64,000 nt of DNA from Rhizobium sp. CIAT894. GTDB lineage: Bacteria; Pseudomonadota; Alphaproteobacteria; Rhizobiales; Rhizobiaceae. Below are positions 1 to 64,000 of the stretch, in pieces. Both the position numbers and the translations under genes were made by a program. Position 1 is the stretch's first letter, and the number at the start of each line of letters is the position of its first letter. The stretch lies in assembly GCF_000172795.2 (NCBI RefSeq), contig NZ_CP020952.1, forward strand, positions 558,001 through 622,000, read 5' to 3'. The notes below the pieces were generated by a model that was not told the origin of the DNA, searched no databases, and saw only the letters and a list, made by a program, of their open reading frames with translations.

Positions 1-1
1 C

Positions 2-55
2 TGGTTCGGCACCAACCGCAACATCATTTACAGCACCATCAGGAAGCTGCCGTAA
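2..55 (+). CDS. C-terminal tail of a truncated gene (partial)
   Basis: An open frame enters from the left edge and ends at a TAA at 53-55, giving the last 17 residues (WFGTNRNIIYSTIRKLP). It is convergent with the minus-strand operon that ends at 109. Too little is visible to assign a family, and it could be a chance frame. Confidence 0.35.
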   Translation, partial: WFGTNRNIIYSTIRKLP

Positions 56-108
56 GCCGCAACGGCCGGGCGTAACAAAATCTCACGCCCGGCTCCGGCG
101 ATGTCGCT

Positions 109-1548
109 CTACTTGCAGATCGCCGCGGCCAGAAAGCCGCGCATCGCCTCGCCGAAGGGCGGCCGCATCATATATTCCGCTTCCACCATCCTGCTCTGGT
201 GATAGACGGCGCGCGGATGCGAGAAGGCGAGGAAACCGAACTTGCCGTGATAGGCGCCCATGCCGGAATGGCCGACGCCGCCGAAGGGCAGGCCTTCCGC
301 CGTGACGTGGCTCATGCAGTCGTTGACCGTCACCCCGCCGGAGGTCGTATTGTCGAGAACACGGCGCTCCTCTTCGTGATCCCCGCTGAAATAATAGAGG
401 GCAAGCGGGCGCGGCCGGGCATTGATGCGATCGATGACGTCGGCAATATCACGATAGGGAAGAACCGGCAGCACCGGCCCGAAGATTTCCTCCTGCAGCG
501 CGCGCATAGCGTCGGTGGGATCGAGGATCAGGGTCGGCGGCATGCGGTGGGCCGGCTGCTGCGAGAAATTCTCCCCCGCCGGATTGATCTCGACGATGCG
601 GGCGCCCTTGGCCCTGGCGTCTTCGACCAGGCCCTGGACGCGGGCATGATGGCGGCCGTTGACGATCGACGTGTAATCAGGATTTTCCTTCAGCGTCGGA
701 TACATCGCGGCGACCGCCGCCACCGCATGTTCGGCAAAGGCTTCGACGCTTTCCTCGGGCACGTAGACATGATCAGGCGCCAGGCAGATCTGGCCGGCAT
801 TCAGCGTCTTGACGGTCATGACGCGGCGCGCCGCGTCTGCGAGATCGGCCGAGCGGCCGACGATGACGGGCGACTTGCCGCCGAGTTCGAGCGTCAGCGG
901 CGTCAGGTTTTCGGCCGCCGCCCGCATGACGTGATGGGCAATCGCCGTGCCGCCGGTGAAGATCAGATGGTCGAAGGCAAGTGATGTGAAGGCCGTGCCC
1001 GTCGCCGGTCCGCCCTGAACCACTGATATTTCCGTTTCGTCGAAGGCGCCGGCGATGAGTTCCGCCATCAGAGCTGATGAAGCCGGCGTGACCTCCGACG
1101 GTTTGATCATGGCGCGGTTGCCGGCGGCAAGAATGCCGGCAAGCGGCGCAAGGGCGAGCTGATAGGGGAAATTCCAGGGGCTGAGAATCCCCACGACGCC
1201 TTTCGGCTGATAGACCACTTTGGCGACCGCATCCGGGAACAGTGCCTCGTGTTCTTCCGGCTTCAGCCATTCGGGCAGATGGGCCTTGGCATATTTGAGC
1301 GAACCGATGCAGGTGAAAACGTCGAGAAGCAGGCTTGCCTCGACGCTGCGGCTGCCGAAATCCTCCGACAGAGCCGCGGCAATCGCATCCTTATGATCGA
1401 CGAGAAGGGCGATGACGCGGTCGATGCGATCGATGCGGGTCTCGATATCAGGCGGCCCTTCCTTCACGAAGGATGCCCTTTGCCGCTCGAGCAGCGCCTT
1501 CATGGCATCGGGGCTGGTATCGCTGGCGATCGGGGTCATGGTGTTCAT
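109..1548 (-). CDS. calB: coniferyl aldehyde dehydrogenase (CalB-like)
   Basis: A 479-residue NAD(P)-dependent aldehyde dehydrogenase, predicted to oxidise coniferyl aldehyde to ferulate in the cytoplasm. The fold signatures are present: the SPWNFPYQLAL cofactor region, the LELGGKSP motif with its general-base glutamate, and NAGQICLAPD with the catalytic Cys at about residue 255. The length and the N-terminal half resemble the coniferyl-aldehyde-dehydrogenase branch of the superfamily rather than betaine or succinate semialdehyde enzymes. The start is preceded by GGGAGGAAAG. It is the last gene of the fcs-ech-adh-calB operon, 21 bp after the ADH gene, and that context supports a phenylpropanoid substrate. 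The substrate is inferred; another aromatic or medium-chain aldehyde is possible. Confidence 0.85.
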   Translation of the reverse strand: MNTMTPIASDTSPDAMKALLERQRASFVKEGPPDIETRIDRIDRVIALLVDHKDAIAAALSEDFGSRSVEASLLLDVFTCIGSLKYAKAHLPEWLKPEEHEALFPDAVAKVVYQPKGVVGILSPWNFPYQLALAPLAGILAAGNRAMIKPSEVTPASSALMAELIAGAFDETEISVVQGGPATGTAFTSLAFDHLIFTGGTAIAHHVMRAAAENLTPLTLELGGKSPVIVGRSADLADAARRVMTVKTLNAGQICLAPDHVYVPEESVEAFAEHAVAAVAAMYPTLKENPDYTSIVNGRHHARVQGLVEDARAKGARIVEINPAGENFSQQPAHRMPPTLILDPTDAMRALQEEIFGPVLPVLPYRDIADVIDRINARPRPLALYYFSGDHEEERRVLDNTTSGGVTVNDCMSHVTAEGLPFGGVGHSGMGAYHGKFGFLAFSHPRAVYHQSRMVEAEYMMRPPFGEAMRGFLAAAICK

Positions 1549-1569
1549 TCTTTCCTCCCTTGAACGGTG

Positions 1570-2676
1570 TCAGACGGCCGGCTGGCGCACGACCGGTTTC
1601 AGCACGATGCCTTTTTCCGAGTCCTCCACCGCCCGGTTGATATCGGCGAAATCATAGAAGGTGACGAGCCTGTCGAAGGGGAAGCGGCCCTGCCTGTGAA
1701 GGTCGATCAGCAGAGGGATCAGCACGTCCGGATTGGAATCGCCTTCGACGATGCCGCGCACCCGGCGTCCGCCGGAGAGGATATGGGTGAGGTCGAGCGT
1801 CAGCGTTGCGCCGTACGGCGAGGCGCCGACGATGCCGCAAGTGCCGCGCGGCGCCAGCACGCGCACGCATTGATCGATGACGGCGGGCACGCCGGAGGCA
1901 TCGATCGCATAATCGACCCCGGCGCCGGTCAGCGCCATGATCGCGGCGACCGCATCGCCCGCCTTGCCGTTGACGATATCGGTCGCGCCGAGTTCGGCGG
2001 CAAGCGCCAGCCGCGTCTCATTGACATCGACGGCGATGATCCTGGAAGCGCCGACGACCCGCGCCGCCATGACCGCGGCAAGCCCGACAGAACCCATGCC
2101 AAAAACCGCGAGCACTTTTCCCGGTTCGACCTTCAGCGCATTCATGACCGCGCCGGCGCCGGTCTGGATGCCGCAGGCGAGCGGCCCGAGCAGCGCCAGA
2201 TCGGCGTCCTCAGGCACTTTCACGATGTTGCGCTCATGACAGAGCGCATGGCTCGCAAAGGAGGACTGTCCGAAAATATTGCCGTTCACCCGCTCTCCCC
2301 GGTAGGAAAGCCCGCTCGAACCATCGGCCCGCGAACCGAAGAAATTGCGCGGGAAAAATTCGTGGCAATAGGTCTCCTCGTGATCGTTGCAGCTCGGGCA
2401 ATGACCGCAGGAATTGAAGGTCATGACCACGTGATCGCCCGGCGCCACCTTGGCAACGCCCGGCCCGACACGCTCGACAATGCCTGCACCTTCATGACCG
2501 AGCACGACCGGTTGCGGCACCGGCAGGTGCTGGTCGCGCATGACGATATCGGTATGGCAGACCCCGGTCGCGACGACGCGAACCAGGATCTCCCCCTCGC
2601 GCGGCTCCTCCAGATCGAGCTTTTCCAGCGAAAACGGCATATGCGGCGCACGCGCCACCGCGGCATGGATTTTCAT
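1570..2676 (-). CDS. zinc-dependent aryl/allyl alcohol dehydrogenase (MDR family)
   Basis: A 368-residue medium-chain zinc alcohol dehydrogenase. It has the catalytic-zinc motif GVCHTD with GHEGAG near residues 38-65, a structural-zinc cluster (CGHCPSC then C), and the Rossmann motif FGMGSVGLAA near residue 195. It resembles the benzyl/aryl-alcohol dehydrogenase (XylB-like) branch. Within the ferulate operon it probably interconverts coniferyl or vanillyl alcohol and the matching aldehyde. The start follows GGAGGATAG. It lies 57 bp after ech and 21 bp before calB, so co-transcription is likely. The substrate is inferred from context only. Confidence 0.8.
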   Translation of the reverse strand: MKIHAAVARAPHMPFSLEKLDLEEPREGEILVRVVATGVCHTDIVMRDQHLPVPQPVVLGHEGAGIVERVGPGVAKVAPGDHVVMTFNSCGHCPSCNDHEETYCHEFFPRNFFGSRADGSSGLSYRGERVNGNIFGQSSFASHALCHERNIVKVPEDADLALLGPLACGIQTGAGAVMNALKVEPGKVLAVFGMGSVGLAAVMAARVVGASRIIAVDVNETRLALAAELGATDIVNGKAGDAVAAIMALTGAGVDYAIDASGVPAVIDQCVRVLAPRGTCGIVGASPYGATLTLDLTHILSGGRRVRGIVEGDSNPDVLIPLLIDLHRQGRFPFDRLVTFYDFADINRAVEDSEKGIVLKPVVRQPAV

Positions 2677-2733
2677 TCTATCCTCCTCCCGATGATCGGC
2701 CCGCTCACGACCCGGCGGGCCGGGTTCATGTCC

Positions 2734-3573
2734 TCAGCGGCTGCGATTGTAGGCGCCGAGCCCCGGCTGGTAGGTCTTGTCGTCGAGGAACTGCTTCAGC
2801 CCCTCGTCGCGCCCTTTGGTCTTGTCGAGAAACAGCATCTGCTCCAGCTTGGCGTAGATGTAGTCGTCGGCGAGATCCCACGGCAGGTTGCGCACACGCT
2901 TATAGGTGTCCTTGGCGGCCTTCAGCGTCACCGGGTTCTTTTCGAGCAGGCTGGCGCAGATCTTGCGCACCCGGGTTTCGAGCTCGGCGAGCGGCACGGC
3001 CTCGTTGACCAGCCCCATTTCCGCAGCCTTGCGCCCGCCGAACAGTTCGCCGGTCATGATGTAGTAGAGCGCGTCGCGATGGCGCATCACTTCGGCGACC
3101 GCGCGGGTGACGTTGCCGCCCGGCAGGATGCCCCAGTTGATCTCGGAAAGGCCGAAATTCGCTTCTTCGGCGGCGATGGCAAGATCGCAGGAAACCAGCG
3201 GCGTGAAGGCGCCGCCGAAGCACCAGCCGTTGACCATGGCGATCGTCGGCTTTTCGAAATACATCAACCGGCTCCACCAGCCGCCGGACTGGCGCCGCGC
3301 CTTCAGCGTGGCATCGCGCGGCTTGCCGTCATTGTCGCGAAAATACTCCTTGAGATCCATGCCGGCGGACCAGGATTGCCCGGCGCCGCGCAGGACGAGC
3401 ACACCGCAGCGCTCGTCGCCCTCGAGTTCGTCGAGCACCTCGAGCATCCGGGCATTGAGGGCCGGGTTCATCGCATTGCGCTTTTCCGGACGGTTGAGGG
3501 TCACGAAAGCGATGCCGTTGTCGAATTCGACCAGAACCGGCGATTGGTTTTCAGTCTTGTTGTTTTCACTCAT
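2734..3573 (-). CDS. ech: feruloyl-CoA hydratase/lyase (p-hydroxycinnamoyl-CoA hydratase-lyase)
   Basis: A 279-residue crotonase-fold enzyme, predicted to hydrate feruloyl-CoA and cleave it to vanillin and acetyl-CoA. The sequence closely follows the HCHL family: RPEKRNAMNP near the N-terminus, the oxyanion-hole segment SAGMDLKEYF, and FGLSEINWGILPGG, which carries the glutamate that is catalytic in characterised HCHL enzymes. The length is normal for the family. The start has a GGAGTGATCCC leader. It lies directly downstream of fcs with a 42-bp gap, the usual pairing for CoA-dependent, non-beta-oxidative ferulate degradation. Confidence 0.92.
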   Translation of the reverse strand: MSENNKTENQSPVLVEFDNGIAFVTLNRPEKRNAMNPALNARMLEVLDELEGDERCGVLVLRGAGQSWSAGMDLKEYFRDNDGKPRDATLKARRQSGGWWSRLMYFEKPTIAMVNGWCFGGAFTPLVSCDLAIAAEEANFGLSEINWGILPGGNVTRAVAEVMRHRDALYYIMTGELFGGRKAAEMGLVNEAVPLAELETRVRKICASLLEKNPVTLKAAKDTYKRVRNLPWDLADDYIYAKLEQMLFLDKTKGRDEGLKQFLDDKTYQPGLGAYNRSR

Positions 3574-3615
3574 GGGATCACTCCATTGGTTTCGGCATGA
3601 AAGCCGGAGGCCGCG

Positions 3616-5199
3616 TCAGGCCTGTCGTTGAAAGGTTTCTTCGGAATGCAGCTGGCGCAGAACGTGTTTCTGCACCTTGCCGGAGGCGGTGCGGGGAATG
3701 GTCTCGACGAAGAGGATGCGCGCAGGACGTTTGAAGGCGGCGAGCCGTTCGGCGCAATGGCCGGCGATCATCTCGCCGGTTGCCGCAGAACCCGGCCGCA
3801 GCACGACATAGGCGATGCCGCATTCGCCCCACCTGGCATCGGGAATACCGACGACGGCGCCATCGAGAATATCGGGATGGCTCACCAGCGCGGCTTCGAC
3901 TTCGGCCGGATAAACATTCTCGCCGCCGCTGATATACATGTCCTTCAGCCGGTCGACGATGCGATAGAAGCCGTTGGCGTCGCGCCGGCCGAGATCGCCG
4001 GTGCGATACCAGCCGTCGGTGAAGGCGGCAGCGCTTTCCCGCGGCTTGTTCCAGTAGCCCGGCGTCACCGCCGGGCCGCGCAGCCAGAGTTCACCGATCT
4101 CGCCGTCGCAAACGTCGCGGCCGTCCTCGCCGACAATACGAATGTCGAGCAACGGCGCCGGCAGACCGACGCTGCCGGGATTGTCCTGCACCGCGCGCCG
4201 GTCGATCGGCACATGCAGCACCGTTCCCGCCTCGCTCATGCCGTAACCGTTGACCAACGCGACGCCGTCTTCGAGGTAGCTTTCAATCAGCGCCTGCGTC
4301 AGCGGCGCGCCGCCGACGAAGAGCGCGTGCAGGCCGGAAAGTGCGGCGGCGCTATAGGCGGCATCGCTGCGCAAGGCGAGTGCGATCTGCGGCACGGCGA
4401 AATAATGGGTGATGGCGCGCTGCCGGTCGGCAAGGGCTGCCAGCGTGCGCGCCGGGGTGAAGCGGTCGGAGATAACGAGCGTGCCGCCCAGCATCAATGT
4501 GGTGCGCGCCACCGCGATCAGCCCGATCGTGTGGAAGAACGGCAGGTCGCACAAAGCGACGGTTTGAGGCCCGATCTCGCCAACGAAGGAAAAATTGATG
4601 CCGGCAAAAAAAGCATTGCGGCGGGTGATGACGACACCCTTCGGCTGTCCCGTCGTGCCAGACGTGTAGAGAAGGACGCAGGTTCCATCGGCATCGGCAG
4701 GCACCGGTCCGGCCGGAAGGCTCGCCTCGATCCGGGTGGCGAGCCCGGCCGGACCATCGACCGTCGAGATCACCGTCATCGCGGCGTCGGCATCCGCAAG
4801 GCTCGCCACGGCAACCGAAAACTCCTCGTCGTGGATCAGGAGCGCCGGCGTGCAATCGGCAAGGATCGGCCGAAGCTCGGCGGCGTTGAGGCGCCAGTTG
4901 AGCGGCACGTAGATGGCGCCGGCACGCTGGCAGGCAAAGGCCAGCACGATCGAATCCATCGAGTTGCGCGCCAGCATGGCGACCCGCGCCCCATCCCGCC
5001 GTGCTCCGAGTACACCGCTCAAAAAGCCGGCGCAGCGGGCGATCCGCGCATCGAGCTCGGCATAGGTGAACTGCCGGCCGGTAGCGATCTCGAACAGAGC
5101 CTGACCATCCCCCGCCACGCGGGCACGGTAGAGGATCGGGTCATCCGTCACCAGTCCGCAATCCGCCTGCGAAGCCACCCCGGAAAAGGAATGCGCCAT
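3616..5199 (-). CDS. fcs: feruloyl-CoA synthetase
   Basis: A 527-residue acyl-adenylate-forming enzyme expected to activate ferulate, and probably p-coumarate or caffeate, to the CoA thioester. Visible motifs are the P-loop-like LLYTSGTTGQPKGV, NGYGMSEAG, the YRTGDLGRRD hinge, and the C-terminal GKVQKHVLR with the adenylation lysine. The frame stays open upstream to 5307, but the ATG at 5199 is chosen because a strong GGGAGGAAATC precedes it and the extra 36 residues are not family-like. It is the first gene of the operon and faces a MarR regulator across a short region with an inverted repeat. A generic long-chain ligase is less likely given ech next door. Confidence 0.87.
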   Translation of the reverse strand: MAHSFSGVASQADCGLVTDDPILYRARVAGDGQALFEIATGRQFTYAELDARIARCAGFLSGVLGARRDGARVAMLARNSMDSIVLAFACQRAGAIYVPLNWRLNAAELRPILADCTPALLIHDEEFSVAVASLADADAAMTVISTVDGPAGLATRIEASLPAGPVPADADGTCVLLYTSGTTGQPKGVVITRRNAFFAGINFSFVGEIGPQTVALCDLPFFHTIGLIAVARTTLMLGGTLVISDRFTPARTLAALADRQRAITHYFAVPQIALALRSDAAYSAAALSGLHALFVGGAPLTQALIESYLEDGVALVNGYGMSEAGTVLHVPIDRRAVQDNPGSVGLPAPLLDIRIVGEDGRDVCDGEIGELWLRGPAVTPGYWNKPRESAAAFTDGWYRTGDLGRRDANGFYRIVDRLKDMYISGGENVYPAEVEAALVSHPDILDGAVVGIPDARWGECGIAYVVLRPGSAATGEMIAGHCAERLAAFKRPARILFVETIPRTASGKVQKHVLRQLHSEETFQRQA

Positions 5200-5243
5200 G
5201 ATTTCCTCCCATGCCCACCGCTCCCACAGCAGGCACCAAATTT

Positions 5244-5258
5244 GTATGCAACACATAC
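5244..5258. promoter_or_regulatory. candidate MarR operator between fcs and marR
   Basis: A perfect inverted repeat, GTATG-N5-CATAC, lies about 45 bp upstream of the fcs start and about 140 bp upstream of the divergent MarR gene. MarR-family repressors of hydroxycinnamate operons bind short palindromes of this kind and are released by the CoA thioester. The AT-rich surroundings fit a promoter. Assignment is by position and symmetry only. Confidence 0.55.
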
Positions 5259-5397
5259 TAATATCTTTTCCCGAAGATGCAAGAGCCGTCTGCAGCAATC
5301 TGCTCATTCGGGCGGGCGTCGGAGAAATTGCGGCCGCCGATATTGACTAACCCGCTGATTTTGATGGTTATGACGCCTGAACAAGGCGAGACGAACA

Positions 5398-5883
5398 ATG
5401 ACCACGAAAGCACCGCAGGACGATGTAGAGGGCGAAGAGGCGTCCGTAACGCCGCCGCTCGACGTCGGCCGGCTCGGCAATCTCCTGGGCTTTCATCTGC
5501 GCATGGCGCATGTCGCGATCTATCGCGACTTCGCCGAAACCATGGAGCAACTGGCGTTGACGCAGAAACAGCTGGCGGTGATGGAACTGCTTGCGGTCAA
5601 CACCGGCGCATCGCAGATCGACCTTGCCAACACGCTCGGTACCGACCGCGCCACCATGATGGCCCTCGTCAACCGGCTGGCGGCCCGCGACCTGATCGAG
5701 CGCCGGCCTTCCCAAGCCGACCGCCGCCGCCAGGAACTGCATCTGACAGAGGCGGGACGCGCGATACTCGCACAGGCGCGCAAGCTGATCGACACGCATG
5801 AGCAGCGTTTCATCGACCTGTTTTCACCCGATGAGATGGACGCACTGCTGGCGGCGCTGAAGCGGATCTATAAGAGGAACTGA
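5398..5883 (+). CDS. MarR-family transcriptional regulator of the ferulate operon
   Basis: A 161-residue winged-helix regulator. The helix-turn-helix and wing are readable as a core (TQKQLAVMELL...TLGTDRATMMALVNRL) followed by the wing RRPSQADRRRQELHLTEAGR, the standard MarR signature. It is divergent from fcs, which suggests it represses fcs-ech-adh-calB and is induced by feruloyl-CoA or a related thioester, as known for FerC/HcaR-type MarR proteins. The start was taken at the ATG at 5398, since the preceding bases are not MarR-like in any frame. The ligand is inferred. Confidence 0.85.
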   Translation: MTTKAPQDDVEGEEASVTPPLDVGRLGNLLGFHLRMAHVAIYRDFAETMEQLALTQKQLAVMELLAVNTGASQIDLANTLGTDRATMMALVNRLAARDLIERRPSQADRRRQELHLTEAGRAILAQARKLIDTHEQRFIDLFSPDEMDALLAALKRIYKRN

Positions 5884-5988
5884 AAACCCGCTTCGCGTTT
5901 CCCGGCTGGCCTGGGCTCAAGACCCGCTCGCCGCAGAGAAGCCTCGTGACCGCTCCCGGCTCGAAGAGGTCATCGGCTTCGAAGAAAC

Positions 5989-6465
5989 TTAAATTTTCCG
6001 CGACATCTCATGAATGAGAAGATGCCCAACCGGCTCCCGATGCACGAACTCCGCCTCGACATGTCTTAAAACATGACGCTGCCCGGCGAACGGCACCATC
6101 TCCACGGCCTCTGCGAATGAGACCCACTGAAATTCGCTGTGTTCATCATTGAGAACAACTGCCTGCTCGGCATTCACAACGCCGACGAAGACGGGCAGCA
6201 TGCTGATGGCATTGCGATCCGCCTCATAAAATTGCTCGCAGATATCTGCAGAATAGAGAAAGTCGCAGATCAGGCCCGTCTCTTCACGGACCTCTCGCAA
6301 CGCAGTTTCCCAGGCCTTCTCGCCATCCTCGATCCCGCCGGCCACTTGGCACCACCCACCAATCAACGTGTGATTTCGGCGTAAAAGCAGCACCTCATAT
6401 CCAGCCATCCTCTCGCGGATGACAACGACCGACACGGCAAAACAACGAATTGGAATTTCGGCCAC
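5989..6465 (-). CDS. NUDIX hydrolase
   Basis: A 158-residue protein with a complete Nudix box, GGIEDGEKAWETALREVREE followed by TGL, near residues 44-67. This places it among Mg-dependent pyrophosphohydrolases acting on nucleoside diphosphate derivatives; MutT-like or dihydroneopterin-triphosphate-like activity cannot be told apart from sequence alone. It uses a GTG start preceded by GGAGGAGAGGG. It stands alone, convergent with the MarR gene, with no obvious functional partner. Confidence 0.85.
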   Translation of the reverse strand: MAEIPIRCFAVSVVVIRERMAGYEVLLLRRNHTLIGGWCQVAGGIEDGEKAWETALREVREETGLICDFLYSADICEQFYEADRNAISMLPVFVGVVNAEQAVVLNDEHSEFQWVSFAEAVEMVPFAGQRHVLRHVEAEFVHREPVGHLLIHEMSRKI

Positions 6466-6655
6466 TCGCCCTCTCCTCCAAAATGATCCTCTGCGTCGTC
6501 GGTTGGCATAACAGGAAATTCCGCAACGCGCATAACGGCTGCGCTCGGCAGCTTCGCGCCTTCTTAGCAGTCATTGCGCGCCGTAATCGGCAATGGCTGA
6601 CATGGGCCGCGAGCTGACTTGCAGCTTTCGGGAGGCCGGTTGAGCTTGATCTCTA

Positions 6656-7579
6656 CTATGGAACCTCAGCATAGCGGATGATGCTCTGATTTTGTACGTT
6701 GGCGACCAATTCATCAGAACGAGACAAAAATCGGCGGAGCAAAGGTGAGGAATTTGAATCGTTGTATCCTAAGGTGAGATCAATTGTCGGAGGCACACCC
6801 TCAAGTGCTCTGGCAACGACATTTGGCGTCAGCATATTTTGCGCATAAAGCGGAATAAGCGTTATTCCACCTGTAGACACGACGAGCGACATTGCCGATG
6901 GCAGACCGTCACCTTCGTACTCTGCCTTGAGGGTGATCCCAATTTCCGACGCGTAATCCTGGATCACGGATTGCAATACGGGAGAAATTCTAGCCGAACT
7001 GACGTAAGTTTCGCGGGCAAGGTCCTGCGGCCGGATCTTTTTGCGAGACGTCAAGCGATGGTCCGCCGGCAGTACGGCGATCAGTGGCTCCTTGGCTAAA
7101 AACTTGAAGGACACACCAACACTCTGCGTCTCGGGGCGAAGGAAAGCGACGTCCAGCTTGCCTCGCATCAGTGCCAGAGCAAGGTCCGGGGAAGACTGAC
7201 TGGACAGTATGATTTCAACCTCCGGCGCTTCCTCACGAATAATGCGCAATGCATGGGGTAGCCACACGACCTCTTGTCCTGCGAGAAAACCGATAGTGAA
7301 CGACTGCTTTTGCGGCCGTTCCGCCCGCCGGGCCCCTTCCGCAGCCGCCTCGACTTGCAATAAGGCCAGCCGCGCGTGATCAAGAAACACTTTACCGGCG
7401 GCGGTGAGCGTCACGCCGCGCGGCTGCCGTTCCAGCAGTTTTACACCGATTTCGGTTTCCAGATCGCGAATTTGCCTGCTGAGTGAGGGCTGGGAAGTGT
7501 GTAGCCGCCGCTCGGCTGCGGTGAGTAAGCTTCCCTCTTCCGCAACAGCAACAAAATAGCGCAAATGCCTGAGTTCCAT
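6656..7579 (-). CDS. LysR-family transcriptional regulator
   Basis: A 307-residue LTTR. The N-terminal helix-turn-helix reads MELRHLRYFVAVAEEGSL then SQPSLSRQIRDLE, followed by the periplasmic-binding-like effector domain (FTIGFLAGQEVVWLP, LDVAFLRPE). The frame is open to 7621, but the ATG at 7579 starts exactly at the conserved MELRHLRYF and has GAGGA upstream. It is divergent from an alpha/beta hydrolase gene across about 180 bp, the usual LTTR arrangement, so it probably controls that gene. The effector is unknown. Confidence 0.88.
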   Translation of the reverse strand: MELRHLRYFVAVAEEGSLLTAAERRLHTSQPSLSRQIRDLETEIGVKLLERQPRGVTLTAAGKVFLDHARLALLQVEAAAEGARRAERPQKQSFTIGFLAGQEVVWLPHALRIIREEAPEVEIILSSQSSPDLALALMRGKLDVAFLRPETQSVGVSFKFLAKEPLIAVLPADHRLTSRKKIRPQDLARETYVSSARISPVLQSVIQDYASEIGITLKAEYEGDGLPSAMSLVVSTGGITLIPLYAQNMLTPNVVARALEGVPPTIDLTLGYNDSNSSPLLRRFLSRSDELVANVQNQSIIRYAEVP

Positions 7580-7757
7580 CGGGTCCTCGCTATACATTCT
7601 AGGCATAGCTCGAACGTACAAGGTATTTGTCCTTGATAAAGAGGGGATTTAGTCAACGTCACAGTTTTGAGATATGATCGAACACGCCTCGCCGGAGGTA
7701 TTTCGCAATCAGCTGTATCGAAAAACGAATGTTCAACAGAGCAGATGGAGCGACACG

Positions 7758-8576
7758 ATGCCTACAATCACGACCACGGACGGCGTAAACATCTTCTACA
7801 AGGACTGGGGCTCAGGTCAGCCGATCGTTTTCAGCCACGGCTGGCCGCTGTCGGCGGACGACTGGGACGCCCAGATGACCTTCTTTCTTGGCCACGGCTA
7901 CCGGGTGATCGCCCACGACCGGCGCGGCCACGGCCGGTCCGACCAGCCCGGCACCGGCAACGACATGGACCACTGGGTTGCCGACCTCGCGGCCCTGACC
8001 GAGCACCTCGACCTGCGCGACGCGATCCACATCGGCCACTCCACAGGCGGCGGTGAGGTGGCTCGCTATGTCGCCCGCCACCAGGAGCGGGTCGCGAAGG
8101 CGGTGCTGGTCGCTTCCCTGACGCCGAACATGTACCGGAGCGAGGAAAACCCGTCCGGTCAGCCGCCGGAGTGGTTCGAAGCTATCCGCGCGGGCGTGCT
8201 GGGCAACCGGTCGGAATTCTACCGTTTCGTCCCTGAGAATCCGTTCTACGGGTACAACCTCGATGGGGCCAAGCCTTCGGAGGCAATCATTGCGAACTGG
8301 TGGCGTCAGGGCATGGGCGGTGGTGCTCTCGCTCACCACGCGACTGTCGCCTCCTGGCTGGAAGATTATACCGAAGACCTCAAGAAGATCACCGTGCCGG
8401 TGCTGGTGATGCATGGCGAGGCCGATCAGGTCGTGCCATTCGCAAGTTCCGTGCCGCGTGCGGTCGACCTGCTCAAGAACGGGTCGCTGAAGACCTATCC
8501 GGGCTACCCCCATGGCATGCTGACCACACATGCAGATGTCCTTAACCCCGACCTGCTCTCGTTCATCAGGTCTTGA
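7758..8576 (+). CDS. alpha/beta hydrolase, non-heme chloroperoxidase/arylesterase type
   Basis: A 272-residue alpha/beta hydrolase. It has the oxyanion region SHGWPLSADDW, the nucleophile elbow GHSTGG, an acid in HGEADQVVP and the catalytic His in YPGYPHGM. These are hallmarks of the cofactor-free perhydrolase (bacterial non-heme haloperoxidase) family, whose physiological activity is usually ester hydrolysis. The ATG at 7758 matches the conserved MPTITTTDGV start and has GGAG upstream, although the frame is open from 7674. Its divergent LysR neighbour is the likely regulator. Substrate unknown. Confidence 0.85.
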   Translation: MPTITTTDGVNIFYKDWGSGQPIVFSHGWPLSADDWDAQMTFFLGHGYRVIAHDRRGHGRSDQPGTGNDMDHWVADLAALTEHLDLRDAIHIGHSTGGGEVARYVARHQERVAKAVLVASLTPNMYRSEENPSGQPPEWFEAIRAGVLGNRSEFYRFVPENPFYGYNLDGAKPSEAIIANWWRQGMGGGALAHHATVASWLEDYTEDLKKITVPVLVMHGEADQVVPFASSVPRAVDLLKNGSLKTYPGYPHGMLTTHADVLNPDLLSFIRS

Positions 8577-8623
8577 CGACATCGACCGGACCGCGGCCTT
8601 TATCCAACGTCATCAGGACGATC

Positions 8624-8648
8624 TGTCACCCGGCAGTGCCGGGTGACA
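8624..8648. terminator. 25-bp perfect palindrome, possible terminator or operator
   Basis: Arms TGTCACCCGGCA and TGCCGGGTGACA are perfect 12-bp reverse complements around a single G. It lies 48 bp after the hydrolase stop. No clear U-run follows (CTTGTT only), so the stem could be a weak terminator, a protein-binding palindrome or a repeat end. Confidence 0.45.
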
Positions 8649-8716
8649 CTTGTTGGTGCTGGTACGTGGAGCGTTCCCGGAGGTGCTTCCGACAATGGCA
8701 ATTTGCTTGGTGCGCA

Positions 8717-8881
8717 GTGAAGGTCGGACGGGTGAGAACCTGCAAGCTTGGGAAACGCGGCCTCAAGGCGGAGGCCGAGTGGATCGAGGCGCATCGCAAG
8801 CTCTTCGAGGCCCGCTTCGAAGCATTGGACGAAATCATCAGCGAGATGAAACGGGAGGGAAACGATGAATCGGCAAGTTGA
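8717..8881 (+). pseudogene. C-terminal remnant of an ArsR-family regulator
   Basis: The frame ending at 8881 encodes KVGRVRTCKLGKRGL followed by AEWIEAHRKLFEARFEAL. This resembles the wing strand and C-terminal helix of the ArsR regulators that are normally coupled to SRPBCC/AHSA1 genes. The DNA-binding helices that should precede it are missing: upstream codons in the same frame are rich in Cys, Trp and Arg and are not ArsR-like. A GTG at 8717 could start a short peptide, but without the recognition helix it would not act as a repressor. It overlaps the SRPBCC start by 17 bp, the native operon geometry. Confidence 0.65.
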
Positions 8882-9368
8882 CAATGCAGGCGATGCGCAG
8901 AACCGCACGTCGGTCGAGCGCAAAGGAGATCGCGAACTCATCGTGACGCGGACATTCGAGGCGCCGCCGAGCACGGTTTACAAGGCATGGAGCCAGCCCG
9001 AGCTGTTCCAGCGGTGGTGGGTGCCAAAATCGGCAACCGGCGTTTCGCTCGTATCGTGCGATATGGACGTCCGTACCGGCGGCAAATATCGGCTGGAATT
9101 CGGCGCCGACGGGTCGGACACCATGGCCTTCTACGGCAGGTATCTCGAGGTGGTGCCGAACGAGCGCATCGTCTGGACCAACGACGAGGACGAAGAGGGC
9201 GCCATCACGACCGTGACTTTCGAGGAACAGGGCGGGAAGACGCTGCTGAAGTTCCACGAAGTCTATCCGTCCAAGGAGGCGCTTGAGGAAGCACTACAGG
9301 GCTCGGCGGCCGCATTGCCGGAGCAGTTGGAGCAGCTCGACGAATTGCTTTCCAGTCTAGGCGTGTAG
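8865..9368 (+). CDS. SRPBCC / AHSA1-domain protein
   Basis: A 167-residue START/Bet v1-like protein. The AHSA1 pattern is clear: LIVTRTFEAPPSTVYKAWS, FQRWWVPKS, GGKYRLEF, FYGRYLEVVPNERIVWT. The family forms a hydrophobic ligand cavity, and the cellular role of such stand-alone proteins is generally unknown. The start has a good GGGAGGG site. It was probably the second gene of an arsR-SRPBCC operon whose regulator is now a fragment, so its expression may be constitutive or lost. Confidence 0.82.
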   Translation: MNRQVDNAGDAQNRTSVERKGDRELIVTRTFEAPPSTVYKAWSQPELFQRWWVPKSATGVSLVSCDMDVRTGGKYRLEFGADGSDTMAFYGRYLEVVPNERIVWTNDEDEEGAITTVTFEEQGGKTLLKFHEVYPSKEALEEALQGSAAALPEQLEQLDELLSSLGV

Positions 9369-9559
9369 CGCCGGCCGGAAAACTCACCTCGGGGGTATGT
9401 CCGCTCTCGGGACGCGCCCCACCGGCCTTTCCGGCCGGAGCGAAGGCGCGCGCGCCCACCAGATATTCGCCGCCACCGCATTGTGCCGGGCTGCAGGCGA
9501 TCGCTGAATTCTTTGTGTGAGCGTGCGCACGTAGAGGTCTTATCACCGGATCGAAGGCC

Positions 9560-10084
9560 GTGATAAAAGCGCTCATGGGCATAAAAAACTATTTGATCGA
9601 AGGCAGTTCGGGCACTGGAAAAACGTCTGTCGCTTCCGAACTGGAGCGGCGGGGCTATCATGTTGTCCATGGCGACCGCGTCCTGGCATATGTGGGCGAC
9701 CCCGAGACAGGCCGCGCACTCGCAGGACCACCCGAAGGCACCGACCGCATTGCCTGGGGATACGCGCATTGGATTTGGCCGACTGAAAAAGTCCGCGCCA
9801 TTGCTGCCGACACCACCCGCCCTGCTACTTTCTTCTGTGGCGGCTCGCGCAATTTCCACAAATTCCTACACCTGTTCGATAAAGTTTTCGTGCTCGACAT
9901 CGACGTTGAGACCTTGAACCGACGATTGGATGGGCGGCCCAATGAGCCGGGCTTCGAGCCGGCCGAGCGGGCTCTGGTACTGCGTTACCATGATAGCCGA
10001 GAGTATCTTCCCGTCGGCATCAATATCGACACGGCGGGTAGCATTACAGGTGTCGTCGACGATATCCTCGCTCACCTCGCCTGA
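9560..10084 (+). CDS. small P-loop nucleoside/nucleotide kinase-like protein
   Basis: A 174-residue protein with a Walker A motif (EGSSGTGKTS) at the N-terminus, a HGDR motif and a WPTEKVRA stretch, resembling AAA/cytidylate-kinase-fold proteins often annotated as nucleoside kinases. Translation may start at the GTG at 9560 or the ATG at 9575 (MGIKNYLIEG); neither has a strong ribosome site. Substrate not predictable. It stands alone between the SRPBCC gene and a repeat copy. Confidence 0.6.
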   Translation: MIKALMGIKNYLIEGSSGTGKTSVASELERRGYHVVHGDRVLAYVGDPETGRALAGPPEGTDRIAWGYAHWIWPTEKVRAIAADTTRPATFFCGGSRNFHKFLHLFDKVFVLDIDVETLNRRLDGRPNEPGFEPAERALVLRYHDSREYLPVGINIDTAGSITGVVDDILAHLA

Positions 10085-10147
10085 AGTCCTAAAGCTGGAT
10101 CGGATGCGACGCGGTCGATCCCTGTTGGAAATGCACCGACCCACTCC

Positions 10148-10183
10148 CGTCATCCCAGGGCTTTGCACCTGACCCTGGGATCC
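10148..10183. repeat. palindromic mosaic element, isolated copy A
   Basis: CGTCATCCCAGGG and CCCTGGGATCCA arms are separated by a slightly longer loop than in the copies at 26.8-29.4 kb. The bases that follow (cacaaccaagcgcgcgcgg) match the start of the linker seen inside the units at 28.9-29.3 kb, so this is a partial copy of the same element, not just a hairpin. Confidence 0.8.
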
Positions 10184-10317
10184 ACAACCAAGCGCGCGCG
10201 GCTTCAATCGTTTCCCTGAGCAGCTCCGGGCCTATCGATTTCTATTAAGAAATTCCCGTGTTATGATCGCGGTCCTGGCGTCGTCCGCCGTGGGTTCTGC
10301 GCACGGAGACTGATCTG

Positions 10318-11724
10318 ATGAGCGAAATGGACGCACTTTTTGCCGCCCTGCGGCAGGCCGCCGACCCGCAGACGATCGAGTGCATCGAAAACGTCGTCAA
10401 ACATGGCTCGGACCGCGATCTCAATCGCATCAATGCACTCGCTTTCGCAAATCAGCATCACCTCGATGAAGAGAAAACCATCGCAGCGCTTCTGCATGCG
10501 GCCCGCATCGGCGCGTTCGAAATGACCTGGAATGTGCTTTGCCCGGGATGCGGCGGTGTCCTTGACAGCGGCGCAACCCTCAAAGGGGTCTCGCAAGAGA
10601 CCTATCATTGCGCACTCTGCGCGGCCGGATACGAGCCGACGCTCGACGAGATGGTCGAGGTAACCTTCACCGTCAGCCCGAGAGTGCGCAGGATTGCCGC
10701 CCACGACCCCGATCGCTTGCCTCCGCTCGAGTACTACCGCCAGATCTTCTTCTCCTCCGGTGTCGACCTGCCGGAGGACCTGGAAGCGAAGTTTTCGCGT
10801 ATCCAGCTGGAGATGATCGAGCTGGCTCCGGGCGAGAAGGCTTTCGTCTCGCTGCAACTGCCGGCGCAGTTCGTCATCATCTTCGATGCGGTCACGCATT
10901 CCGCACAGTTCATCGACGTGAAGGGCGAGCCTACCGGCGAACGTCAAACCCTTTCGATGGTCATCAGCCGGGCGCATGCACTCAACGAAACGCTGACCCT
11001 TCGTCCCGGCCAGTTGCGGCTCACCCTCGAAAACCACACCGACCGCAGAGTGGTGCCGAACGTCTGCATTGCAGGAGATGACCTGCACGACCTTCTCGGG
11101 CGCAGGCGGCCTTTTCTGACAGCCAAACGACTGCTGACGAACCAGAGCTTCCGCGACATCTACCGGACCGATACGCTCGACGTCGACCAGCGCCTCAAGA
11201 TCACCAGCCTGACCTTCCTCTTCACCGACTTGAGAGGCTCGACCGCGCTCTACGAGCGCGTCGGAGATCTTGCCGCCTTCGATCTGGTGCGGGCGCATTT
11301 CAGAGTTCTGCACGAGATCGTCGCCACCGAGGCAGGCGCGGTCGTCAAGACCATCGGCGATGCCGTGATGGCGACCTTTCCGAGCCCTGACCGCGCGGTG
11401 GCGGCCGCGCTCAGGATGCGGGAGGCGATGCTGCGGCTGAATGCCGAACACGGCAGCGACGATCTTCTGCTGAAGATCGGCATCCATGAAGGCCCATGCC
11501 TCGCCGTCAACCTGAACGACCGGCAGGACTATTTCGGCCAGACCGTCAATATCGCCTCGCGCGTCCAGGGCCTTGCCGATCCCAATGTGATCATGACGAC
11601 GGAGGCAATCGTCGGCGATATCAAGGTTTCGGATATCCTGCGCGACAGCGGCATCACATCGGCCTCGCGGATGGCGGAACTTCAGGGCATCGGCAGAGAG
11701 GTCAGAATCTTCGCCCTCTCGTGA
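10318..11724 (+). CDS. class III adenylate/guanylate cyclase with N-terminal zinc-ribbon region (DUF5939-like)
   Basis: A 468-residue soluble protein. The N-terminal two-thirds contains a CxxC...CxxC ribbon (Cys75, 78, 98, 101) and a beta-rich region typical of DUF5939 cyclases. The C-terminal third is a class III catalytic domain with FLFTDLRGST (first metal Asp), KTIGDAVMATF (second metal Asp), GIHEGPCLAVN and DYFGQTVNIASR. It should make cAMP or cGMP in the cytoplasm in response to an unknown signal. The start has GGAG at the right distance. A 50-bp stretch of its catalytic domain recurs as a fragment at 34.1 kb. Confidence 0.85.
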   Translation: MSEMDALFAALRQAADPQTIECIENVVKHGSDRDLNRINALAFANQHHLDEEKTIAALLHAARIGAFEMTWNVLCPGCGGVLDSGATLKGVSQETYHCALCAAGYEPTLDEMVEVTFTVSPRVRRIAAHDPDRLPPLEYYRQIFFSSGVDLPEDLEAKFSRIQLEMIELAPGEKAFVSLQLPAQFVIIFDAVTHSAQFIDVKGEPTGERQTLSMVISRAHALNETLTLRPGQLRLTLENHTDRRVVPNVCIAGDDLHDLLGRRRPFLTAKRLLTNQSFRDIYRTDTLDVDQRLKITSLTFLFTDLRGSTALYERVGDLAAFDLVRAHFRVLHEIVATEAGAVVKTIGDAVMATFPSPDRAVAAALRMREAMLRLNAEHGSDDLLLKIGIHEGPCLAVNLNDRQDYFGQTVNIASRVQGLADPNVIMTTEAIVGDIKVSDILRDSGITSASRMAELQGIGREVRIFALS

Positions 11725-11922
11725 GCTTCGTCTGATCTTCGCGCATTGCCAGCCCGCCACGAACATCGGTGCAGGCCGCGTTTCGCCGGGGCCATGATCG
11801 GATTTTTGCCCGCGGATTGCTGTTTTTATCATCGCCACACCTTGTGCGGGTGAAGCATATTGTCTTGATCAGCGATACTTCATATTGAGTAGTGTGCCGG
11901 CCACCTAAAAAACGAGTTGTTC
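11725..11922. other. intergenic, no gene seen
   Basis: About 200 bp between the cyclase and the envelope operon. It becomes AT-richer towards 11,860-11,910 and probably holds the promoter of the three-gene envelope operon. No clear -35/-10 pair could be fixed. Confidence 0.4.
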
Positions 11923-14900
11923 ATGGCTTCCGTCTTCCGCCTGCATGCGCTTGTTGTCCTCGGTTGTGGTCTTTTTTCGACGGTCTGCCATGCGCAATCC
12001 TTTGATTGCAGCAAGGCGCAGACCGTTATCGAGAAAGCGATCTGCGCCTCTCCGGCCCTGATCGCTCAGGATACCGCCTTGGCGGCCTCCTATCGGCAAG
12101 CTTTGACGGATCTCGGCGGCAACCCGGCAAAGCTGAACGATCTGCGACAGCAACAGCGCCGCTGGCTGGCGGAGCGCAACAAATCCTGCGTGGATACCGA
12201 TCTGGCCCGGCTGTCGGCATGCCTGACGACAAGCTATCAGGCGCGTCTTGCCGCGCTTGGAGCAGCAAGCGCTTCTCCGGATCAGAAGCCTCCTGAACCC
12301 GCCCAGGCCGTCCAACCCACGCCATCGACCGCGCCGGCGACCCAGCCGGCGGCGGAACAGGATCGTTCGGCGCCGGCGGCTGACGCAGCATCTCAATCCG
12401 CGCCCGCAAAAGCCCCGCCCCCGCTAGTGTCGCAGCCGCATCTGGCATTGGATCATCTGCCTGCCGATCAGGACAGCAGCACCTTGCTGACCGTCGAGGC
12501 GCCCGGCCATATCGCCATCCGCACGCAGAGCGCCTCCGGTGCGGCGCTGCAGCTCGTCGATATGATCGCAGGCCCAGGAGACCGCATGGGTGCCGCCGGC
12601 GTCAGCGACGGCCGGATCGATGCGCTGCTCGACAAGGGCACCTACAAGATCCGTGTGTTCGGCGCCAAGGGAGCCGCCGGCTACGTCCAGCTCACCGCGC
12701 AGGCCTATCAGGAGCTCGAACAGCCCGACGCCGCTTTGACCTCCGCCACCCCCATCCATGCCGATCTCGGCGATCTGCAGCAAAGATCCTATTGGATCGA
12801 CATTCCCGAATCCGGGCGCGTCGATATCGAGGCGGTTGGACGCTCGCTTCAGGATCTGCGTTTATGGCGAAACGGCACCGATATTGCCGATCTCTCGCCG
12901 AAAATGTCGATCTTCGAACTGAAGCCGGGCCTGCCGATGACCCGGGCCAGGCTGAGGGGAACGGTCGAGCCGGGCCGCTACCTCGTGACGGCCTATGGCG
13001 GCCAGAAGCTTGTCTGGACCAATTCGGATGCCGCAGAGCCATTCCATATTCGCACCGGCACGCAGCTGTCGCTCGCGGGAGGGATTGCCGAAAATGTCAT
13101 CGGGCCTTTTGGCTCGATCCGTTTCGAGGCGCCGGCGGATCTCGATACCTTCCGTCTCGAGCTGCCGCAATCGGCGCCGGCGGTGCTCCGGGCCGGTCGG
13201 ACTTCCCAAGCGGAGACTGCTTTTCAAAGCGCCGCGATCGACAAGGCCAGCCGTGAGCCGGCGGCCACGCTGGCACTTTCGACGGACAGCCAGCCGAGCA
13301 TTGTCGAAATCTCGGGGTATGAAGGCCAGCATTTCCAGGTCCGCGGGCTTCGGTTCGGCACCGAGACGCAATTCAAAGGCTCGGTGCCCAATCTCATCAG
13401 CCTAGACGTTGCCGGCGAAGGCGGCGATGAAATTCCGGCGACGGCGCTGCTGGTACGCCAGGATGGCGATGGCAAAGCGACCATCGTCGCGTCCGATCTG
13501 CCGCATCTCGGCCCAGGCCAGGCCTGGCGGCGGCGCTTCAATTTGCGCGGGCCGACCTCGCTGCTGTTCGAGATGACGCAGGCAGGCCAGATCGCGATCC
13601 GCACCGCGGGCGTTGCCCTGCACGCCGACATCAGCCCGGTTCAGGTCGGCAATGCGCCGCGCGCCGATGGCCGCAATCCCGATCGTTTCGATCTGGACGC
13701 CGGCTATTATCTGCTGCGGCTGCTGCCCGACAACGATGCCGCCGGCATCGTCGACCTCACCTTCGGCACGCCGGGCCTCGTCCCACCGGTTCAGCCCGCC
13801 GCTCCGGCGCGCACCAATATATCCTTCGGCATTCGGGGAGCCGAAAAGGCCACGCGCTACGAGATCATCACCAATGCCGCGCCCGGTCTGCTGACGGGGC
13901 CTCGCGCCGTGGCCCTGCCCGCCAATCTTGAGGCGCGGCCACTGGCGCTTTGGCAGCCCGCCGATGCCTCGGCGCAACGGCAGCCCCTGCCGGACGAACC
14001 CCCACCGAACCAACCAATGTCCGATATGCCGGCGCCCGTGCCGCAAGCCAAAGGCGCCCGGATCGACGGTGCGGACGCCCTGTCGCGGCCGGCGTCGTCA
14101 GCGGATTTGCAGATCGACGTCCGTGTGCCCGGCGGCGGGACGATCGCCGCCGTCGACATGCATAATAGCTCCGTCGCTTTCGCCACCAGCAACCAGCGCG
14201 TTGATGCAAAAGGCCGGACGCTGACCTTGCGCTTCCCGGCTTCAGCCGCTGCCCGCTCGATCGTCGTCAGCTGGCAGCCTGATGCTGCCGCGGCGCCCAA
14301 CAGCGCACCGCCGGCCCCTGCATCCCCGTTGATTGCCGGCCAAAGCCAGTTTCTCGATCTCGCCGAGGACGCACAGAAATCCTACCGGCTCGAGGTGGCG
14401 CAAGGGGGGCTTTATCGCATCGAGACCCTTGGCCGTTTGCAGACATCGCTGAGCCTTGGAACGTCCTTCCTGCCGAGGCTGGGAGAGGCGGCGGACAATG
14501 GCGATGGCCATAATGCGCTGCTGCAAACCTATCTGCGCGCGGGAACCTATCAGATCGACGTCTCCGCACAGAATTCCTCCGGCCATCTCGGCGTCGCCGT
14601 GATGCCGGCCTCGCTTCCGACGGCGGCAACCCTGGTCGCCGATGGCACCAGCCGTGGAATTCTCTCCGGCGGGCGCGGCGCCATCGTGCCGATCGAGATA
14701 ACCAGTGCGGGATCTTACCAGCTTGATCTCTACTCCCTTGGCGAAGACCTGACCGCTCGCCTCGAGGATACGGAAGGCTGGCCGCTGACCGCGCCCGGCC
14801 CGCTCTCCACGCTCAGCCAGGATTTCACGCCGGGGCATTACCGCCTCGTGATCCTGCCGCGCGACGTCGACACGCGGTTTGTCGCGCGGCTCAGGCCTGT

Positions 14901-17571
14901 CATCGACCCGCCGCAACTGCAGGGCCACGGGCCGCATCCGCTCGCCTTCAATCAGACCCAGGAATTTCAGTGGCGCGAGCCTCAGAGCAAGGGCGCCACA
15001 CGCGTTCCCGACAGCTGGACTTTCGATCTCCTGGCCGATGCGGATGTCAGCATCGATCTGACCGAAGGCATGATCGGCACCCTGTTTCGCGACGACAAGG
15101 AGCAGATCGCCCGATTTGTTGCCGCTCCGCAATTCACCGGCAAATTGAAGGCCGGGCATTACCGCATCGACCTCACGAGCCTCGCCCATGATGACCGGCT
15201 GGATTATCAGATCACCCTGAACACCACGGATTTGCAGCCCGGAGAGGCGCGCTTCGTCAACCTGCCGGCCGAGCTTTCCTTCAATGTCGAAAAGGACCAT
15301 GTCGTCAGCCTCGGCACTTTCGGCCGCAGCGAAATCAAGGCTGTGCTGAAGGACGGGCACGGCGCCGTCGTCGAACGCCTGACGGGGCGCAGCGATGATT
15401 GGAACATCGCGCTCTCCACCCGCCTGCCGGCCGGATCCTACACGCTGGCTCTCGATGAGGCGGCGGCGGCAGGTACAGCCAGCCAATCGGACGATAATCC
15501 CGACGATCAAGAAGCAGACTCCAGTGACGACGACCAGGCCAATGTCGGGGATATCGAGGTCCAGTTTGCCCTGCCGCAGGAACAACCGCAGCCGGCGCTT
15601 GCCGACAGCGGCACCGCCTCCGTCAATGGCGCCTCCGTCTTTACTTTCCCTCTGCCGGGCCTCTTGCCGGCGAATGTAAAGGATCGGCTTGCGCTGGTGG
15701 CGGCGCAGTCGACCAGCGACCTGGTTCTCTCCGTCGAAAAACGAGACGCCGATGGCAGCTGGAAGCCGCAGGCTTTTGCCCGCGGACGCACGCCCTTTAT
15801 CGCCTGGCCGGCTTCCGAGGGGGATGCACAATTGCGCGCATCGGTCTGGACCCTCGATGGCGGGGCAGCGCCCATCAAGATCGCCGCGCGCAGCATCGCC
15901 GGTGATATACGCGAGCCCGGCGATATCGCCTTGGAACCCGTGGCCATCGATGGCCTTGATCTCTCCCTGAATATCGCTCTCGCGCATGCACCATCGGCCG
16001 GCCTCGTCAACCTCGGCGCCAGCGGCGATCTGCTTGCAGGCGCAAGTGCCGATCGCCCGCTGACGGCGGCGACATCAGGGCTTTTTGCGCCGCAATCGGA
16101 TCGTTTGTGGCTGGTCTCCCGCGCAGCTGGCCATGTGCAGGTGAACCCTGCACAGCCCGATGCAGAGATCGCGCTGACGCTTGCGGCGGGAGATCAGGCA
16201 ATTGTTCCAGTCACCCCTTCTTTGCCTGGTAAGGTCAGGTTGTGGCGCGCGGATTCGGCTTTTGGCCAGCCGGGCCTTTCGGCCGGACGCGGCATGGGCG
16301 TCAGCCTCAACAGTGCGGTCGCCCTCGCCGATAAACAGGATTTGCATATATGGAACGCCGCAAGCGATGAAAGCCTGCAGATGCGGCTCAGGCCAATCGA
16401 TGCGGCTGAACTCGAGGCGGTGCAGCTGAACGGCACATTGACCGCGACCGTTCCAGCCTTCAGCGCGCAGCCGGTGAAGCTGGCAGCCGGGGTGAAACGA
16501 CTGACGCTCGACTTGGCGCCCGGAATCGCCGTCGTCTCCGACCCTTCAGCCTTCCAATTATTGAACGTCTGGTCCGGTTCGGCTCCCCTGTCGCGCAGCA
16601 TCGCGACCTCGGCCGAAGAGATCTGGCTCGTCAACCTGACGGGGAATGCCGGCTCGGCGCGCGTCGGCCTGTCGCCGGGACAAGCCGTCAGCCTCGGCGA
16701 TGATCAGATCAAGCGCCGGTTCTTCGGGACGGTCGGATCGGAAGAAATCGCCGTCGATGCCATCAAAGGCGATATCCTGAATGTCTCCGGCGGCGCGGCG
16801 ACCTTTATCGGGGACGACGGTCGGGTCTTGCGTGGTGAGAGCATGTCCGTCTCCGGACCCGGCCGGCTGATCGTCGATCATGGCGCCGGGCTCGTGGCAC
16901 TGTGGCTCGAGCGCGGCGGCAAGTCGCCCTGGCCGAAGCCCGAACCAAAAGCGATGACCCTGCCGCAGAGCGTGGCGCTCGAGGGCGAGGCCATGGCCTT
17001 CCGTCTCGATCCGGCCCAACCGATGGTGCTTGACGTCAGCACCGACGCCCCCGTGATCGTCGGCCTGGAGCAGGATGGTCGCCGCGACATGCAGCTCTTT
17101 CCGACGGGAGCGGAATTCCACCGCTATCTTGCGGCGGGCGAGGCGATCCTGACGCTTTACTCCACGCATGAAGGCCCCTTGTCGGGCAGCCTGGATATGA
17201 CGGCAACGCCGGTCGTCCCGGTCAATGACGGCATCGGTGCCCCGGTCGTGCTTGCACCGGGCGCGACGGCCCTGTTCGGCTTCGAGGTCAGAAACAGCGG
17301 TAATATCGGTGTCGGCCTGCGCTCCGATCCGGACCTCGCCATCGGCCGGCTGCTGGATGCCAAAGGTCAGGCGCTCGGCGACGGCGTCAATCAGCTCAAG
17401 CAGCTTGCGGCAGGCTATTATCTCCTCGAAGCGCGCGCACCGGCCGACGCACCGACGCTCATCGTCAGACCTTCGGTGGTCGGATTGTCGCCACCGCCCG
17501 CAGGTCCGCCGCCCGAAATCGTCAGTGACTACCTGCAGCGCGCCGGTTTGAAGCCCACGGGATCGAAGTGA
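11923..17571 (+). CDS. giant secreted LprI-domain protein with repeated beta-sandwich modules
   Basis: About 1882 residues. A Sec signal peptide ends around CHAQS. It is followed by an LprI/DUF1311-type four-cysteine helical domain (FDCSKAQTVIEKAICAS...LRQQQRRWLAERNKSC) and a Pro/Ala-rich linker. The remainder is a long series of beta modules that end in similar edges: GTYKIRVFG, GRYLVTAYG, GYYLLRLLP, GTYQIDVS, GHYRLVILP, GHYRIDLTS, GSYTLALD, GYYLLEARA. These look like PPC-type domains. It lies 7 bp upstream of the A2M gene and so is very likely co-translated with it. Family LprI proteins inhibit lysozyme; a cell-wall-protective role here is inference. The ATG at 11923 is preferred over a TTG six bases upstream. 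Confidence 0.7.
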   Translation: MASVFRLHALVVLGCGLFSTVCHAQSFDCSKAQTVIEKAICASPALIAQDTALAASYRQALTDLGGNPAKLNDLRQQQRRWLAERNKSCVDTDLARLSACLTTSYQARLAALGAASASPDQKPPEPAQAVQPTPSTAPATQPAAEQDRSAPAADAASQSAPAKAPPPLVSQPHLALDHLPADQDSSTLLTVEAPGHIAIRTQSASGAALQLVDMIAGPGDRMGAAGVSDGRIDALLDKGTYKIRVFGAKGAAGYVQLTAQAYQELEQPDAALTSATPIHADLGDLQQRSYWIDIPESGRVDIEAVGRSLQDLRLWRNGTDIADLSPKMSIFELKPGLPMTRARLRGTVEPGRYLVTAYGGQKLVWTNSDAAEPFHIRTGTQLSLAGGIAENVIGPFGSIRFEAPADLDTFRLELPQSAPAVLRAGRTSQAETAFQSAAIDKASREPAATLALSTDSQPSIVEISGYEGQHFQVRGLRFGTETQFKGSVPNLISLDVAGEGGDEIPATALLVRQDGDGKATIVASDLPHLGPGQAWRRRFNLRGPTSLLFEMTQAGQIAIRTAGVALHADISPVQVGNAPRADGRNPDRFDLDAGYYLLRLLPDNDAAGIVDLTFGTPGLVPPVQPAAPARTNISFGIRGAEKATRYEIITNAAPGLLTGPRAVALPANLEARPLALWQPADASAQRQPLPDEPPPNQPMSDMPAPVPQAKGARIDGADALSRPASSADLQIDVRVPGGGTIAAVDMHNSSVAFATSNQRVDAKGRTLTLRFPASAAARSIVVSWQPDAAAAPNSAPPAPASPLIAGQSQFLDLAEDAQKSYRLEVAQGGLYRIETLGRLQTSLSLGTSFLPRLGEAADNGDGHNALLQTYLRAGTYQIDVSAQNSSGHLGVAVMPASLPTAATLVADGTSRGILSGGRGAIVPIEITSAGSYQLDLYSLGEDLTARLEDTEGWPLTAPGPLSTLSQDFTPGHYRLVILPRDVDTRFVARLRPVIDPPQLQGHGPHPLAFNQTQEFQWREPQSKGATRVPDSWTFDLLADADVSIDLTEGMIGTLFRDDKEQIARFVAAPQFTGKLKAGHYRIDLTSLAHDDRLDYQITLNTTDLQPGEARFVNLPAELSFNVEKDHVVSLGTFGRSEIKAVLKDGHGAVVERLTGRSDDWNIALSTRLPAGSYTLALDEAAAAGTASQSDDNPDDQEADSSDDDQANVGDIEVQFALPQEQPQPALADSGTASVNGASVFTFPLPGLLPANVKDRLALVAAQSTSDLVLSVEKRDADGSWKPQAFARGRTPFIAWPASEGDAQLRASVWTLDGGAAPIKIAARSIAGDIREPGDIALEPVAIDGLDLSLNIALAHAPSAGLVNLGASGDLLAGASADRPLTAATSGLFAPQSDRLWLVSRAAGHVQVNPAQPDAEIALTLAAGDQAIVPVTPSLPGKVRLWRADSAFGQPGLSAGRGMGVSLNSAVALADKQDLHIWNAASDESLQMRLRPIDAAELEAVQLNGTLTATVPAFSAQPVKLAAGVKRLTLDLAPGIAVVSDPSAFQLLNVWSGSAPLSRSIATSAEEIWLVNLTGNAGSARVGLSPGQAVSLGDDQIKRRFFGTVGSEEIAVDAIKGDILNVSGGAATFIGDDGRVLRGESMSVSGPGRLIVDHGAGLVALWLERGGKSPWPKPEPKAMTLPQSVALEGEAMAFRLDPAQPMVLDVSTDAPVIVGLEQDGRRDMQLFPTGAEFHRYLAAGEAILTLYSTHEGPLSGSLDMTATPVVPVNDGIGAPVVLAPGATALFGFEVRNSGNIGVGLRSDPDLAIGRLLDAKGQALGDGVNQLKQLAAGYYLLEARAPADAPTLIVRPSVVGLSPPPAGPPPEIVSDYLQRAGLKPTGSK

Positions 17572-17578
17572 AACACCA

Positions 17579-20500
17579 ATGAAAAAGATCGTATTTCTCA
17601 TTGCCCTCGCCCTTGCGTCTTCAACGCTGATCTCAAACGGCCAGGCGCAGCAGAGCGCTCCCGCACCGGCACTCGATGTTCTGCAACGGGCCGACGGCGT
17701 CAAAATCGTGCCGGAGAGGTTCCTGCGCGCCTATGATCCGGTGACGATCTTCTTTTCTAACGATACCGGCCCCGCAGCCGGCGGCCCGGAAGACGCGCCC
17801 GAACGTTTCGTGACGATAGAACCGGTGGCTGCCGGCGCCTGGCAATGGCTCGGCCCGCGCGCCCTGCAATTCAGGCCGGCCGATAAGTGGCAGCCGCTTG
17901 CCCGCGTCAAGGTCAAGATGCTGGGTTATGACAAGGCCGCCGGCGGCGAGACGGAACTGATACCGCTGCTGCCGGTGCCCGTCTCCACGGCCCCGGCTGC
18001 TGCCGACGATCCGGTCACCGAACTCGACCAGATCACCTTGACCTTTGCCGAACCCGTCGATGTCGCGGCGCTGAGCCGCCTTCTGTCGATCGAGCTGCGT
18101 CCGGCGCCCGGCATTGGCGACGAAGGCGGTCTGATGCTGGGGGCGCAGGATTTCGATATCCAGCCGCTGGAACGCAGCGGCCGCGGCGACCAGCAATCCT
18201 ATGCAGTGAAGCTGCATGCGAGCGTGCCCGATGGCCGCGTCGCCATTCTGCGGCTGAAGCTTGCCGACACCGCTGATTTCAGCGACCAGACCTTCGAATT
18301 GCGCGTGCGCACCGCCGTGCCTTTCACCATGACCAAGTCCGATTGCGGGCGGGGCTTCGACGCCACGACGAGCGACGGCATCATGCGCTGCACGTCCAAC
18401 GCCACCGTCAGCGATGACAGCGCCGAGGGCGATGACAACGCCGATCGGTCAAGCCAGGGCCGTGGGCTGATCTTCCGGTTTTCGAGCAACCCGGCGGCCG
18501 GAGAGCAGCTCTCGGTCCGGGACGCCCTGCGCATTTCTCCGCCGGTTGACGATCTCAGGGCGGAAGCAGGCAGCGGGCGGCTTTATATCAATGGCCGCTT
18601 TCTCACCGACAAGGTCTATACGCTCGATGTGGCCGCCGGCGCCTTGACGGATGAGCGCGGCAGGCCGCTCGCCGAGGGCTTCAGCCGCAAATTCGCTTTC
18701 GCCCCGGAACAGTCCTCGCTCGTCTGGGATGCCTCGCAGGGGGTGGTCGAGCGCTTTGGCCCGCAACTCGTGCCGTTGCGCGGGCGCGGTTATGACAGGG
18801 CGGATGTGCGCATCCATGCGATCGATCCGCTGTCGCGCGACTTTTGGCCTTTTCCGCAATCCGGCCTCGATACCGACGACGACGAGGCGCCGCCGCTGCC
18901 CGGCAAGGAGCCGCAGAAATGGGCTGACAGCGACGAGATATCGGCCGATGCGATCCAGGCACGCATCAAGGCGCTGGGCTCGCCGGCCATCTCCCAGTTC
19001 GTGGACCTGCCGATCAAGAAGGGCGGCGTCGACACCAAGTTCGGCCTCGATCTGAAATCCTTTTTTGCCAGGATTGCCGGCGCCGACCAGCCCGGCACTT
19101 ACCTCGTCGGCCTGCGCGCGGTGGACAATCAAACCCGCCACTGGCTTCGCGTGCAGGTCACCGACCTGACCTTGAGCGCCGTGGAGGAACCGGGCCGGGT
19201 GCGCTTTGCCGTCACCTCGCTTGCCGGCGGCAATCCGATCGCCGGGGCGCAAATCCGCCTCGACGGTTTGCGGGACGGCAACTTCGTCACACTCGCGACC
19301 GGGACGACCGATGCGGAGGGTTTCTTTTCCTGGGAGCTGCAGCAGCGCACTGATGCGAAGATCCGGCGGGTCATCGTGACGAAGGGGCTGGATACTCTGG
19401 TCGTCGACCCCGATCATGCCCCGGCCCAATATGCCGGGGATAACTGGACCAAGCCCTCGGCCTCGTGGCTGGAGTGGACCACCAATCCAGAAGACAACCG
19501 TACCGAGCAAAGCCGTACGCTTTGCCACATCTTTACCGAGCGGCCGATCTATCGCCCGGAGGAGCCGGTGCATATCAAGGGATTTGTCCGCAGCTATCTC
19601 GGCGGCCACTTGACGCTGCCGACGCAGGGCGGCCAGATCGTGATCACCGGCCCCGACCAGCAGGAATGGCGCGTGCCGGTGCGGCTGGACGCGTCCGGCG
19701 GCTTTTACCACAAATTCGACGCCGAGACGCCGGCGACCGGCGATTACGAGGTTCACTTCGAACCGGGTGACGCGGCTGCGGCTGCGGACCAAACCCAACC
19801 GGCGCAGACATCTCATGACGACGGTAATGCCGACGGCCAGCCGAGCGACGGCAGCAGCGATGATGCGACCGCCGACGACAGCCAGGCCGAGACTTCCGGG
19901 AGCGCCGACGACGACAGCGCGGCTGACAAGACCGTCCAATGCGGCAGCATCTCCTTCAAGAAGGAGGCTTACCGGCTGCCGACTTTCGAAGTCGTGCTCA
20001 ACAATCCGCAAACGGTACCGCTCGATTCCTCCTTCAACGTCGATCTGATCGCGCGCTATTTCGCCGGCGGCCTGCTGGCCGATCGCCCCATTCGCTGGCG
20101 CGCGGTGCAATATCCCTACAACTGGACGCCATCAGGCCACGAAGGCTTCCTTTTTTCGACGGATTCCCGTTACTCCGGCGGCGGCGAATTCAAATCCTCG
20201 CCGGCGCTCGAACGCGACGGCAGCACCGATGCCGGCGGGGCCGCCCGCATCAGCTTCGACACGACGATCGAGCCGACGGCGCAACCCCGCCGCTACATGA
20301 TCGAGGCGACGGTGACCGGCGACGACGATCTGCAGGTGCGCAGCATCACCGACGTCTACGCCGTCCCGCCTTTCGTGCTTGGCCTTAAATTGCCGCGCTA
20401 TGTGCCGACGCCCGGCGCCATCGAGCCGGAGATCCTCGCCGTCGACGGCAATGGCGATCCCGTCGCCGGGCTGGAGATGACGGCGCGCCTGATCCATCGC

Positions 20501-23500
20501 AACTGGACGTCGACGCTGCAGGCGAGCGACTTCAGCCAGGGCTCGGCGAAATACATCACGCAGCAGATGGACGAGACCGTTCTCGAGCGCAAGATTACCA
20601 GCACGTCGGAGATTCAGACCCTGGCGATCGAGGCGAAGGACGCCGGTGTCTATGTGCTGCAACTCGAAGCCAGCGACCGGATCGGCCGCCGGCAGCAGGT
20701 GAGCGTAGACTTCTTCGTCGGCGGCACTACGCCGGTCACCTGGGCACAGCCGCCCGCCCGCACCGCGGTCGTGACCACGGATAAGGACAGCTACATCCCC
20801 GGCGAGACCGCCAACCTGCTGATCCAGTCGCCTTTCCAGACCGCCCGCGCGCTTGCCGTCGTCGAAGAGCCCGAGGGAACGTTCCGCTATGACTGGGTCG
20901 ATATCACAGACGGATACGGCCATTATGCGGTGCCGATCCGCAAGGAATATACGCCTGAGATTCCCGTGCACTTCCTCATCATGCGCGGCCGGCTGGAGAC
21001 CAGCATTCCCTCGCCGAACGCGCCCTTCGACCAGGGCAAGCCGGTCACGATCGCCGCGACGAAGACGGTGACGGTCAAGCCGGTGAAAAACACGGTCAGC
21101 GTGACCCTGGATTACCCGAAGAAGGCCCGCCCCGGCGATGAAGTGGAGGTCACGCTGCATCTGGCCGACGATACCGGTCAGCCGATTGCGGGCGACGCCA
21201 CCTTCTGGATGATCGACCAGGCCGTGCTGTCGCTGGCGACGGAACAGCCGCTGGATCCGCTGCCGAATTTCATCGTCAAGCGCCCCTCCACCATGGCGCT
21301 GCGCGACACCCGCAACATGGCCTTCGGCATCATTCCCCTGGATGAGGTGCCGGGCGGCGACGAGCGGGAGGACTGGGGCACGGACAACAATATATCCGTC
21401 CGCAAGAATTTCACGCCGGTGCCGATCTATCTTCCGGACGTGAAGGTCGGCCCGGACGGCATCGCCAGGATCAAGGTGAAACTGCCGGACTCGCTGACCG
21501 TCTTCAAGCTGCGCGCCAAGGCCGTCAGCGGTCCCGACCGCTTCGGCTACGGCACCGGCGAAATGCTGATCCGGCAGGAGATCGTGGCGCAACCCGCCCT
21601 GCCCCGCTTCCTGCGTTATGGAGACCAGTTCGAGGCCGGCGTCATTGCCCGCGTCGTCGAGGGCAGTGGCGGCGCCGGCGCTGCTTCCATTGCTGCCGAC
21701 GGATTGACGCTGGCGGGCAGCAAGGATCTCGCCTTTACCTGGGAACAGAACAAACCGGCGCATATCGGCGTTCTCGCCGCGGTGCCCGAGCCACAGCCCG
21801 GCAGGGAGGACGTGCGGCTGCGTTTCGGGGTCGAGCGCCTGGACGACCACGCCAGCGACGCCGTCGAGATCACGCTGCCGTTGAAGCCCGATCGCATGCC
21901 GACCAGGCATTACGAGATCGTCGAAATCCCGGCGGGCGGCTCGAAAACGCTGCCGGCACTTCAGGAAAATCTGCGCCCCGGATCGTTTCAGCGGGTGATG
22001 ACGCTGACCTCCGATCCGGCACTGGTCAAGCTCGTCGCCGGTCTCAACACGTTGGTGGAAACGCCCTACGGCTCCACCGAACAACGGATATCGCTCGCCT
22101 CCTCCGGCGTCGCCTTCAAAAGTTTCGCCCCCATCCTGGCCGCGGCGAAGCTTGAGAAACGCATCGACGGCGATGTGCACAATACCGTGCTGGCAATCGG
22201 CCAGGCGGTCGATGCCGATGGCCTCGTCGGCTTCTGGCCGCACAGCAAGGGCAATGTCTCGCTGACGGCCTGGGCCTATTCCTTCCTGGTCGCGGCCGAC
22301 AAGGCGGGCGAAGCCACCGACAAGGCCTTGGCGGATCGCCTGGCGAGCGCGCTGAAACTATCGCTGCGCTCGGACTATCCGCATCTCATCAGCGGTGACG
22401 AGGTTCGCGAACGGGTCGAGGCCCTGACGGCTCTGGCCGAAGGCGGCGCGCTCGATCCTGCCTATACGGCCGAACTCGCCCGCTCGGCCGCCGTGATGCC
22501 GAATGTCAGCGTTGCCAGAATGACGGCGGCGGCCGCGGCTGCGCCCGATGCCGACCAACGCCTTGTCAGCGGTCTCGCCGACACCATGTGGTCGCGCGTG
22601 CGCATCCTCTCCCGCAATGGCCAGCTGGTTTATGACGGCCAGGCCCAGGATGGCGGCAGCCCGATCATCCTGCCCTCGGAAACCCGCAGCCTTGCCGAAA
22701 TGGTGCGTGCGGCGGCACTGACGTCGGAAACGGATCCGCGTTATCCCGCTTTGAAAACCGCCTTGCTGCAGCTCGGCGAAGGCGACGGCTGGGGCTCGAC
22801 CAATGCCACGGCGGCCGCAATCCGCGCGCTTGCAGCCGCCTGGCAGCGGCCGACCACGCCGTTGCCGCTGACGCTGGCTCAGAACGGCAATGTCCAGAAT
22901 CTGACGCTCGACGCGAACGCGCCCGTGTTGCGTGAGGTGACCCTGGATCCGAGCGCCGTCACCATCCAGAATACCGGAACGACGGCTGCTCTGGCGCTGG
23001 TGGAGACCTCGTATCTCTCCGCCGAAGCCGGCTATACCGCCCCAGCCGAGAGCCAGGGTTTCGCCCTGACCCGCACGCTCTACCGCGTGCCGGCCGGCGA
23101 TGCGCCGCTGGAGAAGCTGGTTGCCGATGCCAAAGGGGCGATAGAGCTCAAGGTCGGCGACGTGCTGGAGGAAAGGGTCGAACTGGTCGTATCCGAAGAT
23201 CGCACCCATGTGGCGCTGACCCTGCCGCTGGCCGCGGGGCTCGATCCTCTCAACCCCAATATCGCCACCGCCCCGGCCGAGGCCACGCCTGCTATTGCGT
23301 CGAGCCTGCCGAGCAACTGGGTCTCCTATGGCGACGATCAGGTATTCTGCGCGGCGGACAGACTTGCGAAAGGCAACTACACCTTCGCCTACCGGACGCG
23401 CGCCCTGATCCCCGGTTCGTACACGCAGCCACGGGCCCTTGCCGAAACCATGTACCAGAAGGGTGTGCAGGGAATGAGCGCTGCCGTGCAAATCGTGGTG

Positions 23501-23509
23501 GCGAAGTAG
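17579..23509 (+). CDS. bacterial alpha-2-macroglobulin family protein lacking the thioester cysteine
   Basis: A 1976-residue protein with an N-terminal signal peptide and no lipobox, so probably periplasmic and soluble rather than a lipoprotein. The A2M architecture is recognisable: repeated MG domains, the region TERPIYRPEEPVHIKGFVR, IYLPDVKVGPDGIARIKVKLPDSLT, and a C-terminal alpha-toroid domain (GLVGFWPHSKGNVSLTAWAYSFLV). The bait-like or linker region near residues 735-785 is an unusually acidic Asp/Ser/Ala low-complexity stretch. The thioester site CxEQ reads YGSTEQ, with Ser at residue 1499, so covalent trapping of proteases is not expected. It sits directly upstream of pbpC, the classic bacterial A2M partner. 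Confidence 0.88.
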   Translation: MKKIVFLIALALASSTLISNGQAQQSAPAPALDVLQRADGVKIVPERFLRAYDPVTIFFSNDTGPAAGGPEDAPERFVTIEPVAAGAWQWLGPRALQFRPADKWQPLARVKVKMLGYDKAAGGETELIPLLPVPVSTAPAAADDPVTELDQITLTFAEPVDVAALSRLLSIELRPAPGIGDEGGLMLGAQDFDIQPLERSGRGDQQSYAVKLHASVPDGRVAILRLKLADTADFSDQTFELRVRTAVPFTMTKSDCGRGFDATTSDGIMRCTSNATVSDDSAEGDDNADRSSQGRGLIFRFSSNPAAGEQLSVRDALRISPPVDDLRAEAGSGRLYINGRFLTDKVYTLDVAAGALTDERGRPLAEGFSRKFAFAPEQSSLVWDASQGVVERFGPQLVPLRGRGYDRADVRIHAIDPLSRDFWPFPQSGLDTDDDEAPPLPGKEPQKWADSDEISADAIQARIKALGSPAISQFVDLPIKKGGVDTKFGLDLKSFFARIAGADQPGTYLVGLRAVDNQTRHWLRVQVTDLTLSAVEEPGRVRFAVTSLAGGNPIAGAQIRLDGLRDGNFVTLATGTTDAEGFFSWELQQRTDAKIRRVIVTKGLDTLVVDPDHAPAQYAGDNWTKPSASWLEWTTNPEDNRTEQSRTLCHIFTERPIYRPEEPVHIKGFVRSYLGGHLTLPTQGGQIVITGPDQQEWRVPVRLDASGGFYHKFDAETPATGDYEVHFEPGDAAAAADQTQPAQTSHDDGNADGQPSDGSSDDATADDSQAETSGSADDDSAADKTVQCGSISFKKEAYRLPTFEVVLNNPQTVPLDSSFNVDLIARYFAGGLLADRPIRWRAVQYPYNWTPSGHEGFLFSTDSRYSGGGEFKSSPALERDGSTDAGGAARISFDTTIEPTAQPRRYMIEATVTGDDDLQVRSITDVYAVPPFVLGLKLPRYVPTPGAIEPEILAVDGNGDPVAGLEMTARLIHRNWTSTLQASDFSQGSAKYITQQMDETVLERKITSTSEIQTLAIEAKDAGVYVLQLEASDRIGRRQQVSVDFFVGGTTPVTWAQPPARTAVVTTDKDSYIPGETANLLIQSPFQTARALAVVEEPEGTFRYDWVDITDGYGHYAVPIRKEYTPEIPVHFLIMRGRLETSIPSPNAPFDQGKPVTIAATKTVTVKPVKNTVSVTLDYPKKARPGDEVEVTLHLADDTGQPIAGDATFWMIDQAVLSLATEQPLDPLPNFIVKRPSTMALRDTRNMAFGIIPLDEVPGGDEREDWGTDNNISVRKNFTPVPIYLPDVKVGPDGIARIKVKLPDSLTVFKLRAKAVSGPDRFGYGTGEMLIRQEIVAQPALPRFLRYGDQFEAGVIARVVEGSGGAGAASIAADGLTLAGSKDLAFTWEQNKPAHIGVLAAVPEPQPGREDVRLRFGVERLDDHASDAVEITLPLKPDRMPTRHYEIVEIPAGGSKTLPALQENLRPGSFQRVMTLTSDPALVKLVAGLNTLVETPYGSTEQRISLASSGVAFKSFAPILAAAKLEKRIDGDVHNTVLAIGQAVDADGLVGFWPHSKGNVSLTAWAYSFLVAADKAGEATDKALADRLASALKLSLRSDYPHLISGDEVRERVEALTALAEGGALDPAYTAELARSAAVMPNVSVARMTAAAAAAPDADQRLVSGLADTMWSRVRILSRNGQLVYDGQAQDGGSPIILPSETRSLAEMVRAAALTSETDPRYPALKTALLQLGEGDGWGSTNATAAAIRALAAAWQRPTTPLPLTLAQNGNVQNLTLDANAPVLREVTLDPSAVTIQNTGTTAALALVETSYLSAEAGYTAPAESQGFALTRTLYRVPAGDAPLEKLVADAKGAIELKVGDVLEERVELVVSEDRTHVALTLPLAAGLDPLNPNIATAPAEATPAIASSLPSNWVSYGDDQVFCAADRLAKGNYTFAYRTRALIPGSYTQPRALAETMYQKGVQGMSAAVQIVVAK

Positions 23510-23524
23510 GCCGCCACCATCAGG

Positions 23525-25849
23525 ATGACATCAGGCGAGGAGCCAGGCAGCCGGCTAATGACACTCTTGGGAACGCGCCGATCGAAGTTCGTTCTTTTCT
23601 CCTCACTGCTTCTCGCAGCCGGGGCCCTGGTCTATGCCTATCTCATCGATCGGCGCGCCCAGCTGATTGCGCCGGCCCCGACGCCGATCCTTTATGATCG
23701 CAGCGGCGCCTTCCTCACGCAGATCGGTCACGCCGACGGTGCGAGCGGGCGCATCGATTATGGCTATTGGCCGCTGGAGCAATTGCCCGACCGCGTCGTC
23801 AAGGCGACGCTTGCCCTCGAAGACAGGCGGTTCTACGACCATATCGGCGTCGATCCCTATGCGGTCGGCCGGGCAGCCTGGCAAAATCTCGGCGGCGTCG
23901 GGCGCCGCTCGGGCGCCTCGACCATTGCGATGCAGGTGGCGCGGATGCAGCAGCCGGAATCGCGCAGCTTCATGCACAAGATCCTCGAGGCCGGCACCGG
24001 CGTGCTGCTGACCCTGCGTTACGGCCGCGACGCCACGCTGGCGCAATATTTGCGGCTGGCGCCTTACGGCAACGGCAGCCATGGCATCGCCCATGCCGCG
24101 CGGCTCTATTTCGACAAGCCGGTGGCGGACTTGTCCTGGGCCGAGATCGCGCTGCTGTCGGCCATCCCGCAATCGCCGACCCGGATGAACCCGCTGCGGC
24201 CGCGGGGCCTGCGCCGGGCCGTTCACCGCGGTCATCACATCCTCGAAGCGCTGGCGAAACAGAAAATCCTTGCGGCCGACGAGGCGGAAATCGCCCACCG
24301 CCAGCTCGACGCCATGCGGATGCCCGAGCTGCCCCGCCGCCCGGACGCCCTGCACCTGATCCTGCGTTATCATGATCTGATCGAGAACGGCCTGGTCGCT
24401 CCGGCCTCGGCGACTATGCCGCTGATCCACACGACGATCGACCTCGGCCTGCAGGCCGACGTCACCGCGCTTGCGCGGCAATATCTCGATGGCTGGCGCT
24501 CTGCCGGCGCCCAGCAAGTCGGCGTCATGGTGGTGTCGCGTCAAACCGGCGAGGTTCTCGCCCAGGTGGGTTCGAGCAATTATTACGGCAGGCATGCCGG
24601 CGCCTTCGACTATACGCGGACGCAGCGCTCGCCCGGCTCTACGCTCAAACCCTTCATCTACGCGCTGGGATTCGAGCGCGGCGTGCTGAAGCCGACCGAT
24701 ATTCTGCTGGATCTGCCGGAAGGCGCAGCGGGCATCGGCGATGCCGACCGCGAATTCCTCGGGCCCATGCTGCCCCGCCAGGCGCTCGCCAATTCGCGCA
24801 ATGTGCCCGCCACCAATCTGCTGCGCAGCATCGGGCTGGAAACGACATTCCGCTTTCTGCGCGATCTCGGTCTGCACGACCTGGAAACGCCGGCCGATCA
24901 TTTCGGCCTGTCGATGGCGATCGGCTCCCTGCCGACACGCCTGGACAGGCTGATGCGGGCCTATGGCGTGCTGGCAAATGACGGCCAGTTGCAGGATCTG
25001 CGCTGGGCGCGCGCGCAGCCGCAGCCGCAATCCGTGCGGGTGATTTCGCTCGATACCGCCCGGTTGATTACCTCCTTCCTCTCCGATCCGCAGGCCCGGC
25101 TGCCGAGCTTCCACCGCTACGGCACGCTGGAATATCCATTCCCGGTCGCCATCAAGACCGGCACCTCGCAAGGCTACCGGGATGCCTGGGCCGTGGCCTA
25201 TTCGGAAAAGGTCATCGTCGGCGTCTGGATCGGGCGGGGCGACGACGGCACCATGAGCCGGATGACCGGCGCCGGCAGTGCCGCCCGCCTCGTGCACGCG
25301 ATCATCGACCGGGTGCATGGCAACAAGCCGGGAGACATTGCCGATGCACGGTTTCCGACGCCGCCGGACCGCAAGCCCATGCAGGTCTGCGTCGTCAACG
25401 GGCAGGCGGACGACAACAGCTGCAGCCGGACGCTGGTGGAATGGCTGAAGCCCGACGAGATGCCGAAGGCGGCTGCGCTATCGCCTCGCCCGGACGCCGG
25501 CCTCCCGTCTTTTCCGATCAGCGCAACAGCGGGCAAGAGCCAGAATTATGCGCTCGCAGGTGCCGACGCTGCCAACGCGAAGATCCATCTCGCCATATCG
25601 GCGCCTGCCCGCAACAGCCAGATCTGGCGCAATCCGGAACAGCCGGCCGCATTCGACCGGCTGCCGTTGAAGGCCGACGTGCAGCCGCACGTGCCGCAAA
25701 TCGTCTGGTATGTCGACGGCCAGCCCTTCGCCGTCACCGACCCCGACCAGCCTGTCTTCTGGCCCATCCAGCGGGGTGAACACCGCTTCCAGATCCGCCT
25801 GCCCTACCGCGATGAAACCTCCGCGGTCGTGCCGGTCTATGTGCAGTGA
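23525..25849 (+). CDS. pbpC: penicillin-binding protein 1C
   Basis: A 774-residue class A PBP anchored by one N-terminal membrane segment (about residues 20-38). The glycosyltransferase domain (GT51) has LEDRRFYDH with its catalytic Glu. The transpeptidase has SPGSTLK with the active Ser at about residue 372 and IKTGTSQGYRDAW. The C-terminal 90 residues form a BiPBP_C-like beta domain (YVDGQPFAVT). Together with the upstream A2M gene this is the conserved A2M-PBP1C pairing, proposed to repair murein after breach of the envelope. An alternative in-frame ATG exists at 23558, and the ribosome site does not decide between them. Confidence 0.93.
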   Translation: MTSGEEPGSRLMTLLGTRRSKFVLFSSLLLAAGALVYAYLIDRRAQLIAPAPTPILYDRSGAFLTQIGHADGASGRIDYGYWPLEQLPDRVVKATLALEDRRFYDHIGVDPYAVGRAAWQNLGGVGRRSGASTIAMQVARMQQPESRSFMHKILEAGTGVLLTLRYGRDATLAQYLRLAPYGNGSHGIAHAARLYFDKPVADLSWAEIALLSAIPQSPTRMNPLRPRGLRRAVHRGHHILEALAKQKILAADEAEIAHRQLDAMRMPELPRRPDALHLILRYHDLIENGLVAPASATMPLIHTTIDLGLQADVTALARQYLDGWRSAGAQQVGVMVVSRQTGEVLAQVGSSNYYGRHAGAFDYTRTQRSPGSTLKPFIYALGFERGVLKPTDILLDLPEGAAGIGDADREFLGPMLPRQALANSRNVPATNLLRSIGLETTFRFLRDLGLHDLETPADHFGLSMAIGSLPTRLDRLMRAYGVLANDGQLQDLRWARAQPQPQSVRVISLDTARLITSFLSDPQARLPSFHRYGTLEYPFPVAIKTGTSQGYRDAWAVAYSEKVIVGVWIGRGDDGTMSRMTGAGSAARLVHAIIDRVHGNKPGDIADARFPTPPDRKPMQVCVVNGQADDNSCSRTLVEWLKPDEMPKAAALSPRPDAGLPSFPISATAGKSQNYALAGADAANAKIHLAISAPARNSQIWRNPEQPAAFDRLPLKADVQPHVPQIVWYVDGQPFAVTDPDQPVFWPIQRGEHRFQIRLPYRDETSAVVPVYVQ

Positions 25850-25903
25850 GAAGGTCGAACTGCCGACAAATCCTGCGACCGAGTGACGGCTGGGTCGGCG
25901 GGC

Positions 25904-26473
25904 TCAGCGGCGGACACGGTAGCGGATGTGCGTGGCCTCGGGTGTATCGATCACCCGGACGATCTCCAACTCGACGCGCGATGGTAAGACTTCGAACATT
26001 CGGCGGCCACCTCCGAATAAGACTGGAACCTGGTGTATTTGCAGTTCGTCGAGCACGCCAGCTTCCAGCGCCCGTTGCGCCGTATACGCGCCAAGCATCA
26101 ACACGTCCCGGTCCCCGGCGGCGGTCTTTGCCTGCGCCATTGCGCTCACGATCCCGTCGCTCACATATTTGACCAACGGGTAATTCGCGACGGATGGCCC
26201 GGGCGGCCTGTGACTGGGTACGAAGATCGGCACACCGTGATTGTCACCGCCCCAGTGATCGACCTGCTCCACGGTTCGCCGACCCGCCAAAATCGCACCT
26301 GGCGCGTTCCATTCGTCCCACAACTGTCCGACCGGCCCAGTCGGCCGGGAAAAATCCCCGTACCACTCGTGCAACCGCATAAAGTCGTCGCCGCCGGGAT
26401 TGCCCACTTCATCGTTAGGTCCCGCGATATATCCGTCCAGTGACATGGACATGAAGAGCACTGATGCAGACAC
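25904..26473 (-). CDS. dihydrofolate reductase-like / RibD C-terminal domain protein
   Basis: A 189-residue protein of the stand-alone RibD_C (DHFR-like) family: MSMSLDGYIAGPNDE at the N-terminus, AILAGRRTVEQV, VLMLGAYTAQRALEAGVLDELQIHQVPVLFGGG. It should bind NADPH, but the substrate is unknown; such proteins are rarely true DHFR or RibD. A GTG start is used with AGGAGATAAAA upstream. It is convergent with pbpC, and its upstream side borders the repeat zone. Confidence 0.82.
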   Translation of the reverse strand: MSASVLFMSMSLDGYIAGPNDEVGNPGGDDFMRLHEWYGDFSRPTGPVGQLWDEWNAPGAILAGRRTVEQVDHWGGDNHGVPIFVPSHRPPGPSVANYPLVKYVSDGIVSAMAQAKTAAGDRDVLMLGAYTAQRALEAGVLDELQIHQVPVLFGGGRRMFEVLPSRVELEIVRVIDTPEATHIRYRVRR

Positions 26474-26797
26474 TTTTATCTCCTATGGTCTTTTCCAATG
26501 CGCTCTGCGGGTGGACTGTTGATGCAAAAGCTCGTTCAGGCAAGCGGAGAGCAGGCGGAAGGTCTCGATGTTCCCAAGGACGCTCGAGCGACGCTGACGC
26601 CGACATGCCGAATACGGATTTTGGTTACTGCCGTATCTTACAAGGCGCCGGACCATGATCGAGCCAACCGGTTTGGTCCGGCCCCTATCCAGCGAACCCC
26701 TATTCCGTCACACAATGGGACCAGACAGCTAGAGAGCGGCCGACGTAAACCGCAACCCTATTCGTCGCTGTCCTTGCTCCAGCAGCCGCCCCACTCT
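26474..26797. other. intergenic, no gene seen
   Basis: A 320-bp stretch between the RibD_C gene and the first palindrome of the repeat zone. Open frames across it run into the repeat and the insertion sequence and show no family features. The sequence ccttgctccagcagccgccccac just before 26,798 recurs before the copy at 28,359, marking the edge of the mosaic region. Confidence 0.5.
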
Positions 26798-26828
26798 CCG
26801 TCATCCCAGGGCTTGACCCTGGGATCCA
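26798..26828. repeat. palindromic mosaic element, copy B
   Basis: CCGTCATCCCAGGG-cttga-CCCTGGGATCCA. A 9-bp perfect stem (ATCCCAGGG/CCCTGGGAT) has a 5-base loop. It pairs with copy C through a linker of about 69 bp that is the reverse complement of the linkers in the units at 28.9 and 29.2 kb. Confidence 0.9.
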
Positions 26829-26897
26829 TGCGGCTGGTACTGTGTGGAAAGAGATGGCGTCCAACTGCAGACAAGTTATTAAGGCCGTGCGCTTGGC

Positions 26898-26917
26898 TGT
26901 GGATCCCAGGGTCAGGC
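26898..26917. repeat. palindromic mosaic element, copy C, left part (split by an IS)
   Basis: The left half (GGATCCCAGGGTCAGGCC) stops at the left end of the IS4-family element. The right half (ggtcaggccCTGGGATGACGG) resumes at 28,192-28,213 after it. Joining the halves and removing one 9-bp duplication restores a normal copy. Confidence 0.9.
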
Positions 26918-28191
26918 CCACTGCTGTCCGGTTTAAATTTAGTGGACATGGTGCACGGTGTTGATTCTACTCGTATTCGAGCGTTTCGCGACGATCTCGG
27001 ACACGAAATAGGAGCAACACCGTGCGGCATGACAATAGCGTCTTTCATGATCTGTTGAAGCGGATTCCGTGGACGATCTTCGAAAGACTTGTGGAGGAGC
27101 ATCAGGCCGACAAGCATGTTCGGCGGCTGTCGACGAAGAGCCAGTTGATCGCCCTGCTTTACGGCCAGCTTGCCGGTGCCGTCAGCCTGCGCGAGATCGT
27201 CGGGTCCCTGGAAAGCCATAGTGCCCGCCTTTACCATCTCGGCGCTCGCCCGGTGTCGCGCTCGACTTTCGCCGATGCCAACGGCCTGCGTCCGAGCGCC
27301 GTTTTTACCGAGTTGTTTACGCAGATGCTGGCCCGCGCCGGGCGCGGCCTCAAGCGGGCCATCGGCGAGGCGGTCTATCTGATCGACGGCAGCAGTCTGC
27401 CACTTTCCGGGGCGGGATCGCAGTGGGCCCGCTTTTCCGATCAGGCCTGCGGCGCCAAGATGCACGTCGTCTATGATGCCAATGCCGAACGGCCGATCTA
27501 TGCGGCCGTCACCGCGGCCAATGTCAACGACATCACCGCCGCCAAGGAGATGCCGATCGAGGCGGGCGCCACCTATGTCTTCGATCTCGGCTATTACGAT
27601 TTCGGCTGGTGGGCGAAGCTGGATGCCGCCGGCTGCCGCATCGTCACCCGCCTCAAGTCCCATACGAAACTGACAGCGAGCGCCGAGCAGGCGGTCAACG
27701 AGGATGCCGGCATCCTGTTCGACCGCATCGGCCTGTTGCCGCAGCGCCAGGCCAGGAGCCGCCGCAATCCGATGAACCGGCCGGTGCGCGAGATCGGCGT
27801 GCGGATCGAAACCGGCAAGATATTGCGCATCTTCTCCAACGATCTTACCGCCCCGGCCGAGGAGATCGCCGCACTTTACAAGCGCCGCTGGGCGATCGAA
27901 CTGTTCTTCCGCTGGGTCAAGCAGACGCTGAAAATCCGCCATTTCCTCGGCAACAGCGAAAATGCAGTGCGCATCCAGGTGGCCGTCGCTCTGATCGCCT
28001 ATCTGCTGCTGCAGATGGCAAAGGCCGACCAGGCCACCATCATAAGCCCGCTGGCCTTCGCCCGCCTGGTGCGCACCAACCTGATGCACCGCAAAAGGAT
28101 CGACCGCCTGCTAAAACCACGCAACAACCCTCCCGGAAATCCCGGCCAGATGAGCCTCCAATGGTGACACAATTTAAACCGGACAGCAGTG
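26918..28191 (+). mobile_element. IS4-family insertion sequence, complete, with 9-bp target duplication
   Basis: A 1274-bp element. It is bounded by perfect 21-bp terminal inverted repeats at 26918-26938 and 28171-28191, beginning CACTGCTGTCCGG. It is flanked on both sides by the direct repeat GGTCAGGCC (26909-26917 and 28192-28200). It contains one intact transposase gene. It has inserted inside a copy of the host palindromic repeat. Confidence 0.93.
27022..28167 (+). CDS. IS4-family transposase (DUF4372 N-terminus)
   Basis: A 381-residue DDE transposase. The N-terminal DUF4372-like region (LLKRIPWTIFERLVEEHQ) precedes the catalytic domain. First Asp in YLIDGSSLPLSG, second Asp in YVFDLGYYDFGWW, and the family YREK signature in YKRRWAIELFFRWVKQTLK. 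A GTG start is used. The reading frame is uninterrupted and its stop lies 24 bp from the right terminal repeat end, so the element may still be active. Confidence 0.93.
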   Translation: MRHDNSVFHDLLKRIPWTIFERLVEEHQADKHVRRLSTKSQLIALLYGQLAGAVSLREIVGSLESHSARLYHLGARPVSRSTFADANGLRPSAVFTELFTQMLARAGRGLKRAIGEAVYLIDGSSLPLSGAGSQWARFSDQACGAKMHVVYDANAERPIYAAVTAANVNDITAAKEMPIEAGATYVFDLGYYDFGWWAKLDAAGCRIVTRLKSHTKLTASAEQAVNEDAGILFDRIGLLPQRQARSRRNPMNRPVREIGVRIETGKILRIFSNDLTAPAEEIAALYKRRWAIELFFRWVKQTLKIRHFLGNSENAVRIQVAVALIAYLLLQMAKADQATIISPLAFARLVRTNLMHRKRIDRLLKPRNNPPGNPGQMSLQW

Positions 28192-28213
28192 GGTCAGGCC
28201 CTGGGATGACGGA

Positions 28214-28358
28214 GAGTGGGGTTGGCTTTCTTGCCAAACGCATCGGCGGTGCAGCGTGTGAGGCGCGGTTTCTACCGTAGCTTCATCGCGCCGGCGAGCT
28301 TGGGCATCGCGGCACCACCTCTCCTCCCCTGCCCTTGCTCCGGAAGCCGCCCCACTCT
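28214..28358. repeat. spacer of the mosaic repeat, inverted and diverged copy
   Basis: This stretch resembles the reverse complement of the 139-bp spacers at 28,757-28,895 and 29,028-29,166: the blocks around ttggctttcttgccaaacgc, gcgccggcgagctt and ggcaccacctctcctcc correspond. It then ends with the same ccttgctccggaagccgccccac block found before copy B. It encodes nothing convincing. Confidence 0.7.
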
Positions 28359-28389
28359 CCGTCATCCCAGGGCTTGACCCTGGGATCCA
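28359..28389. repeat. palindromic mosaic element, copy D (left flank of GIY-YIG gene)
   Basis: Same 31-bp unit as copy B and in the same orientation. It ends 20 bp before the GIY-YIG start codon. The bases after it (cagccgagcactc) match the left end of the short linkers elsewhere. Confidence 0.9.
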
Positions 28390-28409
28390 CAGCCGAGCAC
28401 TCTGCACAC

Positions 28410-28694
28410 ATGGCAGGATATGTTTACATCGTCACCAACCAGAAAAACGGCACCCTCTATATCGGCGTGACCTCCGATCTGGAGCGCCGCATTTATGAAC
28501 ATCGCGAAGGGCTGACGCCGGGCTTTGCCTGGAAATATGGATGCACCCGCCTCGTCTGGTATGAGGAGCATTGGGATATCGGCAGCGCGATCCAGCGCGA
28601 GAAGTCATTGAAACGGTGGAACCGGCAATGGAAAATCGACTTGGTCGAGGCGATGAATCCCGAGTGGGACGATCTCTATTTGACGCTTTGGTGA
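28410..28694 (+). CDS. GIY-YIG nuclease family protein carried inside a palindrome-bounded unit
   Basis: A 94-residue single-domain GIY-YIG protein of the UPF0213/YhbQ-like size class. GYVYIVTN and GTLYIGVT supply the two catalytic tyrosine strands, ERRIYEHREG carries the conserved Arg and His, and QREKSLKRWNRQWK carries the metal-binding Glu with the family's basic tail ending in MNPEWDDL. The frame is open upstream through copy D, but those residues come from the repeat; ATG 28410 starts at the conserved MAGYVYI. The gene lies between inverted palindromes D and E and is bordered by the two ends of the linker that occurs without a gene in other units, so it looks like the coding cargo of a full-length version of that element. 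Confidence 0.88.
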   Translation: MAGYVYIVTNQKNGTLYIGVTSDLERRIYEHREGLTPGFAWKYGCTRLVWYEEHWDIGSAIQREKSLKRWNRQWKIDLVEAMNPEWDDLYLTLW

Positions 28695-28725
28695 TGCCAT
28701 CTTTGTTCACGTAGTGCCAGCCGCA

Positions 28726-28756
28726 TGGATCCCAGGGTCAAGCCCTGGGATGACGG
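28726..28756. repeat. palindromic mosaic element, copy E (right flank of GIY-YIG gene)
   Basis: TGGATCCCAGGG-tcaag-CCCTGGGATGACGG, inverted relative to copy D. The 29 bp before it (ccatctttgttcacg...) match the right end of the short linkers. It starts 31 bp after the GIY-YIG stop. Confidence 0.9.
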
Positions 28757-28895
28757 AGGAGAGGTGGTGCCGGGACACACAAGCTTCGCTGGCGCGATGA
28801 AGCTGCGACTCAGCAGCGGCGATGAAGCCGCGGCAGAAGTGGCGTCTCGCAGGCTGCGCCGACGGTGCTTTTGGCGAGAACGCCAACCCCATTCC

Positions 28896-28926
28896 CCGTC
28901 ATCCCAGGGCTTGACCTTGGGATCCA
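28896..28926. repeat. palindromic mosaic element, copy F
   Basis: R-orientation copy with one stem change (CCTTGGGAT). It is followed by the 70-bp linker 28,927-28,996 and then copy G, making a gene-less R-linker-F unit of about 132 bp. Confidence 0.88.
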
Positions 28927-28996
28927 CAGCCAAGCACTCGGCTTCAATAATTTCGCTGAATTGCTGCCCATCTCCTTTCACGCAGCACCAGCCGCA

Positions 28997-29027
28997 TGGA
29001 TCCCAGGGTCAAGCCCTGGGATGACGG
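28997..29027. repeat. palindromic mosaic element, copy G
   Basis: F-orientation copy closing the gene-less unit that begins with copy F. Its stem is identical to that of copy E. Confidence 0.9.
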
Positions 29028-29166
29028 AGGAGAGGTGCTGCCGGGACACACAAGCTTCGCCGGCGCGATGAAGCTGCGACTCGGCAGCTGCGATGAAGCC
29101 GCGGCAGAAGTGGCGTCTCGCAGGCTGCGCCGACGGTGCGTTTGGCGAGAACGCCAACCCCATTCT

Positions 29167-29197
29167 CCGTCATCCCAGGGCTTGACCCTGGGATCCA
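29167..29197. repeat. palindromic mosaic element, copy H
   Basis: R-orientation copy with a perfect stem. It is followed by a 70-bp linker to copy I. Confidence 0.9.
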
Positions 29198-29267
29198 CAA
29201 CCAAGTACGCGGCTTCAATAATTTCGTTGAATTGCGGCCCATCTCTGTTCACGCAGCGCCAGCGGCA

Positions 29268-29298
29268 TGGATCCCAGGGTCAGGCCCTGGGATGACGG
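29268..29298. repeat. palindromic mosaic element, copy I
   Basis: F-orientation copy with loop tcagg, as in copy C. It closes the second gene-less unit. Confidence 0.9.
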
Positions 29299-29322
29299 AG
29301 GAAGAGGTGGTGCCGGGACACA

Positions 29323-29356
29323 TGGATCCCAGGGCCAGCAAGCCCTGGGATGCCGG
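29323..29356. repeat. palindromic mosaic element, copy J (variant)
   Basis: F-orientation copy with a longer loop (CCAGGG-ccagcaag-CCCTGGGATGCCGG) and one changed base outside the stem. It lies 66 bp from the end of prc and could act as a transcription barrier between convergent genes. Confidence 0.85.
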
Positions 29357-29422
29357 AGAGTGGGGAGCTGCTTCTGCCAAACTCGACGTCGGCTGGAACA
29401 ACGATGCGACGCTGGAACTGCC

Positions 29423-31519
29423 CTATTGCTTTGTGACTGCCTGTGATGGGCCTTGCTGCAGATCTGCCTCGTCGGCAAGAATGGCGGCGGATTCGTCCAG
29501 CAGGACGTCTTTGGCATTCTTGCGGGCGTTTTCCATGGCGATATCGGCGCTCAGGCTGCGCTCGTCCGCCTGCAGGCCGTCATCTCCGCCAAGATCCTCG
29601 TCATCGCTTCCCTGGGCCCGAGACTTGAAGCGGCTTTCTCGAGCAGCCGCTTCCTTGCGGCGTTCGGCTTCATTGAGCGAGATCAGCCCTTTCTCGCGCT
29701 GCGCCTTCAGATCGGCGATGTCTTTCAACAGGCGCTGGAAATCCGGATCGCTCTTGACCCGCGCGTCATGGCGGCTCTGCAATGCCGGCAGCAGCGTCTT
29801 GATCGTGTCGGAGGGGGTGTATTTCGCGGGTTTGATCTCAGCCCATGGCAGGGCGTTGTCATAGCTGGTCTCGCCGAAGCTCGTGGGATCGGACAGGCCC
29901 GGCAGGGTGAGATCGGGCGTCACGCCGCGCAGCTGCGTGGTGCCGCCGTTGACCCGGAAAAACTGGGAAATCGTCACTTTCAGCTCGCCGAATTCGGGTT
30001 TGCTGTTGTGAACCACCTGGTCGAGATCGACGACGGTCTGAACGGTGCCCTTGCCGAAACTGGGTTCGCCGATAATCACGCCGCGACCGTAATCCTGGAT
30101 GGCAGCGGCAAAAATCTCCGAAGCCGAGGCCGAGCCGCGATTGATCAGGACGCCCATCGGGCCTGTCCAGACGGGTGCCGCAAAATCAGCGCTTCTGACG
30201 CCGATCTTGCCGTCGCTGCCGCGCTGCTGAACGACCGGGCCGTTGCCGATGAAGAGACCGGTCAAATCGATCGCCTCATCCAGTGAACCGCCGCCATTGT
30301 TGCGCAGATCGATAAGAACGCTGTCGACCTTTTCGTCGCTCAATTCGCCGAGAAGCTTGGCGACATCGCGGCTTGCGCTCTTGTAGTCCTTGTCGCCTTT
30401 GCTCTTGGCTTCAAAATCCTCGTAGAAAACAGGCAGCGTAATGATCCCGATCTTACGCGTGGTGTCGCCAGCCTTCACCGACAGCACGGTTTTCCTGGCG
30501 GCCTGCTTGTCGAGGCTGATTTTATCGCGCACCAGGCTGACGACACGATGCGCGGCATCGGCGCCGGCATCGGCCGGCAGGATATCCAGGCGCACGACGG
30601 AGCCTTTTTTCCCGCGGATCATCTGCACGACTTCATCGAGGCGCGTGCCCACGACTTCCTTGATCGGCCCATCCTTGCCTTGACCGACGCCGGTGATGCG
30701 GTCGCCGACGGCGAGCTTGCCGGAGAGTTGCGCCGGCCCGCCGGGCACGAGCTCACGGATGGTCGTGTAGTCGTCGCGTTCCTGCAACACGGCACCGATG
30801 CCGAACAGCGACAGCTTCATCGAGACATTGAAATCGGCGGAAGCGGCCGCCCCGAAATAATCCGTGTGCGGATCGACAGAGGTGGCGTAGGCATCCATGA
30901 ACGACTGGAAAACGTCGTCGCTTTTAAACTTGTAAGCACGCTCGAGCGAGTTTTCGTAGCGTTTGTCGAGGGTTTCGCGAATCGCTGCGTCGGTCTTGCC
31001 GCCGAGCTTCAGCCGCAGCCAATCGCTTTTGACGCGCTTGCGCCAAAGCTCGTTGCTCTCGGCTTCCGACTGCGGCCACGGCTCCTTATCGCGCAGCACC
31101 GAAAAACTCTCCTGCGTGCTGAAATCGAAGCCCTGCTTGAGCAGGCTGCGCGCATAGGTCATGCGGTCGACGACGCGCTGTTCATAGGCGTTGAAAATCG
31201 CAAACGGGATCTTCAGGTCCTGCTTTTCGATCGCATCGTCGATCTCGCTGCGATCGGCCATGAACTTGTCGACATCCGTTTGCAGGAAGAGCATGCGGTC
31301 CGGATCAAGCGATTTGATGAAGCTGTCCATGATCCTTTGCGACAAGGCGTCGTCAAGCGGAACGGGTTTGTAGCTGTATCGCGAGAGAAACTGTGCGCTC
31401 AACTGAGCCGCCTGCGCCTGCCGCTTCAGCGGCGCCAAAGCAGGCGGTGAGGCAACTTCAGCATATGCGGACTGTGCGAGGGCAAGAAATGCTGCAAGAA
31501 AAACGTAGGGTATGCGCAT
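29423..31519 (-). CDS. prc: carboxy-terminal processing protease Prc (tail-specific protease)
   Basis: A 698-residue periplasmic S41 protease with a Sec signal peptide (MRIPYVFLAAFLALAQSAYA). The order is an N-terminal helical domain, a PDZ domain (about residues 235-310, LSLFGIGAVLQERDDYTTIRELVPGGPAQ), and the protease core with NRGSASASEIFAAAIQDYGRG (nucleophile Ser) and PSFGKGTVQ (Lys). A C-terminal DUF3340-like helical region rich in Lys and Glu follows. Length and layout match the long E. coli-type Prc, not the shorter CtpA. It is a single gene, convergent with the repeat zone and divergent from the ars operon. Likely substrates are outer-membrane or murein-linked proteins. Confidence 0.93.
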   Translation of the reverse strand: MRIPYVFLAAFLALAQSAYAEVASPPALAPLKRQAQAAQLSAQFLSRYSYKPVPLDDALSQRIMDSFIKSLDPDRMLFLQTDVDKFMADRSEIDDAIEKQDLKIPFAIFNAYEQRVVDRMTYARSLLKQGFDFSTQESFSVLRDKEPWPQSEAESNELWRKRVKSDWLRLKLGGKTDAAIRETLDKRYENSLERAYKFKSDDVFQSFMDAYATSVDPHTDYFGAAASADFNVSMKLSLFGIGAVLQERDDYTTIRELVPGGPAQLSGKLAVGDRITGVGQGKDGPIKEVVGTRLDEVVQMIRGKKGSVVRLDILPADAGADAAHRVVSLVRDKISLDKQAARKTVLSVKAGDTTRKIGIITLPVFYEDFEAKSKGDKDYKSASRDVAKLLGELSDEKVDSVLIDLRNNGGGSLDEAIDLTGLFIGNGPVVQQRGSDGKIGVRSADFAAPVWTGPMGVLINRGSASASEIFAAAIQDYGRGVIIGEPSFGKGTVQTVVDLDQVVHNSKPEFGELKVTISQFFRVNGGTTQLRGVTPDLTLPGLSDPTSFGETSYDNALPWAEIKPAKYTPSDTIKTLLPALQSRHDARVKSDPDFQRLLKDIADLKAQREKGLISLNEAERRKEAAARESRFKSRAQGSDDEDLGGDDGLQADERSLSADIAMENARKNAKDVLLDESAAILADEADLQQGPSQAVTKQ

Positions 31520-31663
31520 TCAGCGTTGATCCAATTCATAATGCCTGATGTCGATGGGTGATCTAGGTGAGACAATTATGGTCTTTTGGCAAGCAGGTGG
31601 CAAATAACATGGTTGGCAAAGCCAAGAAAACGCATCCGGGGTTCCATGAACTCGCCGATCGCA

Positions 31664-31697
31664 TTGACACCGACAAAATATCCGTTATTCTGGATAT
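31664..31697 (+). promoter_or_regulatory. arsR promoter and ArsR operator; leaderless start predicted
   Basis: TTGACA (31664-31669), a 16-bp spacer and TATTCT (31686-31691) form a good sigma-70 promoter. Seven bases downstream is the A of the arsR ATG at 31698, so the transcript probably begins at the start codon. The inverted repeat ATATCC (31678-31683) / GGATAT (31692-31697) brackets the -10 element, where an ArsR dimer would block polymerase. No Shine-Dalgarno is visible, in line with a leaderless mRNA. Confidence 0.7.
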
Positions 31698-32051
31698 ATG
31701 GATAATGACAACGCGATAGCGGCGCTCGGCGCCCTGGCTCAGACCACGCGCCTGGAAACCTTTCGGCTGCTCGTACGGCACGAGCCCCACGGCATTCCCG
31801 CTGGAGAACTCGCCCGCCTCATCGATGTGCCGCAGAACACAATGTCGGCGCATCTCGCAACACTGTCACGGGCAGGTCTGGTAACGAGCGAACGACAGAG
31901 CCGGTCCATCATCTATCGGGCGGATCTCAATGCGCTTCGCGAATTAACTCTTTTCCTCCTGAAGGATTGCTGCGGTGGATCGACGGAGCTTTGTGCTCCG
32001 CTCATTGCCGAGCTGGCACCCTGCTGCGCCCCGGAGGCGAAGTTGTCATGA
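31698..32051 (+). CDS. arsR: ArsR-family arsenic-responsive repressor
   Basis: A 117-residue winged-helix repressor. DNA-binding helices read IPAGELARLIDVPQNTMSAHLATLSRAGLV, with the wing RQSRSIIYRADL. The C-terminal segment carries CC, C and CC (KDCCGGSTELCAPLIAELAPCC), a plausible As(III)/Sb(III) site located at the C-terminus rather than in the DNA-binding helix as in the E. coli type. It is the first gene of arsR-arsN2-arsC-aqpS; its stop overlaps the next start (ATGA). It binds, by inference, the inverted repeat abutting its start codon. Confidence 0.92.
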   Translation: MDNDNAIAALGALAQTTRLETFRLLVRHEPHGIPAGELARLIDVPQNTMSAHLATLSRAGLVTSERQSRSIIYRADLNALRELTLFLLKDCCGGSTELCAPLIAELAPCCAPEAKLS

Positions 32052-32488
32052 GGGCGATCCGGCTAGAGCAGGTTACGGGTAACGACGCTGCCCTCAAAGC
32101 GGCTTTGACGGACGCGCATCTGCCAACGGACGACATCGAAGATCACGGCCGCACTTTCTTCAAGGCACTATCATCGGATGGCCGGATTGTTGGCTTCTCC
32201 GGCGTCGAGCGTTGCGGTGATGATCACCTCCTCCGCTCGGTCGTCGTGCTACCCGATCACCGCGGCCAACGCCTGGGAGGTGTCTTGGTCGAGCAGACGT
32301 TGGCGAGTCTTGACCGCAGCGGTGATGTCTTTCTCGCGACGATGAGCGCAGCGGCGTTCTTCGCGCGCATCGGATTTTCTGAAGTGCAGCGGGACAGCGT
32401 GCCCGCAGCGGTACTGGCGACGCGCCAGCTTTCCTCCATCTGCCCATCATCAGCGACCATCATGAGGCTCATAAGGCCGCCAACCTAA
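32048..32488 (+). CDS. arsN2: ArsN2-like GNAT acetyltransferase
   Basis: A 146-residue GNAT-fold protein. It has RIVGFSGVERCGDDHLLRSVVVLPDHRGQRLGGVLV (the acetyl-CoA-binding Q/RxxGxG-like loop) and a C-terminal AAAFFARIGFSEVQRDSVP typical of arsenic-operon ArsN2 proteins. The start overlaps the arsR stop by 4 bp, and the frame upstream of it is arsR sequence. ArsN proteins acetylate organoarsenicals such as phosphinothricin analogues; whether this one does so or supports As(III) handling in another way is not shown. Confidence 0.8.
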   Translation: MRAIRLEQVTGNDAALKAALTDAHLPTDDIEDHGRTFFKALSSDGRIVGFSGVERCGDDHLLRSVVVLPDHRGQRLGGVLVEQTLASLDRSGDVFLATMSAAAFFARIGFSEVQRDSVPAAVLATRQLSSICPSSATIMRLIRPPT

Positions 32489-32503
32489 ACCCGGATCACG
32501 ACC

Positions 32504-33031
32504 ATGACCGACAAGACCTATAACGTGCTGTTCCTCTGCACGGGCAATTCCGCTCGCTCTATTCTCGCCGAATCCATTCTCAACAAGGAAGGCGCGGGTC
32601 GCTTCAAGGCCTATTCTGCCGGCAGCCAGCCGAAGGGCGAGGTTAATTCGCACGCCCTGAAGGAGCTGGAAGCGCTCGGCTATCCATCGGCCGGCTTCTC
32701 ATCGAAGAGTTGGGACGAGTTAGCCGAACCCGGCGCGCCGCAGATGGACTTCATCTTCACCGTCTGCGACAGCGCAGCCGGCGAAGCCTGCCCGATCTGG
32801 ATCGGACATCCGATGACCGCACATTGGGGCGTCGAGGATCCCGCCGCCGTCGTCGGGACGGAAGTCGAGATCCAGCGCGCCTTCGCCCAAGCCGCCCGCT
32901 TCCTGAAGAACCGGATCATGTCCTTTATCAGCCTGCCGCTTACCTCGATCGACAAGCTCGCGCTGGAAACACACCTTCGCCAGATCGGCGCCATGGAAGG
33001 CGCCAACATTCCGCAGCCGAAGGCAAACTGA
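32504..33031 (+). CDS. arsC: arsenate reductase, LMW-phosphatase-like
   Basis: A 175-residue cytoplasmic enzyme reducing As(V) to As(III). The phosphate-loop motif FLCTGNSARS gives catalytic Cys12 and Arg18. Further cysteines in TVCDSAAGEACPIW are placed like the relay pair of thioredoxin-coupled ArsC, and HWGVEDPA supplies the acid region. Its TGA overlaps the aqpS start codon, indicating translational coupling: the As(III) formed would leave through AqpS. Confidence 0.93.
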   Translation: MTDKTYNVLFLCTGNSARSILAESILNKEGAGRFKAYSAGSQPKGEVNSHALKELEALGYPSAGFSSKSWDELAEPGAPQMDFIFTVCDSAAGEACPIWIGHPMTAHWGVEDPAAVVGTEVEIQRAFAQAARFLKNRIMSFISLPLTSIDKLALETHLRQIGAMEGANIPQPKAN

Positions 33032-33726
33032 TGGACGGCTTCGACCTACCGCGGCGGCTGGTTGCCGAGGGGCTGGGGACCGCAATGCTGGTCGCGACCG
33101 TGGCCGGATCGGGCATCATGGCAACATCGCTGACGCAGGACGTTGGCCTGGCGCTACTCGGCAATACGCTGGCGACGGGCGCTATCCTGGTGGTGCTGAT
33201 CACAATCCTCGGGCCGATCTCCGGTGCTCACTTCAATCCGGTCGTGTCGATGGTCTTTGCAATGTCCCGGTCACTGCCGAAGCGCGACTTCGGGGGATAT
33301 GTGCTGGCGCAGATCGCGGGCGGCGTGGTCGGAACAATCGCGGCGCACCTGATGTTCGGACTGCCGCTGATCGAACTGTCGGGCAAGGTGCGGGCGGGCG
33401 GCGCCCAGTGGTTTTCCGAGGGTGTTGCAACCTTCGGACTGCTTGCAGTGATCCTTGCCGGCATCAAGTTCGAGCAGAGGGCAGTGCCGTGGCTCGTCGG
33501 GCTCTACATCACCGCCGCCTACTGGTTCACCGCGTCGACGTCCTTCGCCAATCCCGCGGTCGCGTTGGCCCGGTCACTGACAAACACCTTCTCAGGCATT
33601 CGTCCTGTCGATCTGCCTGGTTTCTGGATCGCCGAGATTGCCGGTGCTGTTCTCGCACTTACGCTGCTCACCTGGCTCCTGCAGCCCTCCACCTCATCGA
33701 CAGTCTCATCGGAGGCAAAGCTTTGA
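33031..33726 (+). CDS. aqpS: aquaglyceroporin AqpS-type arsenite channel
   Basis: A 231-residue MIP-family channel with six predicted membrane helices and two half-helix motifs: GAHFNPVVS (NPV instead of the usual NPA) and SFANPAVALAR. Location inside an ars operon after arsC is the arrangement known from Sinorhizobium meliloti, where AqpS exports As(III) instead of ArsB or Acr3. No arsB, acr3 or arsH is present here. The ATG overlaps the arsC stop; the longer open frame upstream is arsC out of frame. Confidence 0.9.
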   Translation: MDGFDLPRRLVAEGLGTAMLVATVAGSGIMATSLTQDVGLALLGNTLATGAILVVLITILGPISGAHFNPVVSMVFAMSRSLPKRDFGGYVLAQIAGGVVGTIAAHLMFGLPLIELSGKVRAGGAQWFSEGVATFGLLAVILAGIKFEQRAVPWLVGLYITAAYWFTASTSFANPAVALARSLTNTFSGIRPVDLPGFWIAEIAGAVLALTLLTWLLQPSTSSTVSSEAKL

Positions 33727-33728
33727 AT

Positions 33729-34103
33729 TCACCATCTACGACAATCGGATGCGGATGACCACCATTGTGGGATTGCCCCGACGACGGGCTCGCGCATCAG
33801 CCTTTGCCCGCCTGTGGCACCTTTCTTTCCCTTTCGCATGATCCAGACATGGAACGGCATGCAGATGGCAAGGTTGAGCCCGGCATAAACCAGATAGATC
33901 TCGCGCCAGGAGAGATAGCCAAGCAGAGCCATCGCGATCGGCCAGAAGATCGTGGAGGCAAACCCGGCAATCAGTGTGAGATAGGTGATACTCCGCGATG
34001 CGGACCGGGGATCGGCCTCCACCAGCGCCTCGAAGGCGGCTTGGTACTGGACCATACCGGAAGAGATTTCCATGAGCACGATGGCAAGGGCGAAGATCGG
34101 CAC
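33729..34103 (-). pseudogene. internal fragment of an MFS transporter
   Basis: The frame encodes about three membrane segments of an MFS permease (MPIFALAIVLMEISSG..., SRSITYLTLIAGFASTIFWPIAMALLGYLSWREIYLVYAGLNLAICMPFHVW). Both ends are missing: the N-terminal side runs into a cyclase gene fragment at 34,108-34,157 and the C-terminal half of an MFS is absent. It is convergent with the ars operon. It may derive from an arsenic- or drug-related MFS gene that followed ars in an ancestor. Confidence 0.7.
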
Positions 34104-34107
34104 CGAC

Positions 34108-34157
34108 GGCGACCTTTCCGAGCCCGGACCGCGCGGTGGCGGCCGCGCTCAGGATGC
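34108..34157 (+). pseudogene. 50-bp fragment of a class III cyclase gene
   Basis: Identical at 49 of 50 positions to 11,370-11,419 inside the cyclase gene of this window and readable as ATFPSPDRAVAAALRM. Nothing before or after it continues the cyclase. It marks a recombination or deletion junction at the edge of the accessory region. Confidence 0.75.
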
Positions 34158-34291
34158 AGAGCGATGCTTCGGCGACAGATCAACTCCGCCTTGTTGTTGC
34201 AACTCTATGCTACCTGGCCTGAGCGATAACGTTCATGTAATGTCTCAACTCAAGATCCAAAACCGGTCTACATCAATCAAATGGACATCTG

Positions 34292-34804
34292 ATGAGTGAG
34301 CGCCTAACGACGGCCATAAGAATCGGGGAAGCCGCAAAGGCGATTTTTCGAAAAACTCAGAGCTTTCCAGGCCCAGAATTCGGAAAGGATGTAGAGTTCC
34401 GCGAGGGCGAACACGTCGGTGTTGAACCGATGCTTTTGGCGCTTTCCATGGAGTTGGCACTGAAAGCGTGGTTCGTTTTCGACTACGACGATCCAAAAGT
34501 TGTCAAATCGCACAACCTGATGAAACTATTTGATAGCCTAAAGCCCGAAAGCCAAGAGAAACTCGATGCGGAGTTCAGAAGGTCAGTGGCCCCGTATCAT
34601 CCCCACGGTTTCAACTTCGACTACAGAATTCGTCACATTCTGGGTCAGCATCAAGACGCCTTCATCGACTGGCGCTACCTCCACGAGGCAAAGCAATCGA
34701 TGATGTTCGATCAGGGTGCTTTTGAGGCAACGCTCGAAATGGTGATCCGTGAGTTCGAGAAGAGATATCGCATTGAGCCGGTGAAGCCTTTTTGGCCACC
34801 CTGA
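34292..34804 (+). CDS. hypothetical protein, possibly HEPN-like
   Basis: A 170-residue helical protein. MLLALSMELALKAWFVFDYDD and KSHNLMKLFDSL resemble the two core helices of HEPN-type domains, where an early helix is followed by an H-x-L-x-x-L motif. The canonical HEPN RNase motif Rx4-6H is not evident. Base use is more AT-rich than the ars genes, and it begins the accessory segment. Its function is unknown; a toxin or RNA-binding role would be speculative. Confidence 0.5.
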   Translation: MSERLTTAIRIGEAAKAIFRKTQSFPGPEFGKDVEFREGEHVGVEPMLLALSMELALKAWFVFDYDDPKVVKSHNLMKLFDSLKPESQEKLDAEFRRSVAPYHPHGFNFDYRIRHILGQHQDAFIDWRYLHEAKQSMMFDQGAFEATLEMVIREFEKRYRIEPVKPFWPP

Positions 34805-35165
34805 ACGCAGTCAGGATTGGGGAAACCTTGGTGTGCGGTAGCTTCGGCACAGAAGCTTTCCTTGTCCGAGCGGAAGGCTGATAACCGCAACAAGGCCGGC
34901 AGCGGCCGGGCGGCAGCGCGCCTTCGTTTCGGTCCTTCGGTGGTCTCTTGGTCGATTCTAAAAGCGGACATTCGCAACGCAGTTCGCAATCGAACCGGCC
35001 GGTCCTGTCCAGATCGGAATTTCGATCTTTCCTCAGGAAGTAGGCCCCACAAGTGCAAAACAGATCGGGAGCGCATACGTCACTTCATCGACTATGCGAA
35101 TCATATGCGCTCCCATAACTTTGATATCTCCTCTCTTAGGGAACACCAAACTCAGCGGAAGACGG
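34805..35165. other. intergenic, 360 bp
   Basis: No convincing gene. It holds a GC-rich stretch (34,880-34,950) and, near its right end, the large inverted repeat listed separately. The promoter of the two-gene operon at 35,166 should lie here. Confidence 0.5.
35067..35114. promoter_or_regulatory. 11-bp inverted repeat upstream of the two-gene operon
   Basis: GGGAGCGCATA (35067-35077) and TATGCGCTCCC (35104-35114) are perfect reverse complements separated by 26 bp, ending 51 bp before the start of the helical-repeat gene. It could be a repressor operator or an RNA hairpin; no U-run follows. Confidence 0.55.
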
Positions 35166-36896
35166 ATGACGGCCGAGGCGATATCGATAGACGAGACAGA
35201 ACTGAATACGCAGCTCCGCACACGTGGCTTGCTTCGTACTGTTGCAGATCGCGACCGTCAGTGTCTTGACGATAATCACTCTGCGTTCCTCAATACGCTC
35301 GCGAGCATTTTCAACGCCACCGACGCGCCACGGCTTGACCTCCATATCGAAGAGGCGCTGGCGGAGCTTAAAGGACCGCAATTCTTCTTTGTCCAACATG
35401 TTCTGTGTGATCTCATACCCCTTCTGAACGTAGATCAAGCCGCCCTTCTTCGGTTTGTGGCGCGCCTTATCGACGCCGGTGGCAACGATCTGGCTGCAGG
35501 TGCCCCTAGTGCTGCTTTTGGAGAATGGACGAAGAAGGACCCATCCAGGCCTTCCAAGGTCTACGAAGCGGCGCGTAGGGGCGACGACGTAGCGCTGCGT
35601 CAACTACTCACGACTTTGCGAATGAACGCTGATGTCGAGGAAAGCCTCATATTTGCGCGATCTGACGAACGAGCGGCCAAGCTCGCAGCCATTTCGGCCT
35701 TGGGAGCCATGGAGTTGGGTGGGCGTTACAATGAGGTGTTTGACACCCTGCTTCAAGGAGCGTCCAGCGACGATGAGGAAACCGCACTCCGGTCCCTCGA
35801 AGCGGGCTACCGCGCTGCCGCACAACGAAAAGAATCCGCACCAACCGATTTCGACGAACAACTCGATCGAGTGCTTCAGACACGGACTCCGCTCTCGATT
35901 CACTTTGCGGCAGACTTCCTCTGGCTTCACCGAGAGGGCCTTACAGAGAACGCCATAAACTTGTGTCTCGCCGCCGTCGCGGACGTTAACCCAGACCACA
36001 TTGGTACGATCTCGCACATCGACCATGCCGCATACCAACTCGTGGGCACCGGGCGCGCCGAGCATGTCGTGCGCCTAGTCGGTGAATTGATAGATCGCTC
36101 GAAGGGTCGGATTACGCTGGATGCGCTCCAAAGCACCTACCACGCGCTGCAAAATGCAGGCTCTGACGTGCTGGGTGGTGCGGTTATGTACTGGCTGCTG
36201 AACGGGGGTACGCACACTCGCAAATGCGTAGCTAGCGAAGTTTGCGGCGTCGGGAACGATGCCCCTCCTTTCTCCATCCCCATGTCGTCTCTCCCACCAG
36301 ACCCATCGGACCAACTATTCCTCTGCCGCAAGGCCGTTGGATGGTTCTTCATTGATCCGCTTGCCGCAGTTGCCATACCGTTAGCGGTGCTTCGCGATGG
36401 ATCTCCGGATATCGCGAACTACGTCCTCGATCTGATCTACGACCCCCTGCTCCTGAGCTATGGCGGCAAGTTGAAGAAGCACCTAGAGCACTACGTCGCA
36501 GACGACGAATTGAAAGGCTCGGGCGTTGCTGAACTGCTCGCGCGCAAGACTGCACTTCAGGGTGCAACGGAGGGTATTGAACGCTTGGTAGAACTGCACC
36601 CCAGCGAAACGCAGCGCGAGGCGGACCGTGTTCAGTGGCACGAACAGATGGAACGGAGCATGGAGCAGGGGCGCCGGAAATCGATGCTTGAGGACCTCTT
36701 CACCAAACAATACATTCTGTATGGTCGCTCGTCGTTGACGCCGATCTATACCGGCGACGGCACCACACATCTGACCGAGACCGAAATGAAATCCTTCTCA
36801 ATCTCGTCCGAGTTACCCCTGCTCAGTGTCATCGACCCGGTAGGCCTAGACCGCATGCTCGTCCAATTCAAGCTTGAGTCTCGAGAACAGCTGTGA
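35166..36896 (+). CDS. helical-repeat protein of unknown function (gene 1 of a two-gene operon)
   Basis: A 576-residue, mostly alpha-helical soluble protein with no signal peptide or membrane segment. Leucine/alanine-rich helix pairs (LLTTLRMNADVEESL, AAKLAAISALGAMELGG, AEHVVRLVGELIDRSKG) suggest HEAT/ARM-like repeats. No catalytic motif is visible. ATG 35166 is chosen for its GGAAG site; the frame is open from 35094. Its last codons overlap the next gene (ATGA at 36893), so the two are translationally coupled and probably form a complex. Not recognised as any named family. Confidence 0.75.
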   Translation: MTAEAISIDETELNTQLRTRGLLRTVADRDRQCLDDNHSAFLNTLASIFNATDAPRLDLHIEEALAELKGPQFFFVQHVLCDLIPLLNVDQAALLRFVARLIDAGGNDLAAGAPSAAFGEWTKKDPSRPSKVYEAARRGDDVALRQLLTTLRMNADVEESLIFARSDERAAKLAAISALGAMELGGRYNEVFDTLLQGASSDDEETALRSLEAGYRAAAQRKESAPTDFDEQLDRVLQTRTPLSIHFAADFLWLHREGLTENAINLCLAAVADVNPDHIGTISHIDHAAYQLVGTGRAEHVVRLVGELIDRSKGRITLDALQSTYHALQNAGSDVLGGAVMYWLLNGGTHTRKCVASEVCGVGNDAPPFSIPMSSLPPDPSDQLFLCRKAVGWFFIDPLAAVAIPLAVLRDGSPDIANYVLDLIYDPLLLSYGGKLKKHLEHYVADDELKGSGVAELLARKTALQGATEGIERLVELHPSETQREADRVQWHEQMERSMEQGRRKSMLEDLFTKQYILYGRSSLTPIYTGDGTTHLTETEMKSFSISSELPLLSVIDPVGLDRMLVQFKLESREQL

Positions 36897-38635
36897 AACT
36901 TGTCGTTACGCACTATCTGCGCTCACTGCGTGAACGCGACGAACTCGACGCTATCCTGCCTGCCCTTCTGAGTGAGAGCGGGTTCCAAGTTCTGACCCGC
37001 CCTCGCCGTGGCACACGGCAAGCTGGTGTCGACATCGCTGCAGTCGGCCCCGATGCGGACCGCGATGGCGCTCGCAGCTTGTTCCTCTTCACAATCAAAT
37101 CCGGCGACTTGACACGGGAGCACTGGGACGCCAGTCAGCAGGCGGTACGACCGTCGCTCAACGAAGTTATGGATGACTACATCCCGAACCGCATACCACC
37201 CCACCTGGCGGAACTCCCTGTAGTCGTATGTGTCTGTATGGGCGGCGAGATGCGCGAGGATGTTCGGGCCCAATGGAGCGGCTTCTGTCGGACGAATGAG
37301 AAAGCCAACCTTCACTTCGCCGAGTGGAACGGAGATCGGCTCGCTGATCTTATTCTCAGTGGCATGCTACGCGCAGAATTAGTTGAGAGTGAGCACCGTG
37401 GGCTGTTCCAGAAAGCGCTTGCGATGCTCGACCAACCCGACGTCGCTTATCGGCATTTCCGCCACCTGCTTAATGCTATTTTCACCGAACCTAAGAACCA
37501 GACAGAGCGCACACGCCAGCTACGCAAGGCCTACCTATGCCTTTGGATACTTTTTGTATGGGCTCGTGACGCCGGCAACCTTGAGGCGGCCTATCGAGCA
37601 TCAGAGCTGTTACTGCTACGTAGCTGGCCACACTGCGACAGTACCCATCTGCGTAAGGGTCCGACACGACAAGAGCGGCTAGCTCATTTTGATCAGGTAT
37701 TGAAACTTCATTTCATCATCGCTCACCTTCTGCTCGTTGAAAAGATTGGGCCGTTCGCCGACAAGCGCTACGCGCTTTCCATGGCCGTGAATTCACGTAA
37801 TGCGGTCGATATCAACATAGCTTTGTTCGAGACTCTGGGGAGGTTGTCACTTCACGGACTGTGGCTGGATGCCTTGAGCGGCATGCAGGATGAGGCATTC
37901 GCGCAAGCGATGAGCGAACAGGCTGACAAGCTGCTCAACATAGCGATCGCGATGCTGAACGCGAATCCGGCGTTAGCCGTTCCAATTCGCGACGACTTCA
38001 TGATCGAGCTGGCTCTGTTCATGCGTCTCGCAGACGTGCGCGGCCGTATTTCCAACGTCGCCGACTATATTCGTGGCATGTCGGATCACCTGTGCAACGG
38101 ACTAAGGATACGTCAGCACTATCCGATACCGACGACAAATTATCGTGACGTCCTCAGTCATCCCAGAGATCGCAGCGACACATACTTCGAAGAGCATACG
38201 CGGGCGGGGATTCTTTACACTTTCATTCTTGCGTGGCTTGCTATGGTCGGAGATCAGGAACGTGCTGAGCGTTTGCGCAGCACGTTATTAGAACACGCCC
38301 CGCATATGACACACCAAATCTGGGTTCCCGACGGGCGAACGGATGACGTGTTTTGGGATGGTGATCGAGATCACGGGTTGTCGGTACCAGGTCTGCCTCT
38401 CAACGACTCGCTTGAAGCCGTTTTTGAACTCCTCAATCGCGTGATGAACGAGCATCCGCTACATGAGCGAGTAAGCGCTGTTCGAAGCAACCTGACTCCG
38501 GTTCTCCTCACGGCATGTCGCCATTATCGCATGCCGGTGCCCGTCCACGTTTGGCAAGGTCAAGATCGTGCGGCACCGAACAGCACCGCATCTGATCAAT
38601 TAGCATCCGACCGCACAATCCGGCAGGAGGACTAG
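36893..38635 (+). CDS. PD-(D/E)XK-like nuclease-domain protein (gene 2 of a two-gene operon)
   Basis: A 580-residue protein. The N-terminal 150 residues look like an Mrr-type restriction-endonuclease fold: ALLSESGFQVLTRPRRG, then GVD with Asp47, then LFLFTIKSGD with Lys69, where the usual Glu/Gln before the Lys is Thr67. A long helical C-terminal domain follows, without clear motifs. It is coupled to the upstream helical-repeat gene by a 4-bp overlap. Domain content and location beside IS elements and another nuclease-ATPase gene suggest anti-phage or anti-plasmid defence, but this is inference; the unusual Thr leaves catalytic activity in doubt. Confidence 0.65.
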   Translation: MKLVVTHYLRSLRERDELDAILPALLSESGFQVLTRPRRGTRQAGVDIAAVGPDADRDGARSLFLFTIKSGDLTREHWDASQQAVRPSLNEVMDDYIPNRIPPHLAELPVVVCVCMGGEMREDVRAQWSGFCRTNEKANLHFAEWNGDRLADLILSGMLRAELVESEHRGLFQKALAMLDQPDVAYRHFRHLLNAIFTEPKNQTERTRQLRKAYLCLWILFVWARDAGNLEAAYRASELLLLRSWPHCDSTHLRKGPTRQERLAHFDQVLKLHFIIAHLLLVEKIGPFADKRYALSMAVNSRNAVDINIALFETLGRLSLHGLWLDALSGMQDEAFAQAMSEQADKLLNIAIAMLNANPALAVPIRDDFMIELALFMRLADVRGRISNVADYIRGMSDHLCNGLRIRQHYPIPTTNYRDVLSHPRDRSDTYFEEHTRAGILYTFILAWLAMVGDQERAERLRSTLLEHAPHMTHQIWVPDGRTDDVFWDGDRDHGLSVPGLPLNDSLEAVFELLNRVMNEHPLHERVSAVRSNLTPVLLTACRHYRMPVPVHVWQGQDRAAPNSTASDQLASDRTIRQED

Positions 38636-38771
38636 GCAACCCTTTGCACCATCGGACTAACACGCTGCAAACATCTCATTGGCAGGAGCGAAAGTGATAA
38701 TCTTCTTCCGGCTGCGAACGGAAATAGTTTCCGTTTGGCGACCTCATTGTAAGAAAACGGTCGTCTACTAG

Positions 38772-39622
38772 GGCCTGTCGTCAGTTGAGCGAAATGAAAG
38801 CGGCGACGAGCTGAACTGCTCCGAGAAAGGTGGCGGCGAGCTTGTCGTATCGCGTGGCTATAGCTCTGAACTGTTTGAGATTATTAAAGAAACGTTCGAT
38901 GAGATTGCGCTCGCAATAAAGCGCGAAGTCTGTTGGTCTGGGCGTCGTACGATTGGCTTTTGGCGGAATCACCGGAGTAATGTGACGTGCTTTGAGATGG
39001 TCGATGAGCGCGTCGGCATCATAAGCTTTGTCAGCCAGGAACGCCTGAGGATCAACTTCCTCAAGAAGAGGTTGGGCCTGCGCCAGATCCGATGCCTGGC
39101 CCGGTGTCAGTGAGATCGCAACCGGATTTCCGAGCGCATCGGCGATCACATGGATCTTCGTCGTCAGCCCCCCACGGGATCGGCCGATCGCCTGGTCCCC
39201 CCTTTTTGCGCGCCAGCACTATGCTGGTGGGCGCGCACGACGGTGGAATCCAGCATCATATATTCATTGTCGTGATCGGCGGCCAAGTGTTTGAATATAC
39301 GCTCGAAGACGCCGCCTTCGCACCATCGGCGCATCCGCTTGTGGACGATCTTCCAGTCTCCGAACCGCTCAGGAAGATCGCGCCAGGGTATTCCGGCGCG
39401 GTATCTGTAAAGCACAGCTTCCACGAACAGGCGATTATCGGCCGCCGTGCCGCCAACATGACCTTCCCGCCCGGGCAGAAGGTCCTTGATCCGATCCCAT
39501 TGATCGTCTCGCAATCCATAACGACGTGTCATAACCAGCCCTCCAATGGCCGGTCTGCTATGAATCACATAAAATCCGATTTGGGAATCTTGCCCAGCAA
39601 GGCAGGGAACTGACGACACACC
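38772..39622 (-). mobile_element. IS5-family insertion sequence (IS427-like), complete
   Basis: An 851-bp element with imperfect terminal inverted repeats (GGCCTGTCGTCAGTT and its partner GGTGTGTCGTCAGTT), flanked on both sides by CTAG (38768-38771, 39623-39626), a typical palindromic target for this family. It encodes a two-frame transposase and lies between the two putative defence loci. Confidence 0.88.
38781..39532 (-). CDS. IS5-family transposase, two frames joined by -1 frameshift
   Basis: The upstream frame (39164-39532) begins MTRRYGLRDDQWDRIKDLLPG and includes the first Asp in MMLDSTVVRAHQHSAGAQ. At AAAAAGGGGGG (near 39,200) a -1 shift gives DQAIGRSRGGLTTKIHVIAD and continues into the downstream frame (38781-39149) with FLADKAYDAD and NLIERFFNNLKQFR, completing the DDE triad. 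Frameshifting on such A/G runs is the normal expression mode in this IS group, so the gene is probably functional, not broken. Confidence 0.85.
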
Positions 39623-39654
39623 CTAGACTTATCGACGCCAAGTCGACAGTCGTT

Positions 39655-41994
39655 CTATTTTGCGGGGGAAAGCTCTTTTATGACATACCCCTCCCGGCCC
39701 TTGTTCTGAACATAGGCTACTTTGACCCTTTGCCCCTCTCTAAGGGGCCTGCTATGATCCTCTGCGAATTTATTGAGAGGCAAATATGCATCGATAGGTA
39801 GGCCGTCGATCTCCACAAATCCGAAGCCCTTCTCTGTCGAGAGCTTAACAATTACCCCTTCTCCACGTTGATAGTTACCTGGTTCGATCGATATTACCTT
39901 TTCCACGGAGAGGCCTTTTTCGGCTTCGACCAGTTCGCAAACAAGGATGTCCCCCTCCCATATGTCGTAGGGGGATACCGGACCGAGTGCATTCTTGTGA
40001 AGCATCGCGCTGATATCTCTGTCCGCCAGTTTTACGAAGCCATAGCCAAGGCCCCTGTCAAACCACTCGACAACACAGCGGATGCGCTGTGTTGTTATGC
40101 CTGCAACTGAGGACACCACGGGCCGTTTCCCAGCAGCCAATGTTCGAAGCGAATACAACAAGGAATTCTGATCACCTCTATCTATCTTGCCCACAGACCC
40201 AAGAAGCTGCGCATCTTTCGCAAGAGCGTAGTTTAAAAATTTCTCGACGACGCGACTTGCCGCCTTTTGATCATTTGACCCCGCTATGCTCCTTAATTCA
40301 TCGGCGAGAATCCGATCTGATATCCCTGTTGCCAAAGCTAACTGCCCCACAAACACCGGATATCTTGTCACAAGACTCAAATGAACCGCCCCTCGGTGAG
40401 AAATGGCCACCGATTGGTCTGGTGACAGATGCCCTAGCGAAACGTCAAACTTCTCAATGAGGGCGGCGTCAAGCAGTATCTTCAGAGCACTACTGGTGCT
40501 TGCCTCTGAAGAGCCCAGCGCATCAAAGAAATCGAATATTGCCTGCACTGGCATATGTCGTTCTTCGACTGTCCTTCCCTGCAGAAGCCTCGCCTCCAAA
40601 AGCTTCAAGATTCTAATTTTCAACAGCGGACTTTGAATTACCCGTAAATCAGATTCGAAAATGGAACAAAGTTGCTTACACTCTCCGGGTTTGAACGCAG
40701 TGTAATCACCCTTCACGAGTGCCTCAATTAGCTTATCAAATGGGACTACTGTTGCCTCGCCGACAACGTAGGCAGTAACCAAATTCTCAATGGCCAGCAC
40801 AGGTGACGTTATGATCCGCCGCGCCAGATTTAAAGTTATCCGAATGTTGTAGTTGCTGAATTCACCAAGCGTCTGTGCGGTATACTCCTGGTTTACAAAT
40901 ATATCGTTGACTATAAATGCAAATTTTCGAATATCGTCGATATGAAGCCGTATGCCTTTGGCCAGATAAAATTCTTTGGTTCGAGCCTTTGGCGTCTCGG
41001 AAGTATTACCCGTGATATATTCAATGCGCTTTCGGAACACCTCACGAGGCGAAGGGGTCGGCAAAAAAAAGGACCGACTGGAATACACATTTACAATATC
41101 TAATTTAGATAGCCCCCAAGCCGTCTTATCCGTAATGGGGAAAATGAGTAAGCTATGGGCAACATGTCGTCTCAGAGACTGAGCAAGCTGAAAGATGGCG
41201 ACTTTCACGGCCTCATCATGGTCATCAATGTTATCAAATACTAGAACCGGAAGCATTTTCCGATTATTAACAGTGTCCTTGAGCAGTCTCTTGAGGTAGT
41301 CTTCACGATTCTTTTCAACAATTTCCTCTACATAAGTATCAAACTGAATCTGAAATTCAGATTTATTGGAGATATATAGATTTCTCTGGCTAACCTTGCG
41401 CCTGCGCTCATATTCACTGAAATATAAGCCGCGCATTTGGTCGTAATTTGGACCGTCATTTTCAGGATAAATCTGCCGGTGAATTGAAGATATTATAATC
41501 TCAATTGTTTCCCGATTACTGCTTTCTACGGCACCTGTAATATCGAGGAGATCGATGTGAACTTCCAAGCAACGCAGCCGAAGATCTCGTCGAAGCGTTT
41601 TCTTGAAAAATCGGTCCACGAAGGTGCTTTTTCCCGCTCCATTTGGGCCTACGATGAATACGGTTTCACCACCGCTGCTCTCGCTAGCGGCAACCTCAAT
41701 GACATCTGATAGTTTCCCTTCGATATCTTCAGTCTTAATATTTCCCAAAATGCGATCGGTCAGTTTTTCCAAGCTGTAATCGGCATATCTGCTCTCTCGG
41801 CTCTCAACGAAGCAGTTCAGCAGGAGGTCCGGATCATTGTCGCCTCGTAGCTTGTCAAAAAATGTGCCCAGTATGCGTTCGATTTCAAACGAAAAATCGC
41901 TCTTTGCTGTAAGATGGATATCAACGTCGCTGAATGCAGTATAGCGAACGGCTTCCACATTTGCCGCGCTATTGTGAATCTCGTCAAAGCGCAC
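39655..41994 (-). CDS. P-loop ATPase with two C-terminal cold-shock-like domains (3' part of a split gene)
   Basis: 779 residues from a GTG. Walker A is GPNGAGKS at 116-123 and Walker B is LPVLVFDNIDD near residue 250, with a sensor-like FPITDKTAW. This is a STAND/AAA-type ATPase rather than an ABC protein. After a helical middle region, two OB-fold segments carry CspA-like RNP1 motifs (GLGYGFVKL and EKGFGFVEI), implying binding of single-stranded nucleic acid. Codon use is much more AT-rich than the genome norm. The sequence upstream of the GTG, GAG CGC CTC TAT GCC, is in frame and protein-like (ERLYA), so this is probably the 3' part of one gene with the nuclease ORF. Adding one T to the 7-T run at 42,037-42,043 joins them into about 976 residues. 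Confidence 0.78.
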   Translation of the reverse strand: MRFDEIHNSAANVEAVRYTAFSDVDIHLTAKSDFSFEIERILGTFFDKLRGDNDPDLLLNCFVESRESRYADYSLEKLTDRILGNIKTEDIEGKLSDVIEVAASESSGGETVFIVGPNGAGKSTFVDRFFKKTLRRDLRLRCLEVHIDLLDITGAVESSNRETIEIIISSIHRQIYPENDGPNYDQMRGLYFSEYERRRKVSQRNLYISNKSEFQIQFDTYVEEIVEKNREDYLKRLLKDTVNNRKMLPVLVFDNIDDHDEAVKVAIFQLAQSLRRHVAHSLLIFPITDKTAWGLSKLDIVNVYSSRSFFLPTPSPREVFRKRIEYITGNTSETPKARTKEFYLAKGIRLHIDDIRKFAFIVNDIFVNQEYTAQTLGEFSNYNIRITLNLARRIITSPVLAIENLVTAYVVGEATVVPFDKLIEALVKGDYTAFKPGECKQLCSIFESDLRVIQSPLLKIRILKLLEARLLQGRTVEERHMPVQAIFDFFDALGSSEASTSSALKILLDAALIEKFDVSLGHLSPDQSVAISHRGAVHLSLVTRYPVFVGQLALATGISDRILADELRSIAGSNDQKAASRVVEKFLNYALAKDAQLLGSVGKIDRGDQNSLLYSLRTLAAGKRPVVSSVAGITTQRIRCVVEWFDRGLGYGFVKLADRDISAMLHKNALGPVSPYDIWEGDILVCELVEAEKGLSVEKVISIEPGNYQRGEGVIVKLSTEKGFGFVEIDGLPIDAYLPLNKFAEDHSRPLREGQRVKVAYVQNKGREGYVIKELSPAK

Positions 41995-42584
41995 GGCATA
42001 GAGGCGCTCACGGCAGGCTCCGCTGAAAGAATCTCGAAAAAAATATGGAAATCGTTTCGAATTGCCTCCAGAGATGGAAAAATGAATGATGACACACTGC
42101 GATAAGACTTATTTGCAACAAACGGCTTAAACAAAATCCATATGATGCCGTCCGTCACTACTGCAAACGGGAGACCCTCCTCTGCGGCGTAACCAAACGC
42201 TTGATCAACAGCTTCCTTACACTTCTTAAGGGCGGTATTTGATAGGGCGACGAGCCTCAAATTGTCCTTCTTGGCGAAATCGACCTCCAACAATCCTTGT
42301 CGTTTCGCTTCCAAGACAAAAAGCGGGTCCCCATTCTCGCCAATTAGATAATCAGAATATCCATTTGCGTGCTGTCGTTCTGTTGAGATTTCTGAGACGT
42401 CCCAGCCTAACACCTCACAAATAATACGGTTTATTAGCTTTATCTTGGCGTCTTCTTCGGTAATTGCCTGCTCTAGCAACTCTCCTACTTCGGAGATTAT
42501 ATTTTCAAATGTTCGGCGAGCCTTTTCGATTGGAGCCAATACAGCTTCATTTTCCAATTTTCCGTCAGAGACCTGCTTTGCCAT
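41817..42584 (-). CDS. HsdR-N-type nuclease domain protein (5' part of a split gene)
   Basis: A 255-residue ORF whose first about 182 residues form a type I restriction HsdR N-terminal-like nuclease: EVLGWDVSEISTERQHANGYSDYLI (Asp78) and PLFVLEAKRQG (Glu92, Lys94), then AVVTDGIIWILFKP. The last about 70 residues share DNA with the ATPase gene in another frame and look arbitrary. The domain boundary coincides with a T7 run on the coding strand, so the C-terminal tail is probably a frameshift product. The intact protein would be nuclease, ATPase, then cold-shock domains, an arrangement suited to an antiviral effector. Start chosen at the conserved-looking MAKQVSDGKL. Confidence 0.75.
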   Translation of the reverse strand: MAKQVSDGKLENEAVLAPIEKARRTFENIISEVGELLEQAITEEDAKIKLINRIICEVLGWDVSEISTERQHANGYSDYLIGENGDPLFVLEAKRQGLLEVDFAKKDNLRLVALSNTALKKCKEAVDQAFGYAAEEGLPFAVVTDGIIWILFKPFVANKSYRSVSSFIFPSLEAIRNDFHIFFEILSAEPAVSASMPCALTRFTIARQMWKPFAILHSATLISILQQRAIFRLKSNAYWAHFLTSYEATMIRTSC

Positions 42585-42986
42585 TTGGGGAGCTTATGTA
42601 GTTAGGATTGTGGAGCGACACTGCTACATCGAAACGTCCACCAACACGACGTCAAAGTCAAACTCGCCGCTCGGTATTAAAAGCTCTAAACCTTCAATAA
42701 TTCTCGCGTGACGTGGACAGCAGAGCCGGCTACGAAGCGTCTACGCGCGATGCCAACCCCCGCTGGCAGCCTAGATGAGCACACGCCTACGAGACTTGAA
42801 GCTACTGTCGGCTTTTTTGGCCGGCTTCCAAGAGGCCCCAATCCGCTTGCGGCCCTAAGCGGTCGTTCACGCTAGTCGTTGTCACGACAGCTATTGGCAT
42901 TGCAGTCTCACGCAGGCTGGGTATTCCACAATGTGATTTGCGATCCAAGACCGGCAAATTCCAACTTTACCCAATAGGCCCCGAGC
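42585..42986. other. intergenic, about 400 bp, no gene seen
   Basis: This region separates the AT-rich accessory genes from the GC-rich AraC gene. Short frames here lack codon bias or family features. It likely contains the promoter of the nuclease-ATPase gene on its left side and marks the right edge of the accessory segment. Confidence 0.45.
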
Positions 42987-43886
42987 CTAAGGCCAATCCG
43001 CATACCCCGAGGACAACATACTACTCTCCGACCCAGCCGCCCCCCGGGCGATCTCGCGGTAGCCGGCGGGGGAAAGGCCGGTTTTGCGTTTGAAGAAATG
43101 GCTGAAATAGGTCGGGTCGCGGAAGCCGAGGCTGTCGGAGATTTCCTGGATGTTGCGGGCTGAGCGTTCCAATCTGAGTTTTGCCTCCTGCACCACGCGC
43201 TCATGCAGAAGCTGGATCGGCGAGCGGCCGAGCGTCCTTTGGCAGATCGAATGCAGCCGGTCGGCGGTGACGCCCAGTTCGGCGGCATAATCGCTGATCG
43301 GCCGGTGCTGGCGGAAGCCGGCCTCGACCAGCTGGCGATAGCGCTGCAGGATCGATCCGGTTTCGCCCTGCCCGCGCGGCTCGTTTCTTTCGCCGTCGCT
43401 GCCGCGCCACAGCGTCATCAGGATCAGCCTGAGATAGGCCGAGACCACCATCGAGGAGGCGCGGGAGGGATCGCCGAGTTCCCGCACGAAGCCTGAGATC
43501 AGCGGGCTGATTTCGGCTACCAGCAAGGGATCCCGCGCCTCGACCAGCTTGCGCTGCTCGGTGAACAGGCGCAGCGAATAGGATTCCACCTTGTCGCCGA
43601 TCGCATCGACCATGATCTGCGCCGAGGCGCCGATGAGATGGGCGGCACTTCCCGCAGCAATCGACAGGTCGCAGCGCGCCTGCGGCGGCAGGAAGGCAAG
43701 CAGCGGCCCGTGCAAGTGGCGATCTTCGCCGCTGTCGAAATGAAGCTCGGCGGCGCCTTCGCCGAGCAGCAGGAAATGGTGGAAATCGGCATAGAGGCCT
43801 TTTTGAAGGCGGATGCGCCGATGCGACAGCGACGGCGCGTGCCACTCGCCCCTGGCATAGTGATGAATGCCTCCGTCCGTCGCCAA
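42987..43886 (-). CDS. AraC-family transcriptional regulator of the vanillin/coniferyl operon
   Basis: A 299-residue regulator with a cupin-type N-terminal sensor (HHFLLLGEGAAELHFDSGED, LAFLPPQARCDL) and a C-terminal double helix-turn-helix: ISDYAAELGVTADRLHSICQRTLGRSPIQLLHERVVQEAK and IQEISDSLGFRDPTYFSHFFKRKTGLSPAGYRE, the canonical AraC signature. It is divergent from the eight-gene operon starting at 44,121, which it most likely activates in response to an aromatic ligand. The final 15 residues beyond YREIARG are variable tail. Confidence 0.88.
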   Translation of the reverse strand: MATDGGIHHYARGEWHAPSLSHRRIRLQKGLYADFHHFLLLGEGAAELHFDSGEDRHLHGPLLAFLPPQARCDLSIAAGSAAHLIGASAQIMVDAIGDKVESYSLRLFTEQRKLVEARDPLLVAEISPLISGFVRELGDPSRASSMVVSAYLRLILMTLWRGSDGERNEPRGQGETGSILQRYRQLVEAGFRQHRPISDYAAELGVTADRLHSICQRTLGRSPIQLLHERVVQEAKLRLERSARNIQEISDSLGFRDPTYFSHFFKRKTGLSPAGYREIARGAAGSESSMLSSGYADWP

Positions 43887-44120
43887 GACCGCTCCTCCGC
43901 TCCCGTGAAATAGTGCCGCAATCGCCGGATAATTACAATATTAACCCAATAAATCGCATTCCATCCGCAGTCGATCGGCGTAACCTTATCGTCATCAGCC
44001 TTTGGGAGGAGGCATTCCGACAACGCAGGAACGCTTGAGCGGCCTTCAGGCCGTCGCGTCCGCTCGTCTTCTCCCGTGGCAACAATGCAGGCGTCAGCAC
44101 CTGGCGCCGACATGTAATGA
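43887..44120. promoter_or_regulatory. divergent AraC/vdh promoter region
   Basis: A 234-bp spacer between divergent genes. The segment 43,925-43,955 (ggataattacaatattaacc) is the most AT-rich part and is the likely promoter/AraC-binding zone. No exact repeat pair could be fixed by eye. Confidence 0.4.
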
Positions 44121-45584
44121 ATGGGTGAAGCGGTGTTTTCGGCAAAGCTGATGATCAACAACGAGGCGATTGATGCCTCCGAGGGGGCGACCTTCGAACG
44201 TCTGGATCCGCTGACCGGCGACGTCGCAACGACCGCCGCCGCAGGATCCATCGCCGATATGACGCGGGCCGCCAATGCGGCCGCTGCCGCCTTTCCCGAC
44301 TGGTCGCAGACCGGCCCCGGCGAGCGGCGCAGACTGCTGAATGCCGCGGCCGATCTCCTCGATATCAGAACGCCGGAACTCGTTGCCGCCATGACCGGCG
44401 AAACCGGCGCCACGACGCAATGGGCGGCGATCAATTGCCGGCTCGGCGCCGATATATTCCGCGAGGCGGCGGCGATGACCACGCAAATCTCCGGCGAGCT
44501 CATTCCATCGGGCATTCCCGGAAACCTTGCCATGGCGGTGCGCCAGCCGGCCGGCGTCTGCGTCGGCATCGCCCCGTGGAATGCGCCCATTATTCTCGGC
44601 ACCCGCGCCGTCGCCATGCCGCTTGCCTGCGGCAACACCGTCGTCCTGAAAGCCTCCGAACTCTGCCCGAAGACCCATGGCCTGATCGGCGACGTCCTGC
44701 GTGACGCCGGTTTTCCCCGCGGTGTCGTCAATGTCGTCTCCAATGCGCCGAACGATGCCGCCGCCGTCGTCGATGCCCTGATCGCCCATCCGGCCGTGCG
44801 CCGCATCAATTTCACCGGCTCCACCCGTGTCGGCCGGATCATCGCCGAAAGCGCGGCACGGCATCTGAAGCGCTGCCTGCTCGAACTCGGCGGCAAGGCG
44901 CCGTTCATCGTGCTTGATGACGCCGATATCGACGAGGCGGTGGGGGCTGCCGCCTTCGGCGCCTTCATGAACCAGGGCCAGATCTGCATGTCGACCGAGC
45001 GGATCATCCTGATGGACGAGATCGCCGACGGCTTCGTCGGCAAATTCCGGGCGAAGGCGGAAACCCTCGTCGCGGGCCATCCTGGGGACGGCAATACGCC
45101 GCTCGGCACGCTGATCAACACTGAGGCGGCTCGGCGCGTGAAATCGCTCGTCGACGACGCCCTGCAGAAGGGCGCGGTGCTCGTCTGCGGCGGCCGGCCC
45201 AACGGCACGCTGATGGATGCGACCGTCATCGATCACGTGACGCCTGCCATGCGCATCTACCGCGAGGAGAGTTTCGGGCCGGTTGCGGCGATCGTCCGGG
45301 TCGGCAGCGTCGACGAGGCGGTAACGGTTGCCAACGACAATGAATACGGGCTCTCGGCGGCGGTTTTCAGCGCCGATGTCAATGCGGCGATGGCGGTTGC
45401 CATGCGGCTTGAATCCGGCATCTGCCACATCAACCAGGCCACGGTTTTCGACGAGCCGCAAATGCCGTTCGGGGGCGTCAAATCGAGCGGCTACGGCCGC
45501 TTCGGCGGCAAGGCCGCGATCGATGAATTCACCGAGCTCCGATGGATCACCATGGCTGGGGGAAAACGACATTACCCGATCTGA
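44121..45584 (+). CDS. vanillin dehydrogenase-like aldehyde dehydrogenase (copy 1)
   Basis: A 487-residue NAD-dependent ALDH expected to convert vanillin to vanillate. APWNAPIILGTRAVAMPLACGNTV, LELGGKAPFIVLDDADID and FGAFMNQGQICMSTERI (Cys at about residue 289) match the vanillin/salicylaldehyde dehydrogenase branch, as does the C-terminal MPFGGVKSSGYGRFGG...FTELRWIT. The start is uncertain: ATG 44121, GTG 44133 or ATG 44151 are possible, and alignment to the second copy suggests a start near 44133. It is the first gene of the operon and a close paralogue of the enzyme at 51,248. Confidence 0.82.
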   Translation: MGEAVFSAKLMINNEAIDASEGATFERLDPLTGDVATTAAAGSIADMTRAANAAAAAFPDWSQTGPGERRRLLNAAADLLDIRTPELVAAMTGETGATTQWAAINCRLGADIFREAAAMTTQISGELIPSGIPGNLAMAVRQPAGVCVGIAPWNAPIILGTRAVAMPLACGNTVVLKASELCPKTHGLIGDVLRDAGFPRGVVNVVSNAPNDAAAVVDALIAHPAVRRINFTGSTRVGRIIAESAARHLKRCLLELGGKAPFIVLDDADIDEAVGAAAFGAFMNQGQICMSTERIILMDEIADGFVGKFRAKAETLVAGHPGDGNTPLGTLINTEAARRVKSLVDDALQKGAVLVCGGRPNGTLMDATVIDHVTPAMRIYREESFGPVAAIVRVGSVDEAVTVANDNEYGLSAAVFSADVNAAMAVAMRLESGICHINQATVFDEPQMPFGGVKSSGYGRFGGKAAIDEFTELRWITMAGGKRHYPI

Positions 45585-45647
45585 GTCCGGATCGGGATGA
45601 ACACGAGCAAACGGGCTGGGAGGCCCGCATCAAGAGGGAGGAATTTC

Positions 45648-46967
45648 ATGAACGGCATTTTCCGCAACGGCAAACTCAACACAGCGTCTCTCACCCGCCG
45701 CTCTTTCATCGCATCGGCTGCCGCAGGCAGTGCGGCGCTGGCGCTTTCCGGCCGCACGGCTTTCGCCCAAGGCGGCGATACGCTGAAGGTCGGCTTCATC
45801 AGCCCGCGCACCGGCCCTCTCGGCGGCTTCGGCGAGACCGACGGCTATGTGCTGGAACTGGCGCGCAAGGCGCTGGAGGGCGGCCTGCAGGCGGGCGGCA
45901 AGACCTGGAAGGTGGAGATACTCGACAAGGACACCCAGTCCGATCCCTCGCGCGCCGGCCAGCTGGCGAAGGACCTGATCAACAACGAGGCGATCGACCT
46001 GATGCTCGCCGTCTCGACGCCGGAAACCATCAATCCGGTGGCCGATGCCTGCGAGGCGGCAGGCATTCCCTGCCTTTCCACGGTCATGCCCTGGGAAGCC
46101 TGGTATTTCGGCCGCGGCGCCAAGCCGGGCGCGCCCTCGCCGTTCAAGTGGACCTATCATTTCGGCTTCGGCGTCGAAGAGTTCCACAAGGCCTATGTTT
46201 CGCAGTGGAGCCTGATCGAGACCAACAAGAAGGTCGGCGTCATGTATCCGAACGATGCCGACGGCAATGCGATCCGCGCCCATCTGGCGCCCGCACTTGC
46301 CAAGGCCGGCTTCACGATCGTCGATCCCGGCGCCTATGAAACCGGGACGACCGACTTTTCGGCGCAGATCGCTCTCTTCCGGCAAGAGGGCGTGGAGATC
46401 TTCAACTCCTTCCCGATCCCGCCCGATTTCGCCGCCTTCTGGCGCCAGGCGGCACAACAGGGTCTGACCCAGCAGATCAAGATCTGCCAGGTCGCCAAGA
46501 CGGGCCTGTTTCCATCCGACATCGAGGCGCTCGGCGATCTCGGCCTCAACATCGGCAGCGCGGCCTACTGGCACAAGGCCTTCCCTTACAAATCGACGCT
46601 GACCGGCGTCTCCGGAACCGAACTTGCCGACGGCTATGAAGCGGCAAGCGGCAAGCAGTGGACGCAGCAGCTCGGCGCCAGCCTGGCGCTGCTCGATGCC
46701 GGCTTCGATGCGCTGAAGGCGAGCACCGACGTCAAGAGCAAGGAGGCGGTGGCCAAGGCGCTCGCCACGCTGAAGACCACGACGATCGCCGGCAAGGTCG
46801 ACTTCACCAGCGGTCCGGTCGCCAACGTCTCACCGGGGCCAATCATCGGCACGCAATGGGTGAAGGCGGCCGAGGGCTCGAAATTCGCGCTCGACTATGT
46901 CGTCACCGAAAACGCCACCGATCCCAATGTCCCGGTCGGCGCCAAGCTGATCGCTTATAACGGGTAA
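45648..46967 (+). CDS. ABC transporter substrate-binding protein, Liv/aromatic type, Tat-exported
   Basis: A 439-residue periplasmic binding protein of the branched-chain-amino-acid/aromatic-acid family. The N-terminus has a twin-arginine signal (LTRRSFIASAAAGSAALAL) and cleavage near AFAQ, then VGFISPRTGPLGGFGETDGYVLELA and the family core. ATG 45648 has GGGAGGAATTTC before it; the frame is open from 45597 without a site. Flanked by vdh and calA genes, it probably binds a lignin-derived aromatic such as ferulate, coniferyl alcohol or vanillate rather than leucine. Confidence 0.85.
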   Translation: MNGIFRNGKLNTASLTRRSFIASAAAGSAALALSGRTAFAQGGDTLKVGFISPRTGPLGGFGETDGYVLELARKALEGGLQAGGKTWKVEILDKDTQSDPSRAGQLAKDLINNEAIDLMLAVSTPETINPVADACEAAGIPCLSTVMPWEAWYFGRGAKPGAPSPFKWTYHFGFGVEEFHKAYVSQWSLIETNKKVGVMYPNDADGNAIRAHLAPALAKAGFTIVDPGAYETGTTDFSAQIALFRQEGVEIFNSFPIPPDFAAFWRQAAQQGLTQQIKICQVAKTGLFPSDIEALGDLGLNIGSAAYWHKAFPYKSTLTGVSGTELADGYEAASGKQWTQQLGASLALLDAGFDALKASTDVKSKEAVAKALATLKTTTIAGKVDFTSGPVANVSPGPIIGTQWVKAAEGSKFALDYVVTENATDPNVPVGAKLIAYNG

Positions 46968-46972
46968 CGCAC

Positions 46973-47725
46973 GTGCAGCAGGTAGCTCAAAATCGGCCGG
47001 GAGGAACCTTTCTCTCGGCCAAAGGGATCCACAAGCAGTTCGGCGCGCTCGTCGTCCTGGAAAATCTGGATTTTTCCATGGGCGATGGCGAGGCGGTCGG
47101 CATCGTCGGGCCGAACGGGGCGGGCAAGACGACGCTGCTCAGCGTGCTTGCCGGCGCCTACCCGCCGAGTGCGGGAAGCATCACCTTCGATGGCGCCGAC
47201 GTCACCGGCCGGACGGCGGCGGAGCGCTGCCGCTCCGGACTCGTGCGGACGCATCAGATTCCCAAACCCTTCAGCGGCATGACGACTTTCGAAAATGTCT
47301 TCGTCGCCGCTTCGCACGGCAATGCCGCAAGCCGCGACGAGGCCTATGAGCGTGTGGTGGACTCGCTGTCGCTCTGCGGCATGCTCGGCGTCGCCAACCG
47401 CCAGGCCGACACGCTCGGCCTGCTCGATCGCAAGCGGCTGGAGCTTGCCCGCGCGCTTGCCACCCAGCCGCGGCTGCTGCTGCTCGACGAGATCGGCGGC
47501 GGCCTGACCGATGGCGAGGCGAGCGAACTCGTCGAAACCATCCTCGAATTGCGCCGCCGCGGCATCGGCATCGTCTGGATCGAGCATATCGTTCACATCC
47601 TGCTGCAGGTGGCGGAACGGCTGATCTGTATGGATGCCGGCCGGATCATCGCCGACGGCGAACCGAAAACTGTCATGAGCGATGCGGAGGTGGTGAAGGC
47701 CTATCTTGGAGGGACGCCCGCATGA
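46973..47725 (+). CDS. ABC transporter ATP-binding protein, LivG type
   Basis: A 250-residue nucleotide-binding subunit. Walker A is GPNGAGKTT, the Q-loop region RTHQIPKPFSGMTTFENV is typical of LivG, the signature is degenerate (LGLLDRKRLELARALA), and Walker B is LLLLDEIGGGL. A GTG start lies 5 bp after the substrate-binding protein gene. It pairs with the LivF-type subunit, whose start overlaps its stop by 4 bp. Confidence 0.9.
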   Translation: MQQVAQNRPGGTFLSAKGIHKQFGALVVLENLDFSMGDGEAVGIVGPNGAGKTTLLSVLAGAYPPSAGSITFDGADVTGRTAAERCRSGLVRTHQIPKPFSGMTTFENVFVAASHGNAASRDEAYERVVDSLSLCGMLGVANRQADTLGLLDRKRLELARALATQPRLLLLDEIGGGLTDGEASELVETILELRRRGIGIVWIEHIVHILLQVAERLICMDAGRIIADGEPKTVMSDAEVVKAYLGGTPA

Positions 47726-48450
47726 GCCTTCTTTCCATCGAGAATCTCGACGTCCGCCACGGCCTGCTCCAGGCGGTGCGCGGGGTCAGCTTCAATATCG
47801 CCAAAGGCGAGGTGCTGGCTCTGGTCGGCGCCAACGGCGCCGGCAAGACGACACTGCTCAGATCGATCGCCGGCGCCCATCTGCCCGCCTCCGGCCGTGT
47901 GCTTCTCGGCGACGAAGACCTGGCCGCCGTCCCCTCCCACAAGCGGATTGCCAAGGGCATCGCCCTGGTGCCGGAAGGCCGGCGCCTGTTTTCGCAGATG
48001 ACTGTCGAAGAGAACCTGCTTCTCGGCAAGAGCTGCGGACGCAAGGGCGCGTGGAGCATCGATCGCGTGCTCGACGCCTTTCCGAACCTGAAACCCCGCC
48101 GTCACACCAAGACCGGCCACCTCTCCGGCGGGGAACAGCAGGCGACCGCCATCGGCCGGGCGCTGATGAGCAATCCCGATATTCTGCTGCTGGACGAGGT
48201 CTCGCTCGGGCTTTCGCCTCTGGTCGTCGACCGCGTCTATGCCCAGCTGCAGGCGCTGCTGACTTCGGGAACGACGATCGTGCTGGTCGAGCAGGATCTC
48301 GGCCGCGCCATGAGTGTCGCAAGCCGTGTCATCTGCATGCTGGAAGGCCGCATCGTGCTCGACCGGCCGGCAGCGGCCGTCACCCGCGACGAGGTCACCA
48401 AAGCCTATTTCGGATTGCACCGGGCAGCCGGCGAAAGGAGCGCATCATGA
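47722..48450 (+). CDS. ABC transporter ATP-binding protein, LivF type
   Basis: A 242-residue second ATPase subunit. Walker A is GANGAGKTT, ALVPEGRRLFSQMTVEENLLLG is the LivF hallmark, the signature is GHLSGGEQQATAIGRALM and Walker B is ILLLDEVSLGLSPL. Its start overlaps the upstream stop and its own stop overlaps the permease start, so translation of the transporter is coupled throughout. Confidence 0.92.
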   Translation: MSLLSIENLDVRHGLLQAVRGVSFNIAKGEVLALVGANGAGKTTLLRSIAGAHLPASGRVLLGDEDLAAVPSHKRIAKGIALVPEGRRLFSQMTVEENLLLGKSCGRKGAWSIDRVLDAFPNLKPRRHTKTGHLSGGEQQATAIGRALMSNPDILLLDEVSLGLSPLVVDRVYAQLQALLTSGTTIVLVEQDLGRAMSVASRVICMLEGRIVLDRPAAAVTRDEVTKAYFGLHRAAGERSAS

Positions 48451-49379
48451 TCAACACCCTGATCCAGGGCCTCCTGCTCGGCGGTTATTATGCCGTCATC
48501 GCCTGCGGCCTGTCCTTCATGTTTTCGGTCATGCGGATCATCAATCTCGCGCATGGCAGCCTGGCGGTCGCCGCCGCCTACGGACTGTGGCTGCTTGCCG
48601 CCAAGGCCGGCATTCCGCCCTTTGCCGGCCTGCTGATCGTGCTGCCCGTCATGGCGGTGATCGGCTGGCTGCTGCAGCGCTTCATTCTCGAACGCAGCGC
48701 CCGCGGCGGCACGCTGCTGCCGATCCTCACGACTTTCGGCCTGTCGATCGTCATCGACAATCTGCTGTTCGAGCAGTTCGGTGCCGACACCCGGTCGCTC
48801 GCGCCCTTCATCGGCAACCTCTCCTATGCATCCTGGCAGCTGCCCGGCCACATCTTCGTCGGCAAGCTTGCCGTGATGATGATGGTAACGGCGATCCTCG
48901 TTCTCGGCGGGCTGCAATTCTTCCTCGGGCGATTTGCGCTCGGCCGCGCCATCCGCGCCACGGCCGAGGATCCCGATACGGCAGGGCTCGTCGGCATCGA
49001 TGCGCGCAGGGTGAATGCGGTGGCCACCGCCATCACCATGGTCACGATCGGGATCGCCGGGGCCTTTCTCGGCATGCGGGCGACCTTCAGCCCTTATGCG
49101 GGCGGCCCGCAGTTGCTCTTCGCCTTCGAGGCGGCGGTCATCGGCGGAGCCGGATCGCTCTGGGGCACGCTTGCCGGCGGCATCATTCTCGGCCTTGCCC
49201 AATCACTCGGCGCGCAATTGCATCCGCAGGGCTTTCTGATCGGCGGCCATGCCGTGTTCCTGCTGGTGCTTTTCATCCGGCTGTCGCGGTCCCGCCTGCC
49301 GGTTTTCGATAAAATCGCAGCACTTCTGAAACCCAGCACCCTCCTCAACCTTCGCGCACGCCATCGGAGCCCGACATGA
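48447..49379 (+). CDS. branched-chain/aromatic ABC transporter permease, LivH type
   Basis: A 310-residue inner-membrane permease with about eight hydrophobic segments, beginning MINTLIQGLLLGGYYAVIACGL and containing the LivH region RAIRATAEDPDTAGLVGIDARRVNAV. ATG 48447 has GAAAGGAGC upstream; the frame is open much further up, but there it is LivF sequence in another frame. Partner of the LivM-type permease. Confidence 0.9.
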   Translation: MINTLIQGLLLGGYYAVIACGLSFMFSVMRIINLAHGSLAVAAAYGLWLLAAKAGIPPFAGLLIVLPVMAVIGWLLQRFILERSARGGTLLPILTTFGLSIVIDNLLFEQFGADTRSLAPFIGNLSYASWQLPGHIFVGKLAVMMMVTAILVLGGLQFFLGRFALGRAIRATAEDPDTAGLVGIDARRVNAVATAITMVTIGIAGAFLGMRATFSPYAGGPQLLFAFEAAVIGGAGSLWGTLAGGIILGLAQSLGAQLHPQGFLIGGHAVFLLVLFIRLSRSRLPVFDKIAALLKPSTLLNLRARHRSPT

Positions 49380-50401
49380 CATTCGTCTCCAACGGAATAT
49401 CGATCGAGCGCTGGACGACCTCGTCGCGGGCGGCGCTTGGCTCCATGGCCGGGGTGTTTGCCCTGCTGATCCTCGCCCCCGCCGTGCTCGGCGCCGGTGC
49501 GATCGACCGGATGACGGCGCTATTCATCTATGTGATCCTGGCCGCCATGTGGAATGCGCTTGCCGGTTTCGGCGGCCTGGTCTCGGTCGGCCAGCAGGTG
49601 TTCTTCGGCCTCGGCGCCTATTTCACCATCCGGCTCGCCGATGCGGGGCTCGATCCCTTCGTCTCGGTCTTTGCCGCGGCGATCGTGACCGGCGCGCTGT
49701 CGATCCCGCTTTCGCTGTTCATGCTGCGGCTGAAGGGCGGTGAGTTTGCGATCGGCATGTGGGTCGTCGCCGAACTCGCGCATCTGCTGGTCAATCTCGA
49801 CCGGCTGATCCAGGGGGAAACCGGAACCTCGCTGATTTCGCTCAACGTCTATGACAGCGGCACGCGGCGGGCGGCGATCTACTGGCTTGCGCTCGCGTCC
49901 ATGGCGGCCCTGCTCGGCGCGCTCTTCATGCTGATGCGCAGCCGCGCGGGCGCGGCGATGCAGGCGATCCGCGACAATGAAGAGGCGGCGACTTCGGTCG
50001 GCGTGCGGGTGACCGCCACCAAGCGGCTGCTCTTCGTGCTCGCCGCCTTCGGCATCGCCATCGCCGGCGGCCTGTGGCTGGCGACGGCCACGACCTTCCA
50101 GCCGAAGACCTACTTCAGCGTCCAGTGGACGGCCTACATGATCTTCATGGTGCTGGTCGGCGGGATCGGCAAATTCGAGGGCGCCATCCTCGGAGCCATC
50201 CTGTTTTTCGTCATCGAGACTTTCTTCGGTGCGGCCGGCGTCTGGTATCTGATCGGTCTCGGCGCCACGGCCCTGATCTTCTCGCTCTACATGCCGCGCG
50301 GCCTCTGGGGCGAAATCGAGCGCCGCTTCGACTTCCAGCTTCTGCCCGTCGGCTACCGGCTGAAATTGCCCGGCCCGACGAAAATCAAATGGAAAGAATG
50401 A
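49376..50401 (+). CDS. branched-chain/aromatic ABC transporter permease, LivM type
   Basis: A 341-residue permease with about nine hydrophobic segments. WNALAGFGGLVSVGQQVFFGLGAYF and AMQAIRDNEEAATSVGVRVTATKRLLFVLAAFGIAIAGGL are LivM signatures. It overlaps the LivH gene by 4 bp. With the binding protein and two ATPases it completes a five-gene importer inside the coniferyl/vanillin operon. Confidence 0.9.
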   Translation: MTFVSNGISIERWTTSSRAALGSMAGVFALLILAPAVLGAGAIDRMTALFIYVILAAMWNALAGFGGLVSVGQQVFFGLGAYFTIRLADAGLDPFVSVFAAAIVTGALSIPLSLFMLRLKGGEFAIGMWVVAELAHLLVNLDRLIQGETGTSLISLNVYDSGTRRAAIYWLALASMAALLGALFMLMRSRAGAAMQAIRDNEEAATSVGVRVTATKRLLFVLAAFGIAIAGGLWLATATTFQPKTYFSVQWTAYMIFMVLVGGIGKFEGAILGAILFFVIETFFGAAGVWYLIGLGATALIFSLYMPRGLWGEIERRFDFQLLPVGYRLKLPGPTKIKWKE

Positions 50402-50441
50402 ACCGACCTGCTTCCCGGTTTTCTTGCGAAAGGTGAAATCC

Positions 50442-51227
50442 ATGCTTTTTGGTAAAACAATCCTGGTGACCGGCGTCGCCTCCGGCATCGGCGCCCGGAC
50501 GGCGGAGTTGGCCGGCCAGATGGGCGCCGAGGTCATCGGCGTCGATGTGCGCGAACCGGCAAATGGAAGCGCCGCCTTCATCAAGGGCGATCTCTCCACG
50601 CCATCGGGCGTTGCCGAGATCGTCGCGCAGCTGCCGGCGCGCCTCGATGCGCTCGCCAATGTCGCCGGCCTTTCCGGCAATACAGGCGTGGTCTCGACGC
50701 TCGCCGTCAATTTCTACGGCCTGCGCGCTCTGTCGGAAGCCGTCGCACCCCGCCTGCGCGAAGGCGGCGCCATCGTCAACGTCGCCTCGATCGCCGGTTA
50801 CGGCTGGCGCGCCAATCTCGAGCGGGCCAAATTGCTGACCTCGATCGAAGGCTTTCCGGATGTGGCGGCCGTTGCCGCCGAACACGGCCTCAAGGACGAG
50901 CAGGGCTACCCGCTCTCCAAGGAATTGCTGCTGCTCTGGACCATGCGCGCGGCCCACCAGCCGCTGTTCAAGGACCGCGGCATCCGCGTCAATGCGGTGA
51001 GCCCCGGGCCGGTGGAAACGCCGATCCTCAAGCAGTTCCGCGCCGTGCTCGGCGATGCCCGGGTCGACAGCGACATCACCCGCGTCGGCCGCGCCGGCAC
51101 ATCAGCCGATATCGCGCCCGCCGTGCTGTTCCTCTGCTCGGACGGCGGACGCTGGATCAACGGCGCCAATCTTGCCGCCGACGGCGGCCTCGAAGCCTCC
51201 ATCAACGCCGACGTTCTCGGCTTCTAA
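50442..51227 (+). CDS. calA: coniferyl-alcohol dehydrogenase (CalA-like SDR)
   Basis: A 261-residue short-chain dehydrogenase. NAD site TGVASGIGARTA, GVDVRE, and NVAGLSGN. The Ser-Tyr-Lys region is atypical: the motif around GYPLSKELLLLWTM provides Tyr and Lys with a three-residue gap (YPLSK), as in the coniferyl alcohol dehydrogenase of ferulate-degrading pseudomonads, which it resembles along its length (PGPVETPIL, RWINGANLAADGG). It should oxidise coniferyl alcohol to the aldehyde, which CalB of the first cluster would take to ferulate. ATG 50442 follows GAAAGGTG. Confidence 0.8.
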   Translation: MLFGKTILVTGVASGIGARTAELAGQMGAEVIGVDVREPANGSAAFIKGDLSTPSGVAEIVAQLPARLDALANVAGLSGNTGVVSTLAVNFYGLRALSEAVAPRLREGGAIVNVASIAGYGWRANLERAKLLTSIEGFPDVAAVAAEHGLKDEQGYPLSKELLLLWTMRAAHQPLFKDRGIRVNAVSPGPVETPILKQFRAVLGDARVDSDITRVGRAGTSADIAPAVLFLCSDGGRWINGANLAADGGLEASINADVLGF

Positions 51228-51247
51228 TTCTTTCCAGGAGACCCACG

Positions 51248-52693
51248 ATGAATATTTCCCTGCTCATAAACGGCGCCGACCGGGCAGCCTCCAGCGGCCG
51301 GACCTATGACCGGATCGACCCCTTCACCGAGAAGCTTGCGAGCCGCGCCGCCGCCGCCAGCCTTGAGGATGTCGCCGCCGCCGTCGACGCCGCTTCCGCC
51401 GCCTTCGGCGCCTGGTCGAAGACCGGGCCCGGCCAGCGCCGCGCCATCCTGATGAAGGCCGCCGACATCATGGATTCGAAAGTGGCCGAATTTACCCGGC
51501 TGATGATCGAGGAGACCGGCGCCACCGCGCCCTGGGCCGGCTTCAACGTCATGCTCGCCGCCAATATCCTGCGCGAGGCGGGCGCGATGACGACGCAGAT
51601 TTCAGGCGAAATCATTCCTTCCGACAAGCCCGGCTCGCTTTCCATGGGCGTCCGGCAGGCGGCCGGCGTGTGCCTGGCAATTGCGCCGTGGAATGCGCCC
51701 GTCATCCTCGCCACCCGCGCCATCGCCATGCCGATCGCCTGCGGCAATACCGTCATCCTCAAGGCATCCGAACAATGCCCGGGCACGCACCGGCTGATCG
51801 CGACAGTGCTGACCGAAGCCGGCCTGCCGGCCGGCGTCATCAATGTTCTGACCAATGCGCCGGAGGATGCGCCAGAGATCGTCAACGCGCTGATCGCCCA
51901 TCCGGCCGTCAGGCGCGTGAACTTCACCGGCTCGACCAAGGTCGGCAAGATCATCGCCGAGACCTGCGGCAAATATCTCAAACCCGCTTTGCTCGAGCTC
52001 GGCGGCAAGGCGCCGCTCGTCATTCTCGACGACGCCGATATCGACGGCGCCGTCAATGCCGCGATTTTCGGCGCCTTCATGCATCAGGGCCAGATCTGCA
52101 TGTCGACGGAGCGGATCATCGTCGACACGGCGATCGCCGATCAGTTCGTCGCCAGACTGGCCGCCCGCGCCAGCCAGCTGCCGGCCGGCGACCCGCGCGG
52201 CCATGTCGTTCTCGGCTCGCTGATCAGCCTCGATGCCGCCAGAAAGATGGAGGAGCTGATCACTGACGCCACCGCCAAGGGCGCAAAACTCGTGGCCGGC
52301 GGCAAGCGCTCCGGCACCGTGGTCGAGGCGACGCTGCTCGATCACGTCACCCCCGACATGCGCGTCTATGCGGAAGAATCCTTCGGCCCCGTCAAGCCGA
52401 TCATTCGCGTCTCCGGCGAGGAGGAGGCCATCCGCATTGCCAACGACACCGAATACGGCCTGTCATCCGCCGTCTTCAGCCGCAACATCCAGCGGGCAAT
52501 GGCGGTTGCGGCACGCATCGAATCCGGCATCTGCCACATCAACGGCCCGACGCTGCACGATGAAGCGCAAATGCCCTTCGGCGGCGTCAAGGGCAGCGGC
52601 TACGGCCGCTTCGGCGGCAAGGCGGCGATCGCCGAATTCACCGACCTGCGCTGGATCACCATCGAGAATTCCGCCCAGCATTATCCCTTCTGA
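51248..52693 (+). CDS. vanillin dehydrogenase-like aldehyde dehydrogenase (copy 2)
   Basis: A 481-residue ALDH, last gene of the operon. SLLINGADRAASSGRTYDRIDP at the N-terminus, APWNAPVILATRAIAMPIACGNTV, LELGGKAPLVILDDADID, FMHQGQICMSTERI (Cys at about residue 284) and FTDLRWITIENSAQHYPF at the C-terminus match vanillin dehydrogenases. It follows calA by 20 bp with AGGAG upstream. Two similar enzymes in one operon may divide vanillin and another aldehyde such as protocatechualdehyde or p-hydroxybenzaldehyde between them. Confidence 0.85.
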   Translation: MNISLLINGADRAASSGRTYDRIDPFTEKLASRAAAASLEDVAAAVDAASAAFGAWSKTGPGQRRAILMKAADIMDSKVAEFTRLMIEETGATAPWAGFNVMLAANILREAGAMTTQISGEIIPSDKPGSLSMGVRQAAGVCLAIAPWNAPVILATRAIAMPIACGNTVILKASEQCPGTHRLIATVLTEAGLPAGVINVLTNAPEDAPEIVNALIAHPAVRRVNFTGSTKVGKIIAETCGKYLKPALLELGGKAPLVILDDADIDGAVNAAIFGAFMHQGQICMSTERIIVDTAIADQFVARLAARASQLPAGDPRGHVVLGSLISLDAARKMEELITDATAKGAKLVAGGKRSGTVVEATLLDHVTPDMRVYAEESFGPVKPIIRVSGEEEAIRIANDTEYGLSSAVFSRNIQRAMAVAARIESGICHINGPTLHDEAQMPFGGVKGSGYGRFGGKAAIAEFTDLRWITIENSAQHYPF

Positions 52694-52735
52694 GGGGCGT
52701 CGGCGGCGCTGCGGCGTGGTCTTGAAAGCATGATT

Positions 52736-52770
52736 GCGCCGCAACGGCTATGGCGGTTGCGGCGCGTTTT
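52736..52770 (+). terminator. intrinsic terminator of the vdh-liv-calA-vdh operon
   Basis: GCGCCGCAAC and GTTGCGGCGC form a perfect 10-bp GC-rich stem with a 10-base loop, followed after one base by TTTT, 43 bp past the last stop codon. A classic Rho-independent structure. Confidence 0.8.
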
Positions 52771-52779
52771 ACCCGAACC

Positions 52780-52890
52780 TAAAGCGCGTCGCAATCTTTC
52801 AGATTCGCTCCTCGCGCTTTAGGTCTTTGTTTTACGCATGTCGTTCTCGCAAAACCGCTGGACACTTTTGCGCGACATGCTTTAAAGCGC
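52780..52890. repeat. rhizobial intergenic mosaic (RIME-like) element
   Basis: Two adjacent imperfect hairpins: AAAGCGCG (52781) with CGCGCTTT (52813-52820), and GCATGTCG (52836-52843) with CGACATGC (52873-52880), then a further AAAGCGC. The layout and wording resemble the short mosaic elements scattered through rhizobial genomes. It is unrelated in sequence to the 26.8-29.4 kb palindromes. Confidence 0.7.
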
Positions 52891-53001
52891 CTTCGCTCCA
52901 GGAGTTGAGGCGGGCGTCGTCACGATCCAGGCCAAAAAGGAGCTTTGCCGATCGTGCCTTGTCGGGTTTAGCGTTGCCTTAAACAAACTGTGCAAGGGTA
53001 G

Positions 53002-55287
53002 ATGCCTGTTATCTACACCGGCGGCCTGATGAAGTTTCGAAGACATCCAAAGGTAGCGCGCGGCTTTGTGGGCGCTGTCATGCGCCATGCCAGCGCATTT
53101 GCTCCAGCAATATTTGCGGCCGCCATCGCCGTCATCGTCGTCTGGGTGGCAACGAACTGGCGGCTGGAGCGATCGCTCGCCGATGAACGCGCGGTGGTCG
53201 CCGGCGAGCTTGCCACCATATCCTCCCGGCTTCAGACGAACCTCAACGGCAATGTGAAGCTGCTGCAGGGCCTGGCGGCGGGGATCACCGTCAATCCGGA
53301 GATGGGCCAGGACGCATTTTCCAAACTTGCCGCTGAGATCCTGCAGCCCGATTCACAATTGCGCAGCTTTGCCGCCGCACCCGGCATGGTCGTCAAATGG
53401 GTCTATCCGGAAAAGGGCAATGAAAAGGCGATCGGCCTCGACTACCGGACGAATGAGAAGCAACGGCCTGCCGCGATGCTGGCGCGCAACACCCACAATA
53501 TCGTGCTGACAGGCCCTGTCGAGCTTATCCAGGGTGGAACGGCTTTCGTGGTCAGGTGCCCGATCTATCTCAACGACGGAACGAGCCAGGTCTTTTGGGG
53601 GCTTCTTTCCGGCATCGTCGATATTCCGAGGCTCTTCGGGGAAAGCGGCCTTGGCTCGAGCGAGCTTGAGATCGCCATCAGCACCGTACCGGAGCCGAAT
53701 TCGCCCAAACAAGTTTTTCTCGGCAGCCTGGACACTTTTTCGAAGCAGCCGGTGGTGACCTCCGTCGACATGACCTATGGCCGATGGACCCTGGTCGCCG
53801 TGCCCAAGCACGGATGGGCCCCGTATAACGGGCTCGGCACTTTCGAGTTCTATGCGAGCCTGTTGTCCCTCTGTGTCGTCGCGCCGATGATCTGGGTCGG
53901 CTTTCTTACCAAATCACGCCAGAGAACCATCGAAAAGCTTCGCCTGCACAAGAAAAAGCTCGTTCGCGCCCGCCAGCGGCTGGAATATCTGTCGTTGCAT
54001 GACGCGCTGACCGGGCTTCCCAATCGACGGTTTATCGACCGGATGATCGCCCAGCCGCCGAGACCCGGTGCGGACGATTGCCTGATCCTGATCCATATCG
54101 ACCTCGATCGTTTCAAGGAGATCAACGACACCAAAGGCCATGCCGGAGGCGACACGGTCTTGCAGACAACGGCTTTCCGCCTTGCCGAACTGGCCGGCCC
54201 GAACGATGTCGCGGCTCGGATCGGTGGCGATGAGTTCATCTTCGCCAGCTGGAGCAGCGATCCCGCGCCGAAAGCCAACGGACTGGTCCAGCAGATCGTC
54301 GAGACGCTTGAGCAACCCCTCTTCATCGATGGTGCGGAATGTGTGGTCGGGGCCAGCGCCGGCGTCGCCTGGGAAACCGGGCAGGGGCGCGGCCGCGACC
54401 TTGGCCAATTGCTTCTGAATGCCGATCTGGCTCTGTACGAGGCGAAGAAGACGGGCCGCGGCCGCGCGGCGATTTTCACCGAGGAGCTGCGCAGCGCGGC
54501 GATCCAGTCGAAGGAACTGGCGGATGAATTCGATCATGCGCTCGACAGCGATGAACTCGTTGCATTCTTCCAGCCGCAATTCGATGCCAATACATTGGCG
54601 ATTGCCGGCGTCGAGGCCCTTGCCCGCTGGGATCACCCGCGAAAAGGCCTGCTCGGGCCGAACGCATTTCTCGATGTCGCCGAAAGGCTGGGGCGCAGCG
54701 GCGACATGGACAGGCTGATCCTGCAAAAGGCGCTGTTCGAGCTGACACGATGGGACAGTTTGGGAATGCAGATCCCGCGTGTCTCGGTGAACATATCGGC
54801 GCGCCGGCTGGCGCAGGCCGATCTGCTGGCCGAGCTCTCCGCGCTTCCGGTTGCAAGGGGCCGGCTCTGTTTCGAGCTGCTCGAGACAATCTCCTTCGAC
54901 CATCTTCAACCCGTTCTCAGCGAGATCATTCCCGCCGTCAAACAGCTTGGCATCGAAATCGAGATCGATGATTTCGGCACCGACCATGCCAGCATCGTCA
55001 GCCTGCTTCGATTTGAGCCACGCAGGCTGAAGATCGATCGGGAGATCATCAAGCCGATTATCGCCTCTCCCTCTCAGCGCCGCCTGGTCTCCTCGATCAT
55101 CGAAATCGGCCGATCACAGAATATCGACATCGTTGCCGAGGGCGTGGAGACAATGGAGCATGCGAAGATCCTGAAAGATCTCGGTTGCCATCTGCTGCAA
55201 GGTTACGCTCTGGCGCGGCCGATGAGCTCGCAGCAGCTGATCGAATTTTGCCAAATGAAGGACAGGGGACTGACAGGGGCAGGCTGA
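53002..55287 (+). CDS. membrane GGDEF-EAL protein with periplasmic CHASE-type sensor
   Basis: 761 residues. Membrane segments near residues 32-50 and 290-310 bracket a periplasmic domain of CHASE type (LRSFAAAPGMVVKWVYPEKGNEKAIGLDYR). The GGDEF domain has an intact RIGGDEF (about 408-412). The EAL domain has VEALARW, KIDREI and VAEGVET, but the loop-6 motif reads DDFGTDHAS instead of DDFGTGYS, and the metal-site E-T-x-S segment is altered (LLETISFD), so phosphodiesterase activity may be weak. ATG 53002 has AAGGG close by; ATG 53029 is an alternative. Confidence 0.88.
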   Translation: MPVIYTGGLMKFRRHPKVARGFVGAVMRHASAFAPAIFAAAIAVIVVWVATNWRLERSLADERAVVAGELATISSRLQTNLNGNVKLLQGLAAGITVNPEMGQDAFSKLAAEILQPDSQLRSFAAAPGMVVKWVYPEKGNEKAIGLDYRTNEKQRPAAMLARNTHNIVLTGPVELIQGGTAFVVRCPIYLNDGTSQVFWGLLSGIVDIPRLFGESGLGSSELEIAISTVPEPNSPKQVFLGSLDTFSKQPVVTSVDMTYGRWTLVAVPKHGWAPYNGLGTFEFYASLLSLCVVAPMIWVGFLTKSRQRTIEKLRLHKKKLVRARQRLEYLSLHDALTGLPNRRFIDRMIAQPPRPGADDCLILIHIDLDRFKEINDTKGHAGGDTVLQTTAFRLAELAGPNDVAARIGGDEFIFASWSSDPAPKANGLVQQIVETLEQPLFIDGAECVVGASAGVAWETGQGRGRDLGQLLLNADLALYEAKKTGRGRAAIFTEELRSAAIQSKELADEFDHALDSDELVAFFQPQFDANTLAIAGVEALARWDHPRKGLLGPNAFLDVAERLGRSGDMDRLILQKALFELTRWDSLGMQIPRVSVNISARRLAQADLLAELSALPVARGRLCFELLETISFDHLQPVLSEIIPAVKQLGIEIEIDDFGTDHASIVSLLRFEPRRLKIDREIIKPIIASPSQRRLVSSIIEIGRSQNIDIVAEGVETMEHAKILKDLGCHLLQGYALARPMSSQQLIEFCQMKDRGLTGAG

Positions 55288-55307
55288 TCGCTCGCCTGCT
55301 TGACAGA

Positions 55308-55889
55308 TTAGACCGAGAAACCGTCCAATGCGTCGGCGAGCTTCAGCCACAGATCGTGGGGAGGCGAAGGAATGGGCCGCGAATCCTCATCGGAGATCCG
55401 AATTGCGAAAGCGGTCTCATCCCGCGTGAAAGCCGTCAGCATCCGGCGAAATTTCGCCGCCCTATCGGTAAACTGATCCGAACCCTGCTCTCCCAGCACC
55501 GTGCGCACCGTTGCAATGGCCAGATTGAAATTCTTCTGCAACGGCCCGAAGGCGCCGCGGTGCTTCTCCCGCACGCGGCGATGCAGATCTCCCTGGGCGA
55601 GAGCGGTCATCGCATCGTTGAAATCATGTAAATTATCGCCGATCGAACCGATCAGCTGGTTGAGGAGGGCGGCCGAACGGCCGAGATCCGGGTCGGCATA
55701 ATCGGCATGCATGCGCCGCGTCAGATCTCCGCTCATGACGGCCGTCGCCAAGGCCGCGATCTCGGCGCAGAACCTGGCTTTCTGCTCGTTGAGATCGGTT
55801 GACGCTTCGATGGTTTCGGTATCCTGGGAATCCCGATCCTGGTACGTCTTATTCCGCCCGGAGCCGTTCGTTATCTCGACCATGCCCAC
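55308..55889 (-). CDS. soluble double-HAMP protein of unknown function
   Basis: A 193-residue cytoplasmic protein without membrane segments. Two HAMP-like modules in tandem can be read: IAALATAVMSGDLTRRM...LLNQLIGSI (about 43-90) and FNDAMTALAQGDLHRRV...LQKNFNLAI (about 93-135). There is no attached kinase, cyclase or methyl-accepting domain; the last 60 residues are not recognised. Poly-HAMP segments normally lie inside chemoreceptors, so it may be a remnant or a free regulator of a neighbouring signalling protein. It is convergent with the GGDEF-EAL gene, with 20 bp between stops. Confidence 0.65.
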   Translation of the reverse strand: MGMVEITNGSGRNKTYQDRDSQDTETIEASTDLNEQKARFCAEIAALATAVMSGDLTRRMHADYADPDLGRSAALLNQLIGSIGDNLHDFNDAMTALAQGDLHRRVREKHRGAFGPLQKNFNLAIATVRTVLGEQGSDQFTDRAAKFRRMLTAFTRDETAFAIRISDEDSRPIPSPPHDLWLKLADALDGFSV

Positions 55890-56277
55890 CCAAGCCTTAG
55901 CGCAATGCCGCGCGGCCGCATGACCCGCCGCGGATCATAAGCGCACAATTGCGATCTACCATGTCGTTTTCCATCTGCCTGCTGCCCCCCGCGGCGGTCG
56001 CAGCCGGACGGGTTATCCCAACCGGCAGCGCGCGACCCCATCCAATGCCGCAACGCTTAAAAAAGCCCTTCGACCTTGGCGCGGCCAGTTCTTTGGCGCG
56101 TAAAACGGATAGTATCGACGTATTTTGATTGGACAGCGGCCTGCAACGGCAGGCCTTGCGGCAAAGGCTGAAGCGCCGCGGTTGGGGCCGGCTGTCTTTC
56201 AACGTCAGAAATTTCCGGGAACCTTTTCGATCGATCTGCATCCAATGCTCGCTTCCATCCGACAAAGGAGACAGATC
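55890..56277. other. intergenic, about 390 bp, no gene seen
   Basis: Divergent promoters for the HAMP gene and the DUF4142 operon must lie here. The frame leading into the DUF4142 gene is open from 56,125 but has no signal peptide at that start and no ribosome site. No repeat or RNA gene is evident. Confidence 0.45.
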
Positions 56278-56799
56278 ATGTTCAAGCAAATTCTAGGCGC
56301 AACCTTCATCGCAGCATTGCTCGGCACCGCCTCGATCGCTGCCGATGCCAAGCCGACCGACCCTCAGATCGCCCATATCGCCTATACGGCGGGGCAGATC
56401 GATGTGACTGCCGCGGAGCAGGCGTTGAAGAAAAGCAAGAATGCCGAGGTCATCGAATTCGCCAAGACCATGGAGCGCGACCATAAGGCCGTCAACGATC
56501 AGGCGCTCGCGCTCGTCAAAAAGCTGAAGGTGACGCCTGAGGACAACAAGATCAGCCAGTCGCTCTCGACCCAGGCGAGCAAGGAACTGACGACGCTCGG
56601 CGCCCTCGATGGCGCGGCCTTCGACAAGGCCTATATCGAAAACGAGGTCGCTTATCACAAATCGGTCAACGATGCGCTCGCCAAGGTGCTGATCCCTTCG
56701 GCTCAGAACAAGGAGCTGAAATCGCTGCTGGAAACGGGCCTCACCCTGTTCAAGCAGCACCAGATGCATGCCGAGCATCTTGCTTCGATGATCAAGTAG
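56278..56799 (+). CDS. DUF4142 secreted four-helix protein
   Basis: A 173-residue periplasmic protein with a Sec signal (MFKQILGATFIAALLGTASIAADA) and the ferritin-like helical DUF4142 domain: TAGQIDVTAAEQALKKSKNAEVIEFAKTMERDHKAVN and AYIENEVAYHKSVNDAL, with conserved His residues. ATG 56278 has AAAGGAGAC before it. First gene of a three-gene operon with a cupredoxin and an ECF sigma factor. The family's molecular role is unknown; links to copper or oxidative stress are suggested by the neighbours. Confidence 0.85.
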   Translation: MFKQILGATFIAALLGTASIAADAKPTDPQIAHIAYTAGQIDVTAAEQALKKSKNAEVIEFAKTMERDHKAVNDQALALVKKLKVTPEDNKISQSLSTQASKELTTLGALDGAAFDKAYIENEVAYHKSVNDALAKVLIPSAQNKELKSLLETGLTLFKQHQMHAEHLASMIK

Positions 56800-56806
56800 G
56801 TCAGCG

Positions 56807-57133
56807 ATGGGCCGGCTTATCAAGGTGCTGCGGCTTCCCTTGCTGCTTGCGCTGCTGTGTGTAGGCGTCAGTGCCGCTTCGGCGGGGGAATATCAGGTCA
56901 CCATCGCGGGCATGAAATTCGGCTCAGCACCTGCCGAGTTGCATGTCGGCGATGTGATCATCTGGCGGAACGATGATATATTCCGGCACACGGCGACGGC
57001 TCGCGACAAAAGCTTCGATATCGATCTGCCGCCAAAATCGGAAGCGCGGATGACGGTCAGCCGGGCGGGAGCGGTCGATTTCTATTGCCGTTTTCATCCC
57101 GCCATGACGGGCAAACTGGACGTCCGGCCATAG
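56807..57133 (+). CDS. periplasmic cupredoxin (amicyanin/plastocyanin-like)
   Basis: A 108-residue type 1 copper protein with an N-terminal signal peptide (LLLALLCVGVSAASA). Ligands are visible: His in FRHTATA and the Cys-His-Met cluster in FYCRFHPAMTGKL. It starts 7 bp after the DUF4142 gene. It probably carries electrons or binds copper in the periplasm; the redox partner is not identifiable. Confidence 0.88.
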   Translation: MGRLIKVLRLPLLLALLCVGVSAASAGEYQVTIAGMKFGSAPAELHVGDVIIWRNDDIFRHTATARDKSFDIDLPPKSEARMTVSRAGAVDFYCRFHPAMTGKLDVRP

Positions 57134-57167
57134 GGCCGGGCTCCGATCGAACAAGGCGGAGATTTGC

Positions 57168-57881
57168 ATGGCAGCCATTCCGGTTCCGGTCGCCCGACAC
57201 CGGCAGCACATATCGACGCTATCGGACGCCGAGCTCGTGCCCCTCGCAAAGCAGGGCGACGAACCCGCCATTCGCGCCATTGTCCAGCGCCACAACCAGC
57301 GTCTGTTCCGCACCGCGCGCGCCGTCATCCGCAACGATGGGGAGGCGGAAGATGTCGTGCAGGCTGCCTATGTCAAGGCCTTCACCAATCTGGCGACCTT
57401 CCGCGGTGAGGCCGAGCTTTCGACATGGCTGACCCGGATCACGCTCAACGAGGCTCTGGGCCGCGTGCGCCGACAGAAGAAGAACACCACTACGCTCGAG
57501 GAAATCGACATGCAGACGACGTCGCCGGGCGGCGAAGTGCTCCAGTTTCCATCCTCACTCTCCGCAACCGATCCGGAAACCGAGCTGTCGCGGAGCCAGG
57601 CGCGCCAGCTCCTCGAACATGCAGTCGACGAACTGCCGGATGAATTTCGCGCCATCTTCGTGCTGCGTGATGTCGAAGGCATGAGCACCGAAGAGGCCGC
57701 ATCCTATCTCCGCATCAGGCCCGAAACCGCCAAGACACGGCTGCACCGGGCGCGAAAGATGATGCGTCAGTCGATCGAAAAACGGCTCTCCGGCGCATTT
57801 CAGGCGCTGTTCCCCTTCGATGGCGCCCGCTGCGCTTCCATGGCCGATCGCGTCATCGCGGCGCTTCGGCAGCCGTCATGA
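57168..57881 (+). CDS. ECF-type RNA polymerase sigma factor
   Basis: A 237-residue sigma-70-family factor with region 2 (LVPLAKQGDEPAIRAIVQRHNQRLFRTARAVI...EAEDVVQAAYVKAF, TFRGEAELSTWLTRI) and region 4 (LPDEFRAIFVLRDVEGMSTEEAASYLRIRPETAKTRLHRARKMM). It has a 40-residue C-terminal tail. No anti-sigma gene with a zinc-binding or membrane domain follows, so control may be through the periplasmic neighbours, the tail or transcription. Start has GGAG. Operon gap to the cupredoxin gene is 34 bp. Confidence 0.9.
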   Translation: MAAIPVPVARHRQHISTLSDAELVPLAKQGDEPAIRAIVQRHNQRLFRTARAVIRNDGEAEDVVQAAYVKAFTNLATFRGEAELSTWLTRITLNEALGRVRRQKKNTTTLEEIDMQTTSPGGEVLQFPSSLSATDPETELSRSQARQLLEHAVDELPDEFRAIFVLRDVEGMSTEEAASYLRIRPETAKTRLHRARKMMRQSIEKRLSGAFQALFPFDGARCASMADRVIAALRQPS

Positions 57882-57917
57882 TATCTCGCAACAAGGTCCC
57901 GTACTCGCCGACCAATC

Positions 57918-58124
57918 CTATGCCCCCGTCAGCGAGGAGCAGGCTTGCAGCGCACCGGTTAGTCTATCGAGTTCGTCCAAAACGTTTCGGATCCGGGCAC
58001 GTGCCTGGAGCATCTGATCCATCTCCGGATCGCCGGACGGTTGGCCTGGGACCTGCGGGTCGTGAAGCTCCATCGACGTGCTGGGAGCCGGATTTGGAAA
58101 GAGGATGATTTCAGCCATTTGCAT
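57918..58124 (-). CDS. small hypothetical protein
   Basis: A 66-68 residue frame starting MQMAEIILFPNPAPS (ATG at 58124 or 58118), with a helical C-terminal half (LQARARIRNVLDELDRLTGALQA). The codon bias is genome-like and the composition protein-like, but the ribosome site is weak. It is convergent with the ECF sigma gene. Function unknown. Confidence 0.45.
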   Translation of the reverse strand: MQMAEIILFPNPAPSTSMELHDPQVPGQPSGDPEMDQMLQARARIRNVLDELDRLTGALQACSSLTGA

Positions 58125-58487
58125 TCTTTGTTTCGTTGTTCTGGCGGATAGGAAACGCTCATGTCTCCGGATCCGATGGCTTAAAGGGATGCGGCCTATT
58201 TCATGCCGATCGCCCGGAACATCCTCGCTATTCATTGGAGCGAGTTGCCTGTGTTCGTGAGGCCATAAACACCGCCTCAGCCTTAACAAATTCCTATTTT
58301 TGCGCTGGCCGGAATTCCCATGACAGCTTTACTGCGCCAAGTGGATAGGGCTGCGACAATCGCACATTTTCAGATCGCGGCGCCATCGGCTCCTGCCGCT
58401 CGGCAAACGCTCTCGGCCGAGCGCCGCAGATTTCGCAGCCTCGTGCAGGGCAGCAACCGCGCCTGTATCATCATTTTCCAGCGGCGT

Positions 58488-61067
58488 TCATCCGCAGGAC
58501 CGCGTCTCGCCCGGGCAAGACCCCGTCTCGCCCGGGTTGGCACCGCTCGCAGCGGAGCGCAGGCACAGGGCGATGATGTCGGCCTTGGGCACGGCTTTAC
58601 TGTAGAGGAACCCCTGCGCCGAACCGCATCCATTGGCCGCCAGGAAAGCTGCCTGCTCGGCGGTTTCGACGCCCTCTGCCACCACGCTCTGTCCAAGACA
58701 GCGCGCGATGGACAGGATCGCCTTGACCAGCTCCTCGTTGCGTCTGTCAGTACTGTTGATGAACGATCGGTCGATCTTCAGCGTATCAATCGGAAAGCGC
58801 GCCAGATAATTCAGCGCCGAATAGCCGGTGCCGAAATCATCGATGGCGATCGAAAATCCCATGCTTCGAAGTTCGGAGAGCGCCTGCAGCGTTTCATTCT
58901 TCTGATCGAGCAGAAGGCTTTCGGTTATTTCGATCTCGATCCATTCCGCGCGGCAGCCGGTTTCGTCGAGAATTTCGGCGATCGACTTTACCAGTCCGGC
59001 AGACTGGAACTGCTTGACCGAGAGATTGATCGCCACCTTGTGCGGTGAGCGGCTGTCGGCGTTCAACTCGGTCGCCGTCTGGCATGCCTCGCGCAGCACC
59101 CACCGCCCGAGTTCCACGATCAGCCCCGTGTCTTCGGCGACCGGAATGAAACGGGCGGGAGGAATCATGCCCATTTCAGGGTGACGCCATCTCAGCAAGG
59201 CTTCGGAGCCGACCATGGCACCGTTCTCCAGAAGCACCTTCGGCTGATAGTGCAATTCCAGTTCCTGGCGCTCGATGGCGCGGCGCAATTCCGACTCCAG
59301 CCGCATGCGTTCCTCGGCGCTCGCGGTCAGATCCTTCGAATAGAAGCGGAAACTGTTTCGTCCGGAGCGTTTGGCGAGATACATCGCCGAATCGGCGTAT
59401 TTCACCAGGTCGTTGGCGTCCGCGCTGTCATCGGGATAGAGCGCGATGCCGACGCTGCATGAAATGAAGACTTCCTGGCCGTCCAGCAGGAAATTTTCCC
59501 TGAATTTTTCAAGGATGTTGCTGGCGATCCGGCCGAGATCGTCGCCTTGCCGCAGCTCCGGCAGCAGGATCGCGAATTCGTCGCCGCCGAGACGGGCGAC
59601 GGTATCGTAGTCGCGCACACTGGCATTGAGGCGTGCGGCCGCCTGGCAGAGCAATTGATCGCCGACGGGATGCCCCATCGTGTCGTTGACCACCTTGAAA
59701 TGGTCGATATCGATCAGCATCACCCCGGCCCGCTGGCCTCGCGATCCGGCCGAGGGGATCATCTGCCGCAGCCGATCGTTGAACAGCGATCGGTTCGGCA
59801 GCGAGGTCAGAGGATCGTAAAAGGCCATCTGGTGGATTTTCTGGCGCGAGACGTTCAGTTCGGTCACGTCGCGCGCCACGCCGAGAACGCCGACGACGTC
59901 TCCCGCTGCATCGATAATCGGCACCTTGCGTGTTTCAAGAAGAACAGATTCACCCTTCTCCTTGGAAACGACCCATTCCTCGTCGCTGACAATGCACTTT
60001 CCCGCCTCGATCGCCGCCTTGTCCGATTCCCGAAAATACCGAGCCCTTTCTATATCGAACAGCTCGAAATCCGTTTTTCCGACAACGTCCGCTTCGGCCA
60101 ATCCGGTCAACCGTTCGAAGGCGTGGTTGCACATCACATGGACCCCGTCCATGTCCTTGACCCAGACCATATCGGGCATGGTCTGGAGCACACTCAGCAA
60201 CTGCGTCCGCACGGAATTGATGGCATCCTCGGCTTGTTTTCGCTCGGTGATATCTCGCGAGAATGCCAGGAGCGTGGTGGCCGCCGCCGGATCGGCGCTC
60301 GGCCGCTTGGCTATGGACAACTCGAACCATCGCGTCTCGCCGTTCGGCAGGGAGATGCAAATGCATCGTCCGTAGGCCACTCCCTCTCTGCAGGCCTCGC
60401 TCAGAGCCGCCATCGCGATGGCCGCCTGATCGGGCGCAAGAACGTCGTTGACCGTCCTGCCGAGCAGCATCTCCTTCTGCTGGGCCAGCAGTTCGGGGTT
60501 TCGCGTCCAGACCTGCAGATAGCGGCCGTCCTCATCCGCTTCGAACAGAACGTCCGGAATAGCAGTGATAATCCCTTCTGCGAATTCGAGCGCATTCTTG
60601 AGATCCCGCTGCACCTGCGTGTGCTCGGTGATGTCGACGACGGCGCCGATCAGGCCAGCCGGGCCACCGTTTTCCCCGGTCAAAACCACCTTGTTGATGG
60701 CGACGTCCCGAACGGCCCCATTCGCCGTGGTAAACTTCCTTTCGGTATACTGGGCTCCACCCCTTTGGAGGAGCGCCTCATTCTCAGCGAAATAGAATTC
60801 GGCCAGATGTTTCGGATGAAGATCGAAATCGGTTTTCCCGATAATTTCGTCGCGTGCGAGACCAACGAAGTCTTCGAAAGCCTTGTTGCAGCCGATATAA
60901 CGGCCATGCGTGTTCTTGTAGAATATGGGGAGGGGACATACGCCGAGCAAGACTTCCGGAAGGGCCTGCCGGGCGACAGCGGCGTCTTGATGCTGCGCTC
61001 CATCCCGCTCGCGGCCTTGCATGAAAAGCGCCGGCTGCTGGAGCGATTGGGACGACGACTTCGTCAT
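58488..61067 (-). CDS. triple-PAS GGDEF-EAL c-di-GMP protein
   Basis: 859 residues, cytoplasmic. Three PAS domains (about 40-150, 160-275, 285-405; IFYKNTHGRYIGCNKAFEDF, VWVKDMDGVHVMCNHAFERL) are followed by GGDEF with intact RLGGDEF (about 492-498) and EAL with SEALLRW, ITESLLLD, DDFGTGYSAL, KIDRSF and AEGVET, all complete. Both synthase and phosphodiesterase activities are therefore possible. ATG 61067 is preferred, with GGTGAGGATATCC upstream. The C-terminal tail contains a short duplicated motif (PGETGSCPGETRSCG) arising from a direct DNA repeat. Confidence 0.9.
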   Translation of the reverse strand: MTKSSSQSLQQPALFMQGRERDGAQHQDAAVARQALPEVLLGVCPLPIFYKNTHGRYIGCNKAFEDFVGLARDEIIGKTDFDLHPKHLAEFYFAENEALLQRGGAQYTERKFTTANGAVRDVAINKVVLTGENGGPAGLIGAVVDITEHTQVQRDLKNALEFAEGIITAIPDVLFEADEDGRYLQVWTRNPELLAQQKEMLLGRTVNDVLAPDQAAIAMAALSEACREGVAYGRCICISLPNGETRWFELSIAKRPSADPAAATTLLAFSRDITERKQAEDAINSVRTQLLSVLQTMPDMVWVKDMDGVHVMCNHAFERLTGLAEADVVGKTDFELFDIERARYFRESDKAAIEAGKCIVSDEEWVVSKEKGESVLLETRKVPIIDAAGDVVGVLGVARDVTELNVSRQKIHQMAFYDPLTSLPNRSLFNDRLRQMIPSAGSRGQRAGVMLIDIDHFKVVNDTMGHPVGDQLLCQAAARLNASVRDYDTVARLGGDEFAILLPELRQGDDLGRIASNILEKFRENFLLDGQEVFISCSVGIALYPDDSADANDLVKYADSAMYLAKRSGRNSFRFYSKDLTASAEERMRLESELRRAIERQELELHYQPKVLLENGAMVGSEALLRWRHPEMGMIPPARFIPVAEDTGLIVELGRWVLREACQTATELNADSRSPHKVAINLSVKQFQSAGLVKSIAEILDETGCRAEWIEIEITESLLLDQKNETLQALSELRSMGFSIAIDDFGTGYSALNYLARFPIDTLKIDRSFINSTDRRNEELVKAILSIARCLGQSVVAEGVETAEQAAFLAANGCGSAQGFLYSKAVPKADIIALCLRSAASGANPGETGSCPGETRSCG

Positions 61068-61983
61068 GGATATCCTCACCATGCGTACCGGCCGGATGCG
61101 TCATTCATCCGACCGCGAATTCTCTAGGAAAGCCACCCAAGTCATTTGAGGCGCAAACTGATGAAGATGTGACCGCAAGAGCGCCGGGCCGCTGCAACCG
61201 CAGCACGTCACTCAGACCTGAATAATGCGGCCAGAAAATTAAGAGATCGCTGCGTCCTCCTGCAGCGCGTCACATTCGACGCGCGATCCGGATCAAACCG
61301 CGCGATTTGGATATTGCGGACTTGCCCCGCCAGGGTTTCACCACTGGCCCGGAAAGGGACATCGCTTTTATCCGGAATCCGAACAGCGTGGCCAATTTAC
61401 GATGTTTTCGTGCGTGTTTTCTCGCAAGAATCTGGTTTTGTTAGTTTTTCACGAAGGCGTTTACGCTTCTGAAACCAGACTGTCCGCAGTTTTCAACCCA
61501 TTCGAACGAGGTGCTGCCCGTATCTCTCCGCCATGAAGACGGGTTGCGGGACAAGACGGAACAGGCGCTGCTCATCAATGCAGATGGCATGCGCTCAGAG
61601 GGGAAAATGTTCAATAATTCGCATGCACATGGCAGCAGTTTTTCTCGATGTGGCGCAGACGGCGCGCGCCGGCCCGGCGCGACAGACCGGAATATCCCTG
61701 TCGCCTCGAATTATTGACGCACGGAGCCGTATCGCTCCGGGAGCCTCCCAACAGTTTTTGCCTGCGAGCGATGACGTGAGGCCTTGCATTTTCCGGCGCG
61801 AACTCAGGCCATGAGGGCCGATCCTCCGATAAATCATGGTGACGCCGCCGTCCGGCGCAAACCCGACGGCTTCAAACAGCGGGCTCCAGCAGCAAGAAAT
61901 TCAAGCCGTATTTGAAAACGGGCTGAACAGCCTGTGGGCCGAAGGCAGCTCGGCCAATTTATACTTTTCCTGATGGAGCGCGA
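61068..61983. other. long intergenic region, about 900 bp, no gene supported
   Basis: Between two divergent c-di-GMP genes. Short open frames (for instance 61,511-61,717) lack ribosome sites, codon bias and family features. The segment 61,390-61,460 is AT-rich and promoter-like. An undetected small RNA cannot be excluded. Confidence 0.5.
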
Positions 61984-64000
61984 ATGGGGGTTGGTTCGGA
62001 TTTGGAAAACACGGTGACGCCATCAGGCGAGTCCCATTCCTCCGTGGCGAAATATATCCGCTCCATCGGGCGCCATTACGTGCTTGCGGTTGTCGTCATG
62101 ACGGTTCTCATCGGGGCAACCTTCCTGACGGTCAAGGTGGCACTCGATCGTCATTCCCTGCAGCAGAACATCAGCTATCTGATCGGCCGCCAGTTCATTC
62201 GCTTCCAGCAGCTTGGTAATCAGACGCGAGCGATCATGCGCGCTTCCGCCGACCCGAATATGCCGGAATATATCGTCAGGCCGATGGTCGAGGACGTTCA
62301 GACGGCGATCAATGACATCCGCGCCATGAGTGTACAGCTGAACGAGCTGAACGATGAGGTCGAGGCAAATTTTCTCGAACGGCTGAACGGCCGGGATGCG
62401 GCATCTGAAAAACTGCGCGTGGAACTCGACGGACGGCTGGAGGATTTCCTTGAAAGGGCCGAACGCGTCGTGTCCGCGAAATTGCTGGATCGGCGGGAGC
62501 GATACAGCTTCTGGGGACCGATCGACTTCGCCGTTTCATCCGACAGCATGCTCATGCGTCAGTTCGGCGCCTTGATCGAGAGTGCGCATGACCGGAGCGA
62601 TATGAGCATCGATCACACCCGCCTGATCAGCGCGGTTCTCCTCAGCCTGACCGCAGCCACACTCATCCTGGCCACTCTCATCCTTTTCATACCGCTCCTC
62701 GTCAAGCTGCGCACCGAGCACCGGCGAACCCTCGATTTCGAGATCAAGCTGACCCACCTGGCCCATACCGACACGCTGACAGGCCTCGGCAACCGATCGT
62801 CGTTCAATGAGGCGCTGAACGGACTGTTTGCTTCCCTTGAGCGGACGGGCGCCGGCTTTTCGATGCTGCTGGTCGATCTCGACCACTTCAAGGCTACCAA
62901 CGACAGTTTTGGCCATCCGGCAGGCGACGCGGTTCTCAGCCACGTCGCCAGCGCGTTGCAGAAGACTTTTCGCGCCGGCGACATAGTTGCGCGGCTTGGC
63001 GGTGACGAATTTGCTGCTCTGCTTCCCGGAATTTCGGATGCGGCAACGCTTGAGGGGATCGCCGAGCGCGCAGTCGCTGCCATTGCAACGGAATGTCATT
63101 TCGAGGGCCGGCTGCTGCCGGTTTCGGCCAGTCTCGGCGGCGCGCTCGTACCAGGCCATGCGTCGGACGAAGCCGCACTCATGCGCACTGCAGATCTGGC
63201 GCTTTATGCCGCCAAGGCCAGGCGGAACACCGCCGTCATCTTCGACGAAGCATCCTTCGCCCAGCGGCTGGAGCAGAACCGGCTTGCCGCAGCGCTCGCA
63301 GTCGCCGCCGACCGTGACGAGTTCGTCGTCTATTACCAGCAGAAGGTCAACCTGCAGACCGGCGAGCATCTCGGCTTCGAGGCACTGGTGCGCTGGCGCC
63401 ACCCCCAGCTCGGCATTCTGCCGCCCGGCCGCTTCCTGCCGCTCATGGAAGGCCATCTCATCCAAAGCATGACGCGCTGTATCGTCAATACGGTCGCTCG
63501 CGATCTCAAGACGTGGAAGACAGCAGGGTTCAGGGCCGGGTCGGTTGCCATCAATCTGCCGGAAGCCCTGCTGGTCGGCGACGATGGTTACACCCTCATC
63601 GCTGCGGCGGTGGAAGCGAACGACCTCGACTGGCTCGATTTTGCCATCGAAGTCACGGAAGACGTCTTTCTCAATCGCGGCGCCAATCAGATCGCCGAGA
63701 CCATTTCGCGTTTCCGCGGGCGTGGAGTGTCGGTCTCGCTCGACGATTTCGGCACCGGCTTTGCGTCGCTCGTGCACCTGCGCGACTTCCCCTTCGACGA
63801 ACTCAAGATCGACCGCAGCTTCGTGGCCGAAATCGGCAAGGATGTTCGCTCCGAGCAGATCATCCGGGCGATCATCGATCTCGCCCGCAACCTCGGCAAG
63901 CGATGCGTCGCGGAAGGCATCGAGGAGGAGAGCCAGCGTCATTTCCTCTTGAATGCCGGCTGCGAGATCGGCCAAGGCTATCTCTACGCCAAGCCGGAAC
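61984..64000 (+). CDS. membrane GGDEF-EAL protein (3' end beyond window)
   Basis: At least 672 residues, still open at the right edge. Two membrane helices (about residues 30-52 and 213-240) bracket a periplasmic, largely helical sensor domain of about 160 residues. A GGDEF domain with RLGGDEF (339-343) follows, then an EAL domain with FEALVRW (Glu466), VTEDVFL, SLDDFGTGFAS, KIDRSF and AEGIEEE. Motifs are largely intact, so a bifunctional enzyme is possible. ATG 61984 has GGAG five bases upstream. Third GGDEF-EAL gene in 11 kb. Confidence 0.88.
   Translation, partial: MGVGSDLENTVTPSGESHSSVAKYIRSIGRHYVLAVVVMTVLIGATFLTVKVALDRHSLQQNISYLIGRQFIRFQQLGNQTRAIMRASADPNMPEYIVRPMVEDVQTAINDIRAMSVQLNELNDEVEANFLERLNGRDAASEKLRVELDGRLEDFLERAERVVSAKLLDRRERYSFWGPIDFAVSSDSMLMRQFGALIESAHDRSDMSIDHTRLISAVLLSLTAATLILATLILFIPLLVKLRTEHRRTLDFEIKLTHLAHTDTLTGLGNRSSFNEALNGLFASLERTGAGFSMLLVDLDHFKATNDSFGHPAGDAVLSHVASALQKTFRAGDIVARLGGDEFAALLPGISDAATLEGIAERAVAAIATECHFEGRLLPVSASLGGALVPGHASDEAALMRTADLALYAAKARRNTAVIFDEASFAQRLEQNRLAAALAVAADRDEFVVYYQQKVNLQTGEHLGFEALVRWRHPQLGILPPGRFLPLMEGHLIQSMTRCIVNTVARDLKTWKTAGFRAGSVAINLPEALLVGDDGYTLIAAAVEANDLDWLDFAIEVTEDVFLNRGANQIAETISRFRGRGVSVSLDDFGTGFASLVHLRDFPFDELKIDRSFVAEIGKDVRSEQIIRAIIDLARNLGKRCVAEGIEEESQRHFLLNAGCEIGQGYLYAKPE

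Follow-up and report, generated by a model that had tools for sequence, protein, structure and literature searches.

In a 64,000-nucleotide stretch of the genome of Rhizobium sp. CIAT894 (the window; contig NZ_CP020952.1, positions 558,001 to 622,000), a gene for a 94-amino-acid GIY-YIG nuclease lies between two inverted, CGTC-tagged REPs, forming a unit of 398 bp (28359-28756). Genes of this kind are associated with REPs across the class, the type of REP follows the type of nuclease, and the same sites are empty, occupied by a short gene-less unit or occupied by the nuclease in related genomes. On this sequence evidence, the protein is probably the cognate nuclease of CGTC-tagged REPs, with gene-bearing units being copied, in a manner that resembles homing, to places where REPs already reside. 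What spreads CGTC REPs is left open in the available text of Di Nocera et al. 2013 (PMC3733652). A conserved flanking nuclease is a direct candidate for the spreader and offers a testable pair of enzyme and cognate REP, with several independent nuclease–REP pairs in one genome and a natural series of sites (empty, short and long).

REP D (28359-28389, forward strand) consists of the tag CGTC, a 9-bp stem, the loop CTTGA and the tail CCA, which faces the gene. It is followed on the same strand by a left half-linker (28390-28409), the nuclease gene (28410-28694; Pfam PF01541, E = 8.7e-18) and a right half-linker (28695-28725), both half-linkers being common to the short units described below, and then by REP E (28726-28756, reverse strand), an inverted copy of D. 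The hairpin CCGTC-ATCCCAGGG-CTTGA-CCCTGGGAT-CCA is present as two copies on opposite strands around the gene with their tags facing outwards, and positions 28357-28389 are complementary to 28726-28758 at 33 of 33 bases, which bears out the preliminary description of inverted palindromes flanking the reading frame at 20 bp (D) and 31 bp (E). An open frame (28335-28694) passes through REP D into the nuclease gene.

Three gene-less units surround the long one. Units F-G (28896-29027) and H-I (29167-29298) are each 132 bp long and lie on the forward strand. A unit with its linker in the opposite orientation, as had been reported from the initial inspection, is present as A-B on the reverse strand: it runs from 26798 to 26919, at which point REP B is interrupted by an insertion sequence (26920-28190, forward strand; DUF4372 and DDE_Tnp_1 transposase at 27022-28167, with the 11-bp repeat GGGTCAGGCCC at its edges), and the right part of REP B continues at 28191-28212. 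REPs E to H are contained in a tandem duplication (28697-29238) whose two 271-bp copies (28697-28967 and 28968-29238) are 93% identical, and a further, degenerate REP lies at 29323-29356 on the reverse strand. Rfam returned nothing above its gathering score for the window; below it, two stretches covering the short units (28897-29026 and 29168-29297) resembled WsnRNA46 (Wolbachia sRNA 46) at 48.6 and 55.6 bits against a gathering score of 65.3, and this RNA family may be a transcribed pair of CGTC REPs.

Alignment confirms that long units of about 398 bp stand beside gene-less short units of about 132 bp with half-linkers in common. At equal distance from the REP, the left half-linker (16 bp) matches at 14 positions in F-G, 11 in H-I and 12 in A-B (reversed), and the right half-linker (29 bp) at 23, 25 and 23, respectively; in the other orientation the same three units give only 1-2 of 16 and 6-7 of 29. 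Two further short units, on contig C1, match in the reversed orientation (10/16 and 22/29; 11/16 and 19/29). F-G and H-I both lie in the 271-bp tandem duplication and so are not independent copies within the array, and the independent support therefore comes from A-B and the two units on C1, in which the similarity recurs. F-G and H-I share a middle of approximately 28 bp that is absent from the long unit, which gives the short units the look of a separate family. The suggested relation of an autonomous element to its deletion derivatives thus stands as far as the shared half-linkers are concerned, whereas its simple form, in which short units are fresh deletions of the long unit, is disfavoured by that middle. 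The same relation of short to long recurs in a second clade of nucleases (clade B, below): the ten B-type short units that were fetched have spacers of the form REP-hairpin-GACTC...GTCTTCC-hairpin-REP, and clade B gene units in one genome (G033; L054 and L069) carry matching hairpins, with GACTCTT/AGAGTCTTC adjoining the REPs.

The palindromes of the window are CGTC REPs as these are defined in the available text of Di Nocera et al. 2013 (PMC3733652). All four parts fit, namely an unpaired CGTC, TGTC or CCTC tag, a stem of 8-9 bp that starts with AT, a loop of 4-5 nucleotides and a CCA tail, and so does the occurrence in pairs. They are dispersed and multicopy, as 46 places in the genome match the REP pattern with at most three mismatches and none matches a reversed control pattern. 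Among the 160 REPs nearest to nuclease genes in the loci surveyed below, the tags are CGTC (119), TGTC (26) and CCTC (15), the tail is CCA in 132, and the commonest combinations of stem and loop are 9/5 (108), 8/4 (22) and 8/5 (21). CGTC REPs are described in the same text as abundant in alphaproteobacteria and present in other phyla, and as having no associated transposase gene (they ‘apparently lack a dedicated transposase’). Because the palindromes belong to a REP family reported without a transposase, the analogy with REP/RAYT pairs drawn in the preliminary description is well placed. ‘Excinuclease ABC complex proteins’ appear among the REP-decorated genes in that text, and some relatives of the window gene, among the matches listed, bear the name ‘excinuclease ABC subunit C domain’ protein; our guess is that Di Nocera et al. 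saw the GIY-YIG gene family without recognizing it.

In the protein itself, residues Y6, Y17, G19, R27, H31, E64 and N83, which we take to have catalytic or active-site roles in the GIY-YIG fold, are invariant over 45 homologues. Only GIY-YIG and T5orf172 were recovered from Pfam, with the HUH tyrosine transposase domain not found there, and NCBIfam gave a weak sub-threshold match and nothing more. The search for protein homologues returned 4,059 at E ≤ 1e-3. The closest solved sequences are UPF0213/URI-domain proteins (PDB 1zg2, E = 1.4e-5; 1ywl, E = 0.008), which have the size and domain of the window protein and for which we know of no function or repeat association.

The genome carries five GIY-YIG genes of this kind according to a single-protein search and six according to a profile search, and each clade has palindromes of its own. 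Two clade A genes (the clade of the window) go with CCCAGGG/CTTGA REPs, a clade B gene with ATTCCTGTG/CTTGT REPs (both downstream), a clade C gene with CCTCGGG/CTTGT REPs on both sides, and a distant clade D gene with a longer palindrome on both sides. The same pairing of four clades with four palindrome types recurs in the genus, in which 38 of 60 genomes have any match to the nuclease. Clade D (L005 and 15 further loci) goes with another large family of palindromes (CCCTCATGGTGAGGAGG... or CATCCTGAGGTGC...), and a shared inverted repeat was found at 12 of its 16 loci (score at least 12 in 300-bp flanks, a count made without shifted controls). CGTC REPs are also present in betaproteobacterial relatives, such as one from Undibacterium (L232, 58%), where the loop has 4 nt.

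Homologues chosen by protein similarity alone (108 loci from a class sample and named GTDB contigs) share an inverted repeat between both flanks at 64 loci, compared with 7 of 624 control windows shifted by 700-1,100 bp (score at least 15, 250-bp flanks). A strict search for tagged REPs, in which the tag had to be present together with a stem that begins with A, has a length of at least 7 and is followed by a C, found at least one REP beside 106 of 147 loci (both sides in 54, one side in 52, none in 41) and 82 of 797 controls (2, 80 and 715). The proportion with at least one REP was 35/39 in the genus, 22/29 in the class sample (loci chosen by protein alone) and 49/79 in the named contigs. Flanking palindromes are thus the rule among homologues, and their general absence, which would have spoken against the association, was not encountered. 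The nearest REP has its tag outwards on 113 of 160 sides and inwards on 47. The strict definition is escaped by the enlarged hairpins of lineages such as Mesorhizobium, in which several nuclease genes (L184-L186, L194, L199, L202, L207 and L213) have an enlarged flanking hairpin (CTTCGTCATCCTAGGGCGAAGCAAGGAGCG...) that seems to be a REP whose loop has expanded.

The type of loop also tracks the nuclease. On a tree of 105 proteins, built from few columns and with many unresolved forks, loop type changes 16 times (95 rows), compared with a mean of 40 and a minimum of 34 in shuffled assignments; CTTGA-like and CTTGT-like loops alone require 8 changes (81 rows), compared with a mean of 27 and a minimum of 21. 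Clades A, B and C occur with different loops in a single genome, so that host ancestry alone is insufficient to account for this tracking. Across 288 genomes of the class, the nuclease (E ≤ 1e-20) and a REP pattern, which is narrow and misses the type found in the window, occur together in 60, the nuclease alone in 31, the REP alone in 36 and neither in 161 (Fisher p = 4e-15, a value inflated by shared ancestry). The pattern is accordingly missing from 31 of the 91 nuclease-positive genomes, and nine nuclease-negative genomes have at least ten REPs, one of them 134.

Empty and filled sites, which the preliminary description had proposed to look for, were found: at sufB-sufC, site 1 and site 2, related genomes have nothing, a short unit or the nuclease. 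Between sufB and sufC, as read by eye, a clade C gene unit is present in 6 of the 30 genomes listed, another genome (G014; L253) retains a gene-less REP-linker-REP remnant, and four loci (L249, L256, L260 and L262) have no REP. At site 1 (29 genomes), the gene is present in 1, a tag-inward pair of REPs in 7, a single REP in 1 and none in 20; at site 2 (30 genomes), the gene is present in 1, a gene-less tag-outward pair in 5 (and, by eye, at L305) and no pair in 23. Clade A as a whole is represented by 13 copies in at least eight flanking contexts, and the gene unit was found in few plasmid records. At the window locus, next to prc, one genome has the gene (G047), one only a fused REP (G055) and one neither (G040); there was no clean empty site among the genomes compared there, and the flanks are too variable for the junction to be read. 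By eye, no target duplication was seen at the prc, site-1, site-2 or sufBC loci, where the flanks vary enough to hide one, and a precise end of the unit was not found at the loci examined. In other genomes (L264, L265, L271, L276, L277, L296-L299 and L307-L310), an unrelated palindromic element (CCCCTCACCCTAACC... / CACCTTCTCCCC...) occupies the intergenic sites at which REP units are otherwise found.

One genome (G026) has the gene at both site 1 and site 2, in copies that are identical over 392 bp (16 bp upstream of the ATG plus 376 bp starting at it). The identity takes in the downstream REP and the 15 bp past its tag, beyond which the surroundings are unrelated. The upstream REPs of the two copies differ, with paired changes in the stem. 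At site 1 the upstream REP (CGTCATGCTCGGG...) is the one that resides there in two gene-less genomes (G040 and G045), and at site 2 both REP variants are also found in a gene-less genome (G055) at that site, with their order swapped. Identical copies with differing upstream REPs that match the residents indicate that the gene moved recently, and the pattern places the upstream junction in or beside the resident REP. The second copy therefore looks like the product of recombinational copying at REPs and not of a transposition event whose ends are fixed. Hairpins fused from two REPs, with a doubled tag or a doubled tail (L094, L041, L074, L092, L161 and L164), likewise suggest that the hairpin is a place of breakage or recombination.

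A gene that passes from one REP locus to another while the upstream REP stays the local one could also be a selfish homing endonuclease, for which REPs would serve as target and as recombination homology while spreading by other means and gaining nothing. REP-rich genomes that have no intact cognate gene fit such a parasite (46 and 38 A-type REPs in G007 and G034; 59 and 26 B-type REPs in G055 and G046). However, REPs are more numerous in genomes of the genus that have the cognate nuclease: B-type REPs have a median of 31 with an intact clade B gene versus 2 (p = 1e-4), and A-type REPs a median of 9 with clade A versus 1 (p = 7e-4), with p values that overstate independence because the genomes are related. 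Clade A does not go with more B-type REPs (p = 0.33); A-type REPs are, however, also associated with clade B (p = 0.016), and both types are associated with clade C (p of about 0.005 and 0.007), so that the association is in part phylogenetic. These copy numbers, and the half-linkers that short units have in common with the gene unit, make a purely selfish endonuclease unlikely.

We give still less credence to a function that benefits the host, in which cutting of REP-bearing single strands would serve to control DNA uptake, recombination or the ends of mRNAs and the flanking REPs would act mainly as regulatory sites in cis. A regulatory role of this kind is reportedly claimed for Ssn in Neisseria. 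The distance between the upstream REP and the start codon is conserved (where that REP faces outwards, its tail ends 16-27 bp before the start codon in 37 of 59 loci), and the gene is under purifying selection, with a median dN/dS of 0.11 in clade A (49 pairs) and 0.07 in clade C (30 pairs), the two clades for which the value is defined (in clade B it is undefined). Purifying selection is also compatible with an active mobile-element gene, however, and the patchy distribution in the genus, with several clades per genome and many sites, argues against a host function. That REPs are merely hot spots of insertion and rearrangement in which a small gene was caught by chance and then duplicated is very improbable: an insertion sequence did enter REP B, as is known for REPs (PMC1525189, in the part available), and the array is tandemly duplicated, but recurrence across the class far above the controls and the tracking of the nuclease tree by loop type largely refute this explanation.

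Under the reading that we prefer, in which CGTC-tagged REPs have this protein as their cognate nuclease and gene-bearing units spread by homing-like copying, the REP-spacer-REP short units of approximately 130 bp would be non-autonomous repeats, and the long unit a short unit whose middle has been replaced by the nuclease gene. We infer that the protein would recognize its own family of REPs by stem and loop, and that its nick would fall either beside the unpaired tag or at the hairpin itself. When this cut is repaired, units might be copied, as in homing, to places where a REP or a pair of REPs is present already, and the gene-bearing unit would be copied along now and then. More tentatively, as a broader proposal that could well turn out otherwise, GIY-YIG proteins may be the missing mobilizing enzymes of the CGTC REP superfamily and thus a second counterpart, of unrelated chemistry, to the RAYTs of GTAG REPs; hairpin-specific nicking and homing-like copying of units would take the place of transposition, and separate nuclease–palindrome pairs would coexist within a single genome.

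Known systems resemble this one in part. Rhizobia also have RIME elements, which are short intergenic elements with two large palindromes. GIY-YIG homing endonucleases share the catalytic domain, and their copying into gene-less allelic places is a behaviour that the chimeric second copy in G026 and the gene-less alleles would fit, whereas the genes described here have no intron and no DNA-binding extension, and their target would be a dispersed family of REPs instead of one site. The Ssn proteins of the GIY-YIG superfamily (from work by Chenal, Veyrier and co-workers, Nat Commun 2025) are said to cut single-stranded DNA at a repeat present hundreds of times in Neisseria, and reportedly have thousands of homologues, each with its own sequences. 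That work may cover part of the present findings, and the initial statement that no description of such a system was known may be outdated; if Ssn acts as reported, biochemical action on repeats was already known, and what would be new is the identity of the repeats as CGTC REPs, the anatomy of the unit, the series of sites and the chimeric copying. Among the matches listed in a search of open-licence PMC papers, we found none that ties GIY-YIG genes to REPs.

The closest precedents are REP systems themselves. CGTC REPs have no gene partner in the available text of Di Nocera et al. 2013 (PMC3733652), in which GIY-YIG does not appear, whereas here a GIY-YIG gene is their recurrent partner. The REPtron, or REPIN-RAYT system (TnpA-REP), as presented in the available part of PMC8266576, likewise places a nuclease gene between inverted REPs, with numerous gene-less pairs in addition and with co-evolution of enzyme and REP, but it combines an HUH tyrosine transposase with a GTAG tag, whereas the system described here combines a GIY-YIG protein with CGTC. 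If our reading is true, REP-type elements have had two or more separate origins, in association with unrelated enzymes.
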